DNA of 59,230 bases from an uncultured Alphaproteobacteria bacterium (lineage in GTDB: Bacteria; Pseudomonadota; Alphaproteobacteria; RF32; CAG-239): assembly GCA_944390915.1 (NCBI GenBank), contig CALXRS010000011.1:1-59230 (forward strand), read 5' to 3'. Each line of letters starts with the position of its first letter. The stretch's first letter is position 1. The notes beneath the pieces are model-generated. The model was not told the DNA's origin. It did no database searches and saw nothing but the letters and a program-made list of their open reading frames with translations. Positions 1 through 59,230 of this stretch are shown piece after piece. The translations under genes and the position numbers were made by a program.

Positions 1-23
1 TCTAAAAGTCAGTGTGAACAGAC

Positions 24-410
24 ATGGAAAGAACTGAGAGCTTTGGATTGAGAAATACATTTCAACAAGCTCGTCAACTTGCTAAGAAATTAGATCCCGC
101 ACTGCGCCGCATCAGCGATATAAAAGGATTAGATTTAGAGGATAGATCTCCTGTCATCAGAGATGTATTGTACTCGACTGCAACTCAACATGGTGAAGGA
201 GGGGCGGCTCATGTAATGCATCGGAGGTTTGGAAGTAATACCGATATATCAACATTAAGCGATGAAGAAATAATCAACCAAATTTATAATGAGAGAAGTG
301 ATGTTAATCATCATTTTAAAAGCAGTCCTCAAGATATAAAAGATGGTGTAAAAAAACGATTTCAAAATGAAAGGCGTAAAACACTGGAATTATTAAAACA
401 GTATCGTTAG
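24..410 (+). pseudogene. C-terminal fragment of a phage/VgrG-type hydrolase-like protein
   Basis: The 128-codon frame carries the motif RDVLYSTATQHGEGGAAHV at about residues 45-65. From memory this resembles the C-terminal module of phage- or VgrG-associated peptidoglycan-hydrolase-like proteins, where a DVxxSTAxQHG signature follows a lysozyme-like half. That first half is missing here: the same frame has a TGA at 15-17, and the ATG at 24 has no Shine-Dalgarno sequence. I therefore read it as a remnant rather than a complete gene. It converges on the next gene, with a 4-nt overlap. Base composition is AT-rich compared with the core genes from 2.7 kb on. The family assignment is weak; a short intact protein of unknown role is the alternative. 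Confidence 0.4.
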
Positions 411-872
411 TAATACTGAAGATTTTGCTCATACAGAATGATGTCCTCTAAAATTTGTTCATAATAACGTCCCATAGCGGCATCATTCTGTTGGCGACCG
501 ATGTATCCATTATCTTCTGTATTATATAAAATCCAATAAAAACCTAAAATGCCTTTTTCAAATTCATTCAGAAATTGAATCATCTGTTCGCTTTCTTTTT
601 TAGGGAAAATTATTTTGCTTTTTTCAATAATTATGCTTTTTATACATTGATGATATTTTTGATTTGCGTATTTTAAAGAATCATCTATGAGCGCATAAAC
701 ATGGTCCGTGTAATCATTCGGATACGCTTTTTCGGAACATTCTTTTTTGTATTTTTCAACTTCCTGCTTAATTTTTTGTGACGTATCAATTTCTGCAGAT
801 ACATTTTCCTCTGCCTGAACATTTGCGGAAATAATCACAACTAAACTCAAAAGTAAAAATATTTTTTTTCAT
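407..872 (-). pseudogene. Small exported protein, frame broken at an A8 run
   Basis: On the minus strand a GAGG Shine-Dalgarno sits correctly before an ATG at 872, followed by eight A residues (T8 at 862-869 on the plus strand). Read as written, this ATG goes out of frame. With one A fewer it reads MKKIFLLLSLVVIISANVQA, a classic Sec signal peptide, continuing into the 147-codon frame that ends at 407. The mature part is about 130 residues, charged, with cysteines at CSEK and HQCIK and a Tyr-rich end. The spacing vaguely recalls LprI-type lysozyme-inhibitor proteins, but I cannot assign it. A single-base assembly error, phase variation or decay would all explain the break. Confidence 0.6.
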
Positions 873-1287
873 GTTGTTTCCTCGGTATTTTAAGGTTTTC
901 TTTTAGAAAGTTTAACAAACCGGATTTGTATGTGCAAACAAATATTGTGAAAAAAATTTAACGGGAAAATCATGATGAGATTATGAACGATGCCGTAAAG
1001 AAATGGCAAAATAATCTTTATGGTAGCGATTTAACGACTTAGTAAAAAGTTGACTGTCGGTAAAACAATTGACAAGCAAATCCGCTTGTTTGAAGAAATG
1101 GCAACTTATCCGGATAAAACTTATATCGATGAAAACAGCAATTTCAAAAAAAATAAAAATGAAAAACTATTACAATAAAAATCAACCTTCCTTTGATACA
1201 AAAATATTGTCCATAATAAAGCCTGTAAAATATATTTTAGAGTAAAATCTCCACATAAGAAATATGTAAAAACTCTTGCTTAAAATG
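873..1287. other. AT-rich intergenic stretch with coding debris
   Basis: This gap holds no intact gene. Two short plus-strand frames look protein-like. One starts at the ATG at 983 (MNDAVKKWQNNLYGS...) and stops at 1042. The other, in a shifted frame from 1035, reads KKLTVGKTIDKQIRLFEEMA and stops at 1178. They have the amino-acid texture of real protein and are adjacent but out of frame, which suggests a decayed gene. I recognise neither. The rest is A/T-rich spacer leading into the promoter at 1288. Confidence 0.35.
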
Positions 1288-1315
1288 TTGACAAAATTAA
1301 TATAATACATATAAT
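1288..1315 (+). promoter_or_regulatory. Sigma70-type promoter for the 1366 gene
   Basis: TTGACA at 1288-1293 and TATAAT at 1310-1315 are both perfect consensus hexamers with a 16-bp spacer. Transcription would start near 1322, so an ATG at 1324 would sit at the very 5' end of the message. This favours the ATG at 1366 as the true start. Confidence 0.7.
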
Positions 1316-1365
1316 ATTATTATATGCAGATTTATAGTATTTATTTAGCCAAGGAGAAAAAGACT

Positions 1366-1932
1366 ATGGACAAAAAAGCAAATACGGAATATACGAGTTA
1401 TATTATTTTTGATCCGGAGTGTGACGAAGACTATGGAAATGTGGAAACATTGCATATAAAGTATAAAGACGGAAAAGCTATTGATGTAGTTGTTGAAGAT
1501 GAAAGCGATTCTCGGTGTGATGTTTTTTTAGAGAATTCGGAGTATCTAAAAACCAAAGACATTATAGGTAAAACCCATGAAGAAATAGAGACGTTGCTGG
1601 AAGAGGCGTTTAAGAGGGAAGCAGAAACACGCAACTGTGTGGATTCTTTTACACCTTTGAAATATAACAAACAGCCGCTTTTGCCAAAAGAATTTGTCCA
1701 TTTAAAAATTGCGTCCCTAATAGAAAGAGGCGATTATGAAGGGCAAGAAAAAACCTGGGAACGAGAAGCAGAAAAAGAAGAAAACAGGGATCTTTTAGCA
1801 GATAAAGCAGATCGTTTGGACGCAGCCGTACGGAAAGCCGAAAGACCGTCGTGGTGGTCGGAGAAAAAAACGTTGTCACAAGATGAAATTGCTAAAATAA
1901 GGTTTGAGGAATATAAAGGGTTTTATAAATAG
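1366..1932 (+). CDS. Orphan acidic/charged cytosolic protein, 188 aa
   Basis: I do not recognise this protein. The start is taken at 1366 because AAGGAG lies at 1351-1356 with a 9-nt gap, and because the promoter places the transcript start near 1322, just ahead of an earlier in-frame ATG at 1324. There is no signal peptide or membrane segment. The first half alternates hydrophobic and acidic residues like a small alpha/beta domain. The second half (from about residue 110) is rich in E, K and R and is probably a long helix, ending SWWSEKKTLSQDEIAKIRFE. It is the only gene in the AT-rich left zone with a complete promoter, ribosome-binding site and frame. The frame stays open for 75 codons after its TAG stop. 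Confidence 0.65.
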   Translation: MDKKANTEYTSYIIFDPECDEDYGNVETLHIKYKDGKAIDVVVEDESDSRCDVFLENSEYLKTKDIIGKTHEEIETLLEEAFKREAETRNCVDSFTPLKYNKQPLLPKEFVHLKIASLIERGDYEGQEKTWEREAEKEENRDLLADKADRLDAAVRKAERPSWWSEKKTLSQDEIAKIRFEEYKGFYK

Positions 1933-2244
1933 ATATTTCCGAATAGTAAAGTCGGTTATAATCTGAATACTTTGATTGCAGGAAGAGAAAGTTTCATAGA
2001 TTGCCATGGCGTTTGCTGGAATAACGGGAATTTTATTAACACAAATAGGCTCACACTGACAATCGGATTCTTAAAACAAGGCTTCGATTATCAGCAAGAG
2101 ACTAGTCCAAAGATACAGATGTGTTGGAAATACCTGCAAATAAGTGCCGTGAAATGAGTATAAAACTAATAATTCTAAATCTTGCTTAATTGGTTGGACT
2201 GTCACCATTCAATTGATTTTAGAAACAAATACGGATTTAATTTA
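1933..2244 (+). other. AT-rich gap; in-frame continuation after TAG
   Basis: No confident gene lies here. Directly after the TAG at 1930-1932 the same frame runs on to a TGA ending at 2157, reading for example VGYNLNTLIAGRESFIDCHG. It has no ribosome-binding site of its own. It may be the severed end of the preceding gene or chance. I see nothing in 2158-2244. Confidence 0.3.
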
Positions 2245-2593
2245 TTAATGATATTTAACGTTCGGTTTTTTAAGGTCATTATTATATGTATTTAGTTTAT
2301 CCAAATTTTCCGGATGAACTCTTGCGGCAAAGGTTTGTTCATTAACGTGTTTTTTTGCGCCCAGCAGCAAAAAGCCCCGCTTCAAACAGCAGGTACGTCG
2401 GAATGGAGAGCATCAGCTGGCTGACGACACCCGGCGGCGTTAAAACTGCGGCCACGATCAGGATGCCGACAAAAATGTAAGAGCGTTTTTCCTTCACCGC
2501 CTCATAAGTCGTTATTTCCGAACGGATCAAGGCGTATGTTATCAGCGGAAACTGGAACATCAGCCCGAAGATAACCGACAGCCACAGCGCCAC
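2245..2593 (-). pseudogene. tatC: TatC 3' fragment, 5'-truncated and frameshifted
   Basis: The frame 2593-2342 reads VAAVLTPPGVVSQLMLSIP and YLLFEAGLF, unmistakably the last two membrane segments of TatC, the twin-arginine translocase receptor. About two thirds of the protein is missing: homology begins abruptly at 2593, just beside a strong hairpin. The frame stops early at 2342. Removing one base from either of two homopolymers (A5 at 2369-2373 or T7 at 2350-2356, plus strand) opens a natural-looking tail of about 40 residues (KKHVNEQTFAARVHPENL) ending at 2245. It is therefore a broken copy or a rearrangement/assembly junction. Whether an intact tatC exists elsewhere cannot be seen. Confidence 0.75.
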
Positions 2594-2597
2594 TCAC

Positions 2598-2625
2598 AAC
2601 GAAAGCCCCCGCTCGGGGGCTTTCT
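2598..2625. terminator. Strong hairpin at the tatC breakpoint
   Basis: GAAAGCCCCCG and CGGGGGCTTTC form a perfect stem with a 2-base loop, followed on the plus strand by a short pyrimidine tract. It reads as a rho-independent terminator in either direction. No plus-strand gene ends just before it, so it looks displaced from its original gene. Confidence 0.6.
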
Positions 2626-2689
2626 CTTATAAATAGCCGCCATTAAATTATATGTCAGTAAAAATATTGTCAGAATTTGACAAAAATGC

Positions 2690-2718
2690 TTGCTTTTTCT
2701 GTCAAAGCTGGTTATACT
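2690..2718 (+). promoter_or_regulatory. Promoter for the 2753 gene
   Basis: TTGCTT at 2690-2695 and TATACT at 2713-2718 are separated by 17 bp, giving a start near 2725 and a short leader before the ATG at 2753. Confidence 0.5.
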
Positions 2719-2752
2719 GACGTCATCAATGAATTATTTAAACTATTAGAGT

Positions 2753-3325
2753 ATGGAAAAGAAAGATTTTATCCAGTGTTATTTTCGTTTTGAGATTACG
2801 CAGAATGTAAAAGTTTTGCTCTACAAAATCGAAAAAGGCGACGGTCGCCGCTGGAATGTTGAAAAAAACAAAGATGTGACAAACCGTCTGGCGCTTACGG
2901 AAACGGACAACCCTTCCAATCGGACAGAGATAACGACCGGCCCCGGTTATATGCAGATTATAACGGCATGCAGCGGCTATTCGTATCTGATAGAGGACAG
3001 GAAAGGCGGCGGAGCAGAGGTTCATTTTGCCGGACCGGTCAACGGTCTGCTTGCTCAGGCTCTGATGCCGCGCATGACCTATGTGCCGCATACGCTGACT
3101 GCAAGATCGGATGACATGCCCGATTATGTGCCGATTGACGAATTTATGGCCATCCGCGCCGAGCGCAATGCCGCCGAGCCCAATCCTCAGGATTTGCACG
3201 GTTGGCGCGTCAACATGAAGTTCAATAACGAGCTTGTTCCCTACTTGCCGCCTTTCAACGGCAGCATGAGGGAAAGCGAAAGGGAAAAAAGGCGTAAAAA
3301 AACAGGCAAGTTTGCCCGCCGTTGA
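2753..3325 (+). CDS. Orphan protein, 190 aa
   Basis: I do not recognise this protein. It has no signal peptide or membrane segment. Residues 1-90 look like a beta-rich domain (IQCYFRFEITQNVKVLLYKI). The middle is proline-containing and the last 20 residues are strongly basic (ESEREKRRKKTGKFARR), suggesting contact with nucleic acid or another anionic partner. It is a single-gene unit with its own promoter (2690) and terminator (3348). Its composition matches the core genes that follow rather than the AT-rich zone on its left. It is probably a lineage-specific resident gene; its function is unknown. Confidence 0.75.
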   Translation: MEKKDFIQCYFRFEITQNVKVLLYKIEKGDGRRWNVEKNKDVTNRLALTETDNPSNRTEITTGPGYMQIITACSGYSYLIEDRKGGGAEVHFAGPVNGLLAQALMPRMTYVPHTLTARSDDMPDYVPIDEFMAIRAERNAAEPNPQDLHGWRVNMKFNNELVPYLPPFNGSMRESEREKRRKKTGKFARR

Positions 3326-3347
3326 CCGATGCTCGTCGACAAACATT

Positions 3348-3390
3348 AAAATCTCTTCGTCCGCCTAACGGACGGGGAGATTTTTTGTTT
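3348..3390 (+). terminator. Rho-independent terminator
   Basis: AAATCTC pairs with GAGATTT, and inside it GTCCG pairs with CGGAC, followed by a T run. It ends the 2753 transcript. Confidence 0.7.
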
Positions 3391-3516
3391 GCCGATGATT
3401 TTTTATTTCCGAAAACGGGGGCAAAAAGTGTTCGGAATTTCTTAAAATATGTGCTTTACGCGCAAAAAAAAATAGTATAACATGTTTTGCTGAATTGATT
3501 GAGGAATTTGTTTAAT

Positions 3517-4419
3517 ATGAAGTTTAGCAAACTGATACCCGGGATGTGCTGTCTTGCGCTGCTTTTGCTGAGCGGTTGCGAAACGGCTGCTCCCGTGGTG
3601 ACCGATCCGCCGGAAAAACAGGCTTCCGCTATCAAGAGCCGCGGCGGTACCTATAAAGTCGGCAATCCTTATAAAATCCTTGGCCGCTGGTATTATCCGA
3701 AAGAGGATTATTCTTATTCCGAAGTCGGCATTGCTTCCTGGTACGGGCCGGATTTTCACGCCAAACGAACCGCCAACGGTGAAAAATATGACATGCACAG
3801 CTTAACGGCGGCGCATCGCACTCTGCCGATGCCGTCCATTGTCCGTGTTACCAATCTGGAAAACGGGCGGTCGCTTATCGTCCGAGTGAACGACCGCGGT
3901 CCCTATGCCCGCAACCGGATAATCGACGTTTCCAAAAAAGTGGCGCAGCTGCTCGGCTTTTTGGAAAAAGGCACGGCCAAAGTGCGGGTGGAAATTATGG
4001 AAAAGGAAAGCAAAAACCTGAAAGCCGCGCTGACCGGAAAAAGTTCGTCGGCGTATGCCGCCGCCGCGCCGACCACCCGTGTTGTTGCCGGCAATATCGG
4101 CGAGGAAGTTCCGCCGCTGGCCGCCGCTCCGGCTGTTGAACCGGCGCCGGATTACGGCGACGGAGGAACCCCGGCGCAAGACAGCCTGCCCGGAGGCTAT
4201 TATGTGCAGGCGGGCGCTTTTGCCAGCTATAATTCGGCGGCGGGGCTTGCCGCCAGACTGGCGGATTTCGGACAGACGCATATTCAGGAAGCCGAAGTCG
4301 GCGGGCGTTTGTTCTATCGCGTCCGTATCGGCCCTTATGACTATTATGAAGAAGCCGTGGTCACTCAGTCACAGGTTAGAAATTTCGGCATTCCTGCCGC
4401 GCATGTTGTTGAAAACTAG
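3517..4419 (+). CDS. rlpA: RlpA-like septal lipoprotein, DPBB plus SPOR
   Basis: RlpA proteins are outer-membrane lipoproteins, some of which are lytic transglycosylases acting on peptidoglycan without stem peptides at the division septum. The N-terminus is a lipoprotein signal with lipobox LLSGC (Cys 21). The double-psi beta-barrel domain spans about residues 68-155 (GIASWYGPDFHAKRTANGE, VRVNDRGPY). An Ala/Pro-rich linker leads to a C-terminal SPOR domain (about 225-298, YYVQAGAFASYNSAAGLAAR) that binds denuded septal glycan. The start is set at 3517, after GAGG at 3501-3504, not at the upstream TTG at 3499. It sits 9 nt before dacF, an arrangement common in alphaproteobacteria. Confidence 0.93.
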   Translation: MKFSKLIPGMCCLALLLLSGCETAAPVVTDPPEKQASAIKSRGGTYKVGNPYKILGRWYYPKEDYSYSEVGIASWYGPDFHAKRTANGEKYDMHSLTAAHRTLPMPSIVRVTNLENGRSLIVRVNDRGPYARNRIIDVSKKVAQLLGFLEKGTAKVRVEIMEKESKNLKAALTGKSSSAYAAAAPTTRVVAGNIGEEVPPLAAAPAVEPAPDYGDGGTPAQDSLPGGYYVQAGAFASYNSAAGLAARLADFGQTHIQEAEVGGRLFYRVRIGPYDYYEEAVVTQSQVRNFGIPAAHVVEN

Positions 4420-4428
4420 AGGAAAAAA

Positions 4429-5574
4429 ATGAACACTTATATCAAATCTCTGCCGATTTTCGCTGCAACCGCATTGTTTGCTTTTTCGGCGGTGGCATTG
4501 GAAATAAAAGCCAAAAATGCAATTCTGATGGATTATGATACGGGCGAATATCTGTATGCCAAAGATGCTTTCGTACCGGTAGCGCCCGCTTCGATGAGCA
4601 AGCTGATGACGGTTTATATTTTGTTTGGCAAGCTGAAAGACGGGTCGTTGTCGCTTGAAGACGTGTTTACGGTAAGCGAAAACGCGTGGCGCAAAGGCGG
4701 CGCCAAAAGCGGCGGCTCCACCATGTTTTTGCCTGTCGGCGACAAGGTGACGGTGGAAAAACTGATTAAGGGAATAATTATCCAGTCGGGTAACGACGCC
4801 TGTATCGTGGCGGCAGAAAACATTGCCGGATCGGAAGAAAATTTTGCCGTGATGATGAACGAAACGGCCAAAAAAATGGGACTGAAAAATTCTCATTTTG
4901 CCAATTCCACCGGCTTGCCGCATCCCGACCACCGGATGTCGGTCGAAGATCTGGCTGTGCTCGCGCGGGCGATTATCCGCGATTTTCCGGAATATTATTC
5001 CGTTTTTTCGGAAAAGAGCTTTACCTACAACAACATTTTGCAGGGCAACCGCAATCCGCTGCTGTATTCCATGCCGGACGCCGACGGTCTGAAAACCGGA
5101 CATACGGCGGAGGCTGGCTTTTGCCTGACGGCGTCGGTCAAGCGCGACGGTCGCCGGCTGATAGGCGTGATGACGGGCTTAAAAAGCAACAAGGAACGTT
5201 CCGAAGAAGCGGAAAAACTGATGAACTGGGGGTTCCGCGAATTTGATAATTATGAAATTTTCAAGTCGTTCCAACGGATTGTGGACGTGCCTGTGTATAT
5301 GGGGGCGGAAGATAAAATAGACCTGATTGTTGAAGACGACGTGGTGTTGACGCTTGCCCGCAATCAGGCGGCGGATGTTAAACTGACGGCCGTCTACGAC
5401 AAGCCGGTCAAAGCGCCGATAGAGCAGGGGCAAAAGCTGGGAGAGGTTAAAATAGAGATTCCCGGCGGCGAGGTGAAGACGGTTCCGCTGGTGGCCGATC
5501 ACAGCGTTCATAAACTCGGTTTTTGGGGAAGAATATTGAGCAATATAAAATATTTTCTCTTCGGAGCCGAATAG
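4429..5574 (+). CDS. dacF: Serine D-Ala-D-Ala carboxypeptidase (PBP5/6 type)
   Basis: This enzyme trims the terminal D-Ala from peptidoglycan stem peptides in the periplasm. A signal peptide (residues 1-23, cut near VALA) precedes the transpeptidase-like domain with all three active-site motifs: S55-x-x-K58 (SMSK), S120-G-N122, and K222-T-G224. The C-terminal PBP5 beta domain follows. The last 20 residues (LGFWGRILSNIKYFLFG) form the amphipathic membrane anchor typical of the family. At 381 aa it has the usual length. It lies between rlpA and tmk, with its stop immediately before the tmk ATG. Confidence 0.95.
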   Translation: MNTYIKSLPIFAATALFAFSAVALEIKAKNAILMDYDTGEYLYAKDAFVPVAPASMSKLMTVYILFGKLKDGSLSLEDVFTVSENAWRKGGAKSGGSTMFLPVGDKVTVEKLIKGIIIQSGNDACIVAAENIAGSEENFAVMMNETAKKMGLKNSHFANSTGLPHPDHRMSVEDLAVLARAIIRDFPEYYSVFSEKSFTYNNILQGNRNPLLYSMPDADGLKTGHTAEAGFCLTASVKRDGRRLIGVMTGLKSNKERSEEAEKLMNWGFREFDNYEIFKSFQRIVDVPVYMGAEDKIDLIVEDDVVLTLARNQAADVKLTAVYDKPVKAPIEQGQKLGEVKIEIPGGEVKTVPLVADHSVHKLGFWGRILSNIKYFLFGAE

Positions 5575-6222
5575 ATGACAAAAGGCTGCTTTATTACTTT
5601 TGAGGGTGGCGAAGGCACCGGCAAAACAACTCAGATTCCCCTGCTGGCGGAATATTTGCGGAGCTGCGGCAAAGATGTTGTGGTAACCAAGGAGCCGGGC
5701 GGGACGGAAGTCGGGCGAGAATTGCGCAAAGTTTTGTGCACCGGCGACCCCGACAAGCTCGACCCGTTGGCGGAGACATTGCTCTATTATGCCGACCGGC
5801 GCATGCATCTGCAGCAGAAAGTGCTGCCCGCTCTTGCCGCCGGCAAATGGGTGATAAGCGACCGTTTTGCCGATTCAACCACGGCTTATCAATGCTACGG
5901 TTACGGCGGGCGCATTAAAAAAGAAGTGATGGATGCCCTTTATCGCATTGCGGTGGGCGATTTTTATCCGGATTTGACGATTGTTCTGGACATAGATCCG
6001 CAAAAGGGGCTGGCGCGTTCCCTGCAGCGAAATGAGACGGCGGCGGAGAAAGAGATTCGTTTTGAACAAAAGGAGCTGGCTTTTCATAACAATCTGCGCC
6101 GCGGCTTTTTGGAAATTGCCCGCACGGCGCCGCGTTATGTCGTTCTTGACGCCGACAAAAGCATGGAAGAACTGTATCTTGACATCGTAAAAACAACAGA
6201 AGAAAGGCTGCTCGACAGATAA
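5575..6222 (+). CDS. tmk: Thymidylate kinase
   Basis: It phosphorylates dTMP to dTDP with ATP in the cytosol. The P-loop GGEGTGKT lies at residues 11-18, the DRFADSTTAYQ motif binds substrate, and the protein has the usual length of 215 aa. It begins directly after the dacF stop and its TAA shares a base with the holB ATG, so the genes are translationally coupled. Confidence 0.96.
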   Translation: MTKGCFITFEGGEGTGKTTQIPLLAEYLRSCGKDVVVTKEPGGTEVGRELRKVLCTGDPDKLDPLAETLLYYADRRMHLQQKVLPALAAGKWVISDRFADSTTAYQCYGYGGRIKKEVMDALYRIAVGDFYPDLTIVLDIDPQKGLARSLQRNETAAEKEIRFEQKELAFHNNLRRGFLEIARTAPRYVVLDADKSMEELYLDIVKTTEERLLDR

Positions 6223-7277
6223 TGCCCGACGGAGAAAGTATTACCCCGAAAAACAATATGTACCTGGCCGGACAGGAGGAGGCGGAAAAAATTCTGCTTA
6301 ACGCGTATAATGCCGGCAAACTGCACAATTCGTGGCTTATCTGCGGCGCAAAAGGGATAGGCAAAGCTACGCTTGCCTATCGTTTCGCGCGGTTTTTGCT
6401 GGCGGAAGCGGAAAGAGGGCAGGGAGGTGTTGCCGCCGGTCTGGCCACCAATCCGCAAAGCGCCGTCAATGCTCAGATTACGGCCGGTGCGCATCCGGAT
6501 TTTAAGGTTGTGGAGCGCGATTTTATCGATACCGACCGCAAAAAGGTGTTGAAAGCCGTAAAAGAAGGCGCGGCTCTTGATGAAAACGAGTTGAAAACTT
6601 TGCGCCGGTCGGCGGTTATCCGGATAGACGACGTTCGCACGATTAACGATTTTCTGGCCAAAAAATCGGCCAACGGCGGGTGGCGGACGGTTATCGTTGA
6701 CAGCATAGACGACATGAATACGGCCAGCGCCAATGCCATTTTGAAAATTTTGGAAGAACCGCCCGCAAAAAGCGTGCTGCTGCTTATCAGTCATAATCCC
6801 GAGAGGCTTTTGCCGACCGTTCGTTCACGTTGCGCCCGGCTGCAACTGAAGCCGCTGCCCGAAAACACGGTGGCAAGCCTGATGCGGCGTTATCGTCCCG
6901 AGCTTGATGAACAAACCGTGCGGGAAACGGCGGCTTTGTCGGCGGGCAGTATCGGTCAGGCTCTGAATTATGCCGATTGCGGCGCCGTGAAATATTATCG
7001 GAACCTGTGCGCTTTGGCCGAAGCCGGCGAGCGCTGCCGGCTGAAGGATATGCTTGCCTGGGCGGAAGCGGCGTCGTCGTCGGAAGAAAATTTTAATCTG
7101 GCGGCGGAGCTGGTGCTGAAATTTTATTCCGATCATGTTTTGCGCTCCCGCAATGCGGAAGATACGGCGCGCGCCTGGGAAGAGGCGGTTAGAACCCTGC
7201 GACAGGTGCAAAGCCTGAACATGGATAAAAAGGAAGCCCTGATTAACATTCTCGGCAATTTGTGCAAGGTTATGTAA
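6222..7277 (+). CDS. holB: DNA polymerase III delta-prime subunit
   Basis: This clamp-loader subunit helps load the sliding clamp. The N-terminal AAA+ domain has a Walker A of the form GAKGIGKATLAY near residue 43 and the sensor/arginine-finger region TVRSRCARLQ typical of delta-prime. The AHPDF motif seen in HolB proteins is also present. At 351 aa its length is normal. The ATG overlaps the tmk stop by one base. In many alphaproteobacteria metG follows holB; here tatD follows at once, after 13 nt. Confidence 0.93.
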   Translation: MPDGESITPKNNMYLAGQEEAEKILLNAYNAGKLHNSWLICGAKGIGKATLAYRFARFLLAEAERGQGGVAAGLATNPQSAVNAQITAGAHPDFKVVERDFIDTDRKKVLKAVKEGAALDENELKTLRRSAVIRIDDVRTINDFLAKKSANGGWRTVIVDSIDDMNTASANAILKILEEPPAKSVLLLISHNPERLLPTVRSRCARLQLKPLPENTVASLMRRYRPELDEQTVRETAALSAGSIGQALNYADCGAVKYYRNLCALAEAGERCRLKDMLAWAEAASSSEENFNLAAELVLKFYSDHVLRSRNAEDTARAWEEAVRTLRQVQSLNMDKKEALINILGNLCKVM

Positions 7278-7290
7278 AGCGGAGGAAAAA

Positions 7291-8085
7291 ATGCTGGTCG
7301 ACAGCCATTGTCATCTGGACTACAACGATTTTGAAGACGATTTGGACGAGATTATCGCCAATATGAAGGAAAACGGCGTAACGGCGGCGCTTAATGCCGG
7401 CAACAGCATCGAAACGCTGGCCGATCAGCTGGAGCTTTCCGCCCGCTATCCGTTTATCTATACGGCGGCGGGCGTCCATCCGCACAACGCCGACGAGTTT
7501 ACGGAGCTGACGGCGGCAAGGCTTGTCGACGCAACCGGCCATAAAAAAGTGGTGGCCATCGGCGAATGCGGGCTGGATTACTATTATGATTACAGCAGCG
7601 TGGAAAACCAGCGGAAAGTTTTTGCCGAACATATCAAAGCCGCGCAGGAAACGGGGCTGCCGCTGATTATCCATACCCGCGACGCCGACGACGATACCAT
7701 TGCCATGCTGGACGAATATTATCGGGAAAAACCTTTTACCGGCGAGCTGCATTGTTTTTCCGGCTCCGCGAGGCTTGCCGAATTTGCTCTGTCCATCGGT
7801 TTTTATATTTCCGCCTCGGGAATGATAACTTTTAACAAAAGCGGCGAGCTGCGCGAAATCTTTGCCGGTTTGCCGACGGATCGGCTGCTGGTGGAAACGG
7901 ATTCGCCTTTTCTGGCGCCGGTGCCGCTCCGCGGTCATCGCAACGAACCGGCCAATGTGCGCTATGTGGCGGAAAAACTGGCGCAGGTGAAAAATCTTTC
8001 GTTTGAGGAAATTGCCAAAGCGACTTCCGAAAACTTTTACCGCCTGTTTCGCAAAGCAAGTGACAAAGGGAGGTATGACTTTTAA
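7291..8085 (+). CDS. tatD: TatD-family metal-dependent hydrolase/DNase
   Basis: It is a TIM-barrel metallohydrolase of the TatD family, linked to 3'-5' exonuclease activity on DNA and to D-aminoacyl-tRNA processing. Metal ligands are visible: H6-x-H8 (DSHCHLD), the Glu in GECGLDYYYD, His in IIHTRDAD and LHCFSG, and the Asp of VETDSPFLAPVP. A GGAGG ribosome-binding site precedes the ATG. The length (264 aa) is standard. The stop overlaps the next ATG (TAATG). Confidence 0.93.
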   Translation: MLVDSHCHLDYNDFEDDLDEIIANMKENGVTAALNAGNSIETLADQLELSARYPFIYTAAGVHPHNADEFTELTAARLVDATGHKKVVAIGECGLDYYYDYSSVENQRKVFAEHIKAAQETGLPLIIHTRDADDDTIAMLDEYYREKPFTGELHCFSGSARLAEFALSIGFYISASGMITFNKSGELREIFAGLPTDRLLVETDSPFLAPVPLRGHRNEPANVRYVAEKLAQVKNLSFEEIAKATSENFYRLFRKASDKGRYDF

Positions 8086-8870
8086 TGTATAAATTGACTG
8101 TGCTCGGCAGCGGCGCCGCTCCGGGGGTGCCGTCGGTGGCCGGCGGCTGGGGAAACTGCAGACCCGACAATCCCAAAAACCGCCGCAGTCGAACGGGGGT
8201 TTGCGTGGAATATGACAATACGCGGGTTTTAATCGACACTTCGCCGGATTTGCGTTTGCAGCTTCTGACATCGGGCATTCGTCATCTGGACGGGATTTTG
8301 TATACCCATGCCCATGCCGATCATCTGCACGGAATAGACGAACTTCGGGAAATCAACCGGGCGGAGCTTTCAAGCCTCAATTTTTATGCGTCGGAAGAAA
8401 CAACCGCCGTTATCAAAGAACGTTTTTCCTATCTTCTGGCCGACCGCGAACGCGCCAACAACGTTGCCGCCAGACCGAGCCTTGTGGCCAATGTTGTTGA
8501 GCCGTATCAGCCGTTTGTTGTCGGTCGGTTGAAAATTACGCCGATCAGGCTGCTCGGGCATAACATGCCGACAACCGGCTATCTGTTTAACGACGGCGAA
8601 ATTGTTTATATCGCCGACTATCGGCAGATTGACGAAGAGGCCTTTGAACATATCCGGCGCCCGACAAAACTGATGATCGTGCCGCTGACCACTCCCGAAG
8701 GCGGAAAATATCACGCCTCGCTGGCGGAAATTTTGGACGATATCGCAAGGGTTCGCCCCGAACGCGCCCTTATCAACCATATGGCCATAGAATGTGATTA
8801 TGACGCCGTCAACCGCGCCACGCCTGCCCATGTGGAACCGGCTTATGACGGTATGAGCATTTATTTTTAA
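8085..8870 (+). CDS. MBL-fold hydrolase (PhnP/Lipo-B-like phosphodiesterase)
   Basis: This is a metallo-beta-lactamase-fold enzyme of the group containing cyclic phosphate phosphodiesterases such as PhnP. The zinc-binding motif H75-A-H77-A-D79-H80 is complete, and further ligand positions lie in LLGHNMPTTGYLF, IADYRQ and NHMAIECD. The N-terminal GSGAAPGVPSVAGGWGNCR is typical of this family downstream of tatD in alphaproteobacteria. No phn genes are nearby, so the substrate is uncertain. Confidence 0.88.
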   Translation: MYKLTVLGSGAAPGVPSVAGGWGNCRPDNPKNRRSRTGVCVEYDNTRVLIDTSPDLRLQLLTSGIRHLDGILYTHAHADHLHGIDELREINRAELSSLNFYASEETTAVIKERFSYLLADRERANNVAARPSLVANVVEPYQPFVVGRLKITPIRLLGHNMPTTGYLFNDGEIVYIADYRQIDEEAFEHIRRPTKLMIVPLTTPEGGKYHASLAEILDDIARVRPERALINHMAIECDYDAVNRATPAHVEPAYDGMSIYF

Positions 8871-8887
8871 GCAAAGGAGAAGACAAC

Positions 8888-9745
8888 ATGTTGTGCATCT
8901 ATCATATTGCCGACCATGACGGCAAAGCTTCCGGAGCCGTTGTAAAAAGCGTGTATCCGCAAATCAGCCTGCTCGGGCTCAACCACGACATGCCCATTCC
9001 CCGTGAAGAAATCGAGCGTCACGAACTGGTGGTGGTTTGCGATTTTGCCCTGCCGGTGGCGTATATGTTTGAACTGAGCAGAAAAATCGACTTTATCTGG
9101 ATCGATCACCATGCGTCGGTTATTAGTGAATACGAAGCGTTGCTTGCCGCCGGAGAAAAACCGATTAAAGGCCTGCGCCGCATAGGTACGGCGGCTTCCG
9201 TGCTGGCCTGGGAATATTTTTATCCCGGGCAAAAGCTGCCCGAAGGGCTGGAGCTGTTGGGCAAGCACGATGTTTTTGACTTGCGCGATCCGCGGGTGCA
9301 GCCTTTTGAATATGCCATGCAGGCTCACGGCCAGAATATGCCCGACGACGCCGTTTGGCCGGAGCTGTTTGCCGGTCGGATTGATATTGATAAAATGGTG
9401 GACGAAGGACGGCGGATTCTGGACTGGATAAATATCCGCAACTATCGTCTGGTGCGCAGCATGGCGTTCGAGACGGAAATTGACGGGCTGAAATGCATTT
9501 GCGCCAATATGCCGCAAGGGCGGTCGTCTTTTTTTGATACTTATGACAATATTGCCGCTTACGACGTGATGATAAATTTTTATATGAACAAAGACCGGCG
9601 GTGGAATCTTTCTTTTTATTCTGCAAGAGAAAACGTGGACGTTTCCAAAATTGCCGCCCGCTTCGGCGGCGGCGGCCATAAAGGGGCGGCCGGCGCCTCC
9701 GCGCTTGAAAGTTTGCCGGATTTTATTGTCAAAGCCGTGCGCTGA
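8888..9745 (+). CDS. DHH-family phosphoesterase
   Basis: The protein has the two-domain DHH layout. The N-terminal part has HIADHDGKASG (motif I) and WIDHHASV (DHH motif), which bind two metal ions. The C-terminal DHHA1 part has the glycine-rich RFGGGGHKGAAGAS that grips the phosphate or nucleotide. Relatives include oligoribonucleases (NrnA), RecJ and cyclic-dinucleotide phosphodiesterases; I cannot choose between small-RNA and cyclic-nucleotide substrates. It follows the MBL gene by 17 nt with an AAGGAG ribosome-binding site and probably ends this operon. Confidence 0.85.
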   Translation: MLCIYHIADHDGKASGAVVKSVYPQISLLGLNHDMPIPREEIERHELVVVCDFALPVAYMFELSRKIDFIWIDHHASVISEYEALLAAGEKPIKGLRRIGTAASVLAWEYFYPGQKLPEGLELLGKHDVFDLRDPRVQPFEYAMQAHGQNMPDDAVWPELFAGRIDIDKMVDEGRRILDWINIRNYRLVRSMAFETEIDGLKCICANMPQGRSSFFDTYDNIAAYDVMINFYMNKDRRWNLSFYSARENVDVSKIAARFGGGGHKGAAGASALESLPDFIVKAVR

Positions 9746-9823
9746 CGGAGCTTTTTGCTTGAAATTTATTTGTTTGGCGTTAAGCTAGAAAAAGAAGACA
9801 TTTAACGGGCAGGAAAACAAAAG

Positions 9824-10696
9824 ATGTTCGGAAAAAAGAAAAAAGACGACGATTTGCGTTCGCCGAGCGGCTGGGGTGCAGCCATCCACAAAACGGTTAT
9901 GTTTTTAACCTATCCGTTCCGCAAACCGATAGGGTTGTTGTTTATATTCCTTCTGCCGGCTGCGATTCTGTACGCCGTTCCCATGTATCGGGGGATAAAA
10001 TTTACCGAGGTACATCTCTGGTATGCCGAAAAAATCAAAAAATTCAATGCCGACAAGCTTTCCGATGTTTCCGATAAATTTTCCGCTCTGGTCGATAAAA
10101 TCCCCGTTCTTAGTTCCGAACCGGCCAAAGGGACGGATCGGCTGGTTGAAGTGAAGCGCGACCATCGGGAAGTGCGGCGGCAGATGTTCCGCGCCGCCGC
10201 CGCGGGCAACCGGCCGCAACGGGTGGACGTGCTGCGCGAAGAGGCTGCCGACGTGGTGGAGGTAACTCCGCCCGAACCGTTGATGCCGAAAGACGACACG
10301 CCTGCCGTGCCTCCTTCGCAGCAGGTTGAGCCCGTCGCCAAAGAACCGGTTGTGTTCAAAAAAACAGTGAGCAAAGAAAGCGACGTTTTGCGCTATCTGG
10401 AGAAGCCGGTCATGGTTTCGGGCAAAGTGCTGGTGCACAATGCCAATGAGCTGGAAGTGAACGGCACCTATTTGTTCCTTTACGGCATATATTCGTCGCC
10501 GCGCACGGTTCGCGGGGCAAAGGCAACCGCCTTTCTGCGCGATGCCCTTGAGGGGGAAACGGTGAGTTGCCGGATTTTGGCCTATACCGCCGACGACGTG
10601 GCGACCGGCGAGTGCTTTGCCGGCGATGTCAGCATTAACGAAGTGCTGGTTGACCGCGGTTTTGCGGACAGAGTTGTGCTCGAGCAGGATATGTAA
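9824..10696 (+). CDS. Membrane-anchored degenerate SNase-fold protein
   Basis: A single membrane segment (about residues 30-50, IGLLFIFLLPAAILYAVP) is followed by a charged, Pro-rich linker. The C-terminal domain of about 95 residues has staphylococcal-nuclease layout: VSGKVLVHNANELEVNGTYL, then LYGIYSSPRTVRGAKATAFL, then INEVLVDRGFADRV. The catalytic positions of true thermonucleases look replaced: the RL-x-G-I-D-x-P-E pattern reads FLYGIYSSP and the D-x-Y-G-R pattern reads DDVATGECF. It is probably a non-catalytic binding domain. The gene lies 5 nt before trkH and may share its transcript. Membrane topology would place the domain outside the cytoplasm. Confidence 0.7.
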   Translation: MFGKKKKDDDLRSPSGWGAAIHKTVMFLTYPFRKPIGLLFIFLLPAAILYAVPMYRGIKFTEVHLWYAEKIKKFNADKLSDVSDKFSALVDKIPVLSSEPAKGTDRLVEVKRDHREVRRQMFRAAAAGNRPQRVDVLREEAADVVEVTPPEPLMPKDDTPAVPPSQQVEPVAKEPVVFKKTVSKESDVLRYLEKPVMVSGKVLVHNANELEVNGTYLFLYGIYSSPRTVRGAKATAFLRDALEGETVSCRILAYTADDVATGECFAGDVSINEVLVDRGFADRVVLEQDM

Positions 10697-10701
10697 GCGC
10701 G

Positions 10702-12147
10702 ATGTGGCAGCTGGTTTTGATGATTAACGGCTATTTTATCAGCATTTTGGGCGGAGCCATGCTGATTGCCGCCGGTTATGACATATACGTTACTTCGGTG
10801 TCGTGGTCGCCGTTTCTGACTTCTGCCTTGATGTGCCTGTTTATCGGCTTGTCTTTGTTTCTTTCCAACCGCGCGCCGGTGGAAAACATCAGCATCCGCC
10901 AGGGATATCTGCTGACAACCGGCAGCTGGGTGATTATCTCTTTGTTGGCGGCGGTGCCGTTCATGCTTTACGGAACGACCGACAATTTTCATGACGCTTT
11001 GTTTGAATCCATTTCCGGCCTGTCGACCACCGGGGCGACGATTTTAACGGACATTGAGGGGCAGCCGAAAGCCGTTTTGCTGTGGCGCTCCATGCTGACG
11101 GCCATGGGCGGCGCGGGCATCGTGATGTTTGCCGTGGCTTTGCTTCCTTTTTTGGGGATCGGCGGCATGCAGATGTTTCAGCGCGAAAATTCGGATTTTG
11201 TCGATAAGTTTATGCCGAAATTTCATTATATCGCCAAACGTATCTTTGTGGTATATTTCTTTTTGTGCAGTTTGTGCGCGGTTTGTCTCTACTGGGCGGG
11301 GATGGACTGGTTCGACGCCGTCAACCATGCCATGTCGACCATTTCAACGGCCGGATTTTCCACCAAAAATCAGTCTATCCTGTTTTATAATAATGCTTAT
11401 ATCGAAGCGGTTATTTCCGTATTTATGGTTTTGGGCGCGCTGCCGATGACTTTTTATATTGTTTTGTTGCAGAACAAATTCCGCCAGTCGCTGCGCACCG
11501 AGCAGGTGGTGAGCTTTCTCAAGGTTTTGGCCTTTTATATTATCGGCAGTTCGCTTTTGCTTGTTTTCCGCGGAACCTATGAGAGCTTTTGGACGGCTTT
11601 GCGTTATGCTTCGTTTAATATTATTTCCATCGTGACCAGTACCGGCCTGACGTCGATGGATTATCTGACGTGGGGCGTTGTCTTCCAAACCCTGTTTATT
11701 ATTTTTGCGTTAACCGGCGGCTGCACGGGGTCTACCTCCGGTTCCATCAAAATATTCCGTTGGCAGGTGGTGTGGGCTTATATGAAGCAGTCTCTCGCGA
11801 CGGCCGTCGACCCCAACCGGGTGGTGCCGGTAAAGGTTAAGCAATATACCATTTCGCCTGCGGCCGTATCTTCGGTTCTGGTGTTGGTGCTGGCGTTTTT
11901 TGTGACGATATTTGCCTCAACGTTGGTGCTTGCCTTTTTGGGACTCGATTTTGCCACGGCGTTTTCCGCCGTGGTGGCCTGTATCAGCAATTCCGGCCCG
12001 GGAATTGTCGCTTCTATCGGACCCAGCGGAAACTACGGATGGATGTCCGGGGCGGCCAAGGATTGTCTGAGTGCGACCATGCTGCTCGGCCGTCTGGAAA
12101 TATTAACCGTTCTGGTGGTCTTTACCAGAAATTTTTGGAGAAAATGA
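10702..12147 (+). CDS. trkH: TrkH/KtrB-type potassium transporter subunit
   Basis: This is the membrane subunit of a Trk potassium uptake system. At 481 aa it has the four-repeat M1-P-M2 layout, and the four selectivity-filter glycines are visible in STTGAT, STAGFS, TSTGLT and SNSGPG. TrkH normally works with the NAD-binding TrkA protein, which is not in this window. The gene follows the SNase-fold gene by 5 nt and precedes a PH-domain gene by 1 nt, forming a three-gene membrane unit. Confidence 0.93.
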   Translation: MWQLVLMINGYFISILGGAMLIAAGYDIYVTSVSWSPFLTSALMCLFIGLSLFLSNRAPVENISIRQGYLLTTGSWVIISLLAAVPFMLYGTTDNFHDALFESISGLSTTGATILTDIEGQPKAVLLWRSMLTAMGGAGIVMFAVALLPFLGIGGMQMFQRENSDFVDKFMPKFHYIAKRIFVVYFFLCSLCAVCLYWAGMDWFDAVNHAMSTISTAGFSTKNQSILFYNNAYIEAVISVFMVLGALPMTFYIVLLQNKFRQSLRTEQVVSFLKVLAFYIIGSSLLLVFRGTYESFWTALRYASFNIISIVTSTGLTSMDYLTWGVVFQTLFIIFALTGGCTGSTSGSIKIFRWQVVWAYMKQSLATAVDPNRVVPVKVKQYTISPAAVSSVLVLVLAFFVTIFASTLVLAFLGLDFATAFSAVVACISNSGPGIVASIGPSGNYGWMSGAAKDCLSATMLLGRLEILTVLVVFTRNFWRK

Positions 12148-12148
12148 C

Positions 12149-12727
12149 ATGTTTACAAAAAACGGCTATGTTCTGGGAACGATGACCAAGGACGAAGAAA
12201 TTAAGGTTGAAGCTCAATATCACTGGATAAGGTGGCTGTGGTTTTATTTTATGTTTGCCACTTTGGGCGTGGTCGCTCTGGTTTCTTTTTCGCTGGCCTT
12301 TACGGCCTGGCTTGACAAACAGCCGGATATGACCGTGGCTTTGCTGTTGATGGGCGTGGTTGCGGGCGTGTATCCTTTTTTGCTCTACCTGTCGCTGCAT
12401 CTGACGGAGATGATATGCACCAACCGGCGCGTGGTTTACAAAACCGGTATCATTTCCATTAAGACGGAAGAAATCAAAGTGGAGCGCATAGAGTCCATTC
12501 AGGTTAAGCAGACGTTTTGGGGCAGGGTGTTCGGTTATGGCAATATTTTGTTTTCCGGTACCGGGAGCGCCAAGGCCGAGTTTGTGGACGTGAAAGATCC
12601 GCTGCAGGTTAAGGCGCGGATTGAAGAAGCCGTGGACGAAAGCAACCGCGAGCGCGAACGGGACATCAACGGCGGCGACAATCGGACGACTTTTTCCGCG
12701 ACACCAAAGGAAAGGGAAGAAGCATAG
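12149..12727 (+). CDS. Bacterial PH-domain membrane protein (YdbS-like)
   Basis: Two membrane helices (about residues 28-50 and 58-80) are followed by a bacterial PH domain: TNRRVVYKTGIISIKTEEIK, VERIESIQVKQTFWGRVFGYG, then ILFSGTGS. Such proteins are widespread and mostly uncharacterised; roles in membrane stress have been suggested for relatives. The C-terminal 35 residues are highly charged. It ends the trkH unit just before a strong terminator. Confidence 0.85.
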   Translation: MFTKNGYVLGTMTKDEEIKVEAQYHWIRWLWFYFMFATLGVVALVSFSLAFTAWLDKQPDMTVALLLMGVVAGVYPFLLYLSLHLTEMICTNRRVVYKTGIISIKTEEIKVERIESIQVKQTFWGRVFGYGNILFSGTGSAKAEFVDVKDPLQVKARIEEAVDESNRERERDINGGDNRTTFSATPKEREEA

Positions 12728-12732
12728 AAAAA

Positions 12733-12778
12733 CACTCACTCCGAAAAGAAACCGCCCGTCGGTTGCGGGCGGTGAGTG
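12733..12778. terminator. Bidirectional terminator between trkH unit and lpxB
   Basis: ACCGCCCG (12751-12758) pairs with CGGGCGGT (12766-12773), and outside it CACTCAC pairs with GTGAGTG. It lies between converging genes and can serve both. Confidence 0.75.
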
Positions 12779-12810
12779 AAAAGAACCGACAGTTATCGGA
12801 AAATCGGCGT

Positions 12811-13974
12811 TTATCGGCGGGCGGCGGCTTCAAGAATGATGTCGGCCGCCTTTTCGCTTGGTTTTTGTTCGCCGAGTCCCAAAATTTTCTGCACTTTTTT
12901 GAAACCTTCCTGTTGGTAGCGATAGAGTCTGTCCTGTTTCAGAAAACGGTTGATGTAAAGGACGATATTGCCGGGTGTGCAGCGTTCCTGCAACAATTCG
13001 GGGACAATTTCGCGACCGAGCAGAATGTTTGAGAGGTTGACAAACTGGATGTGCAACAAATGTCTGACCATCAGCGCGGTCAGCGGTGCCACGCGGTAGC
13101 CGATGATGTGCGGCACTTCGGCGATGGCCAGTTCCAGCGCCACCGTGCCCGAGGCGGCAATGGCGGCGCTCGAGGCGCACATGGCGTTATGCCTGTCTTC
13201 TTCGCCTTCGACCACCAATACCGGCAGGGAAGAGGTTTTTAATATTTCTCTGATGCGGGCGACAACGGTTTTTACCGCCGGAATGACAAACATCAGCTCG
13301 GGGTGTTCCGTATGCAGAATCTGCGCCGCTTCCAGAAACACCGGCAGCAGGCGGGCGACTTCGTTATGCCGCGAGCCGGGAAGAATCGCTATGATTTTTT
13401 TATCTTCGCCGATTTGATATTTTTTGCGAAAAGCCTGTTTGTCGGCCGTTGCCACCGGGCTTTCGATAACCGGATGGCCGACAAAATCGGTTTTGAGACC
13501 GTATGGGGTAAAATATTTCGGCTCCTGCGGCAAAAGCGTCAGCAGGCGGTCGACATATTTATGCATGGTGCGGGCGCGCTTTTTCTTCCATGCCCAAACC
13601 TGCGGCGCTACATAGTGAATTTGCGGAATGCCGAGTTTTTTTGCGCGCAGTTTTTTTTGCACGCGGCTGCCGAAACTCCAGCTGTCGATGGAAACAACCG
13701 CGTCCGGGCGGAGGCGGACAATGTCTTCCACCGTCTGGTTTATTCTTTTCAAGACGCGCGGAATGCTCGGAATAACCTCGCACAGCCCCATAATGGCCAG
13801 CTCGGAAATGTCAAACAGCGAGCGCAGGCCTTCTTTTTCCATGGTATCGCCGCCGATGCCGAAAAATTCGATTTTGCCGTTTGTTTTGCGTTTTAAGGCG
13901 CGCATCAGTCGGGCGCCCAAAGCGTCGCCGGAGGGTTCACCGGCAATCAGATAAATTTTTATATTATTGCTCAA
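12811..13974 (-). CDS. lpxB: Lipid-A-disaccharide synthase
   Basis: LpxB is a peripheral-membrane GT19 glycosyltransferase that joins UDP-2,3-diacylglucosamine and lipid X. The start IYLIAGEPSGDALGARLM is the family signature, and PQVWAWKKKR and LPGSRHNEV are also typical. Length is 387 aa. Its first 11 nt overlap lpxI. It is the last gene of the lpxA-lpxI-lpxB unit. Confidence 0.96.
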   Translation of the reverse strand: MSNNIKIYLIAGEPSGDALGARLMRALKRKTNGKIEFFGIGGDTMEKEGLRSLFDISELAIMGLCEVIPSIPRVLKRINQTVEDIVRLRPDAVVSIDSWSFGSRVQKKLRAKKLGIPQIHYVAPQVWAWKKKRARTMHKYVDRLLTLLPQEPKYFTPYGLKTDFVGHPVIESPVATADKQAFRKKYQIGEDKKIIAILPGSRHNEVARLLPVFLEAAQILHTEHPELMFVIPAVKTVVARIREILKTSSLPVLVVEGEEDRHNAMCASSAAIAASGTVALELAIAEVPHIIGYRVAPLTALMVRHLLHIQFVNLSNILLGREIVPELLQERCTPGNIVLYINRFLKQDRLYRYQQEGFKKVQKILGLGEQKPSEKAADIILEAAARR

Positions 13975-14809
13975 GGTAGTCTCCCGGTTCTATGCCGACG
14001 ATGAACAGACCGGCTTTGTCGGCAGCTTTAACAACTTCGGCCTCGTCCACGACCAGTGCGTTGCCGGCGTGTACGGCAATGCCGTTCAAGCCGCAGGCCT
14101 TGGCGTTTTCCACGGTTCTCAGTCCGATGGTCGGCAAATCTATGCGCATGTCCTGTTCGGGTTTGCGCAGTTTGACCAGCACGCCGCCGCTGCCTTTACG
14201 TTTATAACCGCTGCAGCGCTTTATCAGTTCGTCGGTGCCTTCAATGCCCTCCACACCCAAGACGAGCCCCTGTTGCACCACTACCGACTGACCGACGTCG
14301 AGCCTGCCCAAAGCAAAGGCAACTTCTGCGCCGCGGCGGATGTCGATTTCGTCTTCTTTGGATGGTTTAACTCGTCCGAACAGGCCTTTTTTGGCCAGCA
14401 GTTCGCGCATAACTTCGTGGATGCCGACCACGCGCATGTTTTCGGATTCTATTTCTTTAACCAGCGCGCGCAAAATGCCGTCGTCGCCCAGCGCTTTGGC
14501 ACCGATTTTGGCAAAAAAAGCGGCGGTGCGCATGTCGGGAATAAGCTCTTTGAAACTCGGGCGGCGGATAGTGCCGATTAAGACCACCTCTTCCACTTTT
14601 TCGTCGCGAAAGCGCTTAAAACCGGTACCGGCCTGACCGATACGTATCCAGATATGAGGAATGTTATCGGTAAAGATATTTGTGTCTGCATTGCCGTCAA
14701 TGGCTAAAGCAAAAAACTCACGGCCGGTTTGCCGGCAATGCTCAATCAATTTTTGGGGCAAACTGCCACCGCCGGCGACGATGCCCAGTTTTTTTTGTTT
14801 GTTTTCCAT
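13964..14809 (-). CDS. lpxI: UDP-2,3-diacylglucosamine hydrolase LpxI
   Basis: LpxI is the alphaproteobacterial replacement for LpxH, cleaving UDP-2,3-diacylglucosamine to lipid X plus UMP. The N-terminal LGIVAGGGSLPQKLIEHCR and the C-terminal DLPTIGLRTVENAKACGLNG are characteristic. At 281 aa its length is normal. Its ATG overlaps the lpxA stop (TAATG). The presence of LpxI instead of LpxH supports the alphaproteobacterial assignment. Confidence 0.95.
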   Translation of the reverse strand: MENKQKKLGIVAGGGSLPQKLIEHCRQTGREFFALAIDGNADTNIFTDNIPHIWIRIGQAGTGFKRFRDEKVEEVVLIGTIRRPSFKELIPDMRTAAFFAKIGAKALGDDGILRALVKEIESENMRVVGIHEVMRELLAKKGLFGRVKPSKEDEIDIRRGAEVAFALGRLDVGQSVVVQQGLVLGVEGIEGTDELIKRCSGYKRKGSGGVLVKLRKPEQDMRIDLPTIGLRTVENAKACGLNGIAVHAGNALVVDEAEVVKAADKAGLFIVGIEPGDYLEQ

Positions 14810-15609
14810 TAAGCTTCGGCTGTCAAAATGTTGCGGCGTCCTTTGAGAGATTCGTTGATAAAATCGACCACTTCCATAATCAGGGTGTCGTCTTTATATT
14901 TTTCCGCCGCTTTGGCAACACGGGTTTCAAAATTGTCTTCATGTGACTTGAAGAGATACATATAAGCGCGGGTCATGGCTTTGACTTCCTCAGGGGCAAA
15001 GCCGCTGCGCTTTAAGCCAACGAGGTTTAAACCGCGCAATTTGCCGCGATCGCCGGTAACCATGGCAAAGGGGATAACGTCGCGGGCAATACCCGTCATG
15101 CCGCCGATCATGGCCTTGCGACCGATATGGCAAAACTGGTGTACGGCGCAGTTGCCGCCCAGAATGGCGCCGTCGCCGACATGGACATGACCACCGATGA
15201 CGGCGTTGTTGGTCATGATGACATTGTTGCCGACCACGCAGTCGTGGGCCACATGGCTGTTGACCATAAACATGCCGCCGTCGCCGACTACGGTAGTAAA
15301 GTGCTCTTTAGGTGTACCGCATTGCATGGTTACATTTTCGCGGATAATGTTGTTTTTACCAATAATGAGTTTGGCTTCCGGACGAAATTCATTGCCGTGA
15401 TCTTGCGGGCCGCCGCCCAAAACCGCTCCCGGAAAAACAATTGTACCGTCGCCGATGGTAGTGTCATTTAAGACGGTTACGTGGGCAATCAGGCGCACGT
15501 TTTCGCCGATTTTGGCTTTAGCGCTGACATAACAGAGAGGGCCGATTTCGGCGGTGGAGGCAATTTGTGCACCGTCTTCGATGACGGCTGTCGGATGAAT
15601 ATTGGTCAT
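14809..15609 (-). CDS. lpxA: UDP-N-acetylglucosamine acyltransferase
   Basis: LpxA transfers the first 3-hydroxyacyl chain in lipid A synthesis. The left-handed beta-helix hexapeptide repeats run through the first two thirds, the catalytic His lies in NSHVAHDCVVGN, and GGGPQDHGNEF and GLKRSGF are family motifs. I set the start at 15609 (MTNIHPTAV), preceded by AAAGGA, rather than 25 codons upstream; that gives 266 aa, the usual length. lpxD and fabZ, often just upstream in alphaproteobacteria, are not adjacent here. Confidence 0.95.
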   Translation of the reverse strand: MTNIHPTAVIEDGAQIASTAEIGPLCYVSAKAKIGENVRLIAHVTVLNDTTIGDGTIVFPGAVLGGGPQDHGNEFRPEAKLIIGKNNIIRENVTMQCGTPKEHFTTVVGDGGMFMVNSHVAHDCVVGNNVIMTNNAVIGGHVHVGDGAILGGNCAVHQFCHIGRKAMIGGMTGIARDVIPFAMVTGDRGKLRGLNLVGLKRSGFAPEEVKAMTRAYMYLFKSHEDNFETRVAKAAEKYKDDTLIMEVVDFINESLKGRRNILTAEA

Positions 15610-15761
15610 GGTAAAACGTCCTTTATAAAAAATGTTTGTTATTTGTTGCCAGCTTACAAAGACTTTGCTGTAAAGTAAAAACACAAAACTTTACCGAATA
15701 TTACAAAAAAATTTGTTTTGCCGAAGCGTAGTTTCGTCGCAAAATGACGGAAAAGGCCGCA

Positions 15762-16475
15762 TCAGAGACGTTCGTATTCCAGAAAAACGGGTCTGCGTCC
15801 TTCGCGGACGGCTTTTTGCTGATATTTTGTCGGCACCCAGTCGGCCGGTTCATGTTTCCAATCGTTGCCGCATTGTGCCGTCCAGCGAAAGTTTTTGTTG
15901 CCGCGCATCTGTTCTAAGGTCCAGCGTTTATATAACGGATGATCGGTGGCAATCAGCAACCGGCCGCCTTTTTTTAAGATTCTGGCAAGTTCCGCCAGAT
16001 TGTCGGGGTTGACAAACCGCCGGTCGGCATGGCGCTTTTTCGGCCACGGATCGGGAAAAAGCAGATACACGCCGTCAAGGGAGGCGTCCGGCAGCAGCGG
16101 AAACAAAAGGCGGATATCGTCGTCAAAAACACGGATGTTGTCGCTGCGCCCGGGAGCCAGAGCCATGCCGCCGGCAATGTCCGCGCCCTCTTTGACACCG
16201 GTTATCAGGCTTAGAAGGTTGGCTATGCCGTTTTTGAAAACTTCGGCGCCGATATAACCGTTTTCGGGGTGATTAAGAGCCACGCCGGCCAGATGGGCAC
16301 CGTCGCCGAAACCGATTTCGAGAAAAATTTTTTCCGTTTTGCAGCCAAAGGCAAGCGGTTGTTTGGGGTCGACGGCCACGGTGGATAAAAAAGAATCAAG
16401 CAGCGCCGATTTTGCCCGCCGCAGACGTCGTCCGACGCGGCGGCCGAAAAAGTGAGGTTTGTCGCTTAGCCGCAT
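15762..16475 (-). CDS. trmB: tRNA (guanine-N7-)-methyltransferase
   Basis: TrmB methylates G46 of tRNAs using S-adenosylmethionine. The SAM-binding motif is IFLEIGFGDGAHLAG and the family motif is LLFPDPWPKKRHADRRF. The length of 237 aa is normal, and the basic N-terminus (GRRVGRRLRRAKSALL) is typical of alphaproteobacterial versions. It lies downstream of the XRE regulator with a terminator-like hairpin between them. Confidence 0.95.
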   Translation of the reverse strand: MRLSDKPHFFGRRVGRRLRRAKSALLDSFLSTVAVDPKQPLAFGCKTEKIFLEIGFGDGAHLAGVALNHPENGYIGAEVFKNGIANLLSLITGVKEGADIAGGMALAPGRSDNIRVFDDDIRLLFPLLPDASLDGVYLLFPDPWPKKRHADRRFVNPDNLAELARILKKGGRLLIATDHPLYKRWTLEQMRGNKNFRWTAQCGNDWKHEPADWVPTKYQQKAVREGRRPVFLEYERL

Positions 16476-16512
16476 AAAAAAACTCCGTTTGAATTGACAG
16501 GATATACAAAAC

Positions 16513-16541
16513 GAAAAGCCGGTCGTTTGCGCCGGCTTTCG
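16513..16541 (-). terminator. Hairpin between the XRE gene and trmB
   Basis: AAAGCCGG and CCGGCTTT pair around a 9-base loop, followed on the minus strand by TTTTCGTTTTG. It would end or attenuate the regulator transcript before trmB. Confidence 0.6.
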
Positions 16542-16558
16542 GTATAAGCGGGCAGTGC

Positions 16559-17062
16559 TCAGTCTTCCGTTTCCGGAGAACGGTCTTTTCCGCTCGTTGA
16601 TTTGGACATGGTGATAATCAGATCAAAAAGATGTTTGGCCGCTTTGCGATTGGGAATGCGGTAGTATGCCTTAACCAGTTCGAGCGTTTCCTGTCGTTTC
16701 ATCGGATCCATGTCGATTTCGTCATTTTGTTCTTCCAGATAAAGCGCCGTTTCCGGTGCGCTGAAAGCGCGCGGACTTTGCTGAGCAACTTCTCTGTCCA
16801 TATCTTCGTAAAAAAAGTCTACCGGAACATTTAAGACATTGCTGATGTCCCACAGGCGGCTGGCGCTGACCCGATTGTTGCCGCGTTCGTATTTTTGCAC
16901 CTGTTGAAAAGTCAATCCGAGCAGGGCGGCAAGTTTTTCCTGCGAAAAGCCGAGTAAAGTGCGGCGGAGGCGGATGCGGTTGCCGACATGCACGTCAATG
17001 GGATTCGGCTGTCCGCTCGGCGTGCGGCCGCGGCTGGTTCTTTTAGATTTTGTCGTATTCAT
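16559..17062 (-). CDS. XRE-family transcriptional regulator
   Basis: A helix-turn-helix domain occupies about residues 25-80 (GNRIRLRRTLLGFSQEKLAA and TFQQVQKYERGNNRVSASRL). This is the form common in alphaproteobacteria beside lnt and trmB or metK. The start is set at 17062 (MNTTKSKR), preceded by GAGGAGA, giving 167 aa. The N-terminal tail is basic, and the C-terminal half has acidic and helical segments that probably mediate oligomerisation. Its target is not evident from the sequence. Confidence 0.88.
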   Translation of the reverse strand: MNTTKSKRTSRGRTPSGQPNPIDVHVGNRIRLRRTLLGFSQEKLAALLGLTFQQVQKYERGNNRVSASRLWDISNVLNVPVDFFYEDMDREVAQQSPRAFSAPETALYLEEQNDEIDMDPMKRQETLELVKAYYRIPNRKAAKHLFDLIITMSKSTSGKDRSPETED

Positions 17063-17180
17063 TATTCTTCTCCTCAAAATTACTGCCTACATAATGCAAT
17101 TTTTAATTGTTCGTGTCAATGCTTTTATTAAAATTTTACAACAATAAATCGTTTTATTTTTTTATGAAAATGCAAAAAAG

Positions 17181-18740
17181 TCAAACGGCAGATTTTTTTG
17201 CAAGCGAAAGAAGCGCAGCCACGGCAATGGAAACGGATGCCAAAATGATGACCGTCAGATTGTGCAGGCGCGAAAAAGGCGTCGGCACGGAGAGTTTTTG
17301 CGGTAGATAAAAATCAAGTACGCCGCGTTCGTTAAGCGGCAGGGCGCTGAGAACAACGCCGGTTTTGGAAATAAGGGCGCTGATGCCCGAATTGGCGGCG
17401 CGCACCACCGTCAGCCCTTCTTCCACGGCGCGCAGGCGGGCGGCGACAAGATGCTGGCGCGGGCCGGCGCTGTCGCCGTACCAGCCGTCGTTGGTCAGGT
17501 TCAAGAGCCATTCCGGCCGGTCGTTGCGGTCGGTGACGGCCGCCGGAAAAATAATTTCGTAGCAAATGGCGACGCCGAAAGGCGGAATCTGCGGCAGGCG
17601 GAAAGTTTCCGGGCCGTTGCCGGGCATGAAGTCGGCAATGACGTTGGTTACCGGTTTCAGGCTTTCCGGCAGCAGGCGGCGCAGGGGAATATATTCGCCG
17701 AAAGGAACCAGATGCGACTTGCCGTAGGCGGTGTAGATGCCGTAGCGGTCAAAGGCCTGCATGGCGTTGACAGGACGCATTTTTTCGCCGTCAAAGGCGT
17801 AGTCCAGCGTGCCGGTGACAAGATATCCGTCGGTCGGCACGGCTGTTAGCAGAATGTCGAGCAGTTCGGGGTTGAGGCTAATGGCAAAAGGGTTGGCCGT
17901 CTCACCCCAGATAACCATTTGCGGCGCGTTTTCTTCCTTTCCGGTTTGCGACATCTCAATATAGGTTTGCAGATTTTGTTGCAGGCTTTCCCGTTGCCAT
18001 TTTATCCGTTGGGGAATGGAGGGCTGCACGATCCGCAGTTTTGTTTCCGAAAAATCGTCATCCGGATAGCGGGCAAGCCGCGCCGCGCCATATGCAAAAA
18101 GAAAGACGGGGACGGTGCAGATAACTACGGCGGCAATCGTTTTTTCCCGCCGCGGGCAGGGGGAAATCAGCACCGCCGGCAAAGCGGCAAACAAAACCGT
18201 CAGCAGCGACAGACCGCAGGCGCCGAATATCGAGGCGGCCTGAATTGCCCGGTCGGAAAAAGCCCATACGCTGCCGAGCAGGTTCCACGGAAAACCGGTC
18301 AAAATAAAACTGCGCAGCCATTCGGACAAAGTCCAGGCGCCGGCCAGGGCAAACACCACGGCCGCAGGTCGGACAAACAGGCGGGCAAAGGCGACCGGCA
18401 AAGCGACAAACAGTCCGAAAAATCCGCCGCTTGCCGCCAATACGACGGGAATGAGCCAGCCGAGACGCGCCGGATCGACCATCAGGGCGTTGCAAACCCA
18501 CGAAAAACCGAAAGCAAAATGAGCAAAACCGAACCAGTAGCTGAGCGCAAACGCCTTTTTTGCGGACGGCGCGCGGAAAAGCAGCCATGCCAGCCCCGAA
18601 AAACCGACCGCGAGCAAAGGCAGAAAATAATACGGCGGCAGGGCAAAAACCGTCATGCTGCCGAATATGAACGCCGAAACTTTCGGATGTCCGTCAAAAA
18701 ACTCCCGAATCTTTACTTTTGTTTTTTCACCTTTAAGCAT
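17181..18740 (-). CDS. lnt: Apolipoprotein N-acyltransferase
   Basis: Lnt adds the third acyl chain to lipoproteins in the inner membrane. The N-terminal half (about residues 20-215) has six or more membrane helices. The C-terminal carbon-nitrogen-hydrolase domain shows YGKSHLVPFGEYIPL and the cysteine motif GVAICYEIIFP of the Glu-Lys-Cys triad. At 519 aa its length is usual. Its ATG overlaps the ybeY stop (TGATG). In many alphaproteobacteria a corC-type gene lies between ybeY and lnt; it is absent here. Confidence 0.95.
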   Translation of the reverse strand: MLKGEKTKVKIREFFDGHPKVSAFIFGSMTVFALPPYYFLPLLAVGFSGLAWLLFRAPSAKKAFALSYWFGFAHFAFGFSWVCNALMVDPARLGWLIPVVLAASGGFFGLFVALPVAFARLFVRPAAVVFALAGAWTLSEWLRSFILTGFPWNLLGSVWAFSDRAIQAASIFGACGLSLLTVLFAALPAVLISPCPRREKTIAAVVICTVPVFLFAYGAARLARYPDDDFSETKLRIVQPSIPQRIKWQRESLQQNLQTYIEMSQTGKEENAPQMVIWGETANPFAISLNPELLDILLTAVPTDGYLVTGTLDYAFDGEKMRPVNAMQAFDRYGIYTAYGKSHLVPFGEYIPLRRLLPESLKPVTNVIADFMPGNGPETFRLPQIPPFGVAICYEIIFPAAVTDRNDRPEWLLNLTNDGWYGDSAGPRQHLVAARLRAVEEGLTVVRAANSGISALISKTGVVLSALPLNERGVLDFYLPQKLSVPTPFSRLHNLTVIILASVSIAVAALLSLAKKSAV

Positions 18741-19249
18741 CAGGCTTTTTCCGCGTATGGATCGGCGATGCCGAAAGAGGCCAGCAGGCGAATTTCCAAA
18801 GCTTCCATTTCCGCGCGGTCGTCTTCTTCCATATGGTCATAGCCGAGCAGATGCAAAATGCCGTGAACGAGGATGTGCACATAATGGTCGCAAAAGTCGA
18901 TTTCCTGTTCGCGGCTTTGTTCTTCCATCGTTTCGGCGGCAATGATGATGTCGCCTAGTTCCACCTCTTTCATATCCGGCAGGGCATCGACAAAATCGTC
19001 GTCGTCGATGTTGGCAAAAGAAAGCACGTTGGTCGGTTTGTCGAGGTTGCGAAAACGGCTGTTGAGTTCGCGGATTTCCGCATCGTTGCCCAGTTCCAGA
19101 TTAAGCAGCACTTCGTTTTTGTTTTGCAGAAAAGAGGGCGTGACGACCTCAATCACTTTGGCCAGCACGTTTTCGGAAATGTCTTTGGCGTCCGGCAGCA
19201 GTTTTTGCCAGCGGTCGTCGCCGATGTTAAGGTTAAGCGTTGTTTTCAT
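18740..19249 (-). CDS. ybeY: Endoribonuclease/rRNA maturation factor YbeY
   Basis: YbeY is a zinc-dependent single-strand RNase involved in 16S rRNA 3'-end maturation and ribosome quality control. The zinc motif HxxxHxxGxDH appears as HGILHLLGYDH. The start is set at 19249 (MKTTLNLNIGD) with GGAGG upstream, giving 169 aa; a longer frame upstream is just overlap with phoH. The 5' end overlaps phoH by 17 nt. Confidence 0.94.
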   Translation of the reverse strand: MKTTLNLNIGDDRWQKLLPDAKDISENVLAKVIEVVTPSFLQNKNEVLLNLELGNDAEIRELNSRFRNLDKPTNVLSFANIDDDDFVDALPDMKEVELGDIIIAAETMEEQSREQEIDFCDHYVHILVHGILHLLGYDHMEEDDRAEMEALEIRLLASFGIADPYAEKA

Positions 19250-20231
19250 GGTTGCGGTTTTCCTCCCGGTCGTTTTCCCGTTCTCTTTTGTTGCGCTGTT
19301 CGTAAGCGCGGACAATTTTTGCCACCAGACCGTGGCGGACAACGTCGTTTGCGCTGAAGGCAACCGCGCTGATGCCGTTGACGCCCTTTAGCGTGTCCAA
19401 AGCGTCGCGCAGACCGGAAACCACGCCGCGCGGCAGGTCAACCTGGCTTAAGTCGCCGTTGACGACCATCCGCGAGTTTTCGCCCAGACGGGTCAAAAAC
19501 ATTTTCATCTGCATGGGAGTGGTGTTTTGCGCTTCGTCGAGAATAACGAAAGCATTGGCCAGCGTGCGCCCGCGCATGTAGGCCAGCGGCGCGATTTCTA
19601 TTTCGCCGGCGGCAAGTTTTTTATCCACCTGTTCGGCCGGCAGCATTTCGTACAGCGCGTCGTACAGCGGACGCAGGTAGGGGTCCACTTTGTCTTTCAG
19701 GTCGCCGGGCAGAAAACCGAGGTTTTCGCCGGCTTCGACCGCCGGACGGGTCAGGATGATTTTGTCAACGGAACCTTCAAGCATCATGGTAACGGCCAGA
19801 GCCACGGCCAGATAGGTTTTGCCGGTGCCGGCGGGACCTAAGCCGAAAACGAGTTCGTTGTTCATCATCTCGACGATATATTCCGCCTGAGTGGCCGAAC
19901 GCGGATAGATGTGGCGTTTTTTGGTTTTGAGCACGATGTCATCAATATTGATTTTGTTTTTGACCGCATTTTCCGCTCCGCTGATGCGCACGGCGGCCAA
20001 AACTTCCTGTTCGCCGATGGCCAGCCCGCGGCCGGCTTTGGCATAAAGGGCGTCGATGGCGGCTTTGGCCCGGTCGGTCGCCTCATCGCTGCCGGTAATG
20101 CGGATTTGGTTGCCGAAAGTGAATATTTCCACGTTCAGCTCCCGCTCGATAATTTTCAGATTGGCGTTTTGCGGGCCGACAAGCTGTTGAATAAGCTGAT
20201 TGTTAAACAGTTCAAATTCTGTTTCTGCCAT
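19233..20231 (-). CDS. phoH: PhoH-family ATPase (YbeZ)
   Basis: PhoH/YbeZ proteins are cytosolic ATPases that work with YbeY. The Walker A motif is FGLGPAGTGKTYLAVALA, the Walker B region is FVILDEAQNTTP, and the N-terminal KH-like segment (residues 20-75) is typical of the family. It lies directly after miaB (3-nt gap) and overlaps ybeY, the usual order. Confidence 0.94.
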   Translation of the reverse strand: MAETEFELFNNQLIQQLVGPQNANLKIIERELNVEIFTFGNQIRITGSDEATDRAKAAIDALYAKAGRGLAIGEQEVLAAVRISGAENAVKNKINIDDIVLKTKKRHIYPRSATQAEYIVEMMNNELVFGLGPAGTGKTYLAVALAVTMMLEGSVDKIILTRPAVEAGENLGFLPGDLKDKVDPYLRPLYDALYEMLPAEQVDKKLAAGEIEIAPLAYMRGRTLANAFVILDEAQNTTPMQMKMFLTRLGENSRMVVNGDLSQVDLPRGVVSGLRDALDTLKGVNGISAVAFSANDVVRHGLVAKIVRAYEQRNKRERENDREENRNHENNA

Positions 20232-20233
20232 AA

Positions 20234-21595
20234 TTAGACCTCTTTGCTGTTGTTGCGTTTGGGTTGTTGTTGAACAATGGTTCCCGTGAGAGAATTCATC
20301 GTTGCCGCGGTTATTCTGACCGGCAAAATGCGGCCGACGGCCTCTGCCGGAGCGGCGGCATGCAGGTTTTGCAGGTACGGGGTGTGCCCGAACAGCTGAC
20401 CTTTTCTTTTGCCTTTGCTCTCAAACAGAACCGGCATGATTTTGCCGACGCATTGCCGATTGAAGCTCAGTTGCAGAGAAAACAGTTTTTCCTGCAATAT
20501 GTTTAAGCGTTCGGATTTGATTTTTTCCGCGACCTGATCGGGATAGACGGCGGCGGGCGTTCCCGGTCGCCGGCTGTATTTGAAAGAAAAAGACTGAATA
20601 TAGCCGACCTTGTCGACCATGTCGAGCGTGGCGGCAAAATCTTCGTCCGTTTCGCCCGGGAAACCGACGATAAAGTCGGAAGAAAAGCCTATGTCCGGCC
20701 GGGCTTCGCGCAGGCGGCCGATGATGTCCAGATATTCTCCGGCGGTGTGTCTGCGGTTCATGGCCTTTAAGATTTTATCGGAGCCGGACTGCAACGGCAG
20801 ATGCAGATAGGGCATCAAAATATCGAGTTCGCGATGGCAGGCGATCAGCTCGTCGGTAACGTCGGCCGGGTAGGAGGTGGTATAGCGCAGACGCTTCAAA
20901 CCGTCGATTTCGGCCATCTTCCTCAGCAGAAAAGCAAAATCGCGTTCTTTGCCGGCGGCGTCTTCGCCGTGATAGGAGTTGACGTTTTGTCCGAGCAGGT
21001 TGATTTCCGCCGCACCCGTTGCCACCAGCCGCCGGGCTTCTTTCAACACTTCTTCCACCGGGCGGGAGGTTTCCACCCCGCGGGTGTAGGGCACGATGCA
21101 GTAGGTGCAAAAATTGTTGCATCCCTCCTGCACGGCAAGGTATGCCGTGCAGCCTTCGGCTGTATTTTCCGGCAGGTGGTCGAATTTGCTTTCGGCGGGA
21201 AACTCGGTGTCGATAAGACGGATGTTTTTGTCACGGGCTATTTTCTGCAGAATTTCCGGCAGGCGGTAATAGGTGAGCGGGCCGGTGGCAAAATTGACGA
21301 ACGGGGCGCGTTTTTCTATCTCTTCGTCTTCGGCCTGAACCACGCAGCCGACCACGCCGATAATCGTTTCTTTGCCGTTTTGCCGGCGTTCTTCTTTAAT
21401 CAGGTTAATCCGTCCGAGATCGGAAAAAAGCTTTTCCGCCGCTTTTTCGCGGATGTGGCAGGTGTTGAATATGATCAGGTCGGCCTCGTCAAGGGCGGCG
21501 GCTTCGGTTGCGCCCATGTTTTGCAATATGCCGGCAATCCGTTGTGAATCGTAAACGTTCATCTGGCAGCCGAAGGTTTTGATAAAATATTTCAC
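20234..21595 (-). CDS. miaB: tRNA-2-methylthio-N6-dimethylallyladenosine synthase
   Basis: MiaB is a radical-SAM methylthiotransferase that modifies A37 of tRNAs. The three N-terminal cluster cysteines lie in TFGCQMN, FNTCHIR and VGCVVQ. The radical-SAM motif is CNNFCTYC, and a C-terminal TRAM domain follows. At 453 aa its length is standard. It heads the miaB-phoH-ybeY-lnt run. Confidence 0.96.
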   Translation of the reverse strand: MKYFIKTFGCQMNVYDSQRIAGILQNMGATEAAALDEADLIIFNTCHIREKAAEKLFSDLGRINLIKEERRQNGKETIIGVVGCVVQAEDEEIEKRAPFVNFATGPLTYYRLPEILQKIARDKNIRLIDTEFPAESKFDHLPENTAEGCTAYLAVQEGCNNFCTYCIVPYTRGVETSRPVEEVLKEARRLVATGAAEINLLGQNVNSYHGEDAAGKERDFAFLLRKMAEIDGLKRLRYTTSYPADVTDELIACHRELDILMPYLHLPLQSGSDKILKAMNRRHTAGEYLDIIGRLREARPDIGFSSDFIVGFPGETDEDFAATLDMVDKVGYIQSFSFKYSRRPGTPAAVYPDQVAEKIKSERLNILQEKLFSLQLSFNRQCVGKIMPVLFESKGKRKGQLFGHTPYLQNLHAAAPAEAVGRILPVRITAATMNSLTGTIVQQQPKRNNSKEV

Positions 21596-21786
21596 TTGTC
21601 GTCCCTGTCCTGTCCGTCCCGGTTTTGCCGGGAAAGCTAGTTAAAAAATCGTTAAATTCGGTCATCCGCCTTCTGTTTTGGCGGGCGTTTTGGAATGTTA
21701 ACCTTTTGCGGCGTATTTTTCAAATGTTTTTTATTAAAAAAATTGGCGTGACACGCATTGTGTTTGACAAAAAATCGACTTTTTTG

Positions 21787-21815
21787 TTGCCAAAGACTGC
21801 CGCCTCTGTTATCAT
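21787..21815 (+). promoter_or_regulatory. Promoter for the TerB-like unit
   Basis: TTGCCA at 21787-21792 and TATCAT at 21810-21815 have a 17-bp spacer. The predicted start near 21822 gives a short leader to the ATG at 21855, which has a GGAGG site. Confidence 0.5.
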
Positions 21816-21854
21816 GCCGACAGGAAAGCTGTTTAACTGTGGAGGAATGTTCTC

Positions 21855-22292
21855 ATGGATCCTTATTTGGAAGAAATGCTCAAAATGGACGAAGAAAGCC
21901 GGATAGCCTATCTGAAGGCGTTTACCCGTCTGGCCTGCGCCGACGGCAAATTTGATGAAAACGAAAAACTTTTCATCAAAAATCTGGCCAAAACATATCA
22001 AATATCCGAAAACAGGATTGACGAAGTTCTGAGCAGCGAGACCGACGATGAAATTATTGATGCCGTCAAAAAAATAGACAGCCGCAAAATAGCTCTCGGA
22101 CTTATTAAAGAATTGTGCATTTTGGCGCATGCCGACGATGTTCTGACCGATAACGAAACCCTTTTTATCGGCCGTGTCGGGCAGGCCATGGGCGTGGAAC
22201 TCGACAAAATAGAACAGATCAGCAACTGGGTTATTGATAAAATTATTCTTGCCGAAGAAGCCAAAATTATTTTTGAAGAAGCGGGAAAATAG
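21855..22292 (+). CDS. TerB-like domain protein, 145 aa
   Basis: This all-helical small protein resembles the TerB (tellurite-resistance) fold: two related helical halves, each with an acidic motif (RLACADGKFDENEKLFIKNL and LAHADDVLTDNETLFIGRVG). The repeated A-D-G/D-x-x-x-x-E-x-x-x-I pattern is the metal-binding signature of TerB/DjlA-type domains. No other ter genes lie nearby, so tellurite resistance should not be assumed. It is probably co-transcribed with the acidic protein 38 nt downstream. Confidence 0.75.
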   Translation: MDPYLEEMLKMDEESRIAYLKAFTRLACADGKFDENEKLFIKNLAKTYQISENRIDEVLSSETDDEIIDAVKKIDSRKIALGLIKELCILAHADDVLTDNETLFIGRVGQAMGVELDKIEQISNWVIDKIILAEEAKIIFEEAGK

Positions 22293-22330
22293 CCTGTTTT
22301 GTTGAAAAAAACATCTGAGGAGGTTTTATC

Positions 22331-23446
22331 ATGGCCGAAACCGAACATATTAAAATGAACAGCCGGCTGGAACAGCTGCGGCGCATACAGATCGGCAAAG
22401 AAGACAAACTCGACGGCTCCAAAGCCATTATCATGCGCGCCGTGCAAAAAAAATATCCCGACGTAGGCCGGCCGGAAGCCGAAAAAATAACCCGCGAACT
22501 GGTACTTGCGCCCAAAAACGCCAGTATCAAAATCGGCAGCAAAGAAGTTCCGGTGGCCGATTTGCAGTATCAGATAGCCCTGACCATAGAATCGCTCGGT
22601 TCGGAAACGTCGTCCGAACAGGAATATTTCAGCTGGTTTACCGAATCGTCGGATATCATCCAGCATATGAACGACGGTTTTGTCAGCGACGCCGATTTGG
22701 CGGAACGAAACGAATGGTTGGAAGATTCCTACGGTCGCGAAGCGGAGCTGATGACCTGTCTCGGGCTCTTCCAAAACTGCGCGTTTCCGGAAGCCAAAAA
22801 ACACTATAACGACCTGTACAACAAACTGGTCAAACTGCGCCAAATCCGCAGCAGCATCAAGGAAAGCACGGCCAACAAGTCCGACGAAGCCAAGCAGGTG
22901 GACATCAAGGAAAAAGAAAAAGCCTATAAAAAAGCCGTGGTCTATGTGGCCGCCATGCGCGAGTTTGTCAAGCGTCGTCCGCGTTGGAACATGCCGCGGA
23001 AAACTTTGCAAAAACTGAATATCGATCACGGCAATGACGATGATCTGGCCGACGACTATGACGATTTTTACGGTTTTTACGACAATGACGATTTGCGCTT
23101 AAACGATGAGCAGGAAATGATTTATCAAAGCGAACTGGACGATCGTTTTGAGCCGATGTTTCACTTTGACGATCATTTGAAAGAAGACATTTTGTTCCAT
23201 TGGGACGACGATCGCCTGGGGAGCTATGAACGCAGCGTGGCCGAAGAATTCATGGTGCGTGCGGAGCCGCAGGCCGAGGCCGAAAAGGTGGAAGATATCC
23301 GCGAGCGCATCGCCCGACTTTCCGGTCGTCGTCCGCCGCTTAAGGAACGGCCGCTCAGTTACAGCATGGACAGAGCCAAGGCTTTTGACGGCGCCTATTA
23401 TAATTCGTTGGTTGCCAATATGCAGACCGACAGAAATAACGGGTGA
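22331..23446 (+). CDS. Orphan acidic helical protein, 371 aa
   Basis: I do not recognise this protein. It has no signal peptide or membrane segment. The N-terminal half is charged and helical with likely coiled coil (about residues 150-225, Lys/Glu-rich). Residues about 235-305 are extraordinarily rich in Asp, Tyr, Phe and Glu (for example DDLADDYDDFYGFYDNDDL). The C-terminus is basic and proline-containing. A GAGGAGG ribosome-binding site precedes the start, and it probably shares a transcript with the TerB-like gene. The acidic aromatic stretch could bind cations or mimic nucleic acid, but that is speculation. Confidence 0.75.
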   Translation: MAETEHIKMNSRLEQLRRIQIGKEDKLDGSKAIIMRAVQKKYPDVGRPEAEKITRELVLAPKNASIKIGSKEVPVADLQYQIALTIESLGSETSSEQEYFSWFTESSDIIQHMNDGFVSDADLAERNEWLEDSYGREAELMTCLGLFQNCAFPEAKKHYNDLYNKLVKLRQIRSSIKESTANKSDEAKQVDIKEKEKAYKKAVVYVAAMREFVKRRPRWNMPRKTLQKLNIDHGNDDDLADDYDDFYGFYDNDDLRLNDEQEMIYQSELDDRFEPMFHFDDHLKEDILFHWDDDRLGSYERSVAEEFMVRAEPQAEAEKVEDIRERIARLSGRRPPLKERPLSYSMDRAKAFDGAYYNSLVANMQTDRNNG

Positions 23447-23450
23447 TATC

Positions 23451-23476
23451 CGATAAAATTCGATAAGAGCCGATAA
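23451..23476. promoter_or_regulatory. Three CGATAA repeats at exact 10-bp steps
   Basis: CGATAA occurs at 23451, 23461 and 23471, one helical turn apart, just after the stop of the acidic protein and before yggT. It may be a protein-binding site. A related TATAAAACG follows at 23482. Confidence 0.3.
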
Positions 23477-23555
23477 TATCTTATAAAACGGAGATTTTAA
23501 GAGCCGTAACCGATTTTCTTAAATAAATTAAATTTGATGAAGGAGTAAACTGCCG

Positions 23556-23858
23556 ATGGGTGCGATACTTGAACCCTTTGTATGGATGCTTGGAATTGTT
23601 GTTAATATCTATTCGATAATCGTTTTTGCCGATGTTGCTTTGCATTGGCTGACACGCTTCAAGATTGTTGACGCGCAAAAACCGAACGTTGCCAAAATTA
23701 CGGAAATTTTGACCCGTCTGACGGCGCCCGTTTACAAAAAAATAGCGGAAAAAGTACCGCCTTTTTCGGGAATAGATTTTTCGCCGTTAATCCTGCTTTT
23801 GCTGTTATTGTTTATCGGACGAATTTTGTATCGTTTCGATATCATGCTGTTGTCCTGA
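23556..23858 (+). CDS. YggT-family membrane protein
   Basis: This is a 100-aa protein with two membrane segments (about residues 8-28 and 72-95) and the YggT-family pattern LHWLTRFKIVDAQ, a short cytosolic loop, and FSPLILLLLLLFIGRILY. YggT proteins are linked to osmotic adaptation and to cell-division or thylakoid roles in other lineages. It lies before a DUF167 (YggU) gene, the common pairing. Confidence 0.88.
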   Translation: MGAILEPFVWMLGIVVNIYSIIVFADVALHWLTRFKIVDAQKPNVAKITEILTRLTAPVYKKIAEKVPPFSGIDFSPLILLLLLLFIGRILYRFDIMLLS

Positions 23859-23909
23859 AATATTTTGCCGCAACGCAAATGAACGGTTGCCGCAACGGAA
23901 TAACGAGCA

Positions 23910-24233
23910 ATGTTTTTTGAAAAAACGGAAAATTGCGTGCGTCTGCGGGTGAAGCTGACGCCCAATGCCGCGGCTGCCGGCGTTAAGGGAATTGTTGACG
24001 GCGAGGACGGCGAATATCTGAAAATTGCCGTAAAAAGCCCGCCGGAAAAAGGAAAAGCCAACGGCGAATTGTTAAAATTTGTCGCCAACATGCTCGACCT
24101 TCCGAAATCGGCCGTGGAACTTGTCGGCGGCGCAACGTCGCATTATAAAAAATTGAAAATTACCGGCGAAGCGGAACAAGTCTGCCGTCGGTTGGAAGAG
24201 CGGAGGAAAGACTTTGACGGCAAAAATAATTGA
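23910..24233 (+). CDS. DUF167/YggU family protein
   Basis: This small cytosolic protein of 107 aa has the family pattern RLRVKLTPNAAAAGVKG, LKIAVKSPPEKGKANGELLK and VELVGGATSHYKKLKI. Its function is unknown across the family. It overlaps the folD start by 20 nt. Confidence 0.9.
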   Translation: MFFEKTENCVRLRVKLTPNAAAAGVKGIVDGEDGEYLKIAVKSPPEKGKANGELLKFVANMLDLPKSAVELVGGATSHYKKLKITGEAEQVCRRLEERRKDFDGKNN

Positions 24234-25065
24234 TGGCAAAGCCGCGGCGGCGGAGCTGCGGCAAAAACTTGCGGAACGGATTGCCGCCCGCGGTGACAAA
24301 CCTTATCTGGCAGTGGTGCTGGTCGGCGACGATCCGGCCAGTCTGATTTATGACCGCAACAAGCAAAAGGCCGCTTTGTCCATGGGTATGGGGTGCGATA
24401 TTTATCATCTGCCGGAACAGACGACGCAGGCAGAGCTCCTGGAGCTTGTCGGAAAACTGAACGAAGACGAAAAAGTGAACGGATTGATGGTGCAGATGCC
24501 GCTGCCCGCCCATATCGATCCTTCGGCGGTAATCGAAAGCATTCGTCCCGAAAAGGATGTTGACGGTTTTGGCCCCTATAATGCCGGTTTGCTGCACGAA
24601 AACGATCCGCGGGCCATGGTGGCGGCCACTCCGAAAGGAATTTTGTATCTGCTGCAGAAAGAGTTGCCCTCGCTTGCGGGCAAACATGCCGTGATTATCG
24701 GTCGTTCCAAAATCGTCGGTCGGCCGCTTTCGTCGCTTTTGCTTAACTGCGATTGCACGGTAACCGTTGCTCACAGCAAAACCCAAAACCTGCCGGAGCT
24801 GACGCGGCAGGCGGATATACTGGTTGCCGCCTGCGGTCGGCCGCGGATGGTAAAAAAAGACTGGGTCAAAGAAGGCGCAACGGTGATAGACGTCGGCATC
24901 AACCGTATTGACGGCAAACTTTGCGGCGATGTCGATTTTGACGAAGTGAAAGAGCGGGCGGGACTGATTACGCCGGTGCCCGGCGGGGTAGGGCCGATGA
25001 CCGTGGCTATGCTGCTCGACAATACTTATTCGGCCTACCTAAAACAAATTGACAAGCTGAAATAA
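24214..25065 (+). CDS. folD: Methylenetetrahydrofolate dehydrogenase/cyclohydrolase
   Basis: FolD interconverts methylene-, methenyl- and 10-formyl-tetrahydrofolate in the cytosol. Residues Y46-x-x-x-K50 (LIYDRNKQK) form the active site, and VIIGRSKIVGRPLSSLLL and TPVPGGVGPMTVAMLL are family signatures. The start is a TTG at 24214 with GGAGG 8 nt upstream; no in-frame ATG lies nearby. At 283 aa its length is normal. Confidence 0.95.
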   Translation: MTAKIIDGKAAAAELRQKLAERIAARGDKPYLAVVLVGDDPASLIYDRNKQKAALSMGMGCDIYHLPEQTTQAELLELVGKLNEDEKVNGLMVQMPLPAHIDPSAVIESIRPEKDVDGFGPYNAGLLHENDPRAMVAATPKGILYLLQKELPSLAGKHAVIIGRSKIVGRPLSSLLLNCDCTVTVAHSKTQNLPELTRQADILVAACGRPRMVKKDWVKEGATVIDVGINRIDGKLCGDVDFDEVKERAGLITPVPGGVGPMTVAMLLDNTYSAYLKQIDKLK

Positions 25066-25120
25066 CCGTCCGCAGGGCTTATATTTTCCGGTATACGGAT
25101 TGCCGGAGGACAAATCAGCC

Positions 25121-25756
25121 ATGGGACAACAAAGCCGCATCTTTATGCTGGGGGACGAAAATAACTTTTGTGCCGGCCGCCGGCTTCTTGAAGACAACGG
25201 TTATGACGTATTTGCCACCGATAATGCTTATTTGTTTGTAAGCTATGCGGGCGAACTTCATCCGCAGCTTTTTGTGCTGGACGGGCAGGCAAAAGGGACG
25301 GATTGCGCCGAAGTTCTTGATTATCTGTGGCAAAACGGGTATTTGGAAGAAGCTCCGGGGGTGGTGATAAACGGTGGTCTGAACCCCGTTAAAACGGGCG
25401 AGGCGGCGCACTATCTCTTTGCCGGCGAAAAGGTGGAAAAACTGCTCGTTATCGCCAACGCCTATTGCCGGGGAAAGGAAAAATACCGGCTGCTGATTGT
25501 GGAAAATTTCCCGCCTTGTTCCGCCGAATCATTTGCCGGACAAAATATGTTTCCGGCATCGTGTTTTCAGGTGGATAACGTTTCCGGAGCCAAAGTCTTT
25601 TTGCAGCACAACAAGCCGCAGGCCGTGGCCGTTCATTGCCGGCGGGAAGAATTTGAACCGATTTGCAGGCAAATGGGGCTGAGTAAGGCTTATTTTGTGG
25701 AAAATCAGGAAAAACTGGAAAAAATCCTTTCTTTTGACAGACAATCCGTGTTATAA
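25121..25756 (+). CDS. Receiver-like protein of unknown function
   Basis: The first 110 residues look like a response-regulator receiver: IFMLGDENNFCAGRRLLEDNG (beta1-alpha1), then HPQLFVLDGQ with an Asp where phosphorylation would occur, then APGVVING. A second half (from about residue 135, YRLLIVENFPPC) repeats the beta-alpha start but lacks the acidic pocket. There is no output domain. The start is set at ATG 25121 after GGAGGA. It lies downstream of folD with no partner kinase in view. The receiver reading rests on pattern only; an unrelated Rossmann-like fold is possible. Confidence 0.55.
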   Translation: MGQQSRIFMLGDENNFCAGRRLLEDNGYDVFATDNAYLFVSYAGELHPQLFVLDGQAKGTDCAEVLDYLWQNGYLEEAPGVVINGGLNPVKTGEAAHYLFAGEKVEKLLVIANAYCRGKEKYRLLIVENFPPCSAESFAGQNMFPASCFQVDNVSGAKVFLQHNKPQAVAVHCRREEFEPICRQMGLSKAYFVENQEKLEKILSFDRQSVL

Positions 25757-25797
25757 AGTCAACCTGTGAGTTTTAAAGTGTCTGTCAAAGGTTTTTT

Positions 25798-26382
25798 ATG
25801 AAAATATTACGCAGGATGTATGATTGGCTGATTGCCGCGGCCGCCGGCAAATATGCCATGCCGTTGTTGTTTGTCGTTTCTTTTACCGAGAGTTCGTTTT
25901 TTCCCATTCCGCCGGATGTGATGATTATTCCGATGGTGCTGGCTGCCCGCGACCGCGCCTGGCAGATAGCCGGTCTGGCAACCGTGGCCAGCGTTATCGG
26001 CGGCTATTTCGGCTACGGCATCGGTTATTACGGATATGATTTAATTGCCCGCCCGATATTGGAATTTTACGGCTACGATGAGCAGTTTGAAGTGTTTAAG
26101 GGCTACTATCACGAATGGGGGGCGTGGATTGTGTTCGGCGCCGGGTTGACGCCTTTTCCCTACAAAGTGGTGACCATAGCCAGCGGCGCCGTCGATTTGA
26201 ACCTTTGGGTTTTCGGCATTGCTTCGGTTATTGCCAGAGGCATGAGGTTTTTCCTGGTGGCGTGGTTGCTCAAAAAATTCGGCGCGCCCATCCAGGTGTT
26301 TATCGAGAAAAATCTCGGCATGCTGACGGTGGTTTTCCTGTTGCTTTTGCTGGGAGGCTTTGCCGCAATAAAATATATGTAA
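25798..26382 (+). CDS. YqaA/DedA-type membrane protein
   Basis: This 194-aa protein has four to five membrane segments and the VTT-domain pattern: VVSFTESSFFPIPPDVMIIP near the N-terminus and FGAGLTPFPYKVVTIASGA in the middle. DedA-superfamily proteins act in lipid scrambling and membrane homeostasis; this short YqaA-like branch is uncharacterised. A strong bidirectional terminator follows. Confidence 0.88.
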   Translation: MKILRRMYDWLIAAAAGKYAMPLLFVVSFTESSFFPIPPDVMIIPMVLAARDRAWQIAGLATVASVIGGYFGYGIGYYGYDLIARPILEFYGYDEQFEVFKGYYHEWGAWIVFGAGLTPFPYKVVTIASGAVDLNLWVFGIASVIARGMRFFLVAWLLKKFGAPIQVFIEKNLGMLTVVFLLLLLGGFAAIKYM

Positions 26383-26410
26383 GTCGGTCGGGCAAAAAAA
26401 CGTTTCCAAA

Positions 26411-26446
26411 AAAATCCCCGTCCTTTGCTGAAAGAGCGGGGATTTT
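26411..26446. terminator. Bidirectional terminator between DedA-like gene and infA
   Basis: AAAATCCCCG pairs with CGGGGATTTT. Seven T residues follow on the minus strand and four on the plus strand, so it suits infA best and can also serve the plus-strand gene. Confidence 0.75.
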
Positions 26447-26499
26447 CTGTAATCGGAAACCTCCGCGCGAGGCGCGGGGCGGAGTGATTTGTCCGCATG

Positions 26500-26718
26500 T
26501 CAGTCCTTGTGGCGGAAAGTAATTCTGCCTTTGGTCAAATCATAGGGCGTCATTTCAATGTCGACTTTGTCGCCGACCATTACCCGAATGCGGAACTTTC
26601 TCATTTTTCCGGCGGTATGCGCCAAAATTTCCACTCCGTTATCGAGCTTTACCCTGAACATGGCATTCGGCAGCTTTTCGGTTACCGTGCCGGAAAGTTC
26701 CAGTAATTCCTCTTTCAT
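26500..26718 (-). CDS. infA: Translation initiation factor IF-1
   Basis: The 72-aa length and sequence ([34 protein letters not shown]) are diagnostic. IF-1 is an OB-fold protein that binds the ribosomal A site during initiation. It is a single-gene unit ending at the terminator at 26446. Confidence 0.97.
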
Positions 26719-26883
26719 AAATTGGTACCTCTTTGTTTTTTTTGCTTACGTGTATAAACCTTAAATTTTATTTTGGCAAATTATTTTTGCGTCAATTTTT
26801 CAAAAAAACATTTTTTTGTTGGCAAAATTTTCATAATCGGTGTATATGTGGCAAAAATTATCTGTTTTTTATGTTCGAAAAAA

Positions 26884-27117
26884 ATGACAAAGAATCTGTT
26901 TACGGAAAATAGTGTCGAGCTGCCGGCCGAAGAATATGCGCTGATGCTCGACTGGAACGATGAAGACGTCGCCTTCGTTCGCGAAGAGAAAAACGACGGT
27001 CGGAAAATGTGGGGAATATATTCGGCGGACGGCACTCTGCTGGCGGAAACGAACAGCCGTAATTTCGCTTTCATCCTTGCCCGCCAGATAGATCTTGTGC
27101 CGCAAAGCGTACATTAG
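26884..27117 (+). CDS. DUF1150-family protein
   Basis: The start is set at 26884 (MTKNLFTENS), not at an earlier in-frame start, giving 77 aa. The end, YSADGTLLAETNSRNFAFIL then ARQIDLVPQSVH, matches the DUF1150 family of small alphaproteobacterial proteins. Its function is unknown. It is divergent from infA. Confidence 0.8.
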   Translation: MTKNLFTENSVELPAEEYALMLDWNDEDVAFVREEKNDGRKMWGIYSADGTLLAETNSRNFAFILARQIDLVPQSVH

Positions 27118-27126
27118 CGTAATCGT

Positions 27127-27162
27127 AAGAAAAACCGGCGGAAACTCCGCCGGTTTTTCTTA
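27127..27162. terminator. Bidirectional terminator
   Basis: AAGAAAAACCGGCGGA and TCCGCCGGTTTTTCTT form a perfect 16-bp stem with a 3-base loop. It lies between the converging DUF1150 and TPR genes. Confidence 0.85.
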
Positions 27163-27179
27163 CGGTCGGCAAGTTTTGT

Positions 27180-29009
27180 TTACTTCCGCCGGAACAGGCG
27201 CAGTTTATTTTTTTCTTTTTTCTCCAAACGAGCCGTTTGAGCGTCTATTTTGTTTTGATCAACAGCGGGAATTTGGGGACGCTTCAGACCGTTTTTGATT
27301 TTTTCTTCCGTTTTCCGGCGGTTAAATTCGCCGGTATCGTCTTTGAGGTTCAAGGCATGGTTCCATTGAAAGCGGGCTTCCCGTTTGCGGCCGATCTGCC
27401 AGTAGGCGTCGCCCAGATGGTCGTAGATAACGGCTTCCGAGGGAGCCATGCTCGATGCTTTTTCCAAATATTCGACGGCTTTTTCATAATTTCCGATTTT
27501 GTAAAAAGCCCAACCGATGCTGTCGGTAACGGTGCCGTCGTCGGTGACGGGATTGTAGGCGGAAACAATCAGTTCAAAGGCTTCTTCAAGGTTTTTGTTT
27601 TGCAAAAGCAAAATATAACCGAGATGATTTTGGGTAAATTTGTTCGGCCGTATTTTCAGCACCTTACGCAGATATTCTTCGGCCTTGCCGTTGTCGCCGG
27701 CGGCGCTGTGGGAAATGCCGATGGCAAAATAAAGCGGCCAGACATCGGTCAAATCTTCGTCGGGATAACATTCAACGGCCTGCAGATAAAAATCCGCCGC
27801 TTCCCGAAAGCGTCCGTTTATGCGGGCAACTTCCCCCAAATTGGTGAGGATGTCCGGATTGGGCGGATAGTTCAGATAAAGGTTTTTGAATATTTTTTCG
27901 GCCTCTCTCGTTTTGCCGAGGCGAAAAAGATTTTTTGCGGTGTGAAAAAGGGCGGTATAATAGGCATAGCTGTCTTTGGGAACTCGGGCATAGGCTTCGT
28001 TTGCTTCCGTATAGAGCTCTCTTTTTTCGAGCAGGCTTGCGATCAGCAGCTGGGGCAGAGGGTATTCCGGCGAGCAGTAATATGCCAGAGAAGCAAACAA
28101 AATGGCGATTTCGGCGTTGCCGCTGTTTTGTTGCAGCAACAATGCTATGCTGAACAAAGCGTCGGCCAGGCCGACATTGGGATTTTCAAGGAACGGAGGG
28201 ATGGACGAATCGGCTTTTTTAATTTCGTCGATAACCGTTTTCATCATCAGATTGTCTTTGTTGATTGCCAGACTGGCCGCGCGCAGAGCTTTGTCGGGTT
28301 CTTGTTCGCGCAGATAAAAATTGGCAATGACCTGCAGCGAAAAGACCGAAAGTTCCATATGACGCAGGTTCATCAGCGCCGTATAGTGAGCTTCCGCGGC
28401 TTTGGTATTTCCCAGATAATCGTTGATGGCGCCGGCGTGGAACAGATAGAGCGGGCGAAAAGCCGGATCTCCCGCCAGCGGTGAGAGAGCTTTCAGGGCT
28501 TTTTTGTCTTCTTTCAGACCGGCATAGCCCCAGGCGGCGATAAGCGGGTTAAAAAACTTTTCGGAGACGGGGTTGCTGCAGTCGTCGACGACATCGACGG
28601 CTTCCTGAAATTTTTTGTTTTTTAGGAGACTAACGGCTTCGATTGTGCAGATGAAAGGGCTGTCGTCGCCCTGTTCGCGGGCAATTTGCGCGTATTTGAC
28701 GGCCTCGTCGATTCTGCCCTGAGAAGTGAGCATGACATAAAGCTGGGTGGGCAGCATTTTTTCTTTGGGCACATAAGGAATCGAACGCTTATAATAGTCG
28801 GCGGCCTTGTTCAGATCGTGTCGAAGATGGGCAACCCAGCCGGCAAGATAGCTGCCGTAGTTGCGATATTTGCTGTCGGCGGGGGCGTTGTTTGCTTCAG
28901 CGGTTGCCGGCGCTTTGGAAAAATCCTGCGAAGGGCAAAAGTAGGTGCAGGAGTTGGCTACGATGATGCCGATCAGGACAGACAGGATGTAGGCTGCTTT
29001 TTCAATCAC
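27180..29009 (-). CDS. Large TPR-repeat protein with N-terminal anchor
   Basis: This 609-aa protein has a hydrophobic N-terminus (residues 6-20, YILSVLIGIIVANSC) and then TPR-type helical repeats through residue 560. Examples are NYGSYLAGWVAHLRHDLNKA, AIGISHSAAGDNGKAEEYL and DSIGWAFYKIGNYEKAVEYL. The cysteine after the hydrophobic stretch gives only a poor lipobox, so a membrane anchor or cleaved signal are both possible. Comparable TPR proteins lie next to uracil-DNA glycosylase and lytic transglycosylase genes in many alphaproteobacteria. It is probably a periplasmic scaffold; the C-terminus is basic. Confidence 0.82.
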   Translation of the reverse strand: MIEKAAYILSVLIGIIVANSCTYFCPSQDFSKAPATAEANNAPADSKYRNYGSYLAGWVAHLRHDLNKAADYYKRSIPYVPKEKMLPTQLYVMLTSQGRIDEAVKYAQIAREQGDDSPFICTIEAVSLLKNKKFQEAVDVVDDCSNPVSEKFFNPLIAAWGYAGLKEDKKALKALSPLAGDPAFRPLYLFHAGAINDYLGNTKAAEAHYTALMNLRHMELSVFSLQVIANFYLREQEPDKALRAASLAINKDNLMMKTVIDEIKKADSSIPPFLENPNVGLADALFSIALLLQQNSGNAEIAILFASLAYYCSPEYPLPQLLIASLLEKRELYTEANEAYARVPKDSYAYYTALFHTAKNLFRLGKTREAEKIFKNLYLNYPPNPDILTNLGEVARINGRFREAADFYLQAVECYPDEDLTDVWPLYFAIGISHSAAGDNGKAEEYLRKVLKIRPNKFTQNHLGYILLLQNKNLEEAFELIVSAYNPVTDDGTVTDSIGWAFYKIGNYEKAVEYLEKASSMAPSEAVIYDHLGDAYWQIGRKREARFQWNHALNLKDDTGEFNRRKTEEKIKNGLKRPQIPAVDQNKIDAQTARLEKKEKNKLRLFRRK

Positions 29010-29147
29010 TTTAAATTACTCCGTTCAATTATTCAGGCGGCTATATTTTATTTTAAGTTTGGCAAACTTACAACACAAATATAATAATATGAAGATAAAT
29101 TGATTATTTGTTTGCAAAAGAAAAGGTAACGGCATACGATAACAACC

Positions 29148-29924
29148 ATGATGAACGAGAGAGAATTGCTGGAATGGTATTTAACGGCCGGCGTGGAGTT
29201 TTTCTGCGGCGACGTCCCCGGCTGCCTGAAATCCGTTGCTCCCGCGGCGGAAACTCCGTCCGCGGGCGAGGCTGCAAAACAGCCGCGGCCGGCCATGACC
29301 GATTTGGCGCAGATGAGCATGCGCGCCTGCAAAAACGCGAGAGACATATCGGCCTCCGCCGCCACGCTTTCCGAGCTTCGGCAGGCGGTGGAAAGTTTTG
29401 AGGGATGCGCTTTGAAAATGACGGCCGGAAAAACGGTTTTCGGCGGCGGCAATCCGAATGCCAAAATCGTTATCGTCGGCGAGGCGCCGGGAGCGGACGA
29501 AGACAGAATCGGCGAACCTTTTGTCGGTCGCAGCGGGCATCTGCTGGACAAGATGCTGGCTGCCGTCGGGTTGAACAGGGACAAAGTGTACATTACCAAC
29601 GTTTTGCCCTGGCGTCCGCCCGGCAACCGCACGCCGACCGACGCCGAAGTGGCCGTGTGCCTGCCTTTTCTCCGTCGGCAGATTGAGCTGATCGAACCGC
29701 GGATAATCCTGATTTTGGGAGGCAGCGCCGCCAACAGTCTGCTGGACAATGAGGAATCTATTTCCCGCCTGCGGGGCAAGTGGTTGGAGTATAAATTTGC
29801 CGACGATAAAAAAGCGGACGCGCTGGCCAGTTTTCACCCGGCGTATCTTTTGCGCAACCCCGCGCAAAAGGGCAAAGCATGGGCGGATTTTCTGCGTTTG
29901 GCAAAAAAATTGCAAAATAATTAG
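29148..29924 (+). CDS. Uracil-DNA glycosylase, family-4-like
   Basis: It removes uracil from DNA. The core motifs are VIVGEAPGADEDRIGEPFVG, YITNVLPWRPPGNRTP and the end motif SFHPAYLLRNP. Classical family 4 enzymes hold a 4Fe-4S cluster with four cysteines; here only some are retained (FEGCALK, VAVCLPF) and the third site reads LPWRPP instead of KCRPP. That altered form is, from memory, usual in alphaproteobacteria. The N-terminal 75 residues are variable. It is divergently transcribed from the TPR gene. Confidence 0.88.
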   Translation: MMNERELLEWYLTAGVEFFCGDVPGCLKSVAPAAETPSAGEAAKQPRPAMTDLAQMSMRACKNARDISASAATLSELRQAVESFEGCALKMTAGKTVFGGGNPNAKIVIVGEAPGADEDRIGEPFVGRSGHLLDKMLAAVGLNRDKVYITNVLPWRPPGNRTPTDAEVAVCLPFLRRQIELIEPRIILILGGSAANSLLDNEESISRLRGKWLEYKFADDKKADALASFHPAYLLRNPAQKGKAWADFLRLAKKLQNN

Positions 29925-29942
29925 TTTTTTGTTCATAATTTG

Positions 29943-29971
29943 TTGGTAAATTGAAAAAAATGGATTATTAT
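29943..29971 (+). promoter_or_regulatory. Promoter for the paired exported proteins
   Basis: TTGGTA at 29943-29948 and TATTAT at 29966-29971 have a 17-bp spacer, just before the ATG at 30010 with its GAGGAAA site. The unit probably runs through the lytic transglycosylase at 31542. Confidence 0.5.
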
Positions 29972-30009
29972 TCATCAGGTCTTAATAAATAACTTTTGAG
30001 GAAAGCAAC

Positions 30010-30762
30010 ATGAATATTAGCAAAAAAGTTTTCTGTCTGGCTCTCGGTGCAATGCTTTCGGCGGGTATCAGTCCGGCGCAGGCGCAGCGGAACAACAAGG
30101 CGACGCCGCCCGTCAATGACGAGCAGGAAAGTGAGATTCTGTTTAAGATTCACAATATCGTGCCGGTCGAAAACAGCGAAGGCGAAGTTATAGCCTGCGA
30201 CTTTGATACTACTTTCTATAACCGTTCATCCTATAACCTCAGGGAAGCTTCGCTGGAATTCAATTGGTCCGACCCTTCCATCCAAAAGGTTATTGAAGAC
30301 GAAAAAGAAGAAGACGCGCGTCGACAGGATCGTCGCGGTTCCCGCCGCAACTATTCGGAAACGGAACGCCGTACTTCCGACGGTGTCAGCGTGATGATTG
30401 AGGCGCCGGCGCTGAAGTCTTATCGTCAGGCTACCGTTAACAATCGTATCAACACGGATCGTTGCTTCCTGTTGCTCGAAAAAGTCAATTTTTCGGTATC
30501 GAACTGTTCTGCCGACGGCATGCAATCCGCCGGTCGCGGCAATCGTTCCCGGGGCGAAAGCAGCGTATGCTCCAAACTCTTCAAATATGTCTCGCCCGAA
30601 GATGCTCAATATTATCTTGAGTTTAAGGAAATAACCCCCGATGAAGAGGCTTCTCAGGAAGAAGCGAAAAGAAAAGCCAGCAAAAAGGAAGCTGCCGATA
30701 TCTATACCAGAGCCGTCAATGCCCTTGACGCAGCCGGAAACATCGTCTCCGGTATCAAATAA
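30010..30762 (+). CDS. Exported cysteine-pattern protein A, 250 aa
   Basis: I do not recognise a named family. A signal peptide (cut near AQAQ, residue 26) leads to a mature protein with four cysteines: C63, C152, C166 and C187. Motifs are EGEVIACDFDTTFYN, SLEFNW (Trp 86), DRCFLLL and VSNCSADGM. The same cysteine and Trp spacings recur in the next gene, so the two are paralogues. A charged insertion (about 95-125, Arg/Glu-rich) and a helical Lys/Glu-rich tail are specific to this copy. It is probably periplasmic with disulfides, and it opens a unit ending in the lytic transglycosylase. Confidence 0.8.
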   Translation: MNISKKVFCLALGAMLSAGISPAQAQRNNKATPPVNDEQESEILFKIHNIVPVENSEGEVIACDFDTTFYNRSSYNLREASLEFNWSDPSIQKVIEDEKEEDARRQDRRGSRRNYSETERRTSDGVSVMIEAPALKSYRQATVNNRINTDRCFLLLEKVNFSVSNCSADGMQSAGRGNRSRGESSVCSKLFKYVSPEDAQYYLEFKEITPDEEASQEEAKRKASKKEAADIYTRAVNALDAAGNIVSGIK

Positions 30763-30788
30763 GCCTTTGCCGGCGGAGGAGGAAACCG

Positions 30789-31508
30789 ATGAAAAATACA
30801 AAATTGCAAATGTTGATGTATGTCGGCATCGTCGGTATGATGTTGTCCGGAACGGCCGAAGCCCAATATTTCGGCTCGGCTACCGCGACCCGTCCTTCTC
30901 CCGCGCGGCAGATGCAGCAACCGTCGGCCGGCAGGACTCAGGAGCAGATTCGGGAAATAGGCTCCGAGGCGGCGACCGATGAAAAATATTCGGCGGTAGA
31001 ACCCGTGGAGGCAAAAGAAGACGACGAAACTGTCGAAAAGCAAAATGTCAGCACGCCTTTTGACTATGCCTACGGCAAAACTCCCGAAAAGAAAAAGCAG
31101 GCGCCCGCCAAACAACTTTATCGACGCTATTCCACGGTCGGCGGCGTTACGGTGGAAACGGATGAGGAAAACGAAGAAGACGAGCTGATCATGCTGTATA
31201 TGAAAAACTTTTCCGTTTACCGCAGCCCTTCCGGCCAGACCCGCTGCAGCGCGCGCTTTGCGGTGTTGACCACGCTGCCGGTTAAGCTCTCAAACATCAG
31301 CTATCGGTTGAAGTGGCCAAACATGGAAACGGTGCTCAGTTTCAGCGACGTGGAACCGGGAGTGGAAAACCATTTTGACTACGGGCTTTTGGGCGACGGT
31401 TGTTTCAGTATGGACAGACAGCCGAACATTGTGGTCAATCGCTGCCGCGCCAAAGGAATGACCCAGCGCGAATGCGCCGCAAAAATCCGTTGGATTAAGG
31501 AAATCTGA
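30789..31508 (+). CDS. Exported cysteine-pattern protein B, 239 aa
   Basis: This is a paralogue of the preceding protein. A signal peptide (cut near AEAQ, residue 26) is followed by a low-complexity, charged region to about residue 130, then the shared domain: SGQTRCSARFAVL (C153), SYRLKW (Trp 176), GDGCFSMD (C205) and VVNRCRAKGM (C219), with C229 near the end. The distances C to W (23), C to C (14) and C to M (5) are identical in both proteins. It lies 26 nt after protein A and 33 nt before the lytic transglycosylase. Function is unknown; an envelope role is inferred. Confidence 0.8.
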   Translation: MKNTKLQMLMYVGIVGMMLSGTAEAQYFGSATATRPSPARQMQQPSAGRTQEQIREIGSEAATDEKYSAVEPVEAKEDDETVEKQNVSTPFDYAYGKTPEKKKQAPAKQLYRRYSTVGGVTVETDEENEEDELIMLYMKNFSVYRSPSGQTRCSARFAVLTTLPVKLSNISYRLKWPNMETVLSFSDVEPGVENHFDYGLLGDGCFSMDRQPNIVVNRCRAKGMTQRECAAKIRWIKEI

Positions 31509-31541
31509 AAGGCGGCGCGGAGATAGGACGCGGGAGATAAA

Positions 31542-33302
31542 GTGAAAAAAATTTTGATAGTGATGCTGACGCTGTTGCTGCTCCCTCCCGGAGCGGTGGC
31601 AGCGTCCAGCTCTTTTAAAGCGGTGGATGACGGCGTGCGCCGGCAAGTTTTGGCAAAATCCGGCGTCAGCGAAAACGACCTTTCTCTGTATCGCGAAATT
31701 TTTGCGGCTCTTGACAAAGGCGACGCAAAAAAAGCCGAAGACCTGCAAAAAAAATTGAAAACAACGGCGTTGAACGGTCATCTGCTGGCGGAAAAATATC
31801 TGCGCACGGATTATCCGTCGACTTATGAAGAGCTGCAGGCCTGGCTCAAAAAATATCCCTATCTGCCGCAATATCCGAAAATAAAAAGTCTGGCCGTGGT
31901 AAAGGCGCCGGGGTACAAACCGCCCAAACCCGGAAAAACGGAAAAAAAGCTTTATGCTTCGTACGATTGGTATCGCGACGGTTATAAAAACCTGAAGCCT
32001 GCCGACCGGGCTTTCGTTAAAGAAAAAAATGACGAATTTCTGCTTGCCATACGCAAAAGCCGGCTGAAGAAAGCGGGCAGGATTCTTGAAGACGCGCGCT
32101 TTAGAAAAGTTATGCCGGTGAAAAACTATGACGCCATGCAGGCAACCCTTGCTTCCGCCTATTTTCTGGAGGGAGATTACCAATATACGCTGAAATGGAG
32201 CCGCCAGCCGATTATGCGCAGCAGCGACGCCACGGCCTGCTGGTTCGGCGGGCTGGCTGCCTGGAAAGAAAAGGACTATCAATTGGCGGCCGACTATTTT
32301 GAGCGCCTGGGCAAGCTTGAAAACAACGACGAATGGCTGATTGCCGCCGGCGCCTATTGGGCCTATCGGGCAAATATCCGGCTGAAAAACCCCGATGGCG
32401 CCACCCGCAACCTGCGGCGGGCAACGGCGTATCCGCGTACTTTTTACGGCATTTTGGCGCGTTATATGCTGACCGACAAGGTGGCTTTCGACTGGCGGCA
32501 GACAGGCTATTACAACCGGACGGACGGGCATTCTCACATCAAAGAGATTGTTTCGGCACCGACCATGCGGCGGGCGCTGCTGCTGATTTTTGCGGGGCGG
32601 CCGGATCTGGCGGAAAGCGACCTGCGTTACAACTACCGCAAATTTAACATTCGCCAGAAAGAGCTGCTGATGTTTATTGCCGCTCAATACAGCCTGCCGA
32701 ATCTGAGTCTGGTTGCCGCTGGCCGCCTGAAAAACTATGCCAAAGGCCGGGCGTACGACGCTTTCATGTATCCGCTACCGGACTGGGAACCGGCCAAAGG
32801 CTGGCAGGTCAATCCGGCGTGGATTTGGGCTCTGGTGCGTCAGGAATCGCTGTTTTCACCGTCGGTGCAGAGCCATGCCGGTGCCTGCGGGCTGATGCAG
32901 ATAATGCCGGCGACGGCGGCGGAAACGACCGGCGACGGGAGTTTCAAGAAAAACAGCCGGCCGCTGTTTGACAAAGACATTAACCTGGCCATCGGGCAGG
33001 ACTATGTTTCCCTGCTGAGGGAAAAAGACTTTGTCGGCGACAACCTCATCTTTTTGGCTGCCTCGTACAACGGAGGACCGCATAACCTGAAACGCTGGGT
33101 GAACAATCTGGATTATGACGGCGACCCGTTAATGTTTATGGAGATGATTCCCTGGAAAGAAACCCGTCTTTACGTGAAAAGAGTGATAACAAACTACTGG
33201 ATATATTCTTCGCGGTTGGGGCAAAAGCCGCAAAGCCTGATGCAGTTTTTGCAGGGAAAATGGCCGCTTTTGGATGGCATCGACCAACGGGCGCCGGCTT
33301 AA
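31542..33302 (+). CDS. slt: Soluble lytic transglycosylase
   Basis: It cleaves glycan strands in the periplasm, forming 1,6-anhydro-muropeptides. A signal peptide (LTLLLLPPGAVAA) is followed by a long alpha-helical superhelix domain (about 60-400) and a C-terminal lysozyme-like domain. The catalytic Glu lies in WALVRQESLFSPSVQSHAGA, followed by CGLMQIMPATA and AASYNGGPHNLKRWV. The start is a GTG at 31542 after GGGAGA. At 586 aa its length is typical of Slt70-like enzymes. Confidence 0.94.
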   Translation: MKKILIVMLTLLLLPPGAVAASSSFKAVDDGVRRQVLAKSGVSENDLSLYREIFAALDKGDAKKAEDLQKKLKTTALNGHLLAEKYLRTDYPSTYEELQAWLKKYPYLPQYPKIKSLAVVKAPGYKPPKPGKTEKKLYASYDWYRDGYKNLKPADRAFVKEKNDEFLLAIRKSRLKKAGRILEDARFRKVMPVKNYDAMQATLASAYFLEGDYQYTLKWSRQPIMRSSDATACWFGGLAAWKEKDYQLAADYFERLGKLENNDEWLIAAGAYWAYRANIRLKNPDGATRNLRRATAYPRTFYGILARYMLTDKVAFDWRQTGYYNRTDGHSHIKEIVSAPTMRRALLLIFAGRPDLAESDLRYNYRKFNIRQKELLMFIAAQYSLPNLSLVAAGRLKNYAKGRAYDAFMYPLPDWEPAKGWQVNPAWIWALVRQESLFSPSVQSHAGACGLMQIMPATAAETTGDGSFKKNSRPLFDKDINLAIGQDYVSLLREKDFVGDNLIFLAASYNGGPHNLKRWVNNLDYDGDPLMFMEMIPWKETRLYVKRVITNYWIYSSRLGQKPQSLMQFLQGKWPLLDGIDQRAPA

Positions 33303-33340
33303 AAATATTCTCCTGATTCAAACTGATTTATGAAAGGATT

Positions 33341-33371
33341 GCCGGTCGGCTTTTTGTCTACCGGCATCTTT
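33341..33371 (+). terminator. Terminator after slt
   Basis: GCCGGT (33341-33346) pairs with ACCGGC (33360-33365), followed by ATCTTTTAT. Confidence 0.55.
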
Positions 33372-33405
33372 TATCCGTCAAAACAGACAAAAATCGAAAA
33401 TTTAT

Positions 33406-33434
33406 TTGCATTTTGTGACAAAAAAGCATATACT
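33406..33434 (+). promoter_or_regulatory. Promoter before the mini-ORF
   Basis: TTGCAT at 33406-33411 and TATACT at 33429-33434 have a 17-bp spacer. The transcript would begin near 33441 with a leader of about 90 nt to the mini-ORF. Confidence 0.5.
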
Positions 33435-33528
33435 ATAGGTATCTACTTATTAGTTTGTTTAATTTTTTTATTTAATTATCTTCTCGTTGCTGTCATAAAT
33501 TAAGGTTTTGCCTTTTTTTCGTGTCAGA

Positions 33529-33603
33529 ATGTCAGGGTATTTAATTGAAGAAATTAAACAAACTGATATGGCGATACGTGAAAAGCTTCCCGCGTTTTTA
33601 TAG
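33529..33603 (+). CDS. Possible 24-residue peptide or leader ORF
   Basis: The frame reads MSGYLIEEIKQTDMAIREKL and four more residues before TAG. It has the look of an amphipathic helix. No clear ribosome-binding site precedes it. Its TAG overlaps an AGGAGG at 33602-33607, the arrangement of a translational leader, yet no start codon lies at the proper distance downstream. It could be a small protein, a regulatory leader, or chance. Confidence 0.3.
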   Translation: MSGYLIEEIKQTDMAIREKLPAFL

Positions 33604-33637
33604 GAGGTATTTGTAAAACTTAAAAATTTTTTTTATT

Positions 33638-33901
33638 ATGATTATGACAGTGATATTTATATTGTTCCTCGCTTCCATTATCTGGGGTGCTATTGAGAAT
33701 CCTCTGGAGACACTCATAAGCCGCCTGGTCGAAGTCGTTATAAGCGCTTTTTTGGGAGCGTTTATAATATGGCTTCTCATGGCTCTTTTCGGTTTCGGAG
33801 AGCTATGGTGGACAGGGGCAATATTAGGAGCAGGATACTGTGTATTCTGCTGGATATTCCGTAAAAGGAATATTCTGGTTGCCACCTGGTTTACCAGGTA
33901 A
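33638..33901 (+). CDS. Small membrane protein, 87 aa
   Basis: It has three probable membrane segments (about residues 3-18, 30-52 and 56-74: IFILFLASIIWGAIE, VVISAFLGAFIIWLLMALFG, WTGAILGAGYCVFCWIF) and a basic C-terminus. I do not recognise it. The start is uncertain: ATG 33638 or 33644 are possible, but the only good Shine-Dalgarno is 30 nt upstream, across a T8 run. A clear terminator follows, supporting a real transcription unit. Confidence 0.55.
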   Translation: MIMTVIFILFLASIIWGAIENPLETLISRLVEVVISAFLGAFIIWLLMALFGFGELWWTGAILGAGYCVFCWIFRKRNILVATWFTR

Positions 33902-33928
33902 AACAACCACTGAAAAAAAGATAAATAA

Positions 33929-33967
33929 GAGTGTTGTTCCTTGCAAAAGGAACGGCGCTCTTTTTTT
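33929..33967 (+). terminator. Rho-independent terminator
   Basis: GAGTG...TTCCTT pairs with AAGGAA...CGCTC around GCAA, followed by seven T residues. It ends the small-membrane-protein transcript. Confidence 0.8.
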
Positions 33968-34085
33968 GTCCTTTTTTCCGGAATCGGTTGAAAGTTTTTC
34001 ATGCGGGGATTATTTATTAGCAGACTTTGAAATAAACGGACCGCGGCGCGGCTGCGGCGGCGCTGTGAACAAAAATCTTCGGGGC

Positions 34086-34113
34086 TTGAATTTGCGGGCG
34101 GTTCGTTTATGAT
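34086..34113 (+). promoter_or_regulatory. Promoter for ugd-galE
   Basis: TTGAAT at 34086-34091 and TATGAT at 34108-34113 have a 16-bp spacer. The start near 34120 leaves about 40 nt to the ugd ATG. Confidence 0.4.
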
Positions 34114-34161
34114 GACTGACAAGTCCCAAAACTTTGATTTGTGGATAAAGGATAAGAAAAA

Positions 34162-35466
34162 ATGAAAATTGCTATCATCGGAACCGGTTATGTCGGTCTG
34201 CCGACGGGGGTCGGCCTGGCGGAACTCGGCAACAATGTCGTTTGTGTCGATAAAATCGAAAGTAAAATCAACAAACTCAATCGGGGCGAGCTGACGCTCT
34301 ACGAAGACGGGCTGGCCGAACTGTTTAGGAAAAACGTGGCCTCGGGCGCGCTTCGCTTTACCACCGAAACGGGGGAGGCCGTCCGCGACGCCGATGTCGT
34401 GATGCTTGCCGTCGGCACGCCGCCGCACCCGCTGACCAAAGAGGCGGATCTGAAATATATCTATGCCGCGGCGGAAGAATTGGCTCCGTTTTTGACCGGT
34501 TATACGGTGGTGGCAACAAAATCGACCGTACCGGTCGGCACCGGCGACGAGGTGGAAAAAATCATCCGCCAAAAAAATCCGACGGCCGATTTTGACGTGG
34601 CTTCGCTGCCCGAATTTTTGCGCGAAGGCTTTGCCATCCACGACTTTTTTAACCCCGATCGGATTGTTATCGGCACGGAAACGCCCCGTGCGCGCGAAAC
34701 TTTGCTGAAACTCTATCGGCCTTTTGCCGAAAAATGCGAATTTTTGTGCGTGAAGCGTCGTTCGTCGGAAACCATAAAATATGCCTCCAACGCCTTTTTG
34801 GCCATGAAAATCCACTATATTAACGAAATGGCGGATTTCTGCGAAAAATCGGGCGCCGATATCCGCGAAGTGGCCAAAGGCATGGGGCTTGATTCGCGCA
34901 TCGGCAAAAAGTTTTTGAACCCGGGGCCGGGCTACGGCGGGTCGTGTTTTCCCAAAGATACCAACGCCATGGCGGAGATGGGCAAAAAATATGGCGCGCG
35001 GTTGACGCTTATCGAAACAACCATTGCCGAAAACGATGCCCGCAAGGCGCGTATCGGTCAGAGAGTGATTGAAACCATTCGGGAACATCCGGAAGGCAAA
35101 ATCGCCGTGCTCGGGCTGGCCTTTAAGGGCGGCACCGACGATTGCCGTGAGTCGCCGGCCATCGACATCATCAAGGAGATGATTCGCCATTCGCGCAATA
35201 TCACGGTTTACGATCCGAAGGCGCTGGCCAACGCCAAGGCTATTTTGAACAACACCGTCAACTATGCGGAAACGGTTGAGGAAACCTGCAAAGACGCCGA
35301 TGTTGCGGTGATTTTGACCGAGTGGGAAGAATTTCGCCGGCTTGATCTCGAGCGCCTGAAACAGATTATGCGCAGCCCGAAAATCGTTGACATGCGCAAT
35401 ATGCTGAACGCCGAAGAAGCCGCGGCGGCAGGTTTTGACTATCAATGCGTGGGAAGAAAGGTATAA
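34162..35466 (+). CDS. ugd: UDP-glucose 6-dehydrogenase
   Basis: It oxidises UDP-glucose to UDP-glucuronate with two NAD. The Rossmann motif is IAIIGTGYVGLPTGVGLA. The catalytic Cys lies in GYGGSCFPKDTNA, and SLPEFLREGFA is typical. At 434 aa its length is usual. Its stop lies just before the galE start, so the two supply UDP-glucuronate and UDP-galactose for surface glycans. Confidence 0.95.
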   Translation: MKIAIIGTGYVGLPTGVGLAELGNNVVCVDKIESKINKLNRGELTLYEDGLAELFRKNVASGALRFTTETGEAVRDADVVMLAVGTPPHPLTKEADLKYIYAAAEELAPFLTGYTVVATKSTVPVGTGDEVEKIIRQKNPTADFDVASLPEFLREGFAIHDFFNPDRIVIGTETPRARETLLKLYRPFAEKCEFLCVKRRSSETIKYASNAFLAMKIHYINEMADFCEKSGADIREVAKGMGLDSRIGKKFLNPGPGYGGSCFPKDTNAMAEMGKKYGARLTLIETTIAENDARKARIGQRVIETIREHPEGKIAVLGLAFKGGTDDCRESPAIDIIKEMIRHSRNITVYDPKALANAKAILNNTVNYAETVEETCKDADVAVILTEWEEFRRLDLERLKQIMRSPKIVDMRNMLNAEEAAAAGFDYQCVGRKV

Positions 35467-35468
35467 AA

Positions 35469-36422
35469 ATGAAAGTTCTTGTTATCGGCGGCGCCGGCTA
35501 TATCGGCGCCCATGTCGCCAAAGCGTTTCTGGAAGCGGGGGCTAAAGTCGCCGTTTATGACGACCTGTCCACCGGACACAAAACAAACCTGTTTGGCGGC
35601 ACCGATTTTATCGAAGGCAACATTTTGGATTATGAACGGCTGAAATCTGCTATGGAGCAGGGGATTGACGCGGTGGTGCATCTGGCGGCCAAAAAAGCGG
35701 TCGGCGAATCGATGGAAAATCCCGAACTGTATGCCTCAAACAATGTTTCCGGCATGGTCAATATCCTGAACGCCATGTCGGCCTGCAGGGTAAAAGTGCT
35801 TGTGTTTTCTTCTTCCGCCGCGGTTTACGGCATGCCGGAATATCTGCCGGTGGACGAAAACCATCCGTTGAAGCCGATTAATTTCTACGGTTTTACCAAG
35901 CTCGAATGCGAGCGCCTGATGGATTGGTACGACCGCCTGAAAGGCATAAAATATACGGCGTTGCGCTATTTTAACGCTGCCGGTTACGATGCCTCCGGCG
36001 CCGTCAGGGGACGCGACGCCAAACCGCAAAACCTGCTGCCGATTATCAAAGAGGTGGTGGATAAAAAAAGAGAATGCCTGCTTGTGTTCGGCGATGATTA
36101 CGACACCCGCGACGGTACCTGCGTGCGCGACTATGTGCATGTTTCCGATCTGGCGGCGGCGCATCTGGCGGCCGTTCGCCGGCTGCTGGAAGGCAAGCCC
36201 TCGGCCATCTACAACCTCGGCACCTCGCGCGGGGAAACGGTCAAAGAGGTGGTGGCGGCAACCGAAAAAGTTATCGGCCGGCCGCTGCCGGTGCGCTTTG
36301 TGCCCCGTCGTCCGGGCGACCCTGCCGTGCTGGTGGCCTCAAATGAAAAGGCAAAAAAAGAGCTCGGTTGGCAGCCTGCGTATACCGATATAGAGGATAT
36401 TATCAAAACCGAACTTTTATAA
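35469..36422 (+). CDS. galE: UDP-glucose 4-epimerase
   Basis: It interconverts UDP-glucose and UDP-galactose (or the GlcNAc forms). The NAD-binding motif is VIGGAGYIGAHVAKAF. The catalytic Ser lies in SSSAAVYG and Tyr-x-x-x-Lys in FYGFTKLECERL. The start is set at ATG 35469, 2 nt after the ugd stop. At 317 aa it is a typical short bacterial epimerase. Confidence 0.94.
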   Translation: MKVLVIGGAGYIGAHVAKAFLEAGAKVAVYDDLSTGHKTNLFGGTDFIEGNILDYERLKSAMEQGIDAVVHLAAKKAVGESMENPELYASNNVSGMVNILNAMSACRVKVLVFSSSAAVYGMPEYLPVDENHPLKPINFYGFTKLECERLMDWYDRLKGIKYTALRYFNAAGYDASGAVRGRDAKPQNLLPIIKEVVDKKRECLLVFGDDYDTRDGTCVRDYVHVSDLAAAHLAAVRRLLEGKPSAIYNLGTSRGETVKEVVAATEKVIGRPLPVRFVPRRPGDPAVLVASNEKAKKELGWQPAYTDIEDIIKTELL

Positions 36423-36450
36423 CGAAAACGTGACTGAAAGAAGACTGCCG

Positions 36451-37329
36451 ATGAAAAAACTTTTTGTCTTTTTGCTTTTTTTGCAGATTATGATCGACAG
36501 TGCGGCACAGGCTTATGTATCAAAAGAAGAAGTGGCGCCGTATTACCGCCGTCCGGAGCATAAGCAACTTGTGCCGACAAGGCTTTTTTCAGACTATTTT
36601 GTCGGGCGCGGATATCATTTCAAAACCAATCCGACGCAATGTCCCTATGCGCTGACCGTTGAAGGAAAAGAAGCCAACCATTTTGCCGGCACGGCATATT
36701 TTTATGAATGCCGGCAGGGGTTGTTCCATTCTTTTCGCATATTTATATATCGCAATCTGCCGGCTCATCTGGTTGAAGAAAGCCTAAATGACGTGGAACA
36801 TCTGTTTGATCGGGCCGCCTCCCAAAGAATGGAGATGAACTCTTTTCTCAGTCACTGTATAAATGCCGAGCCCGGATATCGAAAAGTTTTTGACGACGAA
36901 TATTATACGGCGGAATGTCGCGTTTACAAAGACGACTATGTTTTTGCTTTGACACAAAAGGAAAAACACGAACATCCCTCGGCGGAGGTGTCCGAAGATG
37001 CCGAATGTATGACGGATGAGGAATATATCAAGGCGGTGAAAGACGTGTTGCGCAAACGGGCGGAATTTTCCGACCGGATGGAAGAGTTTTATTTGGCTTA
37101 TCCCGATGAGGCGCCGGAGGGCTGGGAGGAACAAAGAAAAAAGGAATTGTTGAAAAAATATAAACAGCCGTCCAAAAAGTCCAAATATCCCGATCCGTAT
37201 ATATACAAACACAAACGCCCCAAGAAAAAGCGCCCGCAGCCGGAAGAAAATCGCGGCGAACAGCGGCCGATTGAACTGATAGGAAAGAAAATCAATGACT
37301 GTCTATATGATAAGACATGCGCAGAGTGA
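36451..37329 (+). CDS. Exported orphan protein with seven cysteines
   Basis: I do not recognise this protein. A signal peptide (LFVFLLFLQIMIDSAAQA, cut near residue 21) leads to a mature protein of about 270 residues with seven Cys (for example TQCPYA, YECRQG, SHCINA, AECRVY). A Lys/Pro/Tyr-rich tail (PDPYIYKHKRPKKKRPQP) precedes the end. It is translated right after galE, 28 nt downstream, and its last 35 nt overlap the next gene. A basic tail like this could bind anionic glycan or cell wall. Confidence 0.75.
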   Translation: MKKLFVFLLFLQIMIDSAAQAYVSKEEVAPYYRRPEHKQLVPTRLFSDYFVGRGYHFKTNPTQCPYALTVEGKEANHFAGTAYFYECRQGLFHSFRIFIYRNLPAHLVEESLNDVEHLFDRAASQRMEMNSFLSHCINAEPGYRKVFDDEYYTAECRVYKDDYVFALTQKEKHEHPSAEVSEDAECMTDEEYIKAVKDVLRKRAEFSDRMEEFYLAYPDEAPEGWEEQRKKELLKKYKQPSKKSKYPDPYIYKHKRPKKKRPQPEENRGEQRPIELIGKKINDCLYDKTCAE

Positions 37330-37891
37330 AGGCAATATCGGGCTGCGCACGGCAAACCACAGTGATATAAGGCTTTCCGCGGAAGGCGAAAAACAGGCGG
37401 AAGAGCTGGCCGCAAAAACAGATTTTTGTCCGCAGCTGATTGTCATGTCGCCTTTTTTGCGCGCAAGGCAGACGGCAATGCCTTTGTGCCGCAAATATCC
37501 CGCCGTGCCGACGGAAATCTGGCCGGTGGAAGAATTTACCTTTCTTGACGCCGACCGCTGCAACAATACCACGCCGGAAGAACGTCGACCATGGGTGGAA
37601 GCATATTTCAAGCGCAACGATCCGGACTATGTCGACGGCAAAGGGGCAGAGTCGTTTGCAATGCTGCTGGCAAGGGCTGAGGACATGCTGACGCGGTTGC
37701 GCGCCCTGCCGGCGGAAAACACCACGCTGGTTATTACCCACGGCAATTTTATCCGTGCGACCATGCTGCTGTTGACCCGTTCAGCGCCGCTGCTGCCGGC
37801 GGAGATTTTGCGGCTGCCGGTGCCCGAAAACACCTCTCTTACCGATATTACGCCGTTTTTGAGGGCAGACGGGGCGCAAAGCTGTAAATAA
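37295..37891 (+). CDS. Histidine-phosphatase family protein
   Basis: This is a phosphoglycerate-mutase-like fold. The phosphohistidine motif is VYMIRHAQSEGN, near the N-terminus, and the second His is in LVITHGNFIRA. At 198 aa it is a typical small phosphatase of broad range; the substrate cannot be predicted. It overlaps the preceding gene by 35 nt and has an AGGAAAG site inside it. Confidence 0.85.
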   Translation: MTVYMIRHAQSEGNIGLRTANHSDIRLSAEGEKQAEELAAKTDFCPQLIVMSPFLRARQTAMPLCRKYPAVPTEIWPVEEFTFLDADRCNNTTPEERRPWVEAYFKRNDPDYVDGKGAESFAMLLARAEDMLTRLRALPAENTTLVITHGNFIRATMLLLTRSAPLLPAEILRLPVPENTSLTDITPFLRADGAQSCK

Positions 37892-37905
37892 GTGGCAAAA
37901 AGCTG

Positions 37906-37933
37906 TTGCGGTCGGCGTCAGGCGTCGTATCAT
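37906..37933 (+). promoter_or_regulatory. Promoter for the A2M-pbpC pair
   Basis: TTGCGG at 37906-37911 and TATCAT at 37928-37933 have a 16-bp spacer, starting a transcript near 37940. Confidence 0.45.
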
Positions 37934-37971
37934 AGCGGCATATTGTCATATTTATGGGGAGTCTGCCGCTC

Positions 37972-40900
37972 ATGAAAAACATTTTTTCGCCGAAAATTTT
38001 GAAAATTTTTGCCGTCCTGCTGCTGCTTGTTGCCGCTGCAATCGGCGGTTGGTATTGGTATCTGTCGGCCAAAAGCTTTGAGCTTAACCCGACCGAAATA
38101 ACCGAAGTTTCGTTAAAATCGGTAAAAGCCCCCGCCGCGCCGAGTGTCGGTTCAATGCATTTCTTGCCCGACACGGTGGAAATTTGTTTTGACGCGCCGC
38201 TGTTTAAGCCCGGACTTGACGAAAACGAACTGAACAAAACATTGGCGTTGACCCCGCCTTTGGCAGGCAAATGGGGATTGCGGGGCGATACCGGACTTTC
38301 GTTTCGCCCGAAAAAAGACTGGGTGCCCGGGGAAAAATACAGCTTTCGGCTGCCGAAAAGCCTGCTTTCCGCCGGCGTGCGTCTGCCGGACGACAATATT
38401 TCTTTTAACGCGCCGGAGTTTGCCGCGCAAACGGAAAAGGCGGAATTTTACGAGGCGCCGCAAGATGTGACCGACAAACGCGCGGTGGCAAGCTTTTTCT
38501 TTACCTATCCGCTGGCAACGAAGGATTTGGAAAGCAAAATCAAAGTTACCGCCAACAGCGGCAAAAAATACGATTTTACCTATAATCTGACCGATGGCGC
38601 TCACCGTCTGCACGTGATGTCTTCGGCCATAAAAATTGCGCCCGCGGCCGATTTTATCAATATCGAAGTAGCCGATGCCGGCAATGCCTATAACGATGTC
38701 AAACTTTCCCGTCCGGTTAAGGCAACCGTTGCCGTGCCGGCCGCCGCCGACTATTTCCGGGTGTTGTCGGCAGAAGGCAAAATTGCCGTCAACGAGCAGC
38801 GGGAAAACCGTCCGGAACAGGTGCTGCCGGTGGTTTTTTCCACCGCCGTCCGGGCCGATGAGGTGCAAAACAACATTGTGCTGAAAGAGGGCAATACCGA
38901 TAATTGCCTTGAGCTGAAAGAAAAGTTTGCCGCCCTCGCGGAAGACAAAAAGGCGGAAATTTTTGCTTCTTTTGCTCCCGTGCCGCTTGTTGCCGTCGAA
39001 GCAAAAGCCAAAGACGGCAAAACCCATGTTTTGCGTTTTGACTATACGGGGCAAAAATGTCTGGCCGCCAAAATCGGCGGCAACATGCGCTCGCTTGAGG
39101 GCTATACGCTCGGGGCGGATTATTTCTTTTTCTTTTATCCGCCGCAATATCCGACCGAGGCCAAAATAGCCTTTGACGGTGCTCTGCTGTCGCTTAAAGG
39201 CGATAAAAACCTGCCGCTTGTTTCCCGCGGGGCGGACAAGCTGTTTGTCAAGCTTGCGCGTATTCCGGCGGAAAACATCAATCATCTGGCCACGCAGACG
39301 GCCGGCGGGTTTGCCGAACCTTATTTCCTGAACCGCTACAGCTTTAACGAAGACAACATTGCCGAGGTTTTTGAAAAGGAAATCACCGTCAATATGAAAC
39401 ATCCGGCAGATGAAACATATTCTTCGATTGAACTCGATTCTTATTTCAGGGAACAAAAAGGGATTTTCCTCATCCGGCTGCAGGGCTCAAGAAACAACGG
39501 CATTCTGTCGGCGGAAGACGTGCGACTGGTGGTGATAACCGACCTCGGGCTGATTGTTAAAGATAATGCCGACGGCACGCATGCGCTGTGGGTTTCCTCC
39601 ATTGCCGGAGAAACGCCCGTTGCCGGCGCAAAAGTGGAAGTTCTGGGACAAAACGGCCGGCCGATTGTTACCGCGACAACCGATGCCGAAGGATATGTTT
39701 TGCTGCCGGACTTTTCGGCTTTCCAAAACGACAAGCGGGCGGCGGTTTATAAAGTTTCGCTAAACGGGGACGTGTCTTTTCTGCCGATAAATCGCTTTGA
39801 TCGGCGGCTCGATTTGTCGCGTTTTGACGTCGGCGGCGAATATGACAATCTTTATGCGCCGAAAGATCTGGTTGAGGCCTTCGGCTTTTCCGACCGCGGC
39901 ATCTATCGCCCCGGGGAAAGCGCGCATTTCGGTCTGATGGTGCGGCAAAAGGATTTGCGGGTGCCCTCCGGACTGCCGCTTAATATAGAAATCCTTACGC
40001 CGGACGGTAAACAGGCCGCGGTTAAAAACGTGTGGGCAGATTCTTTCGGGTTTGTCGATTATACTTTTGATATTCCGCAGACGGCGGCGCTCGGGCGCTA
40101 TATGTTGAATTTGCGGCAGATACGCGATGATAACGAATATTATCAGATAGCCTCGACGGAATTTAACGTGCAGGAATTCAACCCCGATACCATGCGCCTC
40201 AAACTGCAACTGAACGACGCGCCCGCCAAAGGCTGGTATCTGCCGCGGAAAGTTGCGGCCGATGTCGATTTGCAAAATCTTTACGGCAACCCGGCCGGCG
40301 GACATCGCGTGCAAAGCGGGTTCAGCTTAACGCCGGTCAACTTCACCTTTGCCGAATATCCGGGGTATGTTTTCCGCGATCCGCTGCGGGCAGGGGAAAG
40401 GCATGTTGCAGGCATTCGCCGCGATTTGCCGGAAACAACGACCGACAAGGACGGGCAGGCGACGCTGGAGATAAATCTGGACGAATTTTCGGGCGGCGCC
40501 TACCGGCTTGACGTGTGGGCGGACGGGCTTGAACTGGCCGGCGGCAGAGGCGTTTCGGCAGAGGCTTCGATGCTTGTTTCGGCCAACCCGTGGCTGGTCG
40601 GTTATAAAGCCGACGGCAGCCTGACAAATATTCCCCGACAAAGCAAAAGAACCGTCAACTGGCTGGCGGTGGACAATCTGCTGACCCCGTCGGCAAAAGA
40701 CCGGCTGACACTGTCGCTGGTCAAGCGCGGTTATGAACAGACACTGGTGCAAATGCCCGACCGCACTTACCGCTATCGCACGGAACCGGTGGAAACAAAA
40801 TTGTGGAGCAGGGACTATGCCCTGCCGGCAGAGGGCGCAGATTATACGCTGCCGACGACGGAACCCGGCGAATATATTCTGGTGCTGACGGATGAGAGCG

Positions 40901-43503
40901 GCAGAGAAGCTGCCAAAATCTTCTATTCCGTCGCCGGCGGCACCAATGCCGATTTCGGAATAGAAGAAGATGCCGGACTCAAACTGAGCCTTGATAAGAA
41001 AGAATATCAAAGCGGCGATGTTATTCGGGTGCAGATGACGGCGCCTTATGCCGGCTACGGGCTTGTGACCATTGAGCGCGACAGGGTTTATGCCTGGAAA
41101 TGGTTTAAGTCCGACAAGCCTTCCGCGGCGGTGGAAATAACCTTGCCCGAAGGCGTGGAAGGCAATGCCTATGTCAACGCGGCATGGGTCAGGAGCCTGC
41201 AGTCCGACAAGGTTTTTGCCGCGCCGCTCAGCTATGCCGCCGCGCCGTTTGACATCAACAAAGCCGCCCGCGAGCTGAAAATCACGCTTGCCGCGCCGGC
41301 GGTCGTTAAGCCGGGGCAGGAACTGGTCGTTAATTATCAGACGGATTATCCGGCGGAAATCATCCTTTACGGCGTCAATACCGGTATTTTACAGGTGGCA
41401 GACTACAAATTGCCCGATCCGCTGGCGTATTTTCTGCCCAAAAAGGCTCTGCAGGTGGCAACCATGCAGATACTCGATCTGATTTTGCCGGATATGGAAA
41501 TCGTCCGCTATCTGAAAGGTGTCGGCGGTGACGGAGAAGCCGGAACGCAAAAGGAACTGCGCGTCAATCCGTTTGCCCGCCGCCGCGATGCGCCGGTTGC
41601 TTTTTGGAGCGGCATTTTGCCCGCGGACGAAAAAGGCGGCGTCTATCGTTACCGGGTGCCGGAAAACTTTAACGGAGAAATTCGCCTGATGGCCGTTTCC
41701 GCCTCGGCGGAAAGAATGGGCAAGGCCGAACGCGCGGTTGCCGTTCGCGGTGATTTTGCGCTGACGCCTTCGGGACCGTGGAACGTATCTCCGGGCGATG
41801 AATTTACGGTCGGTCTGGCAGTGGCCAATATGCTGGAAAACACGACCGGACAAACGCCGGTAGAGGTGCGTTTAACCGCCGGTGCGGGGCTGGCGATCGT
41901 CGGTCGGGACAAAGCGGAGATTTCGCTTGCCGCCAAAGAGGAAGGGCGTGTTTTCTTCCGTGTTAAGGCCTTGGAGCGGCTGGGCTCGGCAACGCTTGCC
42001 TTTGTGGCGGAAAATAAGAACAACCCCGAAGAACGGGCGCGAATATCTTATGATGTCGGCGTGCGTCCGGCCAATGCTTTCAGCACCCGGTCGACCATGG
42101 GCTATACGGCTTCGGGCAAACTGGAACTGACGGATTTTGTGCTGCCGATGTATGCTGAAGAGTGCAGTCGGCAGGCGGAGGCATCCGCTTCACCGCTGGT
42201 GCTGACAACCGGTCTGCTCGATTTTCTGGAGCATTTTCCGCATTCGTGCACCGAGCAGTCGGTCAGCAAAATCTTTCCGGCCATGGAGATTTTCTTTAAC
42301 CGGCCGGAACTGGTGGAAGGGACGGACATCTACGCCCTTTACGACGATGTTATTGCCAAACTTGCCGCCCGGCAGACCATTGACGGCAGTTTCCGCGCCT
42401 GGCCGTCCGCCTGGTCGGCGCCGAAAGAGTTTGACAGCCTCTATGCCCTGAACTTTCTGATAGAGGCCAAAAAGAACGGGTTTGAAGTGCCGGCGGGGAT
42501 GTTTGATCGGGCGCTTTCCTATGCCCGCAAAACCGCTGCCCGCAAAACACACGACGCCAACGACAGCAATCCGGCCTATGCCGCCTATCTTCTGACCTTA
42601 AACGGCGAAGTTACTTCCTCTTATCTGTTGAAAATTGAAGAAGAACTGAACCTGCGGGAAAACGCAAAGGCGCGCTCGTCGTTGGCGGCGGCCTATCTGG
42701 CGGCGGCCAACCTGCTGCTTAAAAACGAAAGCGGCGCGCGGGCGCTTGCCGGAAACTATGAATTCGGGCAAAACGACGCCGACAACGCCCGCTATCTTTA
42801 TCTGGCGGCAAAACATCCGTTCGGCAAGAGCGAAAACGGTCTGAGCGAAGAAGAAACAAAAGCTTTGTTGCAGCCGCTTAAAAACGGTAATTTTACCACC
42901 ATTCAATCGGCCTGGTCGCTGCTTGCCCTGAATGCCATCGGGCAAACGCCGGCCGATGTCGGCATAGCTTTCGACGGCGTGCCGTACGAAGGAAAGGGAT
43001 TTGCCAAAAAAGAGCTGCAACCGACGATGACAAAGTTGGAAATTGCCGCAGCGGAGCCGTTTTATTATGCTGTCAATCAGCAGGGGTATCTTAAAGTTCC
43101 GGTTGAAGAGGCAAGGTCTGACGGTTTGGAAATAAATAAAAAATATCTCGATAAAGAAGGGCGCCGGTTGACCGCTTTTGCCGTCGGCGACGAGATTACG
43201 GTCGAGATTTCCCTGCGTTCGCTGACCGGCGGATATGTCAACGACGTGGCCGTGACCGACCTGTTGCCCGGCTGTCTGGAAATGGTGCAGGATTCCGTCA
43301 GCGGCGAAACCGATAACTACGAACTGCGGGAAGACCGCGCGCTGCTTTATCTTTCGGCAGCGCCGTCCGCTCGAACGGTACGCTATCGGGCAAGGGTAAC
43401 CGCCGAAGGCAGCTATGTCGTGCCGGCCGTTTTTGCCGAAGCTCTCTACGACCCGTCGGTTGCCGCCAACAGTGCCGCCGGCCGCATACTTGTGATTGAG
43501 TGA
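37972..43503 (+). CDS. Bacterial alpha-2-macroglobulin, membrane-anchored
   Basis: At 1843 aa this is a YfhM/ECAM-like protease trap. The N-terminus has one membrane segment (about residues 8-28, FAVLLLLVAAAIGGWYWYL) rather than a lipobox, so it is anchored in the inner membrane. MG domains follow, then a complete thioester motif C1426-T-E-Q1429 (SCTEQS) and an alpha/alpha toroid region. Known relatives trap attacking proteases that pass the outer membrane. I set the start at 37972 after GGGAG. The stop overlaps the pbpC start, the classic A2M-PBP1C pairing. Confidence 0.93.
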   Translation: MKNIFSPKILKIFAVLLLLVAAAIGGWYWYLSAKSFELNPTEITEVSLKSVKAPAAPSVGSMHFLPDTVEICFDAPLFKPGLDENELNKTLALTPPLAGKWGLRGDTGLSFRPKKDWVPGEKYSFRLPKSLLSAGVRLPDDNISFNAPEFAAQTEKAEFYEAPQDVTDKRAVASFFFTYPLATKDLESKIKVTANSGKKYDFTYNLTDGAHRLHVMSSAIKIAPAADFINIEVADAGNAYNDVKLSRPVKATVAVPAAADYFRVLSAEGKIAVNEQRENRPEQVLPVVFSTAVRADEVQNNIVLKEGNTDNCLELKEKFAALAEDKKAEIFASFAPVPLVAVEAKAKDGKTHVLRFDYTGQKCLAAKIGGNMRSLEGYTLGADYFFFFYPPQYPTEAKIAFDGALLSLKGDKNLPLVSRGADKLFVKLARIPAENINHLATQTAGGFAEPYFLNRYSFNEDNIAEVFEKEITVNMKHPADETYSSIELDSYFREQKGIFLIRLQGSRNNGILSAEDVRLVVITDLGLIVKDNADGTHALWVSSIAGETPVAGAKVEVLGQNGRPIVTATTDAEGYVLLPDFSAFQNDKRAAVYKVSLNGDVSFLPINRFDRRLDLSRFDVGGEYDNLYAPKDLVEAFGFSDRGIYRPGESAHFGLMVRQKDLRVPSGLPLNIEILTPDGKQAAVKNVWADSFGFVDYTFDIPQTAALGRYMLNLRQIRDDNEYYQIASTEFNVQEFNPDTMRLKLQLNDAPAKGWYLPRKVAADVDLQNLYGNPAGGHRVQSGFSLTPVNFTFAEYPGYVFRDPLRAGERHVAGIRRDLPETTTDKDGQATLEINLDEFSGGAYRLDVWADGLELAGGRGVSAEASMLVSANPWLVGYKADGSLTNIPRQSKRTVNWLAVDNLLTPSAKDRLTLSLVKRGYEQTLVQMPDRTYRYRTEPVETKLWSRDYALPAEGADYTLPTTEPGEYILVLTDESGREAAKIFYSVAGGTNADFGIEEDAGLKLSLDKKEYQSGDVIRVQMTAPYAGYGLVTIERDRVYAWKWFKSDKPSAAVEITLPEGVEGNAYVNAAWVRSLQSDKVFAAPLSYAAAPFDINKAARELKITLAAPAVVKPGQELVVNYQTDYPAEIILYGVNTGILQVADYKLPDPLAYFLPKKALQVATMQILDLILPDMEIVRYLKGVGGDGEAGTQKELRVNPFARRRDAPVAFWSGILPADEKGGVYRYRVPENFNGEIRLMAVSASAERMGKAERAVAVRGDFALTPSGPWNVSPGDEFTVGLAVANMLENTTGQTPVEVRLTAGAGLAIVGRDKAEISLAAKEEGRVFFRVKALERLGSATLAFVAENKNNPEERARISYDVGVRPANAFSTRSTMGYTASGKLELTDFVLPMYAEECSRQAEASASPLVLTTGLLDFLEHFPHSCTEQSVSKIFPAMEIFFNRPELVEGTDIYALYDDVIAKLAARQTIDGSFRAWPSAWSAPKEFDSLYALNFLIEAKKNGFEVPAGMFDRALSYARKTAARKTHDANDSNPAYAAYLLTLNGEVTSSYLLKIEEELNLRENAKARSSLAAAYLAAANLLLKNESGARALAGNYEFGQNDADNARYLYLAAKHPFGKSENGLSEEETKALLQPLKNGNFTTIQSAWSLLALNAIGQTPADVGIAFDGVPYEGKGFAKKELQPTMTKLEIAAAEPFYYAVNQQGYLKVPVEEARSDGLEINKKYLDKEGRRLTAFAVGDEITVEISLRSLTGGYVNDVAVTDLLPGCLEMVQDSVSGETDNYELREDRALLYLSAAPSARTVRYRARVTAEGSYVVPAVFAEALYDPSVAANSAAGRILVIE

Positions 43504-45806
43504 TGTCACCGCGCCGAAAACGCCTGTCGATTTTGCTTGCCGCCGGCGGGCTTTGCCTGCTGGCGGCTGCGGCTCTTTTTGCCAGACCGCGGCTGCTTGA
43601 GGCCTATACCTATTCTACGGCGGTTTACGACCGGCAGGGACGGTTGATGAACATCGGTCTCAGCATGGATGAAAAATATCGCCTGCGCACATCGTTTGCA
43701 CAAATTCCCGAAGCGGCGGTCAAGGCTCTGCTGCTGTATGAAGACAGATATTTTTATTATCATCCCGGGGTTAATCCGCTGCGGATGGCAAAGGCAGCTC
43801 TGCTGACGGCGGCCGGCGGGCGCAGACAAGGGGCGTCGACAATCACCATGCAACTGGCGCGGATGGTTTATCATATTGATTCTTCTACCGTATCTGGAAA
43901 AATCAAACAGATTTTGCGCGCTTTGCAGATAGAACTGTTTTATTCTAAAGAAGAAATTCTGGAAGCTTATTTCAACCTTGCGCCCTATGGCCGGAATATC
44001 GAAGGTATCGGCGCGGCATCGCGTATCTGGTTTGGCGTGCCGCCTGAAAAACTGACGCTGCGGCAGATTTTGACATTAACGGTTATTCCGCAAAACCCGT
44101 CGGTTCGCAGTCTGCATCGAATGCGGGGACAGAAAGAGGCCGAACGGGCTTTTCTGCGGTTGGCCGACGTCTGGGAAGAAACTTACGGCGGCGGCAAAAA
44201 AGCGGCGGAATTGCCGTTGCAGGCGGCAGACAACAGGCCGTTGGCGGCTCCGCACCTGGTGCGGCAGCTGCAGGAAAAATATCACGGAGACATTTTTTCG
44301 TCGATTGATGCCGATTTTCAGAAAATGCTTGAAGATGTTGTGTCTAACTATTTGCGGGAAAAGGAAAATATTGGCATAGACAACGCTGCGGCGCTGATTG
44401 TCGACCGTCGGGACATGACGGTTTTGGCCAAGGTCGGCTCGGCCGGTTTTTTCAATATCGGCATAGAAGGGCAGGTTGACGGCACCCGGGCTTATCGTTC
44501 GCCCGGTTCGGTGATGAAACCTTTTATTTATGCCCTGGCTCTGGAAGAAGGACTTATCCATCCGCTGAGCCGCCTCAAAGACGTGCCCCGCAATTTTGCC
44601 AATTATACGCCGGAAAATTTTGATCGGCAGTTTTACGGCCTGATTGACGCCACCGCCGCCCTGATAAAAAGCCGCAACGTGCCGGCGGTGGATTTGCTGC
44701 TGGCCGTGGGCGAAAAAAAATATCACGCTTTTTTGCAAAAAGGCGGGGTGGAAAAACTGAAAAACGCCGAATATTACGGCTTGGCTCTGGCCTTGGGCGG
44801 CTATGAACTGACCATGGAAAACGTGGCGGAAATGTATGCCGCTCTTGCCAACGGCGGCCGCCTGCGACCGCTTCGCTTTGCCCTGCAGGAACCGGAAACG
44901 GAAGGCCGGCGCCTGTTGACGCCGGAAGCGGCCTTTTTGACCATGGATATGCTCGCGCAAAACCCGCCGCCCGACAGAAAATATTTTCCTTTTGCCAAAA
45001 GCGGCGACAAGTACCGCGTCCATTGGAAAACGGGAACTTCTTTCGGCTATCGCGACGCCTGGACGGCAGGTGTGGCGGGCAATTATGTCATTGTTGTCTG
45101 GCTCGGCAATTTTGACGGTCGGGGCAATCCCTCGCTGGTGGGACAAACGGCTGCCGCGCCTCTGTTTTTCCGCATTGTCCGCGCGCTTGCCGGCAGTACG
45201 GATTTGGGCGAAGATGTCTCCCCGACCGGGTTGAACCTGGCCAGAGTGGATATTTGCCGCCCGACGGGCGACCTTGCAGATGCCGCCTGCGCGGATATTG
45301 TCGAGGGCTGGTTTATTCCCGGGGTGAGCAAAATCCGCCTGTCGGGAATATCAAGGCGGGTGCCGATAGATGTGAAGACCGGTTTGCGCGCCTGTCGCCA
45401 CCGCCCGCCGCAGACGGTGATGAAAAGTTTTGAGTTTTGGCCGTCGGACGTGCTTGATGCCTATCGGGCGGCCGGCGTGGCGGTTAGGAGACCGCCGGCT
45501 TTCGGCGAAGATTGCGATTTGGCAACAACCGCGCATCTCGGTCGGGCGCCGGAAATCGTGCTGCCGGCGACGGAAAGCGTAATCTTAACCGGTGCAAAAG
45601 ACGAAAAACTGCTTTTGCGGGCAACCTCCGATGCCGATGTCAGCCGTATTTTCTGGTTTTACAACGGCCGTCTGGCCGCGTCTTCCGAACCTGGAAAAAC
45701 GGTTGCCGTCAAACCCGAGGCGGGGGCGGGGCAGATTATGGCGGTAGATGACAAAGGACGCTTCAGCGGCAAAAAAATCACCGTCAAACCGGCTCTTAGC
45801 AACTAG
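43503..45806 (+). CDS. pbpC: Penicillin-binding protein 1C
   Basis: This bifunctional peptidoglycan synthase has an N-terminal membrane anchor. The GT51 glycosyltransferase motifs are YEDRYFYYHPGVNP and GASTITMQLARM. The transpeptidase motifs are S336-x-x-K339 (GSVMK), KSRNVP and K509-T-G511 (WKTGTSFGYRDAW). A BiPBP C-terminal domain (from about residue 690) is present. At 767 aa its length is normal. It begins within the A2M stop codon (GTGATG), and PBP1C is thought to repair walls breached when A2M is engaged. Confidence 0.94.
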   Translation: MSPRRKRLSILLAAGGLCLLAAAALFARPRLLEAYTYSTAVYDRQGRLMNIGLSMDEKYRLRTSFAQIPEAAVKALLLYEDRYFYYHPGVNPLRMAKAALLTAAGGRRQGASTITMQLARMVYHIDSSTVSGKIKQILRALQIELFYSKEEILEAYFNLAPYGRNIEGIGAASRIWFGVPPEKLTLRQILTLTVIPQNPSVRSLHRMRGQKEAERAFLRLADVWEETYGGGKKAAELPLQAADNRPLAAPHLVRQLQEKYHGDIFSSIDADFQKMLEDVVSNYLREKENIGIDNAAALIVDRRDMTVLAKVGSAGFFNIGIEGQVDGTRAYRSPGSVMKPFIYALALEEGLIHPLSRLKDVPRNFANYTPENFDRQFYGLIDATAALIKSRNVPAVDLLLAVGEKKYHAFLQKGGVEKLKNAEYYGLALALGGYELTMENVAEMYAALANGGRLRPLRFALQEPETEGRRLLTPEAAFLTMDMLAQNPPPDRKYFPFAKSGDKYRVHWKTGTSFGYRDAWTAGVAGNYVIVVWLGNFDGRGNPSLVGQTAAAPLFFRIVRALAGSTDLGEDVSPTGLNLARVDICRPTGDLADAACADIVEGWFIPGVSKIRLSGISRRVPIDVKTGLRACRHRPPQTVMKSFEFWPSDVLDAYRAAGVAVRRPPAFGEDCDLATTAHLGRAPEIVLPATESVILTGAKDEKLLLRATSDADVSRIFWFYNGRLAASSEPGKTVAVKPEAGAGQIMAVDDKGRFSGKKITVKPALSN

Positions 45807-45936
45807 CCGACAGGTTAACAACACTTTCTTTTGACGGGAAACAACCAGCCTGTTTTTTTCTGTTGATTTCTGTTGACTTTTGAAATTTAACGGGGCAATA
45901 ATGGCGCAAAACTTAATTATTTAACTTATTACATTT

Positions 45937-46470
45937 ATGAAAAAACAGGAAAAATTTTCTGCAGATGAACAGAAAATGCAGGAAACGGGAATTTCCCGCG
46001 AAAAAGTTGAAACTCAAACCGAATTCGAAAGCAGAAAAGAATATCCGTTTGAGGTGGTGTATGTTGACGGCAGCCGTTCCCGACAACCCGAAGACAAAAA
46101 AATCTGGGGTGTTATTGTTAACGGCAAAGCTGTCTGCCTGCATGTTTCCGGCAACAAAAAATGGGACGACGGTCGGAAATATTGTGCAAAAGTCGTCGTT
46201 GGCGGTGTAAAAGCCCGTGCCGGCCGAAGGGAGTTTTGGGAACAGTTCGACAATATGTCGCGAGCAGAGGTCCTGCGGTTGGATAATTTTTTCAAATTTT
46301 TGGGAGGCGATCCCATAAAAGGCCCGTTTTGGTATTGGACGGAAGAAGAATCCGGAAAAAATCCAAAACTGGCATGGCGCGTCAGTCTTCGTTTGAAAAC
46401 GGTCACTTCTTTGCAGTATAAAGAATTTGACCATAAGAACGTGGTGCGCCCGGTTGTTGATTTGCAATAA
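45937..46470 (+). CDS. Orphan protein with DUF1566-like C-terminus
   Basis: This 177-aa protein has no signal peptide. Its C-terminal half shows the C-type-lectin-like DUF1566/Lcl pattern: FWYWTEEES, AWRVSLRL, then VVRPVVDL, where DUF1566 proteins have W-S-S-T-E, A-W and R-C-V-R. The N-terminal 40 residues are charged and variable. The ATG has no clear Shine-Dalgarno. A weak promoter (TTGACT 45873, AATAAT 45897) precedes it and a strong terminator follows. It is a lone gene whose expression signals differ from its neighbours, which hints at recent arrival. Function is unknown. Confidence 0.6.
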   Translation: MKKQEKFSADEQKMQETGISREKVETQTEFESRKEYPFEVVYVDGSRSRQPEDKKIWGVIVNGKAVCLHVSGNKKWDDGRKYCAKVVVGGVKARAGRREFWEQFDNMSRAEVLRLDNFFKFLGGDPIKGPFWYWTEEESGKNPKLAWRVSLRLKTVTSLQYKEFDHKNVVRPVVDLQ

Positions 46471-46487
46471 AAAAATGCAAATAATAT

Positions 46488-46522
46488 AAAAAAGGCTTCG
46501 TTGTTTTATGAAGGCTTTTTTT
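46488..46522 (+). terminator. Terminator after the DUF1566-like gene
   Basis: AAAAAAGGCTTC pairs with GAAGGCTTTTTT around a 10-base loop, ending in a T run. Confidence 0.8.
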
Positions 46523-46552
46523 ATATTCTGTAAATTCCATGTTTTTGCATAC

Positions 46553-46582
46553 GAAAAAGCCTTAGGAAAACCTAAGGCTTTG
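46553..46582 (-). terminator. Terminator after tRNA-Met
   Basis: On the minus strand AAAGCCTTAGG pairs with CCTAAGGCTTT around TTTT, followed by TTCG. It lies 3 nt beyond the tRNA 3' end. Confidence 0.8.
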
Positions 46583-46584
46583 AG

Positions 46585-46661
46585 TGGTAGCGAGGGTCGG
46601 ATTCGAACCAACGACACGCGGATTATGATTCCGCTGCTCTAACCACCTGAGCTACCCCGCC
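46585..46661 (-). tRNA. tRNA-Met (CAU anticodon, elongator type)
   Basis: The 77-nt minus-strand sequence folds as a full cloverleaf. The acceptor is GGCGGGG with CCTCGCT, including a G1-U72 wobble and a G5-U68 wobble. The D arm contains TAGCTCAGGTGG, the anticodon stem is GCGGA/TCCGC with CAU at positions 34-36, the T loop is TTCGAATC, and the 3' CCA is encoded. The overall sequence resembles alphaproteobacterial elongator tRNA-Met. The same anticodon occurs in tRNA-Ile2 (with lysidine), which cannot be fully excluded. It is not initiator-like. Confidence 0.9.
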
Positions 46662-46715
46662 ATAAATGACAGCAATCTTATTAAGGTTATTTTGTCTTGT
46701 TGTCAAGAGTTTTTT

Positions 46716-47249
46716 TCAAAGCTTTTCGATTTTTTCCGTTAAGGCGCCGATATACGGGCGGGCGTTATGCTCAAATTCGGCAAACAACGAAGGATATTCC
46801 CTTTTTTCGGTAAAATAACGGCTGCGTTTGTTGTTGTCATAATAGCGTGCCTGCAAAACGGCCTCCAGTTTGTCGAGCTTTTTGACAAAGCGGGCTTCCG
46901 CGCTGTCCTGCCGTTCGTAAAGCGCAAAAATCTCTTCCAGCCGCGGACATTTCGCGCGGGCGGCGATTTGTTTTACGGCCTCCGTTTCCCGTTTGTGTTT
47001 TTCTTCGGCTTTGATATTGTCGGCGGGAACAAAATCTCCGGTAAGCGATTCCGCCAGGTCGTGAACAACGGCAAATTCCAGACATTTCAAACGGTCAAGC
47101 TCGGGCGGGCAGAGCATGACGACCAGCAGACAGACGCCCCAGGAATGATCGGCGACGGATTCCGGAGCTTCCACTTCGCGCAGCAACCACCCTTTGCGCA
47201 GTGTGTCTTTTAAGCGGCCGATTGTTTCCGAAAGCAGACTTATATCCAT
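46716..47249 (-). CDS. HD-domain hydrolase (YfbR-like)
   Basis: This 177-aa protein has the HD-family ligands SVADHSWG, AVVHDLAES and KLDKLEAVLQA, matching YfbR/HDDC2-type 5'-deoxynucleotidases that cleave deoxynucleoside monophosphates. The start is set at 47249 (MDISLLSE) after AAAGGA, rather than at a longer in-frame start. It is divergent from the beta-barrel gene. Confidence 0.82.
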   Translation of the reverse strand: MDISLLSETIGRLKDTLRKGWLLREVEAPESVADHSWGVCLLVVMLCPPELDRLKCLEFAVVHDLAESLTGDFVPADNIKAEEKHKRETEAVKQIAARAKCPRLEEIFALYERQDSAEARFVKKLDKLEAVLQARYYDNNKRSRYFTEKREYPSLFAEFEHNARPYIGALTEKIEKL

Positions 47250-47292
47250 GACCATGTCCTTTGCGGTTGTTGTGAACAGACGGGGTTTTGTC

Positions 47293-47321
47293 TTGCGCAA
47301 AACCGTTTTGGCCTGTATACC
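47293..47321 (+). promoter_or_regulatory. Promoter for the beta-barrel gene
   Basis: TTGCGC at 47293-47298 and TATACC at 47316-47321 have a 17-bp spacer. The start near 47328 excludes the ATG at 47322 and supports ATG 47358. Confidence 0.5.
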
Positions 47322-47357
47322 ATGGAATTATGCAACTGTAAACGGGGGAAGATACCG

Positions 47358-48227
47358 ATGAACCATAAACTGCCGGTCGTGATTGCGGCCTTATGCTTTG
47401 CCGCCGCCAGCGCGGCCAATGCCGAAGAACAAGAGGAAAAAAGCGCGCTCAGGGCAAATTTTCGCCGGGTGGCGCTGGAGATGTCGTCAACCGAAGTCAG
47501 AAATGCCGAACTTTATGTGGATAACCCGAACTCCGAATTGAGCTCGGACAGCAAAAACATGATTAAAGGCGTGTTTGACTTTGTGCTGGAATATGAACAG
47601 CCCGACTGGCAATGGAACAACAGCCTGTTTATGGAATATGGCCGCACGAAACTGAAACCCGTCGGAGAGGAAGACACCACCAACGAAGATGCCGATAAAA
47701 TCCTGCTTTCTTCCGACTACAATCGCAAAATGTGGCATCTTGATTTTCAAAATGCCGATGCCGGTCCTTTTGCCGGTGTGGCCTATCAGACGGAGTTTAC
47801 CAAAAACAACGATGCGCCGCGCCAGCAGGTTGCCCGCGGACAGGCGGGCTTTAAGCTGTTTAACGGCGACGTTTTGAAGGAGCTTTATGCCTCGGCCATC
47901 GGCGAATATGACTTTACCTACAGCGGCGACGAGGTGACAAAATCGGCCTACGAAATCGGCCTGAGAGCGGAAAAACCGATTTCCGATCAGGTAAAATTTC
48001 AACTGGAGGGATATTTTCGCCAATATCTCAGCTACAGCAGCTATGTGGAAACCGATTTGAAATATGAATTGAGCCTGACCGGCCGGATGGACGTGAAAAT
48101 CTATAAACAGTTCAGTCTGGCGCCCTATATCAGCTATTTCCAGGGCAAGGCGCGCGGCGTGGACAAAGAAGGCTCAAACTTCCTTATCGGACTTTCTTTT
48201 GCCTATTCGGATTTGTTCAATCTGTAG
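47358..48227 (+). CDS. Probable outer-membrane beta-barrel protein
   Basis: A signal peptide (cut near ANAEE, residue 23) is followed by about 265 residues of alternating amphipathic strands. Examples are WQWNNSLFMEYGRTKL, MWHLDFQNADAGPFAG, FQLEGYFRQYLSYSSYVETD and FLIGLSFAYSDLFNL. The aromatic C-terminal strand is a BAM-type outer-membrane signature, and the layout resembles DUF3078/DUF481-type barrels. The ribosome-binding site GGGGGAAG precedes the ATG at 47358. No ligand can be inferred. Confidence 0.7.
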   Translation: MNHKLPVVIAALCFAAASAANAEEQEEKSALRANFRRVALEMSSTEVRNAELYVDNPNSELSSDSKNMIKGVFDFVLEYEQPDWQWNNSLFMEYGRTKLKPVGEEDTTNEDADKILLSSDYNRKMWHLDFQNADAGPFAGVAYQTEFTKNNDAPRQQVARGQAGFKLFNGDVLKELYASAIGEYDFTYSGDEVTKSAYEIGLRAEKPISDQVKFQLEGYFRQYLSYSSYVETDLKYELSLTGRMDVKIYKQFSLAPYISYFQGKARGVDKEGSNFLIGLSFAYSDLFNL

Positions 48228-48253
48228 TTAGTTGTAGACTTGTTTGTTTTTTT

Positions 48254-48274
48254 CGTGTATTATAAGTTTACACG
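48254..48274. promoter_or_regulatory. Inverted repeat across a possible -10 region
   Basis: CGTGTA (48254-48259) and TACACG (48269-48274) form a perfect inverted repeat around TTATAAGTT. It lies 10 nt before the ATG of the 83-aa gene and could be an operator. Confidence 0.3.
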
Positions 48275-48283
48275 GAAAAAATA

Positions 48284-48535
48284 ATGACAACGGAAGAAGA
48301 TGAAAAAATGATGTCGCAATTTACCAGATCCGCTATGAGCGGACATGAACGGATTGTCGCTTTGCGCGCCAAGATTGCCGCCCGCAAGGCCGAACGTTTC
48401 GAAATGCTGAAAGAAAGCGAAGCGTCTCCGGCCGAATGCCTGCGACAGGAGCGCTCTCCTTCGTTCAGAGATACCATGACGGAAATGCTGCGCAACAAGT
48501 TGATGGAAAAAAATTTGCGCCGGTTTATGGCGTAG
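48284..48535 (+). CDS. Small charged protein, 83 aa
   Basis: I do not recognise it. The protein is helical and strongly charged with no membrane segment (for example ALRAKIAARKAERFEMLKES and MTEMLRNKLMEKNLRRFMA). It follows the inverted repeat at 48254 and is ended by a strong terminator, which supports a real transcript. The start lacks a strong Shine-Dalgarno (GGAAAAAATA upstream). Confidence 0.55.
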   Translation: MTTEEDEKMMSQFTRSAMSGHERIVALRAKIAARKAERFEMLKESEASPAECLRQERSPSFRDTMTEMLRNKLMEKNLRRFMA

Positions 48536-48568
48536 CAATGCGGGGCGTAATATTCAGGGATTTCATCT

Positions 48569-48603
48569 CCGGCCGGATCGTTGCGGATGCGGCCGGTTTT
48601 TTG
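48569..48603 (+). terminator. Rho-independent terminator
   Basis: CCGGCCG (48569-48575) pairs with CGGCCGG (48590-48596), followed by TTTTTT. It faces the converging uvrD gene. Confidence 0.75.
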
Positions 48604-48644
48604 TGCGTATATTTTATTTCCGAAAAGAGCGTTGCGACCCGAGA

Positions 48645-50990
48645 TCATGCTTTTTTAACATAATCTTTCATCAGCTTTTTGTGGCCGGCTTCGTCAAACC
48701 AGATTTCCAGTTTGTTGCCCTCCGAGCGCAAAACCCTCCCGAAACCGAAACTTTGGTGAAAAACGCGGGTGCCGGCGGCAAAGCCTCCCGCCGCGGCGGA
48801 TTTTGCCGGCACTCGACGCGCGGAATAAGAAGAACTCCAGCCGAAATCGTCGCGCACATAGCTGAATCGATCGCTGTCGTAAATGACGTTTTCGTCGCCG
48901 GCCGTCTGTTTTTGATTATATCGGTTGGTTGAGCTTTGGTGCGCCCGATTCCAACCGTCGCTGCCGGTGCCGGTCATAAAGGCCGCGGCCTGATTGCAAA
49001 TTTCTATGTTTGCCGGCGGCAGCTCGTTGATAAAGCGCGAGGGCAGGTTGTTTTGCCATTGCCCGTAAAGCCGGCGGCTGAGCGCGGTGAGGATATACAG
49101 CCGCTCTTTGGCGCGGGTGATGGCCACGTAGGCCAGCCGGCGTTCTTCTTCCAAAGCGTTGCCGCCGCCTTCGTCCAGCGCCCGCTGATGCGGAAACAGA
49201 CCTTCTTCCCAACCGGGCAGAAAAACGGTTGCAAACTCCAGACCTTTGGCGGAATGGAGCGTCATGACCATCACTTTGTTGGCGTCGATGTTGTTGTCGC
49301 TTTCCATTACCAGACTGACATGTTCGAGAAAATCGTTTAAGGTCGGATATTGTTCGCGGTCGCTCATCACGCCGATAAGTTCCTGCAGGTTTTCAAGACG
49401 TCCTTCGGCTTCGGCGGATTTGTCGTTTTTGAGCATTTCCAGATAGCCCGAATCTTCCAGAATCTGTTCGGCCAGTTGGTCGGCGGGGACAGCTGCGGCC
49501 AGTTTACGCCAGCTGCGAAAATTTTCTATCAGGGCGGCGGTGTTGCTTTTTGCTTTGCCGCTGATGCTGCCGTCGGCAACGCATTTTTCCATTGCCGCAA
49601 ACAGAGAAACATGCTCCCTACGGGCAATCTCGGCAAATTTGTCGACGGTTTTGGCGCCGATGCCGCGCGCCGGTTTGTTGATGATGCGCTCCAGAGCAAG
49701 ATCGTCGGCCGGCTGTTCCACCGCCCGAAGATAAGCGAGCGCGTCGCGGATTTCCGCCCGTTCGTAAAACTTCGGTCCGCCGATGACCTGATAAGGAATG
49801 GCTTCGGCAATAAACCTTTCTTCAAACTCGCGGGTTTGCGCGGCGGTGCGCACCAGCACGGCCATTGTGCTGTAGGCCTCGCCCGCACGGTGCAGATTTT
49901 CGATTTCGTCGGCGACGAAGGAAGCTTCTTCCGTACCGCTGTAGGTGCTGACAACTTTGATTTTGCCGTTGCCGCTGCGGGCGGCGGGAGAATTTTCCGC
50001 CACTTTCAGGGTTTTTCCCAAACGTCCCCGGTTGTGGCTGATGAGGGCGGAAGCCGCCGCCAGAATATTGGCGGTTGAGCGGTAATTGCGTTCAAGACGG
50101 ATAACCCGGGCGTCGGGAAAATCTTTTTCAAAGCGGAGGATGTTTTCAATTTCCGCCCCGCGCCAGGAATAAATGGACTGGTCGTCGTCGCCCACGCAGC
50201 AAAGGTTGCGGTGCTTCTGGCAGATAAGCCGCAAAAACAGGTATTGGGTAACGTTGGTATCCTGATATTCGTCAACCATGATATATTTGAAGCGTTCCTG
50301 ATATTGGGCAAGCACTTCGGCGTCGGACATGAGAATGGTTAAGGTATAAAGCAGCAGATCGCCGAAATCGACGCAGTTCAGTTCGAGCAGCCGCGCCTGA
50401 TAGAGGCGGTAGATTTCCGTGATGACGTTGGCGCGAAAATCCTGCCCGATTTTGTCGACGGTCAGACCTTTGTCTTTCCACAGCTGTATTTTGTCGAGCA
50501 CCGACTGCGGCGGATATTTTTTGTCGTCGATGTTGTTTGCTTCCATAATTTGTTTTATCAGCCGTTTTTGGTCGTCTTCGCCCAGAATGGTGAAGTTGTT
50601 TTTCAGCCCGACAAGTTCGGCGTGCCGGCGCAAAATCTTGGCGGCAATGCCGTGGAAGGTGCCCATCCAGACGGTGTTGACCAAATTGCCGATGAGGCTT
50701 TCGGCGCGGCTTTTCATTTCGCGGGCGGCGCGGTTGGTAAAGGTAACCACCAGACAATTCCAGGGATTGGCTTTCATGCCGGCAAGGATATAGGCCAGCC
50801 TGGTGGTCAGCACTCTGGTTTTGCCGGTGCCGGCGCCGGAAAGCACGAGCACGGGGCCTTCGGTGGCGGTAACGGCCTGTTTTTGTTCCGGGTTCAGGTC
50901 GTCCAGCCACGGCATGGCCGGCATCAGTTTTGATGTGTTGTCGTAGACGGCGGCGGTTTCTTCGTCGTCAAGGTCAAAAATATCGCTCAT
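48645..50990 (-). CDS. uvrD: UvrD/PcrA-type DNA helicase
   Basis: This is a superfamily-1A 3'-5' helicase for nucleotide excision and mismatch repair. Walker A is LSGAGTGKTRVL, Walker B is VDEYQDTN, and motifs III-VI include DDDQSIYSWRGA and VMTLHSAKGLEF. The C-terminal 50 residues (VFHQSFGFGRVLRSEGNKLE) form the Tudor-like domain that contacts RNA polymerase in relatives. At 781 aa its length is usual for alphaproteobacteria. It is transcribed away from moxR. Confidence 0.95.
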   Translation of the reverse strand: MSDIFDLDDEETAAVYDNTSKLMPAMPWLDDLNPEQKQAVTATEGPVLVLSGAGTGKTRVLTTRLAYILAGMKANPWNCLVVTFTNRAAREMKSRAESLIGNLVNTVWMGTFHGIAAKILRRHAELVGLKNNFTILGEDDQKRLIKQIMEANNIDDKKYPPQSVLDKIQLWKDKGLTVDKIGQDFRANVITEIYRLYQARLLELNCVDFGDLLLYTLTILMSDAEVLAQYQERFKYIMVDEYQDTNVTQYLFLRLICQKHRNLCCVGDDDQSIYSWRGAEIENILRFEKDFPDARVIRLERNYRSTANILAAASALISHNRGRLGKTLKVAENSPAARSGNGKIKVVSTYSGTEEASFVADEIENLHRAGEAYSTMAVLVRTAAQTREFEERFIAEAIPYQVIGGPKFYERAEIRDALAYLRAVEQPADDLALERIINKPARGIGAKTVDKFAEIARREHVSLFAAMEKCVADGSISGKAKSNTAALIENFRSWRKLAAAVPADQLAEQILEDSGYLEMLKNDKSAEAEGRLENLQELIGVMSDREQYPTLNDFLEHVSLVMESDNNIDANKVMVMTLHSAKGLEFATVFLPGWEEGLFPHQRALDEGGGNALEEERRLAYVAITRAKERLYILTALSRRLYGQWQNNLPSRFINELPPANIEICNQAAAFMTGTGSDGWNRAHQSSTNRYNQKQTAGDENVIYDSDRFSYVRDDFGWSSSYSARRVPAKSAAAGGFAAGTRVFHQSFGFGRVLRSEGNKLEIWFDEAGHKKLMKDYVKKA

Positions 50991-51024
50991 TTTCCACGCT
51001 GCTTTCGCTTTTGTTGTTTACGGC

Positions 51025-51053
51025 TTGTTTTTTTGTTTGCCGCGGCCTATATT
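51025..51053 (+). promoter_or_regulatory. Promoter for moxR-DUF58
   Basis: TTGTTT at 51025-51030 and TATATT at 51048-51053 have a 17-bp spacer, giving a start near 51060. Confidence 0.5.
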
Positions 51054-51110
51054 ATATCAATGACAGCGGAAATAAAAGCGCTTTTGTAAAACTGTGAACA
51101 AGAGGATAAC

Positions 51111-52082
51111 ATGTCAGAAACACGCAATAAAATCATCGGTTTGAAAAACTATATGGACAGCCGCATCATCGGGCAGAAAGATCTGGTCAAAAAGCTGATT
51201 ATCACCCTGCTGGCGGAAGGGCACGCGCTGGTCGAAGGCGCGCCGGGGCTGGCCAAAACCAAGGCCATCAAAACCCTGGCCGACTGTATTTCCGCCAATT
51301 TTAACCGCATTCAGTTTACGCCGGACCTTTTGCCCTCGGATATTACCGGCAGCGAGATTTACGTGAGCCAGAAAGGCGAGTTTGAATTTCGCAAGGGACC
51401 GATATTCGCCAATCTGGTGCTGGCCGACGAAATCAACCGCGCGCCGGCCAAAGTGCAGTCCGCTCTGCTGGAAGCCATGGCCGAAAGACAGGTCAGCGTC
51501 GGCGGACAGAAATATCTTTTGCCGCGGCTGTTTATGGTGATGGCCACCCAGAACCCGATTGAGCACGAAGGCACCTACAATTTGCCGGAAGCCCAGCTTG
51601 ATCGTTTTCTGATGTACATTAAAATCGACCAGCCGAATGCCGAAGACGAGCGCAAAATTCTGGAGCTGGTGCGCGGGGAGGGAACGCTCAGCACTCCCGC
51701 TTTCGAGGCCGGTTTTGACAAGATAGAAATTGCCGATGTGGAAGCGGCAACGCGCGAGGCGCTCTCCACCCATATCAGCCCCGAGCTGGAGGAATATCTC
51801 GTGCAGCTGATTATTGCCACCCGCCAACCGGAAAAATACGATGCCGAGCTGGCCGGTCTGGTGATGTTCGGCGCCAGTCCGCGGGCTACCATTGCCCTTG
51901 ACCGCGCCGCCAAGATAAACGCCTGGCTTGCGGGGCGCGATTTCGTAACGCCGGAAGATATTCACGCGGTTATTTACGACATCCTGCGTCACCGGATTAT
52001 TTTGAGCTTTGAGGCGCAGGCGGAAGGCTATGCCAGCGACGACATTATCACCCGTCTGCTCAAACTGGTGCCGCTGCCGTAA
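51111..52082 (+). CDS. MoxR-family AAA+ ATPase
   Basis: At 323 aa this ATPase has Walker A EGAPGLAKTKAI, Walker B LVLADEINRAPAK, and family motif MVMATQNPIEHEGTYNLPEA. MoxR ATPases act as chaperones for von Willebrand-type or DUF58 partner proteins. The next gene, 21 nt downstream, is such a DUF58 partner. Confidence 0.92.
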   Translation: MSETRNKIIGLKNYMDSRIIGQKDLVKKLIITLLAEGHALVEGAPGLAKTKAIKTLADCISANFNRIQFTPDLLPSDITGSEIYVSQKGEFEFRKGPIFANLVLADEINRAPAKVQSALLEAMAERQVSVGGQKYLLPRLFMVMATQNPIEHEGTYNLPEAQLDRFLMYIKIDQPNAEDERKILELVRGEGTLSTPAFEAGFDKIEIADVEAATREALSTHISPELEEYLVQLIIATRQPEKYDAELAGLVMFGASPRATIALDRAAKINAWLAGRDFVTPEDIHAVIYDILRHRIILSFEAQAEGYASDDIITRLLKLVPLP

Positions 52083-52103
52083 ACTTTTGTCCGGAGAAAA
52101 AAC

Positions 52104-53054
52104 ATGCAGAATTTCGCGCGGCTGGCAGCCGGTTTGTTCGTCCGCCGCAAAAACAGGGAAAACGGATTGTGCGCGTCGCTTGAAGAACTGATGGAACAGC
52201 GGCGCAATCTTGCCTGCCTGCACCAAAAAAGCAAACTGGCGCCCTCGGACATGGCGGGCGAGGTTCGGTCAGCTTTCAAGGGGCGGGGCATCGAGATGGA
52301 AGAAATCCGCGAATATACCTATGGCGATGATGTGCGCGATATCGACTGGCGGGTGACGGCGCGCAAAAAAACGCCTTATACGAAAGTCTATGCCGAAGAA
52401 CGCGATCGGGAAATTTTTGTGCTGCTCGACTTGTCGCCGAGCATGGTTTTCGGTACCAAAAGAGAGCTGAAGTCGGTAACGGCGTCGAAGACGGCGGCGC
52501 TTATCGGCTGGCTGGCACAGGAAAACCGCGACCGATTCGGGGCGGTTATCTATGACGGACGGGAAATACGCACCTTCAAATCGCAACACAACCGCGCCCA
52601 TCTGCTGGCGGTGTTGAAAAAAATCGCCGAAACTGGACGCCGGATTTTGCAACCCGCCAAAGAAGAAGGCGAACCGGCAAGCCTGGTCAGGCCTTTGAAA
52701 ACCGCGACCAAACTGATAAAAAGCCGGGCGGCCGTGTTTGTAATCAGCGATTTTTACCGTTTTGGCGAAACGGAGCAGAAAGCTCTGGCCGCCCTTGCCG
52801 GCAAAGGACAGGTTTTTTGCGTGGACGTTTTTGACCGCCTGGAAGAAAAAGCTCCCGCCGGCGGCGAATATATGGCCGAAAACAACGGCAAAACTTTGGT
52901 TTTTGACAGCCGACCGAAAATTTTTAAGCGCGAATATCAGGCGTATTTTGCCGGACGGCGGGAAAAAGTGCGCGATTTTTGCCGCAAATTCAACTGCCGC
53001 TACATGGAAATCCGCACCGATGCCGACAGCTTCCGCCAGATTAAATTTATTTAA
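52104..53054 (+). CDS. DUF58-domain protein
   Basis: The DUF58 core reads FKGRGIEMEEIREYTYGDD, VRDIDWRVTARKKTPYTKV and FVLLDLSPSMVFG, the last being MIDAS-like (D-x-S-x-S). There is no membrane segment. At 316 aa it is a normal MoxR partner. The vWA membrane genes that commonly follow are absent; a TPR gene with its own promoter comes next. Confidence 0.88.
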   Translation: MQNFARLAAGLFVRRKNRENGLCASLEELMEQRRNLACLHQKSKLAPSDMAGEVRSAFKGRGIEMEEIREYTYGDDVRDIDWRVTARKKTPYTKVYAEERDREIFVLLDLSPSMVFGTKRELKSVTASKTAALIGWLAQENRDRFGAVIYDGREIRTFKSQHNRAHLLAVLKKIAETGRRILQPAKEEGEPASLVRPLKTATKLIKSRAAVFVISDFYRFGETEQKALAALAGKGQVFCVDVFDRLEEKAPAGGEYMAENNGKTLVFDSRPKIFKREYQAYFAGRREKVRDFCRKFNCRYMEIRTDADSFRQIKFI

Positions 53055-53063
53055 AAGGGCTTG

Positions 53064-53092
53064 TTGACAAAAAAATTTTTTGGTGCTAGATT
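53064..53092 (+). promoter_or_regulatory. Strong extended -10 promoter for the TPR gene
   Basis: TTGACA at 53064-53069 is consensus. After 17 bp, TAGATT lies at 53087-53092, preceded by TG-C, an extended -10 element. The start near 53099 rules out ATG use before it. Confidence 0.6.
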
Positions 53093-53132
53093 TTTTAATC
53101 TGAATTATTTTGTAATGAAGAGAGATTTTTTA

Positions 53133-54068
53133 ATGGTTAAGACAAACGAAAATAACGCATACCGCAGAGGTCAGGAACTGCTTGATCAGGGTATGTACAA
53201 AGAAGCCATCGCCCAGTTTGACGAGGCGATAAAAGAACAGCCGGAATCTTGGAAAGCTTTGAATTCCAAGGGTTTTGCTCTGCAAAAACTGAGCCGGTAC
53301 ACCGAAGCGGTAGAGTGTTTTGACAAAGCGCTCGAACTCAACCCGCAGTCGGTGGAAGTGATTAACAACAAAGGGGTTACGCTTTCCATGCGCGGCCTCT
53401 ATAAAGACGCCATTGCACAGTTTGATCAGGCGGTGGCCATTGATCCGACGTCGCTTGAAGCCTTGAACGGCAAGGCTATTGCCCTGCAGCACATGTACAT
53501 GTATAAAGAGGCTCTGGACGTGCTGGAACAGGCCATGAAAATCGATAACCGCCATACACAGACGCTGCTCAGCATTGCCGTAACGCTGCAAAAACTGAAG
53601 CAGTTTGACCGCGCCATATCCTTTTTCAAAAAAGTTCTATCCTACGACAAGTCCAACATCAAGGCCTGGAACGGCATCGGCGTGACTTATCAGCTGATGG
53701 GCGACAACAGTTCGGCGTTGAAATGCTTTACCAAAATCTTAAACATCAACAGCCGCGAAATTCAGGCTTGGATAAGCATCGGCTTTGTTTATCAGAAGAT
53801 GATGAAATTCAACGATGCCCTGAAATGCTACAAAAAAGCGCAGATGATTAACGAAAACCGCTATCATCACAAGCTTTACGACGGTTTGGCAAGCTGCCTG
53901 ACAAAACTGTCGGAGTTTGACCAGGCAATAGAAATCTATAAACAGATTTTCCAGATTGAAGAAGGCAAGAAAAAATGGGATGCCCAGCGCTCCATTAAAT
54001 TCGTCAGCAAGCTGAAACGCAAAAAAGCGACCGGCATGCTGCCCGATTTGGTGCCTCCGGAAGAATAG
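53133..54068 (+). CDS. TPR-repeat protein, 311 aa
   Basis: The protein is built almost entirely of tandem 34-residue TPR units, about seven, from residue 8 to 290. An example is AIAQFDEAIKEQPESWKALN. There is no signal peptide when the start is taken at 53133 (MVKTNENNAYRRG), which has AGAGAG upstream. The last 20 residues are basic then proline-rich (LPDLVPPEE). It is a cytosolic scaffold of unknown partner. It has its own promoter and terminator, so it is a single-gene unit. Confidence 0.85.
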   Translation: MVKTNENNAYRRGQELLDQGMYKEAIAQFDEAIKEQPESWKALNSKGFALQKLSRYTEAVECFDKALELNPQSVEVINNKGVTLSMRGLYKDAIAQFDQAVAIDPTSLEALNGKAIALQHMYMYKEALDVLEQAMKIDNRHTQTLLSIAVTLQKLKQFDRAISFFKKVLSYDKSNIKAWNGIGVTYQLMGDNSSALKCFTKILNINSREIQAWISIGFVYQKMMKFNDALKCYKKAQMINENRYHHKLYDGLASCLTKLSEFDQAIEIYKQIFQIEEGKKKWDAQRSIKFVSKLKRKKATGMLPDLVPPEE

Positions 54069-54097
54069 CAACCGCAATCGGCAGGTTTTTATGTATG

Positions 54098-54136
54098 CAA
54101 ACGCACGGTATGGCACCGTACGTTTGCTTTTTTTTG
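54098..54136 (+). terminator. Rho-independent terminator
   Basis: GCAAACG and CGTTTGC, with an inner ACGGT/ACCGT pairing, are followed by eight T residues. Confidence 0.85.
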
Positions 54137-54250
54137 CATTTTCTAAAAAAACAGACAAATTTTTTTGTTTTTGACGCTTGCCATAGCCGACAAAGACGGT
54201 TATGATGTGCTTGCCTGAGATATTTTACATAAACGGAGATTGGGTGGACA

Positions 54251-54883
54251 ATGGCGGACGAACTGATAGACATTTTTGACGAGAATATGAACTTGCTGGG
54301 GACGGCCTTGAAATCGCAGGCGCATCGGGAAGGCCTGTGGCACAAAACATTCCATTGCTGGCTGGCGCGCAAAAACGAAGAAGGAAAAATCATGGTGTGG
54401 CTGCAACGGCGCAACAAAGACAAATCCATCTATCCCGACATGCTCGACGTTTCCGCCGCGGGGCATATCCGTTCCGGGGAAGAGGTGAAGGACGGTTACC
54501 GCGAAGTAACCGAAGAACTGGGGCTGTGTCTGCAAAAGGACGATCTGGTCAAAATGTTTACCACCCGCGAGGTCTATCAGGACGGGAAGGTTTATAACCG
54601 CGAATTCGAAGTTTTGTACATGGCAATCGTGGACAACCTTTTGGCTAAGGTAAAATTGCAGCCCGAAGAAGTGGCCGGGCTTTACGAGGTGGAGCTCGAA
54701 GATTTTGTCCGTCTGATAAACGGCGAATGTAAAAGCATCGGCGCCTACGGCATCAATCGCAACAACGACAATTCCTATACCTGGGAGGTTATTACCGTCA
54801 CTCCCGACAACATTGCCGGCCACGGAAAAGAATATTATCTGAAATCGATGGAGATGCTTCGCCGCTACATAAACAACAGTTGA
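54251..54883 (+). CDS. Nudix hydrolase
   Basis: The Nudix box reads GHIRSGEEVKDGYREVTEEL and then G, with the metal-binding RE..EE core. The N-terminal MADELIDIFDENMNLLGTAL and WHKTFHCWLARK are typical of the Idi/YfcD-like group. The middle spacing of the box is one residue shorter than the textbook pattern. At 210 aa its length is usual. The substrate is unknown (an organic or nucleoside pyrophosphate). Confidence 0.88.
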   Translation: MADELIDIFDENMNLLGTALKSQAHREGLWHKTFHCWLARKNEEGKIMVWLQRRNKDKSIYPDMLDVSAAGHIRSGEEVKDGYREVTEELGLCLQKDDLVKMFTTREVYQDGKVYNREFEVLYMAIVDNLLAKVKLQPEEVAGLYEVELEDFVRLINGECKSIGAYGINRNNDNSYTWEVITVTPDNIAGHGKEYYLKSMEMLRRYINNS

Positions 54884-54902
54884 CAAAGGCTTTGGGAACG
54901 TC

Positions 54903-54931
54903 TTTACAATATGGTCGTTTTGTTGTATACT
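54903..54931 (+). promoter_or_regulatory. Promoter for the HD-HAD pair
   Basis: TTTACA at 54903-54908 and TATACT at 54926-54931 have a 17-bp spacer, starting near 54938. Confidence 0.6.
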
Positions 54932-54982
54932 TACGCCGTTCCTTTAATAACGTGATATCGTTTTGCAATTTGGGTCGCCGAT

Positions 54983-55654
54983 ATGAACTTTAACTACGCC
55001 AACGAGCTTATTCTGCGCGAAAAAAAACTTGAGCTGGCCAATGGTCGGAAAGAAGAAACATGGTATTTGTTTCACAATCATATTTTCGGAGCCGCGGAAG
55101 TGGCGCGCGCCATTGCCGAGGCGGCGGGAATGGATACAAATCGGGCATATTTTTCGGCGCTGCTGCATGACATCGGCAAAATAAGAGAAGGCTTCGATCG
55201 TCGGTTTCACGGGGTTATCGGCTACGAAATGTTGAAAGACGAAAACGAAGACATTGCCCGCGCCTGTCTGGTGCATACATTTCCGTTCAACCGGCTGGAA
55301 AGTTTCGAACATTATCGCAAAATATTTTTTGACAAAAAAGAAGACTATGACCTGCTGGCGGATTACATTCGGTCGCACCCGCTCAACGATTATGATTTGC
55401 TGGTGCAGATGGCCGACGGTTTAGCCAACGCTTACGGGCTGGTGACCATCGAGGAAAGGGTGGACGAATATGCCCGCCGCCACGGTATTGAGCCGCCGCA
55501 GTCCATGCTTTGTTCCATGTACGAACTGAAAGATTATTTCGACCGCAAAATCGGCCGCGACGTCTATTCGCTGTTTAACCGCATTTCGACCAAAGACGTG
55601 TTTATCGGTTATCCGGCTCCGCAGGCAAAAATGCAAAAAGAGCGGATCGCGTGA
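54983..55654 (+). CDS. HD-domain hydrolase
   Basis: The ligand set is FHNHIFGAAEVA, SALLHDIGKI, RFHGVIGYEM, CLVHTF and QMADGLA, an HDIG-like arrangement with extra histidines consistent with a two-metal site. At 223 aa it is a stand-alone hydrolase; nucleotide or phosphoester substrates are likely, but the exact one is unknown. Its stop overlaps the GTG of the HAD gene. Confidence 0.82.
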   Translation: MNFNYANELILREKKLELANGRKEETWYLFHNHIFGAAEVARAIAEAAGMDTNRAYFSALLHDIGKIREGFDRRFHGVIGYEMLKDENEDIARACLVHTFPFNRLESFEHYRKIFFDKKEDYDLLADYIRSHPLNDYDLLVQMADGLANAYGLVTIEERVDEYARRHGIEPPQSMLCSMYELKDYFDRKIGRDVYSLFNRISTKDVFIGYPAPQAKMQKERIA

Positions 55655-56331
55655 CAAAAGATAAAATAACGACAATAAAATATTGCGTATGGGATGTGGG
55701 CAATACAATTTACGACTTCAGCCTTCATCCTCTGGAGCAATGGCTGATTGAGCAGGTGCCCGACCAAAAGAAGTTTGTTGCCGAAGGCGGCCTGAAAAGT
55801 TTTGATTTCAAGCCCTATATGCGCGGCATAATCGATTCGGCGGAAATGGGTCGACAGTTGTGCCGTCATTTCGATATTGAACATACGCCGGCCGTGCTGC
55901 CTGCCATCAACCGGGAGCTCCATCGCGGTATCGGCAGATATTATGACGAAACAAGGAAAATGATGGCCTACATGCGGGACAAGGGGATTGAAAACGCCGT
56001 TTTTTCCAACGCCATGCCGATTTTGAACGATACGGTCGATTATCCGGATTTGTTGAAAAAAGAAAATATTTTTGTTTCTTACAAAACCGGCCTGCTTAAA
56101 CCGGAAGCAGCCGTCTACGAGCACGTGCGCGCTCATTTCGGCTGCCGTTTCGGGGAAATGATTATGGTGGACGACAAAGAAGAAAACATCTGCGCGGCGC
56201 AGGCGCTCGGTATGCACGGGGTTGTCTTTCGTCCCGAATCGGCGGAAGAAAATCTGACGGCCGTGGTTGAAGGCGGCAAAAGCGCCGACCGATCGGCAAT
56301 CGGCCTTTATTCGGAGCGGGGTAGGGTGTAA
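55651..56331 (+). CDS. HAD-superfamily hydrolase
   Basis: This is a HAD subfamily IA phosphatase. Motif I is WDVGNTIYD, motif II VFSNA, motif III GLLKPEAAVYE, and motif IV MIMVDDKEEN. The second motif-I position is Gly rather than Asp, as in the YihX-like FDxGN group. The start is a GTG at 55651 overlapping the HD-gene stop by 4 nt. The substrate is unknown, perhaps a sugar phosphate. Confidence 0.87.
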   Translation: MTKDKITTIKYCVWDVGNTIYDFSLHPLEQWLIEQVPDQKKFVAEGGLKSFDFKPYMRGIIDSAEMGRQLCRHFDIEHTPAVLPAINRELHRGIGRYYDETRKMMAYMRDKGIENAVFSNAMPILNDTVDYPDLLKKENIFVSYKTGLLKPEAAVYEHVRAHFGCRFGEMIMVDDKEENICAAQALGMHGVVFRPESAEENLTAVVEGGKSADRSAIGLYSERGRV

Positions 56332-56361
56332 TTCATCGCCGTTTTTTTATAAAAAAAGCAT

Positions 56362-56389
56362 TTGCTTTTTGCCGACGGAAGAATAAAAT
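56362..56389 (+). promoter_or_regulatory. Promoter for the histidine-phosphatase gene
   Basis: TTGCTT at 56362-56367 and TAAAAT at 56384-56389 have a 16-bp spacer. Confidence 0.45.
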
Positions 56390-56425
56390 TACTTCTCTGA
56401 AGAAATAACAGCATATTTTGGTTTT

Positions 56426-57046
56426 ATGAAAAAACATTTCTATATTTTTCGCCACGGGCAGACGATTTGGAATGCGGAAGGGCGTCCGCAGGGACAACAT
56501 CCCTATCCGGTGCCGCTGACCATGACCGGCCGCGAGCAGGCTGCCGAACTGGCGGCAGCGCTTGCCGATAAAAAAATCAAGACTCTCATCAGTTCCGATT
56601 TGTTAAGAGCTCGGCAGACGGCGGAAATCGTCGCCGAAAAGCTCGGACTCAAGGTGGAGTTTGACCCTCGTCTGCGCGAGGTGGACTATGGCGAATTAAA
56701 CGGCATGTATACGCTGGAAAGGGAAGAAAAATACCCCGATTTTCGCGAATGCTACCGCGATTACGACCGCCGGTTTCCGGGCGGGGAAAGTTTTGGCGAA
56801 GTCGGCGAACGGATGAAAAACGCCATTATTGACGCCGCGCGCAAATATCATCATCGCAATCTGGCGCTTTCCACCCACGGCAACGCCATGGCCGTGCTGG
56901 TGAACGTTTTGTTTTCCCGACGGGTGTATCGGCTGCCGAACTGCGATGTTATGCACCTTACCTATGATGCCGAAAAGGATGTCTGGGAAGCCGTGGATTT
57001 GCCTCCCGAACAGCCTGTTTTTGAGCCGGCTAAGCTTAATTACTGA
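56426..57046 (+). CDS. Histidine-phosphatase family protein (second copy)
   Basis: The phosphohistidine motif is YIFRHGQTIWNAEGRPQG and the second His lies in LSTHGNAMAV. The region RARQTAEIVAEKLGL is typical of GpmB/CobC-like phosphatases. At 206 aa it is closer to that canonical group than the copy at 37295. It follows the HAD gene with its own promoter. The substrate is not predictable. Confidence 0.88.
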   Translation: MKKHFYIFRHGQTIWNAEGRPQGQHPYPVPLTMTGREQAAELAAALADKKIKTLISSDLLRARQTAEIVAEKLGLKVEFDPRLREVDYGELNGMYTLEREEKYPDFRECYRDYDRRFPGGESFGEVGERMKNAIIDAARKYHHRNLALSTHGNAMAVLVNVLFSRRVYRLPNCDVMHLTYDAEKDVWEAVDLPPEQPVFEPAKLNY

Positions 57047-57138
57047 TCTTGCCCGCAGGAAAAGCGCCGCCGCTGCGAGCGGAATACGTCCGGGCGACCA
57101 TTGTTGCAAAAACGATATAAAAAACATTATCGAAAATA

Positions 57139-57167
57139 TTGACAAATATTCGAAAAAGGAATATAGC
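57139..57167 (+). promoter_or_regulatory. Promoter for the M16-like gene
   Basis: TTGACA at 57139-57144 and TATAGC at 57162-57167 have a 17-bp spacer. This rules out the TTG at 57139 as a start and supports ATG 57214. Confidence 0.5.
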
Positions 57168-57213
57168 AGATTTAATTTATCGCTATTATTTATTCACTAT
57201 TAACAAAAAAAGT

Positions 57214-58425
57214 ATGGAAAAGTTAAAATTGAACAATGGTGTAACCGTTGTCTTTGCTCCTGCAAAAGAGCGACTTATCTGTGTCAGCATTAATGTTGGC
57301 CATGTTAACGAACCCAAACTCGGAATTGCCGCTTTGTACGAAAACGTGCTTATGAAGCAGGTAACCCGCGTGCAGATGATTTATGGCGGAAACATTACCA
57401 GTCTGTTCACACCTTTTGCTAAAGACGAGCTTGAACAGGTGATGGCCAAAATCGCCAATCTGATTAAAAAGCCGAATCTCGGTGACGACCTGATCGCCGC
57501 CGCGGCTTATGACATTGTTCGCCACACGCGCGACATGGCGCCTCTGGTGGAACGTCAGATGAAACTGCTCTACAAGCACACCGCTTTCCGCACCGGCAGC
57601 GGCAAAGAGTTTGTCTGGGACACGGACAGCTACGTCCGCGCGGTGGAAAGCTACCGGCAGAATGATCTGCGTGAATTTGCGGATCGTTACTATACGGGCA
57701 AAAACATGGTCATCGTCATTTCCGGCGAGGTGAACAAGAAACAGGTAAAGGAATGGGCCGAGCAATATTTCGGAGCCATTTCCGCAGGTGAACGCAACCG
57801 CGTTAAAAAACACATCTACACCGGCGGCTATGCGCAGCTTTCCGCAAACGGTGCTTTCAATCAGGTTATGATGGGCTGGGATGTTACCGACATCAGAAAT
57901 TCGCCCGCAGCCAACGTGATGATGAGCATGCTTGCCAAAAGGCTGGAACGTTCCTTTAACGAAGTGGAGCTTGTCGGCGGCAAAAAGATCTTCCGTCAAA
58001 GCGATGCTCGGATCGAGGTTAAAATTGCCGGCTACTATGGTTTGCGGACATTGCGCATTTCGGTTGTTTCGGCACAGTTGTCGACCAACGAAATTATCGA
58101 TGTCATCTGCAAAAACATTGTTCGCCTGACAACAACCGAAGCCTCCGATCGCAGGATGGAAACTTCGCGTCAATGGGCCTTAACCGAAAAACTATGGCTT
58201 TTCTCGCAGCCGCAGCCTGCCGCTGTTGAGATTTCCTGGCAATTTTTCGGGCGCAACGAAGATATGTACGATATCAATACCCGTCTGAACTACATTGCCG
58301 ACATGTCCGCTCACGAAGTTATGCTGGTGGCCAGAGATATTTTCTCCGTGCCTCTTACGATGGTTGTCTATACCAACCAACCTCACTATACCTATAAGGA
58401 AGTGAAGGAAAAGCTTACATGGTAA
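57214..58425 (+). CDS. M16-family protease homologue without zinc motif
   Basis: The two-lobed M16 (insulinase/processing-peptidase) layout is recognisable: KLNNGVTVVFAPAKERLICV at the start, ADRYYTGKNMVIVISGEVN in the middle, and WAEQYFGAI. Active members have H-x-x-E-H near residue 45; here the matching stretch reads GIAALYENVLMK, so both histidines are gone. It is therefore probably non-catalytic. There is no signal peptide with the start at 57214. At 403 aa it has single-gene M16 length. No catalytic partner gene is adjacent. Confidence 0.8.
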   Translation: MEKLKLNNGVTVVFAPAKERLICVSINVGHVNEPKLGIAALYENVLMKQVTRVQMIYGGNITSLFTPFAKDELEQVMAKIANLIKKPNLGDDLIAAAAYDIVRHTRDMAPLVERQMKLLYKHTAFRTGSGKEFVWDTDSYVRAVESYRQNDLREFADRYYTGKNMVIVISGEVNKKQVKEWAEQYFGAISAGERNRVKKHIYTGGYAQLSANGAFNQVMMGWDVTDIRNSPAANVMMSMLAKRLERSFNEVELVGGKKIFRQSDARIEVKIAGYYGLRTLRISVVSAQLSTNEIIDVICKNIVRLTTTEASDRRMETSRQWALTEKLWLFSQPQPAAVEISWQFFGRNEDMYDINTRLNYIADMSAHEVMLVARDIFSVPLTMVVYTNQPHYTYKEVKEKLTW

Positions 58426-58446
58426 ATTTAATGCCATTGATTTAAC

Positions 58447-58482
58447 GAGAGAGAAACGGGGATCCGTTTCTCTCTCAAATTT
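58447..58482 (+). terminator. Strong terminator after the M16-like gene
   Basis: GAGAGAGAAACGG and CCGTTTCTCTCTC form a perfect 13-bp stem with a 4-base loop, followed by AAATTTTTT. Confidence 0.85.
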
Positions 58483-58515
58483 TTTAAATATATGCCGCAA
58501 ATGTTTATTAAATAC

Positions 58516-58544
58516 TTGTCTGTCGTCAAAAAATGGCTTACCTT
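58516..58544 (+). promoter_or_regulatory. Possible promoter for the DUF4139 gene
   Basis: TTGTCT at 58516-58521 and TACCTT at 58539-58544 have a 17-bp spacer; the -10 match is weak. Confidence 0.3.
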
Positions 58545-58578
58545 AAAAACGGTTTTTTATCAATAACGGGAGAAAAAC

Positions 58579-59230
58579 ATGCGTTTGCGAATTTTGCTTT
58601 TGGCCGGCTGCGCTTTGTTTGCGCAGACAGCTTTTGCCGAAGAAAATCTTATCGGCAAAAATCAACAGTCTAAATTGGAAATAAGCATTTACAACAACAA
58701 TCTGGCTTTGGTTAAAGACTTCCGAAAGGCGGAACTGAAACAGGGCGAAAACAACATCGCTTTTGAAGGCGTTGCCGCCATGATCAAGCCGGAAACGGCC
58801 TTGCTTGCCGCCCCCGGGGTAAAAGTGCTGGAGCAAAATTATGACTACGATCTGCTTTCGGCCGCCAACATCATCGACAAATCCGTCGGCGAAACGGTAA
58901 AAACCGTTTTGCTTAACCCCGAAACCGGCGAAAATGTTTTTGACAGCGCGGAAATTGTCAGCGCCGCCTACGGTCAGCCGCTGCTGAAATTTTCCTACGG
59001 TATGGAAGCGGCTTTTCCCGGTCGGCTGGTATTTGACAAGCTGCCCGCAAGCCTGAGAAACGAACCGACGCTGGTGGCCAAAGTGATGAGCGAAAAAGCG
59101 GGCGCCGCCGATATGTCGCTCGCGTACCTGACCAACGGCATCGGCTGGAAGACAAATTATGTTGCCAAAGTTTCCTCCCCCGAAAAACTGGATTTGACCG
59201 GCTGGGTAACCATCAACAACGAGTCGGGCA
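58579..59230 (+). CDS. DUF4139-domain exported protein, partial
   Basis: The gene runs off the right edge after 217 codons. A signal peptide (LLLAGCALFAQTAFAEEN, cut near residue 20) precedes the DUF4139 N-terminal pattern: ISIYNNNLALVKDFR, LKQGENNIAFEGVAA, YDYDLLSAANIIDKSVGE and AYLTNGIGWKTNYVAKV. The visible end is GWVTINNESG. The family is periplasmic or surface beta-rich and poorly characterised. A GGGAG site precedes the ATG. Confidence 0.85.
   Translation, partial: MRLRILLLAGCALFAQTAFAEENLIGKNQQSKLEISIYNNNLALVKDFRKAELKQGENNIAFEGVAAMIKPETALLAAPGVKVLEQNYDYDLLSAANIIDKSVGETVKTVLLNPETGENVFDSAEIVSAAYGQPLLKFSYGMEAAFPGRLVFDKLPASLRNEPTLVAKVMSEKAGAADMSLAYLTNGIGWKTNYVAKVSSPEKLDLTGWVTINNESG

Follow-up and report, generated by a model that had tools for sequence, protein, structure and literature searches.

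It is largely an open question how bacteria hold their own wall-cutting enzymes in check and direct them to their sites, and to our knowledge few protein regulators have been described for enzymes of the Slt type. The window analysed here (the whole 59,230-nucleotide stretch of DNA from an uncultured alphaproteobacterium) raises this question in a concrete form: two exported cysteine proteins, A and B, are encoded just before slt, and an earlier note on this DNA had proposed that they form a pair controlling or targeting that transglycosylase. Are A and B related to each other, how constant is their place beside slt, and what becomes of them in genomes from which the enzyme is gone?

Organization of the A-B-slt locus

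The features considered are the following (coordinates in the window, strand, description):

27180..29009, minus strand, exported TPR-repeat protein, divergent (Pfam TPR families), a conserved neighbour of the cluster
29148..29924, plus strand, family-4 uracil-DNA glycosylase (UDG; TIGR00758, E=1.5e-63)
29910..29971, plus strand, two weak promoter-like sites (found by consensus scan alone, 9/12 matches in each)
30010..30762, plus strand, protein A, ORF of 250 aa
30789..31508, plus strand, protein B, ORF of 239 aa
31542..33302, plus strand, slt, exported Slt70-type soluble lytic transglycosylase of 586 aa, with a GTG start at 31542

Both ORFs upstream of slt were recovered as originally described, and each opens with a signal peptide read by eye (approximately residues 1-26, ending AQAQ, in A; ending AEAQ in B, where Ala25-Gln26 is nearly invariant). 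After export, A and B would be periplasmic. The genes are closely spaced, with 26 bases between A and B and 33 between B and slt, and 85 bases separate the start of A from the end of the UDG gene, its constant upstream neighbour. The promoter-like sites, which fall around the 3' end of UDG and between UDG and A, mark a possible start of an A-B-slt transcript, a consensus match being no functional evidence.

The slt product carries an SLT domain at residues 418-522 (PF01464, E=1.1e-19 in the Pfam scan) and matches solved Slt-type enzymes at E-values down to 2e-25, and Glu435 of the catalytic Q-E-S is invariant in the slt alignment. With an SLT catalytic domain, the catalytic Glu and a long N-terminal region before them, it belongs to the Slt70 type.

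Several other elements were seen around these genes. Inside the first slt codons (31568-31606), a 17-pair stem-loop with a T-rich tail could attenuate slt or could be due to chance. After slt, an 87-aa ORF (33638-33901) reads as a membrane protein, and small ORFs resembling it also follow B in slt-less genomes (L066, L067, L068, L070 and L083). Farther along, the window encodes another exported cysteine-containing protein (36430-37329, 299 aa, no significant Pfam match) and a very large ORF of 1849 aa (37954-43503).

Paralogy and predicted fold of A and B

Residues invariant in A are Cys63, Trp86, Asp88, Gln140, Cys152, Cys166 and Cys187 (alignment of 73), and those invariant in B are Cys153, Gly202, Cys205, Pro212, Cys219 and Cys229 (alignment of 77). 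The identical spacings previously reported for the two proteins are all exact, i.e., 23 residues from Cys to Trp (Cys63-Trp86 in A, Cys153-Trp176 in B), 14 from Cys(F) to Cys (Cys152-Cys166, Cys205-Cys219) and five from Cys to Met (Cys166-Met171, Cys219-Met224), and four cysteines are invariant in each family, the last two lying 10 residues apart in B and 21 in A. The end motif C-x-A-x-G-M, which had been proposed as shared, survives only in part: its Cys is invariant, but its Gly and Met vary, and it was therefore dropped as a signature of the family.

Comparing the domain profiles of A and B gave E=9.1e-9 with a score of 52.7, above all 150 column-permuted controls (maximum score 21.8) and the reversed profile (15.4); profiles built from full-length alignments gave E=2.3e-6. 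Because the domain profiles match above these controls and the profile alignment brings the four invariant cysteines of each protein into register, A and B are paralogues, as the earlier note had argued. Within the window's genome, each profile finds solely its own gene.

The description of the family as unnamed likewise stands. No family was found for A or B in Pfam and NCBIfam scans or for seven B-like proteins in a Pfam scan, a sequence profile search against PDB sequences gave no match for B and two chance-level matches for A (E 0.49 and 0.66), and the A-B pair was not found in a limited literature search. Judged by sequences and models, A and B are members of an undescribed alphaproteobacterial family that combines a signal peptide, one predicted beta-sandwich and four cysteines in matching order.

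AlphaFold2 predicts an Ig/FnIII-like beta-sandwich for both proteins, with a mean pLDDT of 85 for A and a pLDDT over 90 for residues 131-239 of B. The sandwich spans residues ~40-197 of A, followed by a long C-terminal helix (210-249), and the length of A varies, with a long low-complexity tail in some genera. In B, it occupies residues 130-239, after a low-confidence and probably disordered linker (~27-128). The best structural match for both models is IrmA (PDB 5ek5; VIA-align Z 8.5 for A and 8.4 for B), at 6 to 9% identity over ~105 residues and with Z barely above the usual background of 7 to 8. The models support a common fold of A and B; since Foldseek returned no match at E ≤0.001 for either model, and VIA-align Z values were at background for all matches except IrmA, no function is indicated by this fold.

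Distribution in the window's order and loss of slt

Homologues occur well beyond the window's genome, A being present in 144 of 152 genomes of the window's family and B in 143 of 153 genomes of its order, both nearly always single. According to record titles, A-B carriers are uncultured gut and rumen alphaproteobacteria, which we take to be filed under GTDB order RF32. The same alphaproteobacterial cluster is present in record L129, whose title, 'Lactobacillaceae bacterium isolate Mx356_bin52', is probably wrong.

Neighbourhoods were counted in 58 loci taken from named records, and 47 of these have the gene order TPR (divergent)-UDG-A-B-slt. B comes directly after A in each of the 57 loci holding both (median gap 16 bases), UDG precedes A in 57 loci, and the TPR protein occupies the same position in 55/58. 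The slt gene comes next after B in 49/58 loci (gap ≤62 bases); among the nine loci without it, three contigs end within 813 bases of B.

Across the order, slt was found in 89 of 153 genomes, directly after B wherever both were readable. It is absent from five genera (g2, g3, g6, g13 and g16), as well as from the single incomplete g10 genome, and A and B persist in these five genera, with B strongly diverged in g3. In a tree of the TPR protein and UDG, the sampled members of the five genera form one clade (99% SH-aLRT), so that one loss accounts for the absence of slt. Because slt was lost once and A-B survive across five genera, Slt is not the sole reason for A-B, and a role of the pair solely as Slt controller was rejected. 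The proposal that A and B exist to control this transglycosylase is thus unsupported as originally worded, since these genera keep A-B without slt and the B-like protein found elsewhere is usually single (see below): slt is a partner of A-B, not the master.

In some slt-less genera, the B motif around GDGCYSMDKxPNI is largely retained, which at the level of sequence looks as if the partner of B were A or something else. Fourteen genomes from the five slt-less genera were sampled, and 13 of them encode another SLT-domain ORF (~205 to 265 aa) elsewhere, with no match in the remaining one. In g2 and g3 (L066, L067, L068, L082 and L083), three genes that by sequence appearance resemble tolQ-tolR-tolA lie just downstream of A-B.

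B-like genes beside slt in other families

Relatives are also detected by the B profile in alphaproteobacterial families outside the order. In all 12 genomes read, from six such families (f4, f23, f51, f70 and f91 by locus reading, f74 and more of f91 from a survey of the regions upstream of slt), an Slt70-type slt is immediately preceded by a B-like gene, and no B-like gene was found away from slt outside the order among 385 class genomes at E below 1e-9. The earlier note had suggested searching alphaproteobacteria for pairs next to slt. The association with slt is indeed real and extends past the order, but the slt-linked unit there is usually one B-like protein and not a pair, and the association is not exclusive, given the five genera that lost slt.

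The genes preceding the B-like gene differ among these families. UDG lies just before it in f4 and is separated from it by one ORF in f51, in f23, f74 and f91 it is preceded by a divergent mpl- or ldcA-like gene, which by its sequence belongs to peptidoglycan recycling, and the contig ends upstream of it in f70. The B-like gene stays beside slt under either kind of neighbour, and the link to slt therefore outlasts a change of the upstream neighbour. UDG-slt without a B-like gene is the arrangement in most other alphaproteobacterial families surveyed, and in f40 an mpl-like gene adjoins slt with no B. As UDG serves in DNA repair and, in most of the families surveyed, lies beside slt with no B present, a functional tie between UDG and A-B was not adopted, and UDG probably stands outside the function of A-B-slt. 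On the slt tree, B-linked enzymes need three label changes vs. 12.1 in shuffles, and 13 of 15 B-less enzymes fall on one branch.

The ORF between UDG and the B-like gene in the f51 locus L108 (935-2542) encodes an exported protein of 536 aa with long charged stretches, in which a Cys is followed by a Trp at 23 residues and then by three more cysteines in the order of A. Its match to the A profile is weak (E ~7e-5, in a search of two sequences), and because the reading rests on weak profile scores plus the order of the cysteines, we hold the presence of an A-like domain as probable only. With a probable A-like domain in f51, the duplication may predate the order.

Possible roles of A and B

The reading that we tentatively favour, at a probability of about 45%, is that A and B represent an undescribed family of periplasmic accessory proteins in peptidoglycan lysis, whose duplication gave a probable heterodimer with a role beyond Slt. 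The single-copy B-like protein would be an accessory to the Slt70-type enzyme, for binding, positioning or setting activity in peptidoglycan cleavage. The window's order would use two copies, A and B, probably jointly as a heterodimer, to which B would contribute a compact domain on a flexible N-terminal tether, and A this fold extended by a long C-terminal helix. Since slt was lost while both A and B were kept in one clade, another partner or target must exist, which could be the small second SLT-domain protein kept by most genomes, or peptidoglycan. We infer disulfides in A and B, the A-B heterodimer, contact with Slt and the direction of regulation. In favour of an accessory role we count the paralogy with matching cysteines, the adjacency of A and B, the linkage to slt across families, the clustering of B-linked enzymes on the slt tree and the further SLT-domain ORF found after slt loss; against it, that A-B outlive slt, that the B motif is largely retained in some slt-less genera and that the fold matches give no function, and gene neighbourhood by itself is no proof of interaction. 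It seems unlikely that A-B is a regulator of two subunits, able to dock on two or more lytic enzymes, which has for that reason outlived its original partner Slt; this would be a new class of Ig-like autolysin adaptor, derived from a duplicated single slt-linked protein.

One might instead see in A and B envelope proteins of a general kind, whether structural, adhesive or surface-exposed, that are functionally unconnected to Slt, a B-like gene having landed beside slt once and this order having been inherited. Such a history would agree with the UDG-slt arrangement without B being common in alphaproteobacteria, with the presence of B on the slt tree, which fits one gain or loss and few further changes, with the retention of A-B after slt loss, and with the FnIII-like fold, common among surface proteins. 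However, B stays beside slt under differing upstream neighbours (UDG or mpl/ldcA), and the 385 class genomes hold no B-like gene away from slt outside the order, and we rate this explanation as less likely than not.

We consider it improbable that the B-like protein inhibits Slt and that A either counteracts this inhibition or is itself an inhibitor of a different target, much as IltA/LiiA act on MltF. An inhibitor with an anti-inhibitor acting on a lytic transglycosylase has a precedent (PMC10746161), and B does adjoin slt, but an inhibitor should be dispensable after the loss of its target, yet B persists without slt, and Pfam scans gave no sequence match to Ivy or MliC. Finally, a metal or redox site built from the four cysteines in place of structural disulfides, which would make A and B redox- or metal-handling envelope proteins, is likewise improbable: although they are invariant in 150 sequences, and neither DsbB nor VKOR was detected in the window's genome, this genome holds two DsbA-like thioredoxin-fold ORFs, the last two cysteines sit in a strand and the following helix at the spacings given above, which fits a disulfide, and no CXXC motif occurs among the invariant cysteines.

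If A and B are accessory proteins of peptidoglycan lysis, their natural single-copy, paired and enzyme-less versions would make it possible to ask what in an autolysin partner is dependent on the enzyme, and a pair of core genes in an uncultured gut order would gain a function.

Comparison with known systems

The Brucella proteins EipA and EipB, periplasmic and from an alphaproteobacterium, are required to keep the envelope intact; the Pfam scan of A and B returned neither DUF1134 nor DUF1849. IrmA of Escherichia coli is the top structural match to A and B, with no sequence match found. The small bacterial inhibitor proteins Ivy and MliC/PliC were absent among the Pfam matches up to E=1 for A, B and the seven B-like proteins; a passage in PMC10746161 adds that MltB, a lytic transglycosylase, is inhibited by the Ivy proteins of P. 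aeruginosa as well.

Two systems act on lytic transglycosylases through accessory proteins. In Pseudomonas aeruginosa, IltA and LiiA set the activity of MltF, IltA being a Sel1-like repeat protein at PA3978 and LiiA lying at PA5502, far apart by locus number (PMC10746161), whereas A and B are paralogues with a predicted beta-sandwich, and their genes adjoin each other and slt. DipM of Caulobacter crescentus, alphaproteobacterial like A and B, binds the soluble lytic transglycosylases SdpA and SdpB and stimulates SdpA, acting via a catalytically inactive LytM domain (PMC10336132), whereas Pfam and NCBIfam scans gave no LytM/M23 match in A or B. Lytic transglycosylases thus have protein regulators (PMC10746161, PMC10336132). 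By the domains tested, neither system shows a relation to A or B. We regard the family as new and its probable role as of a familiar kind.
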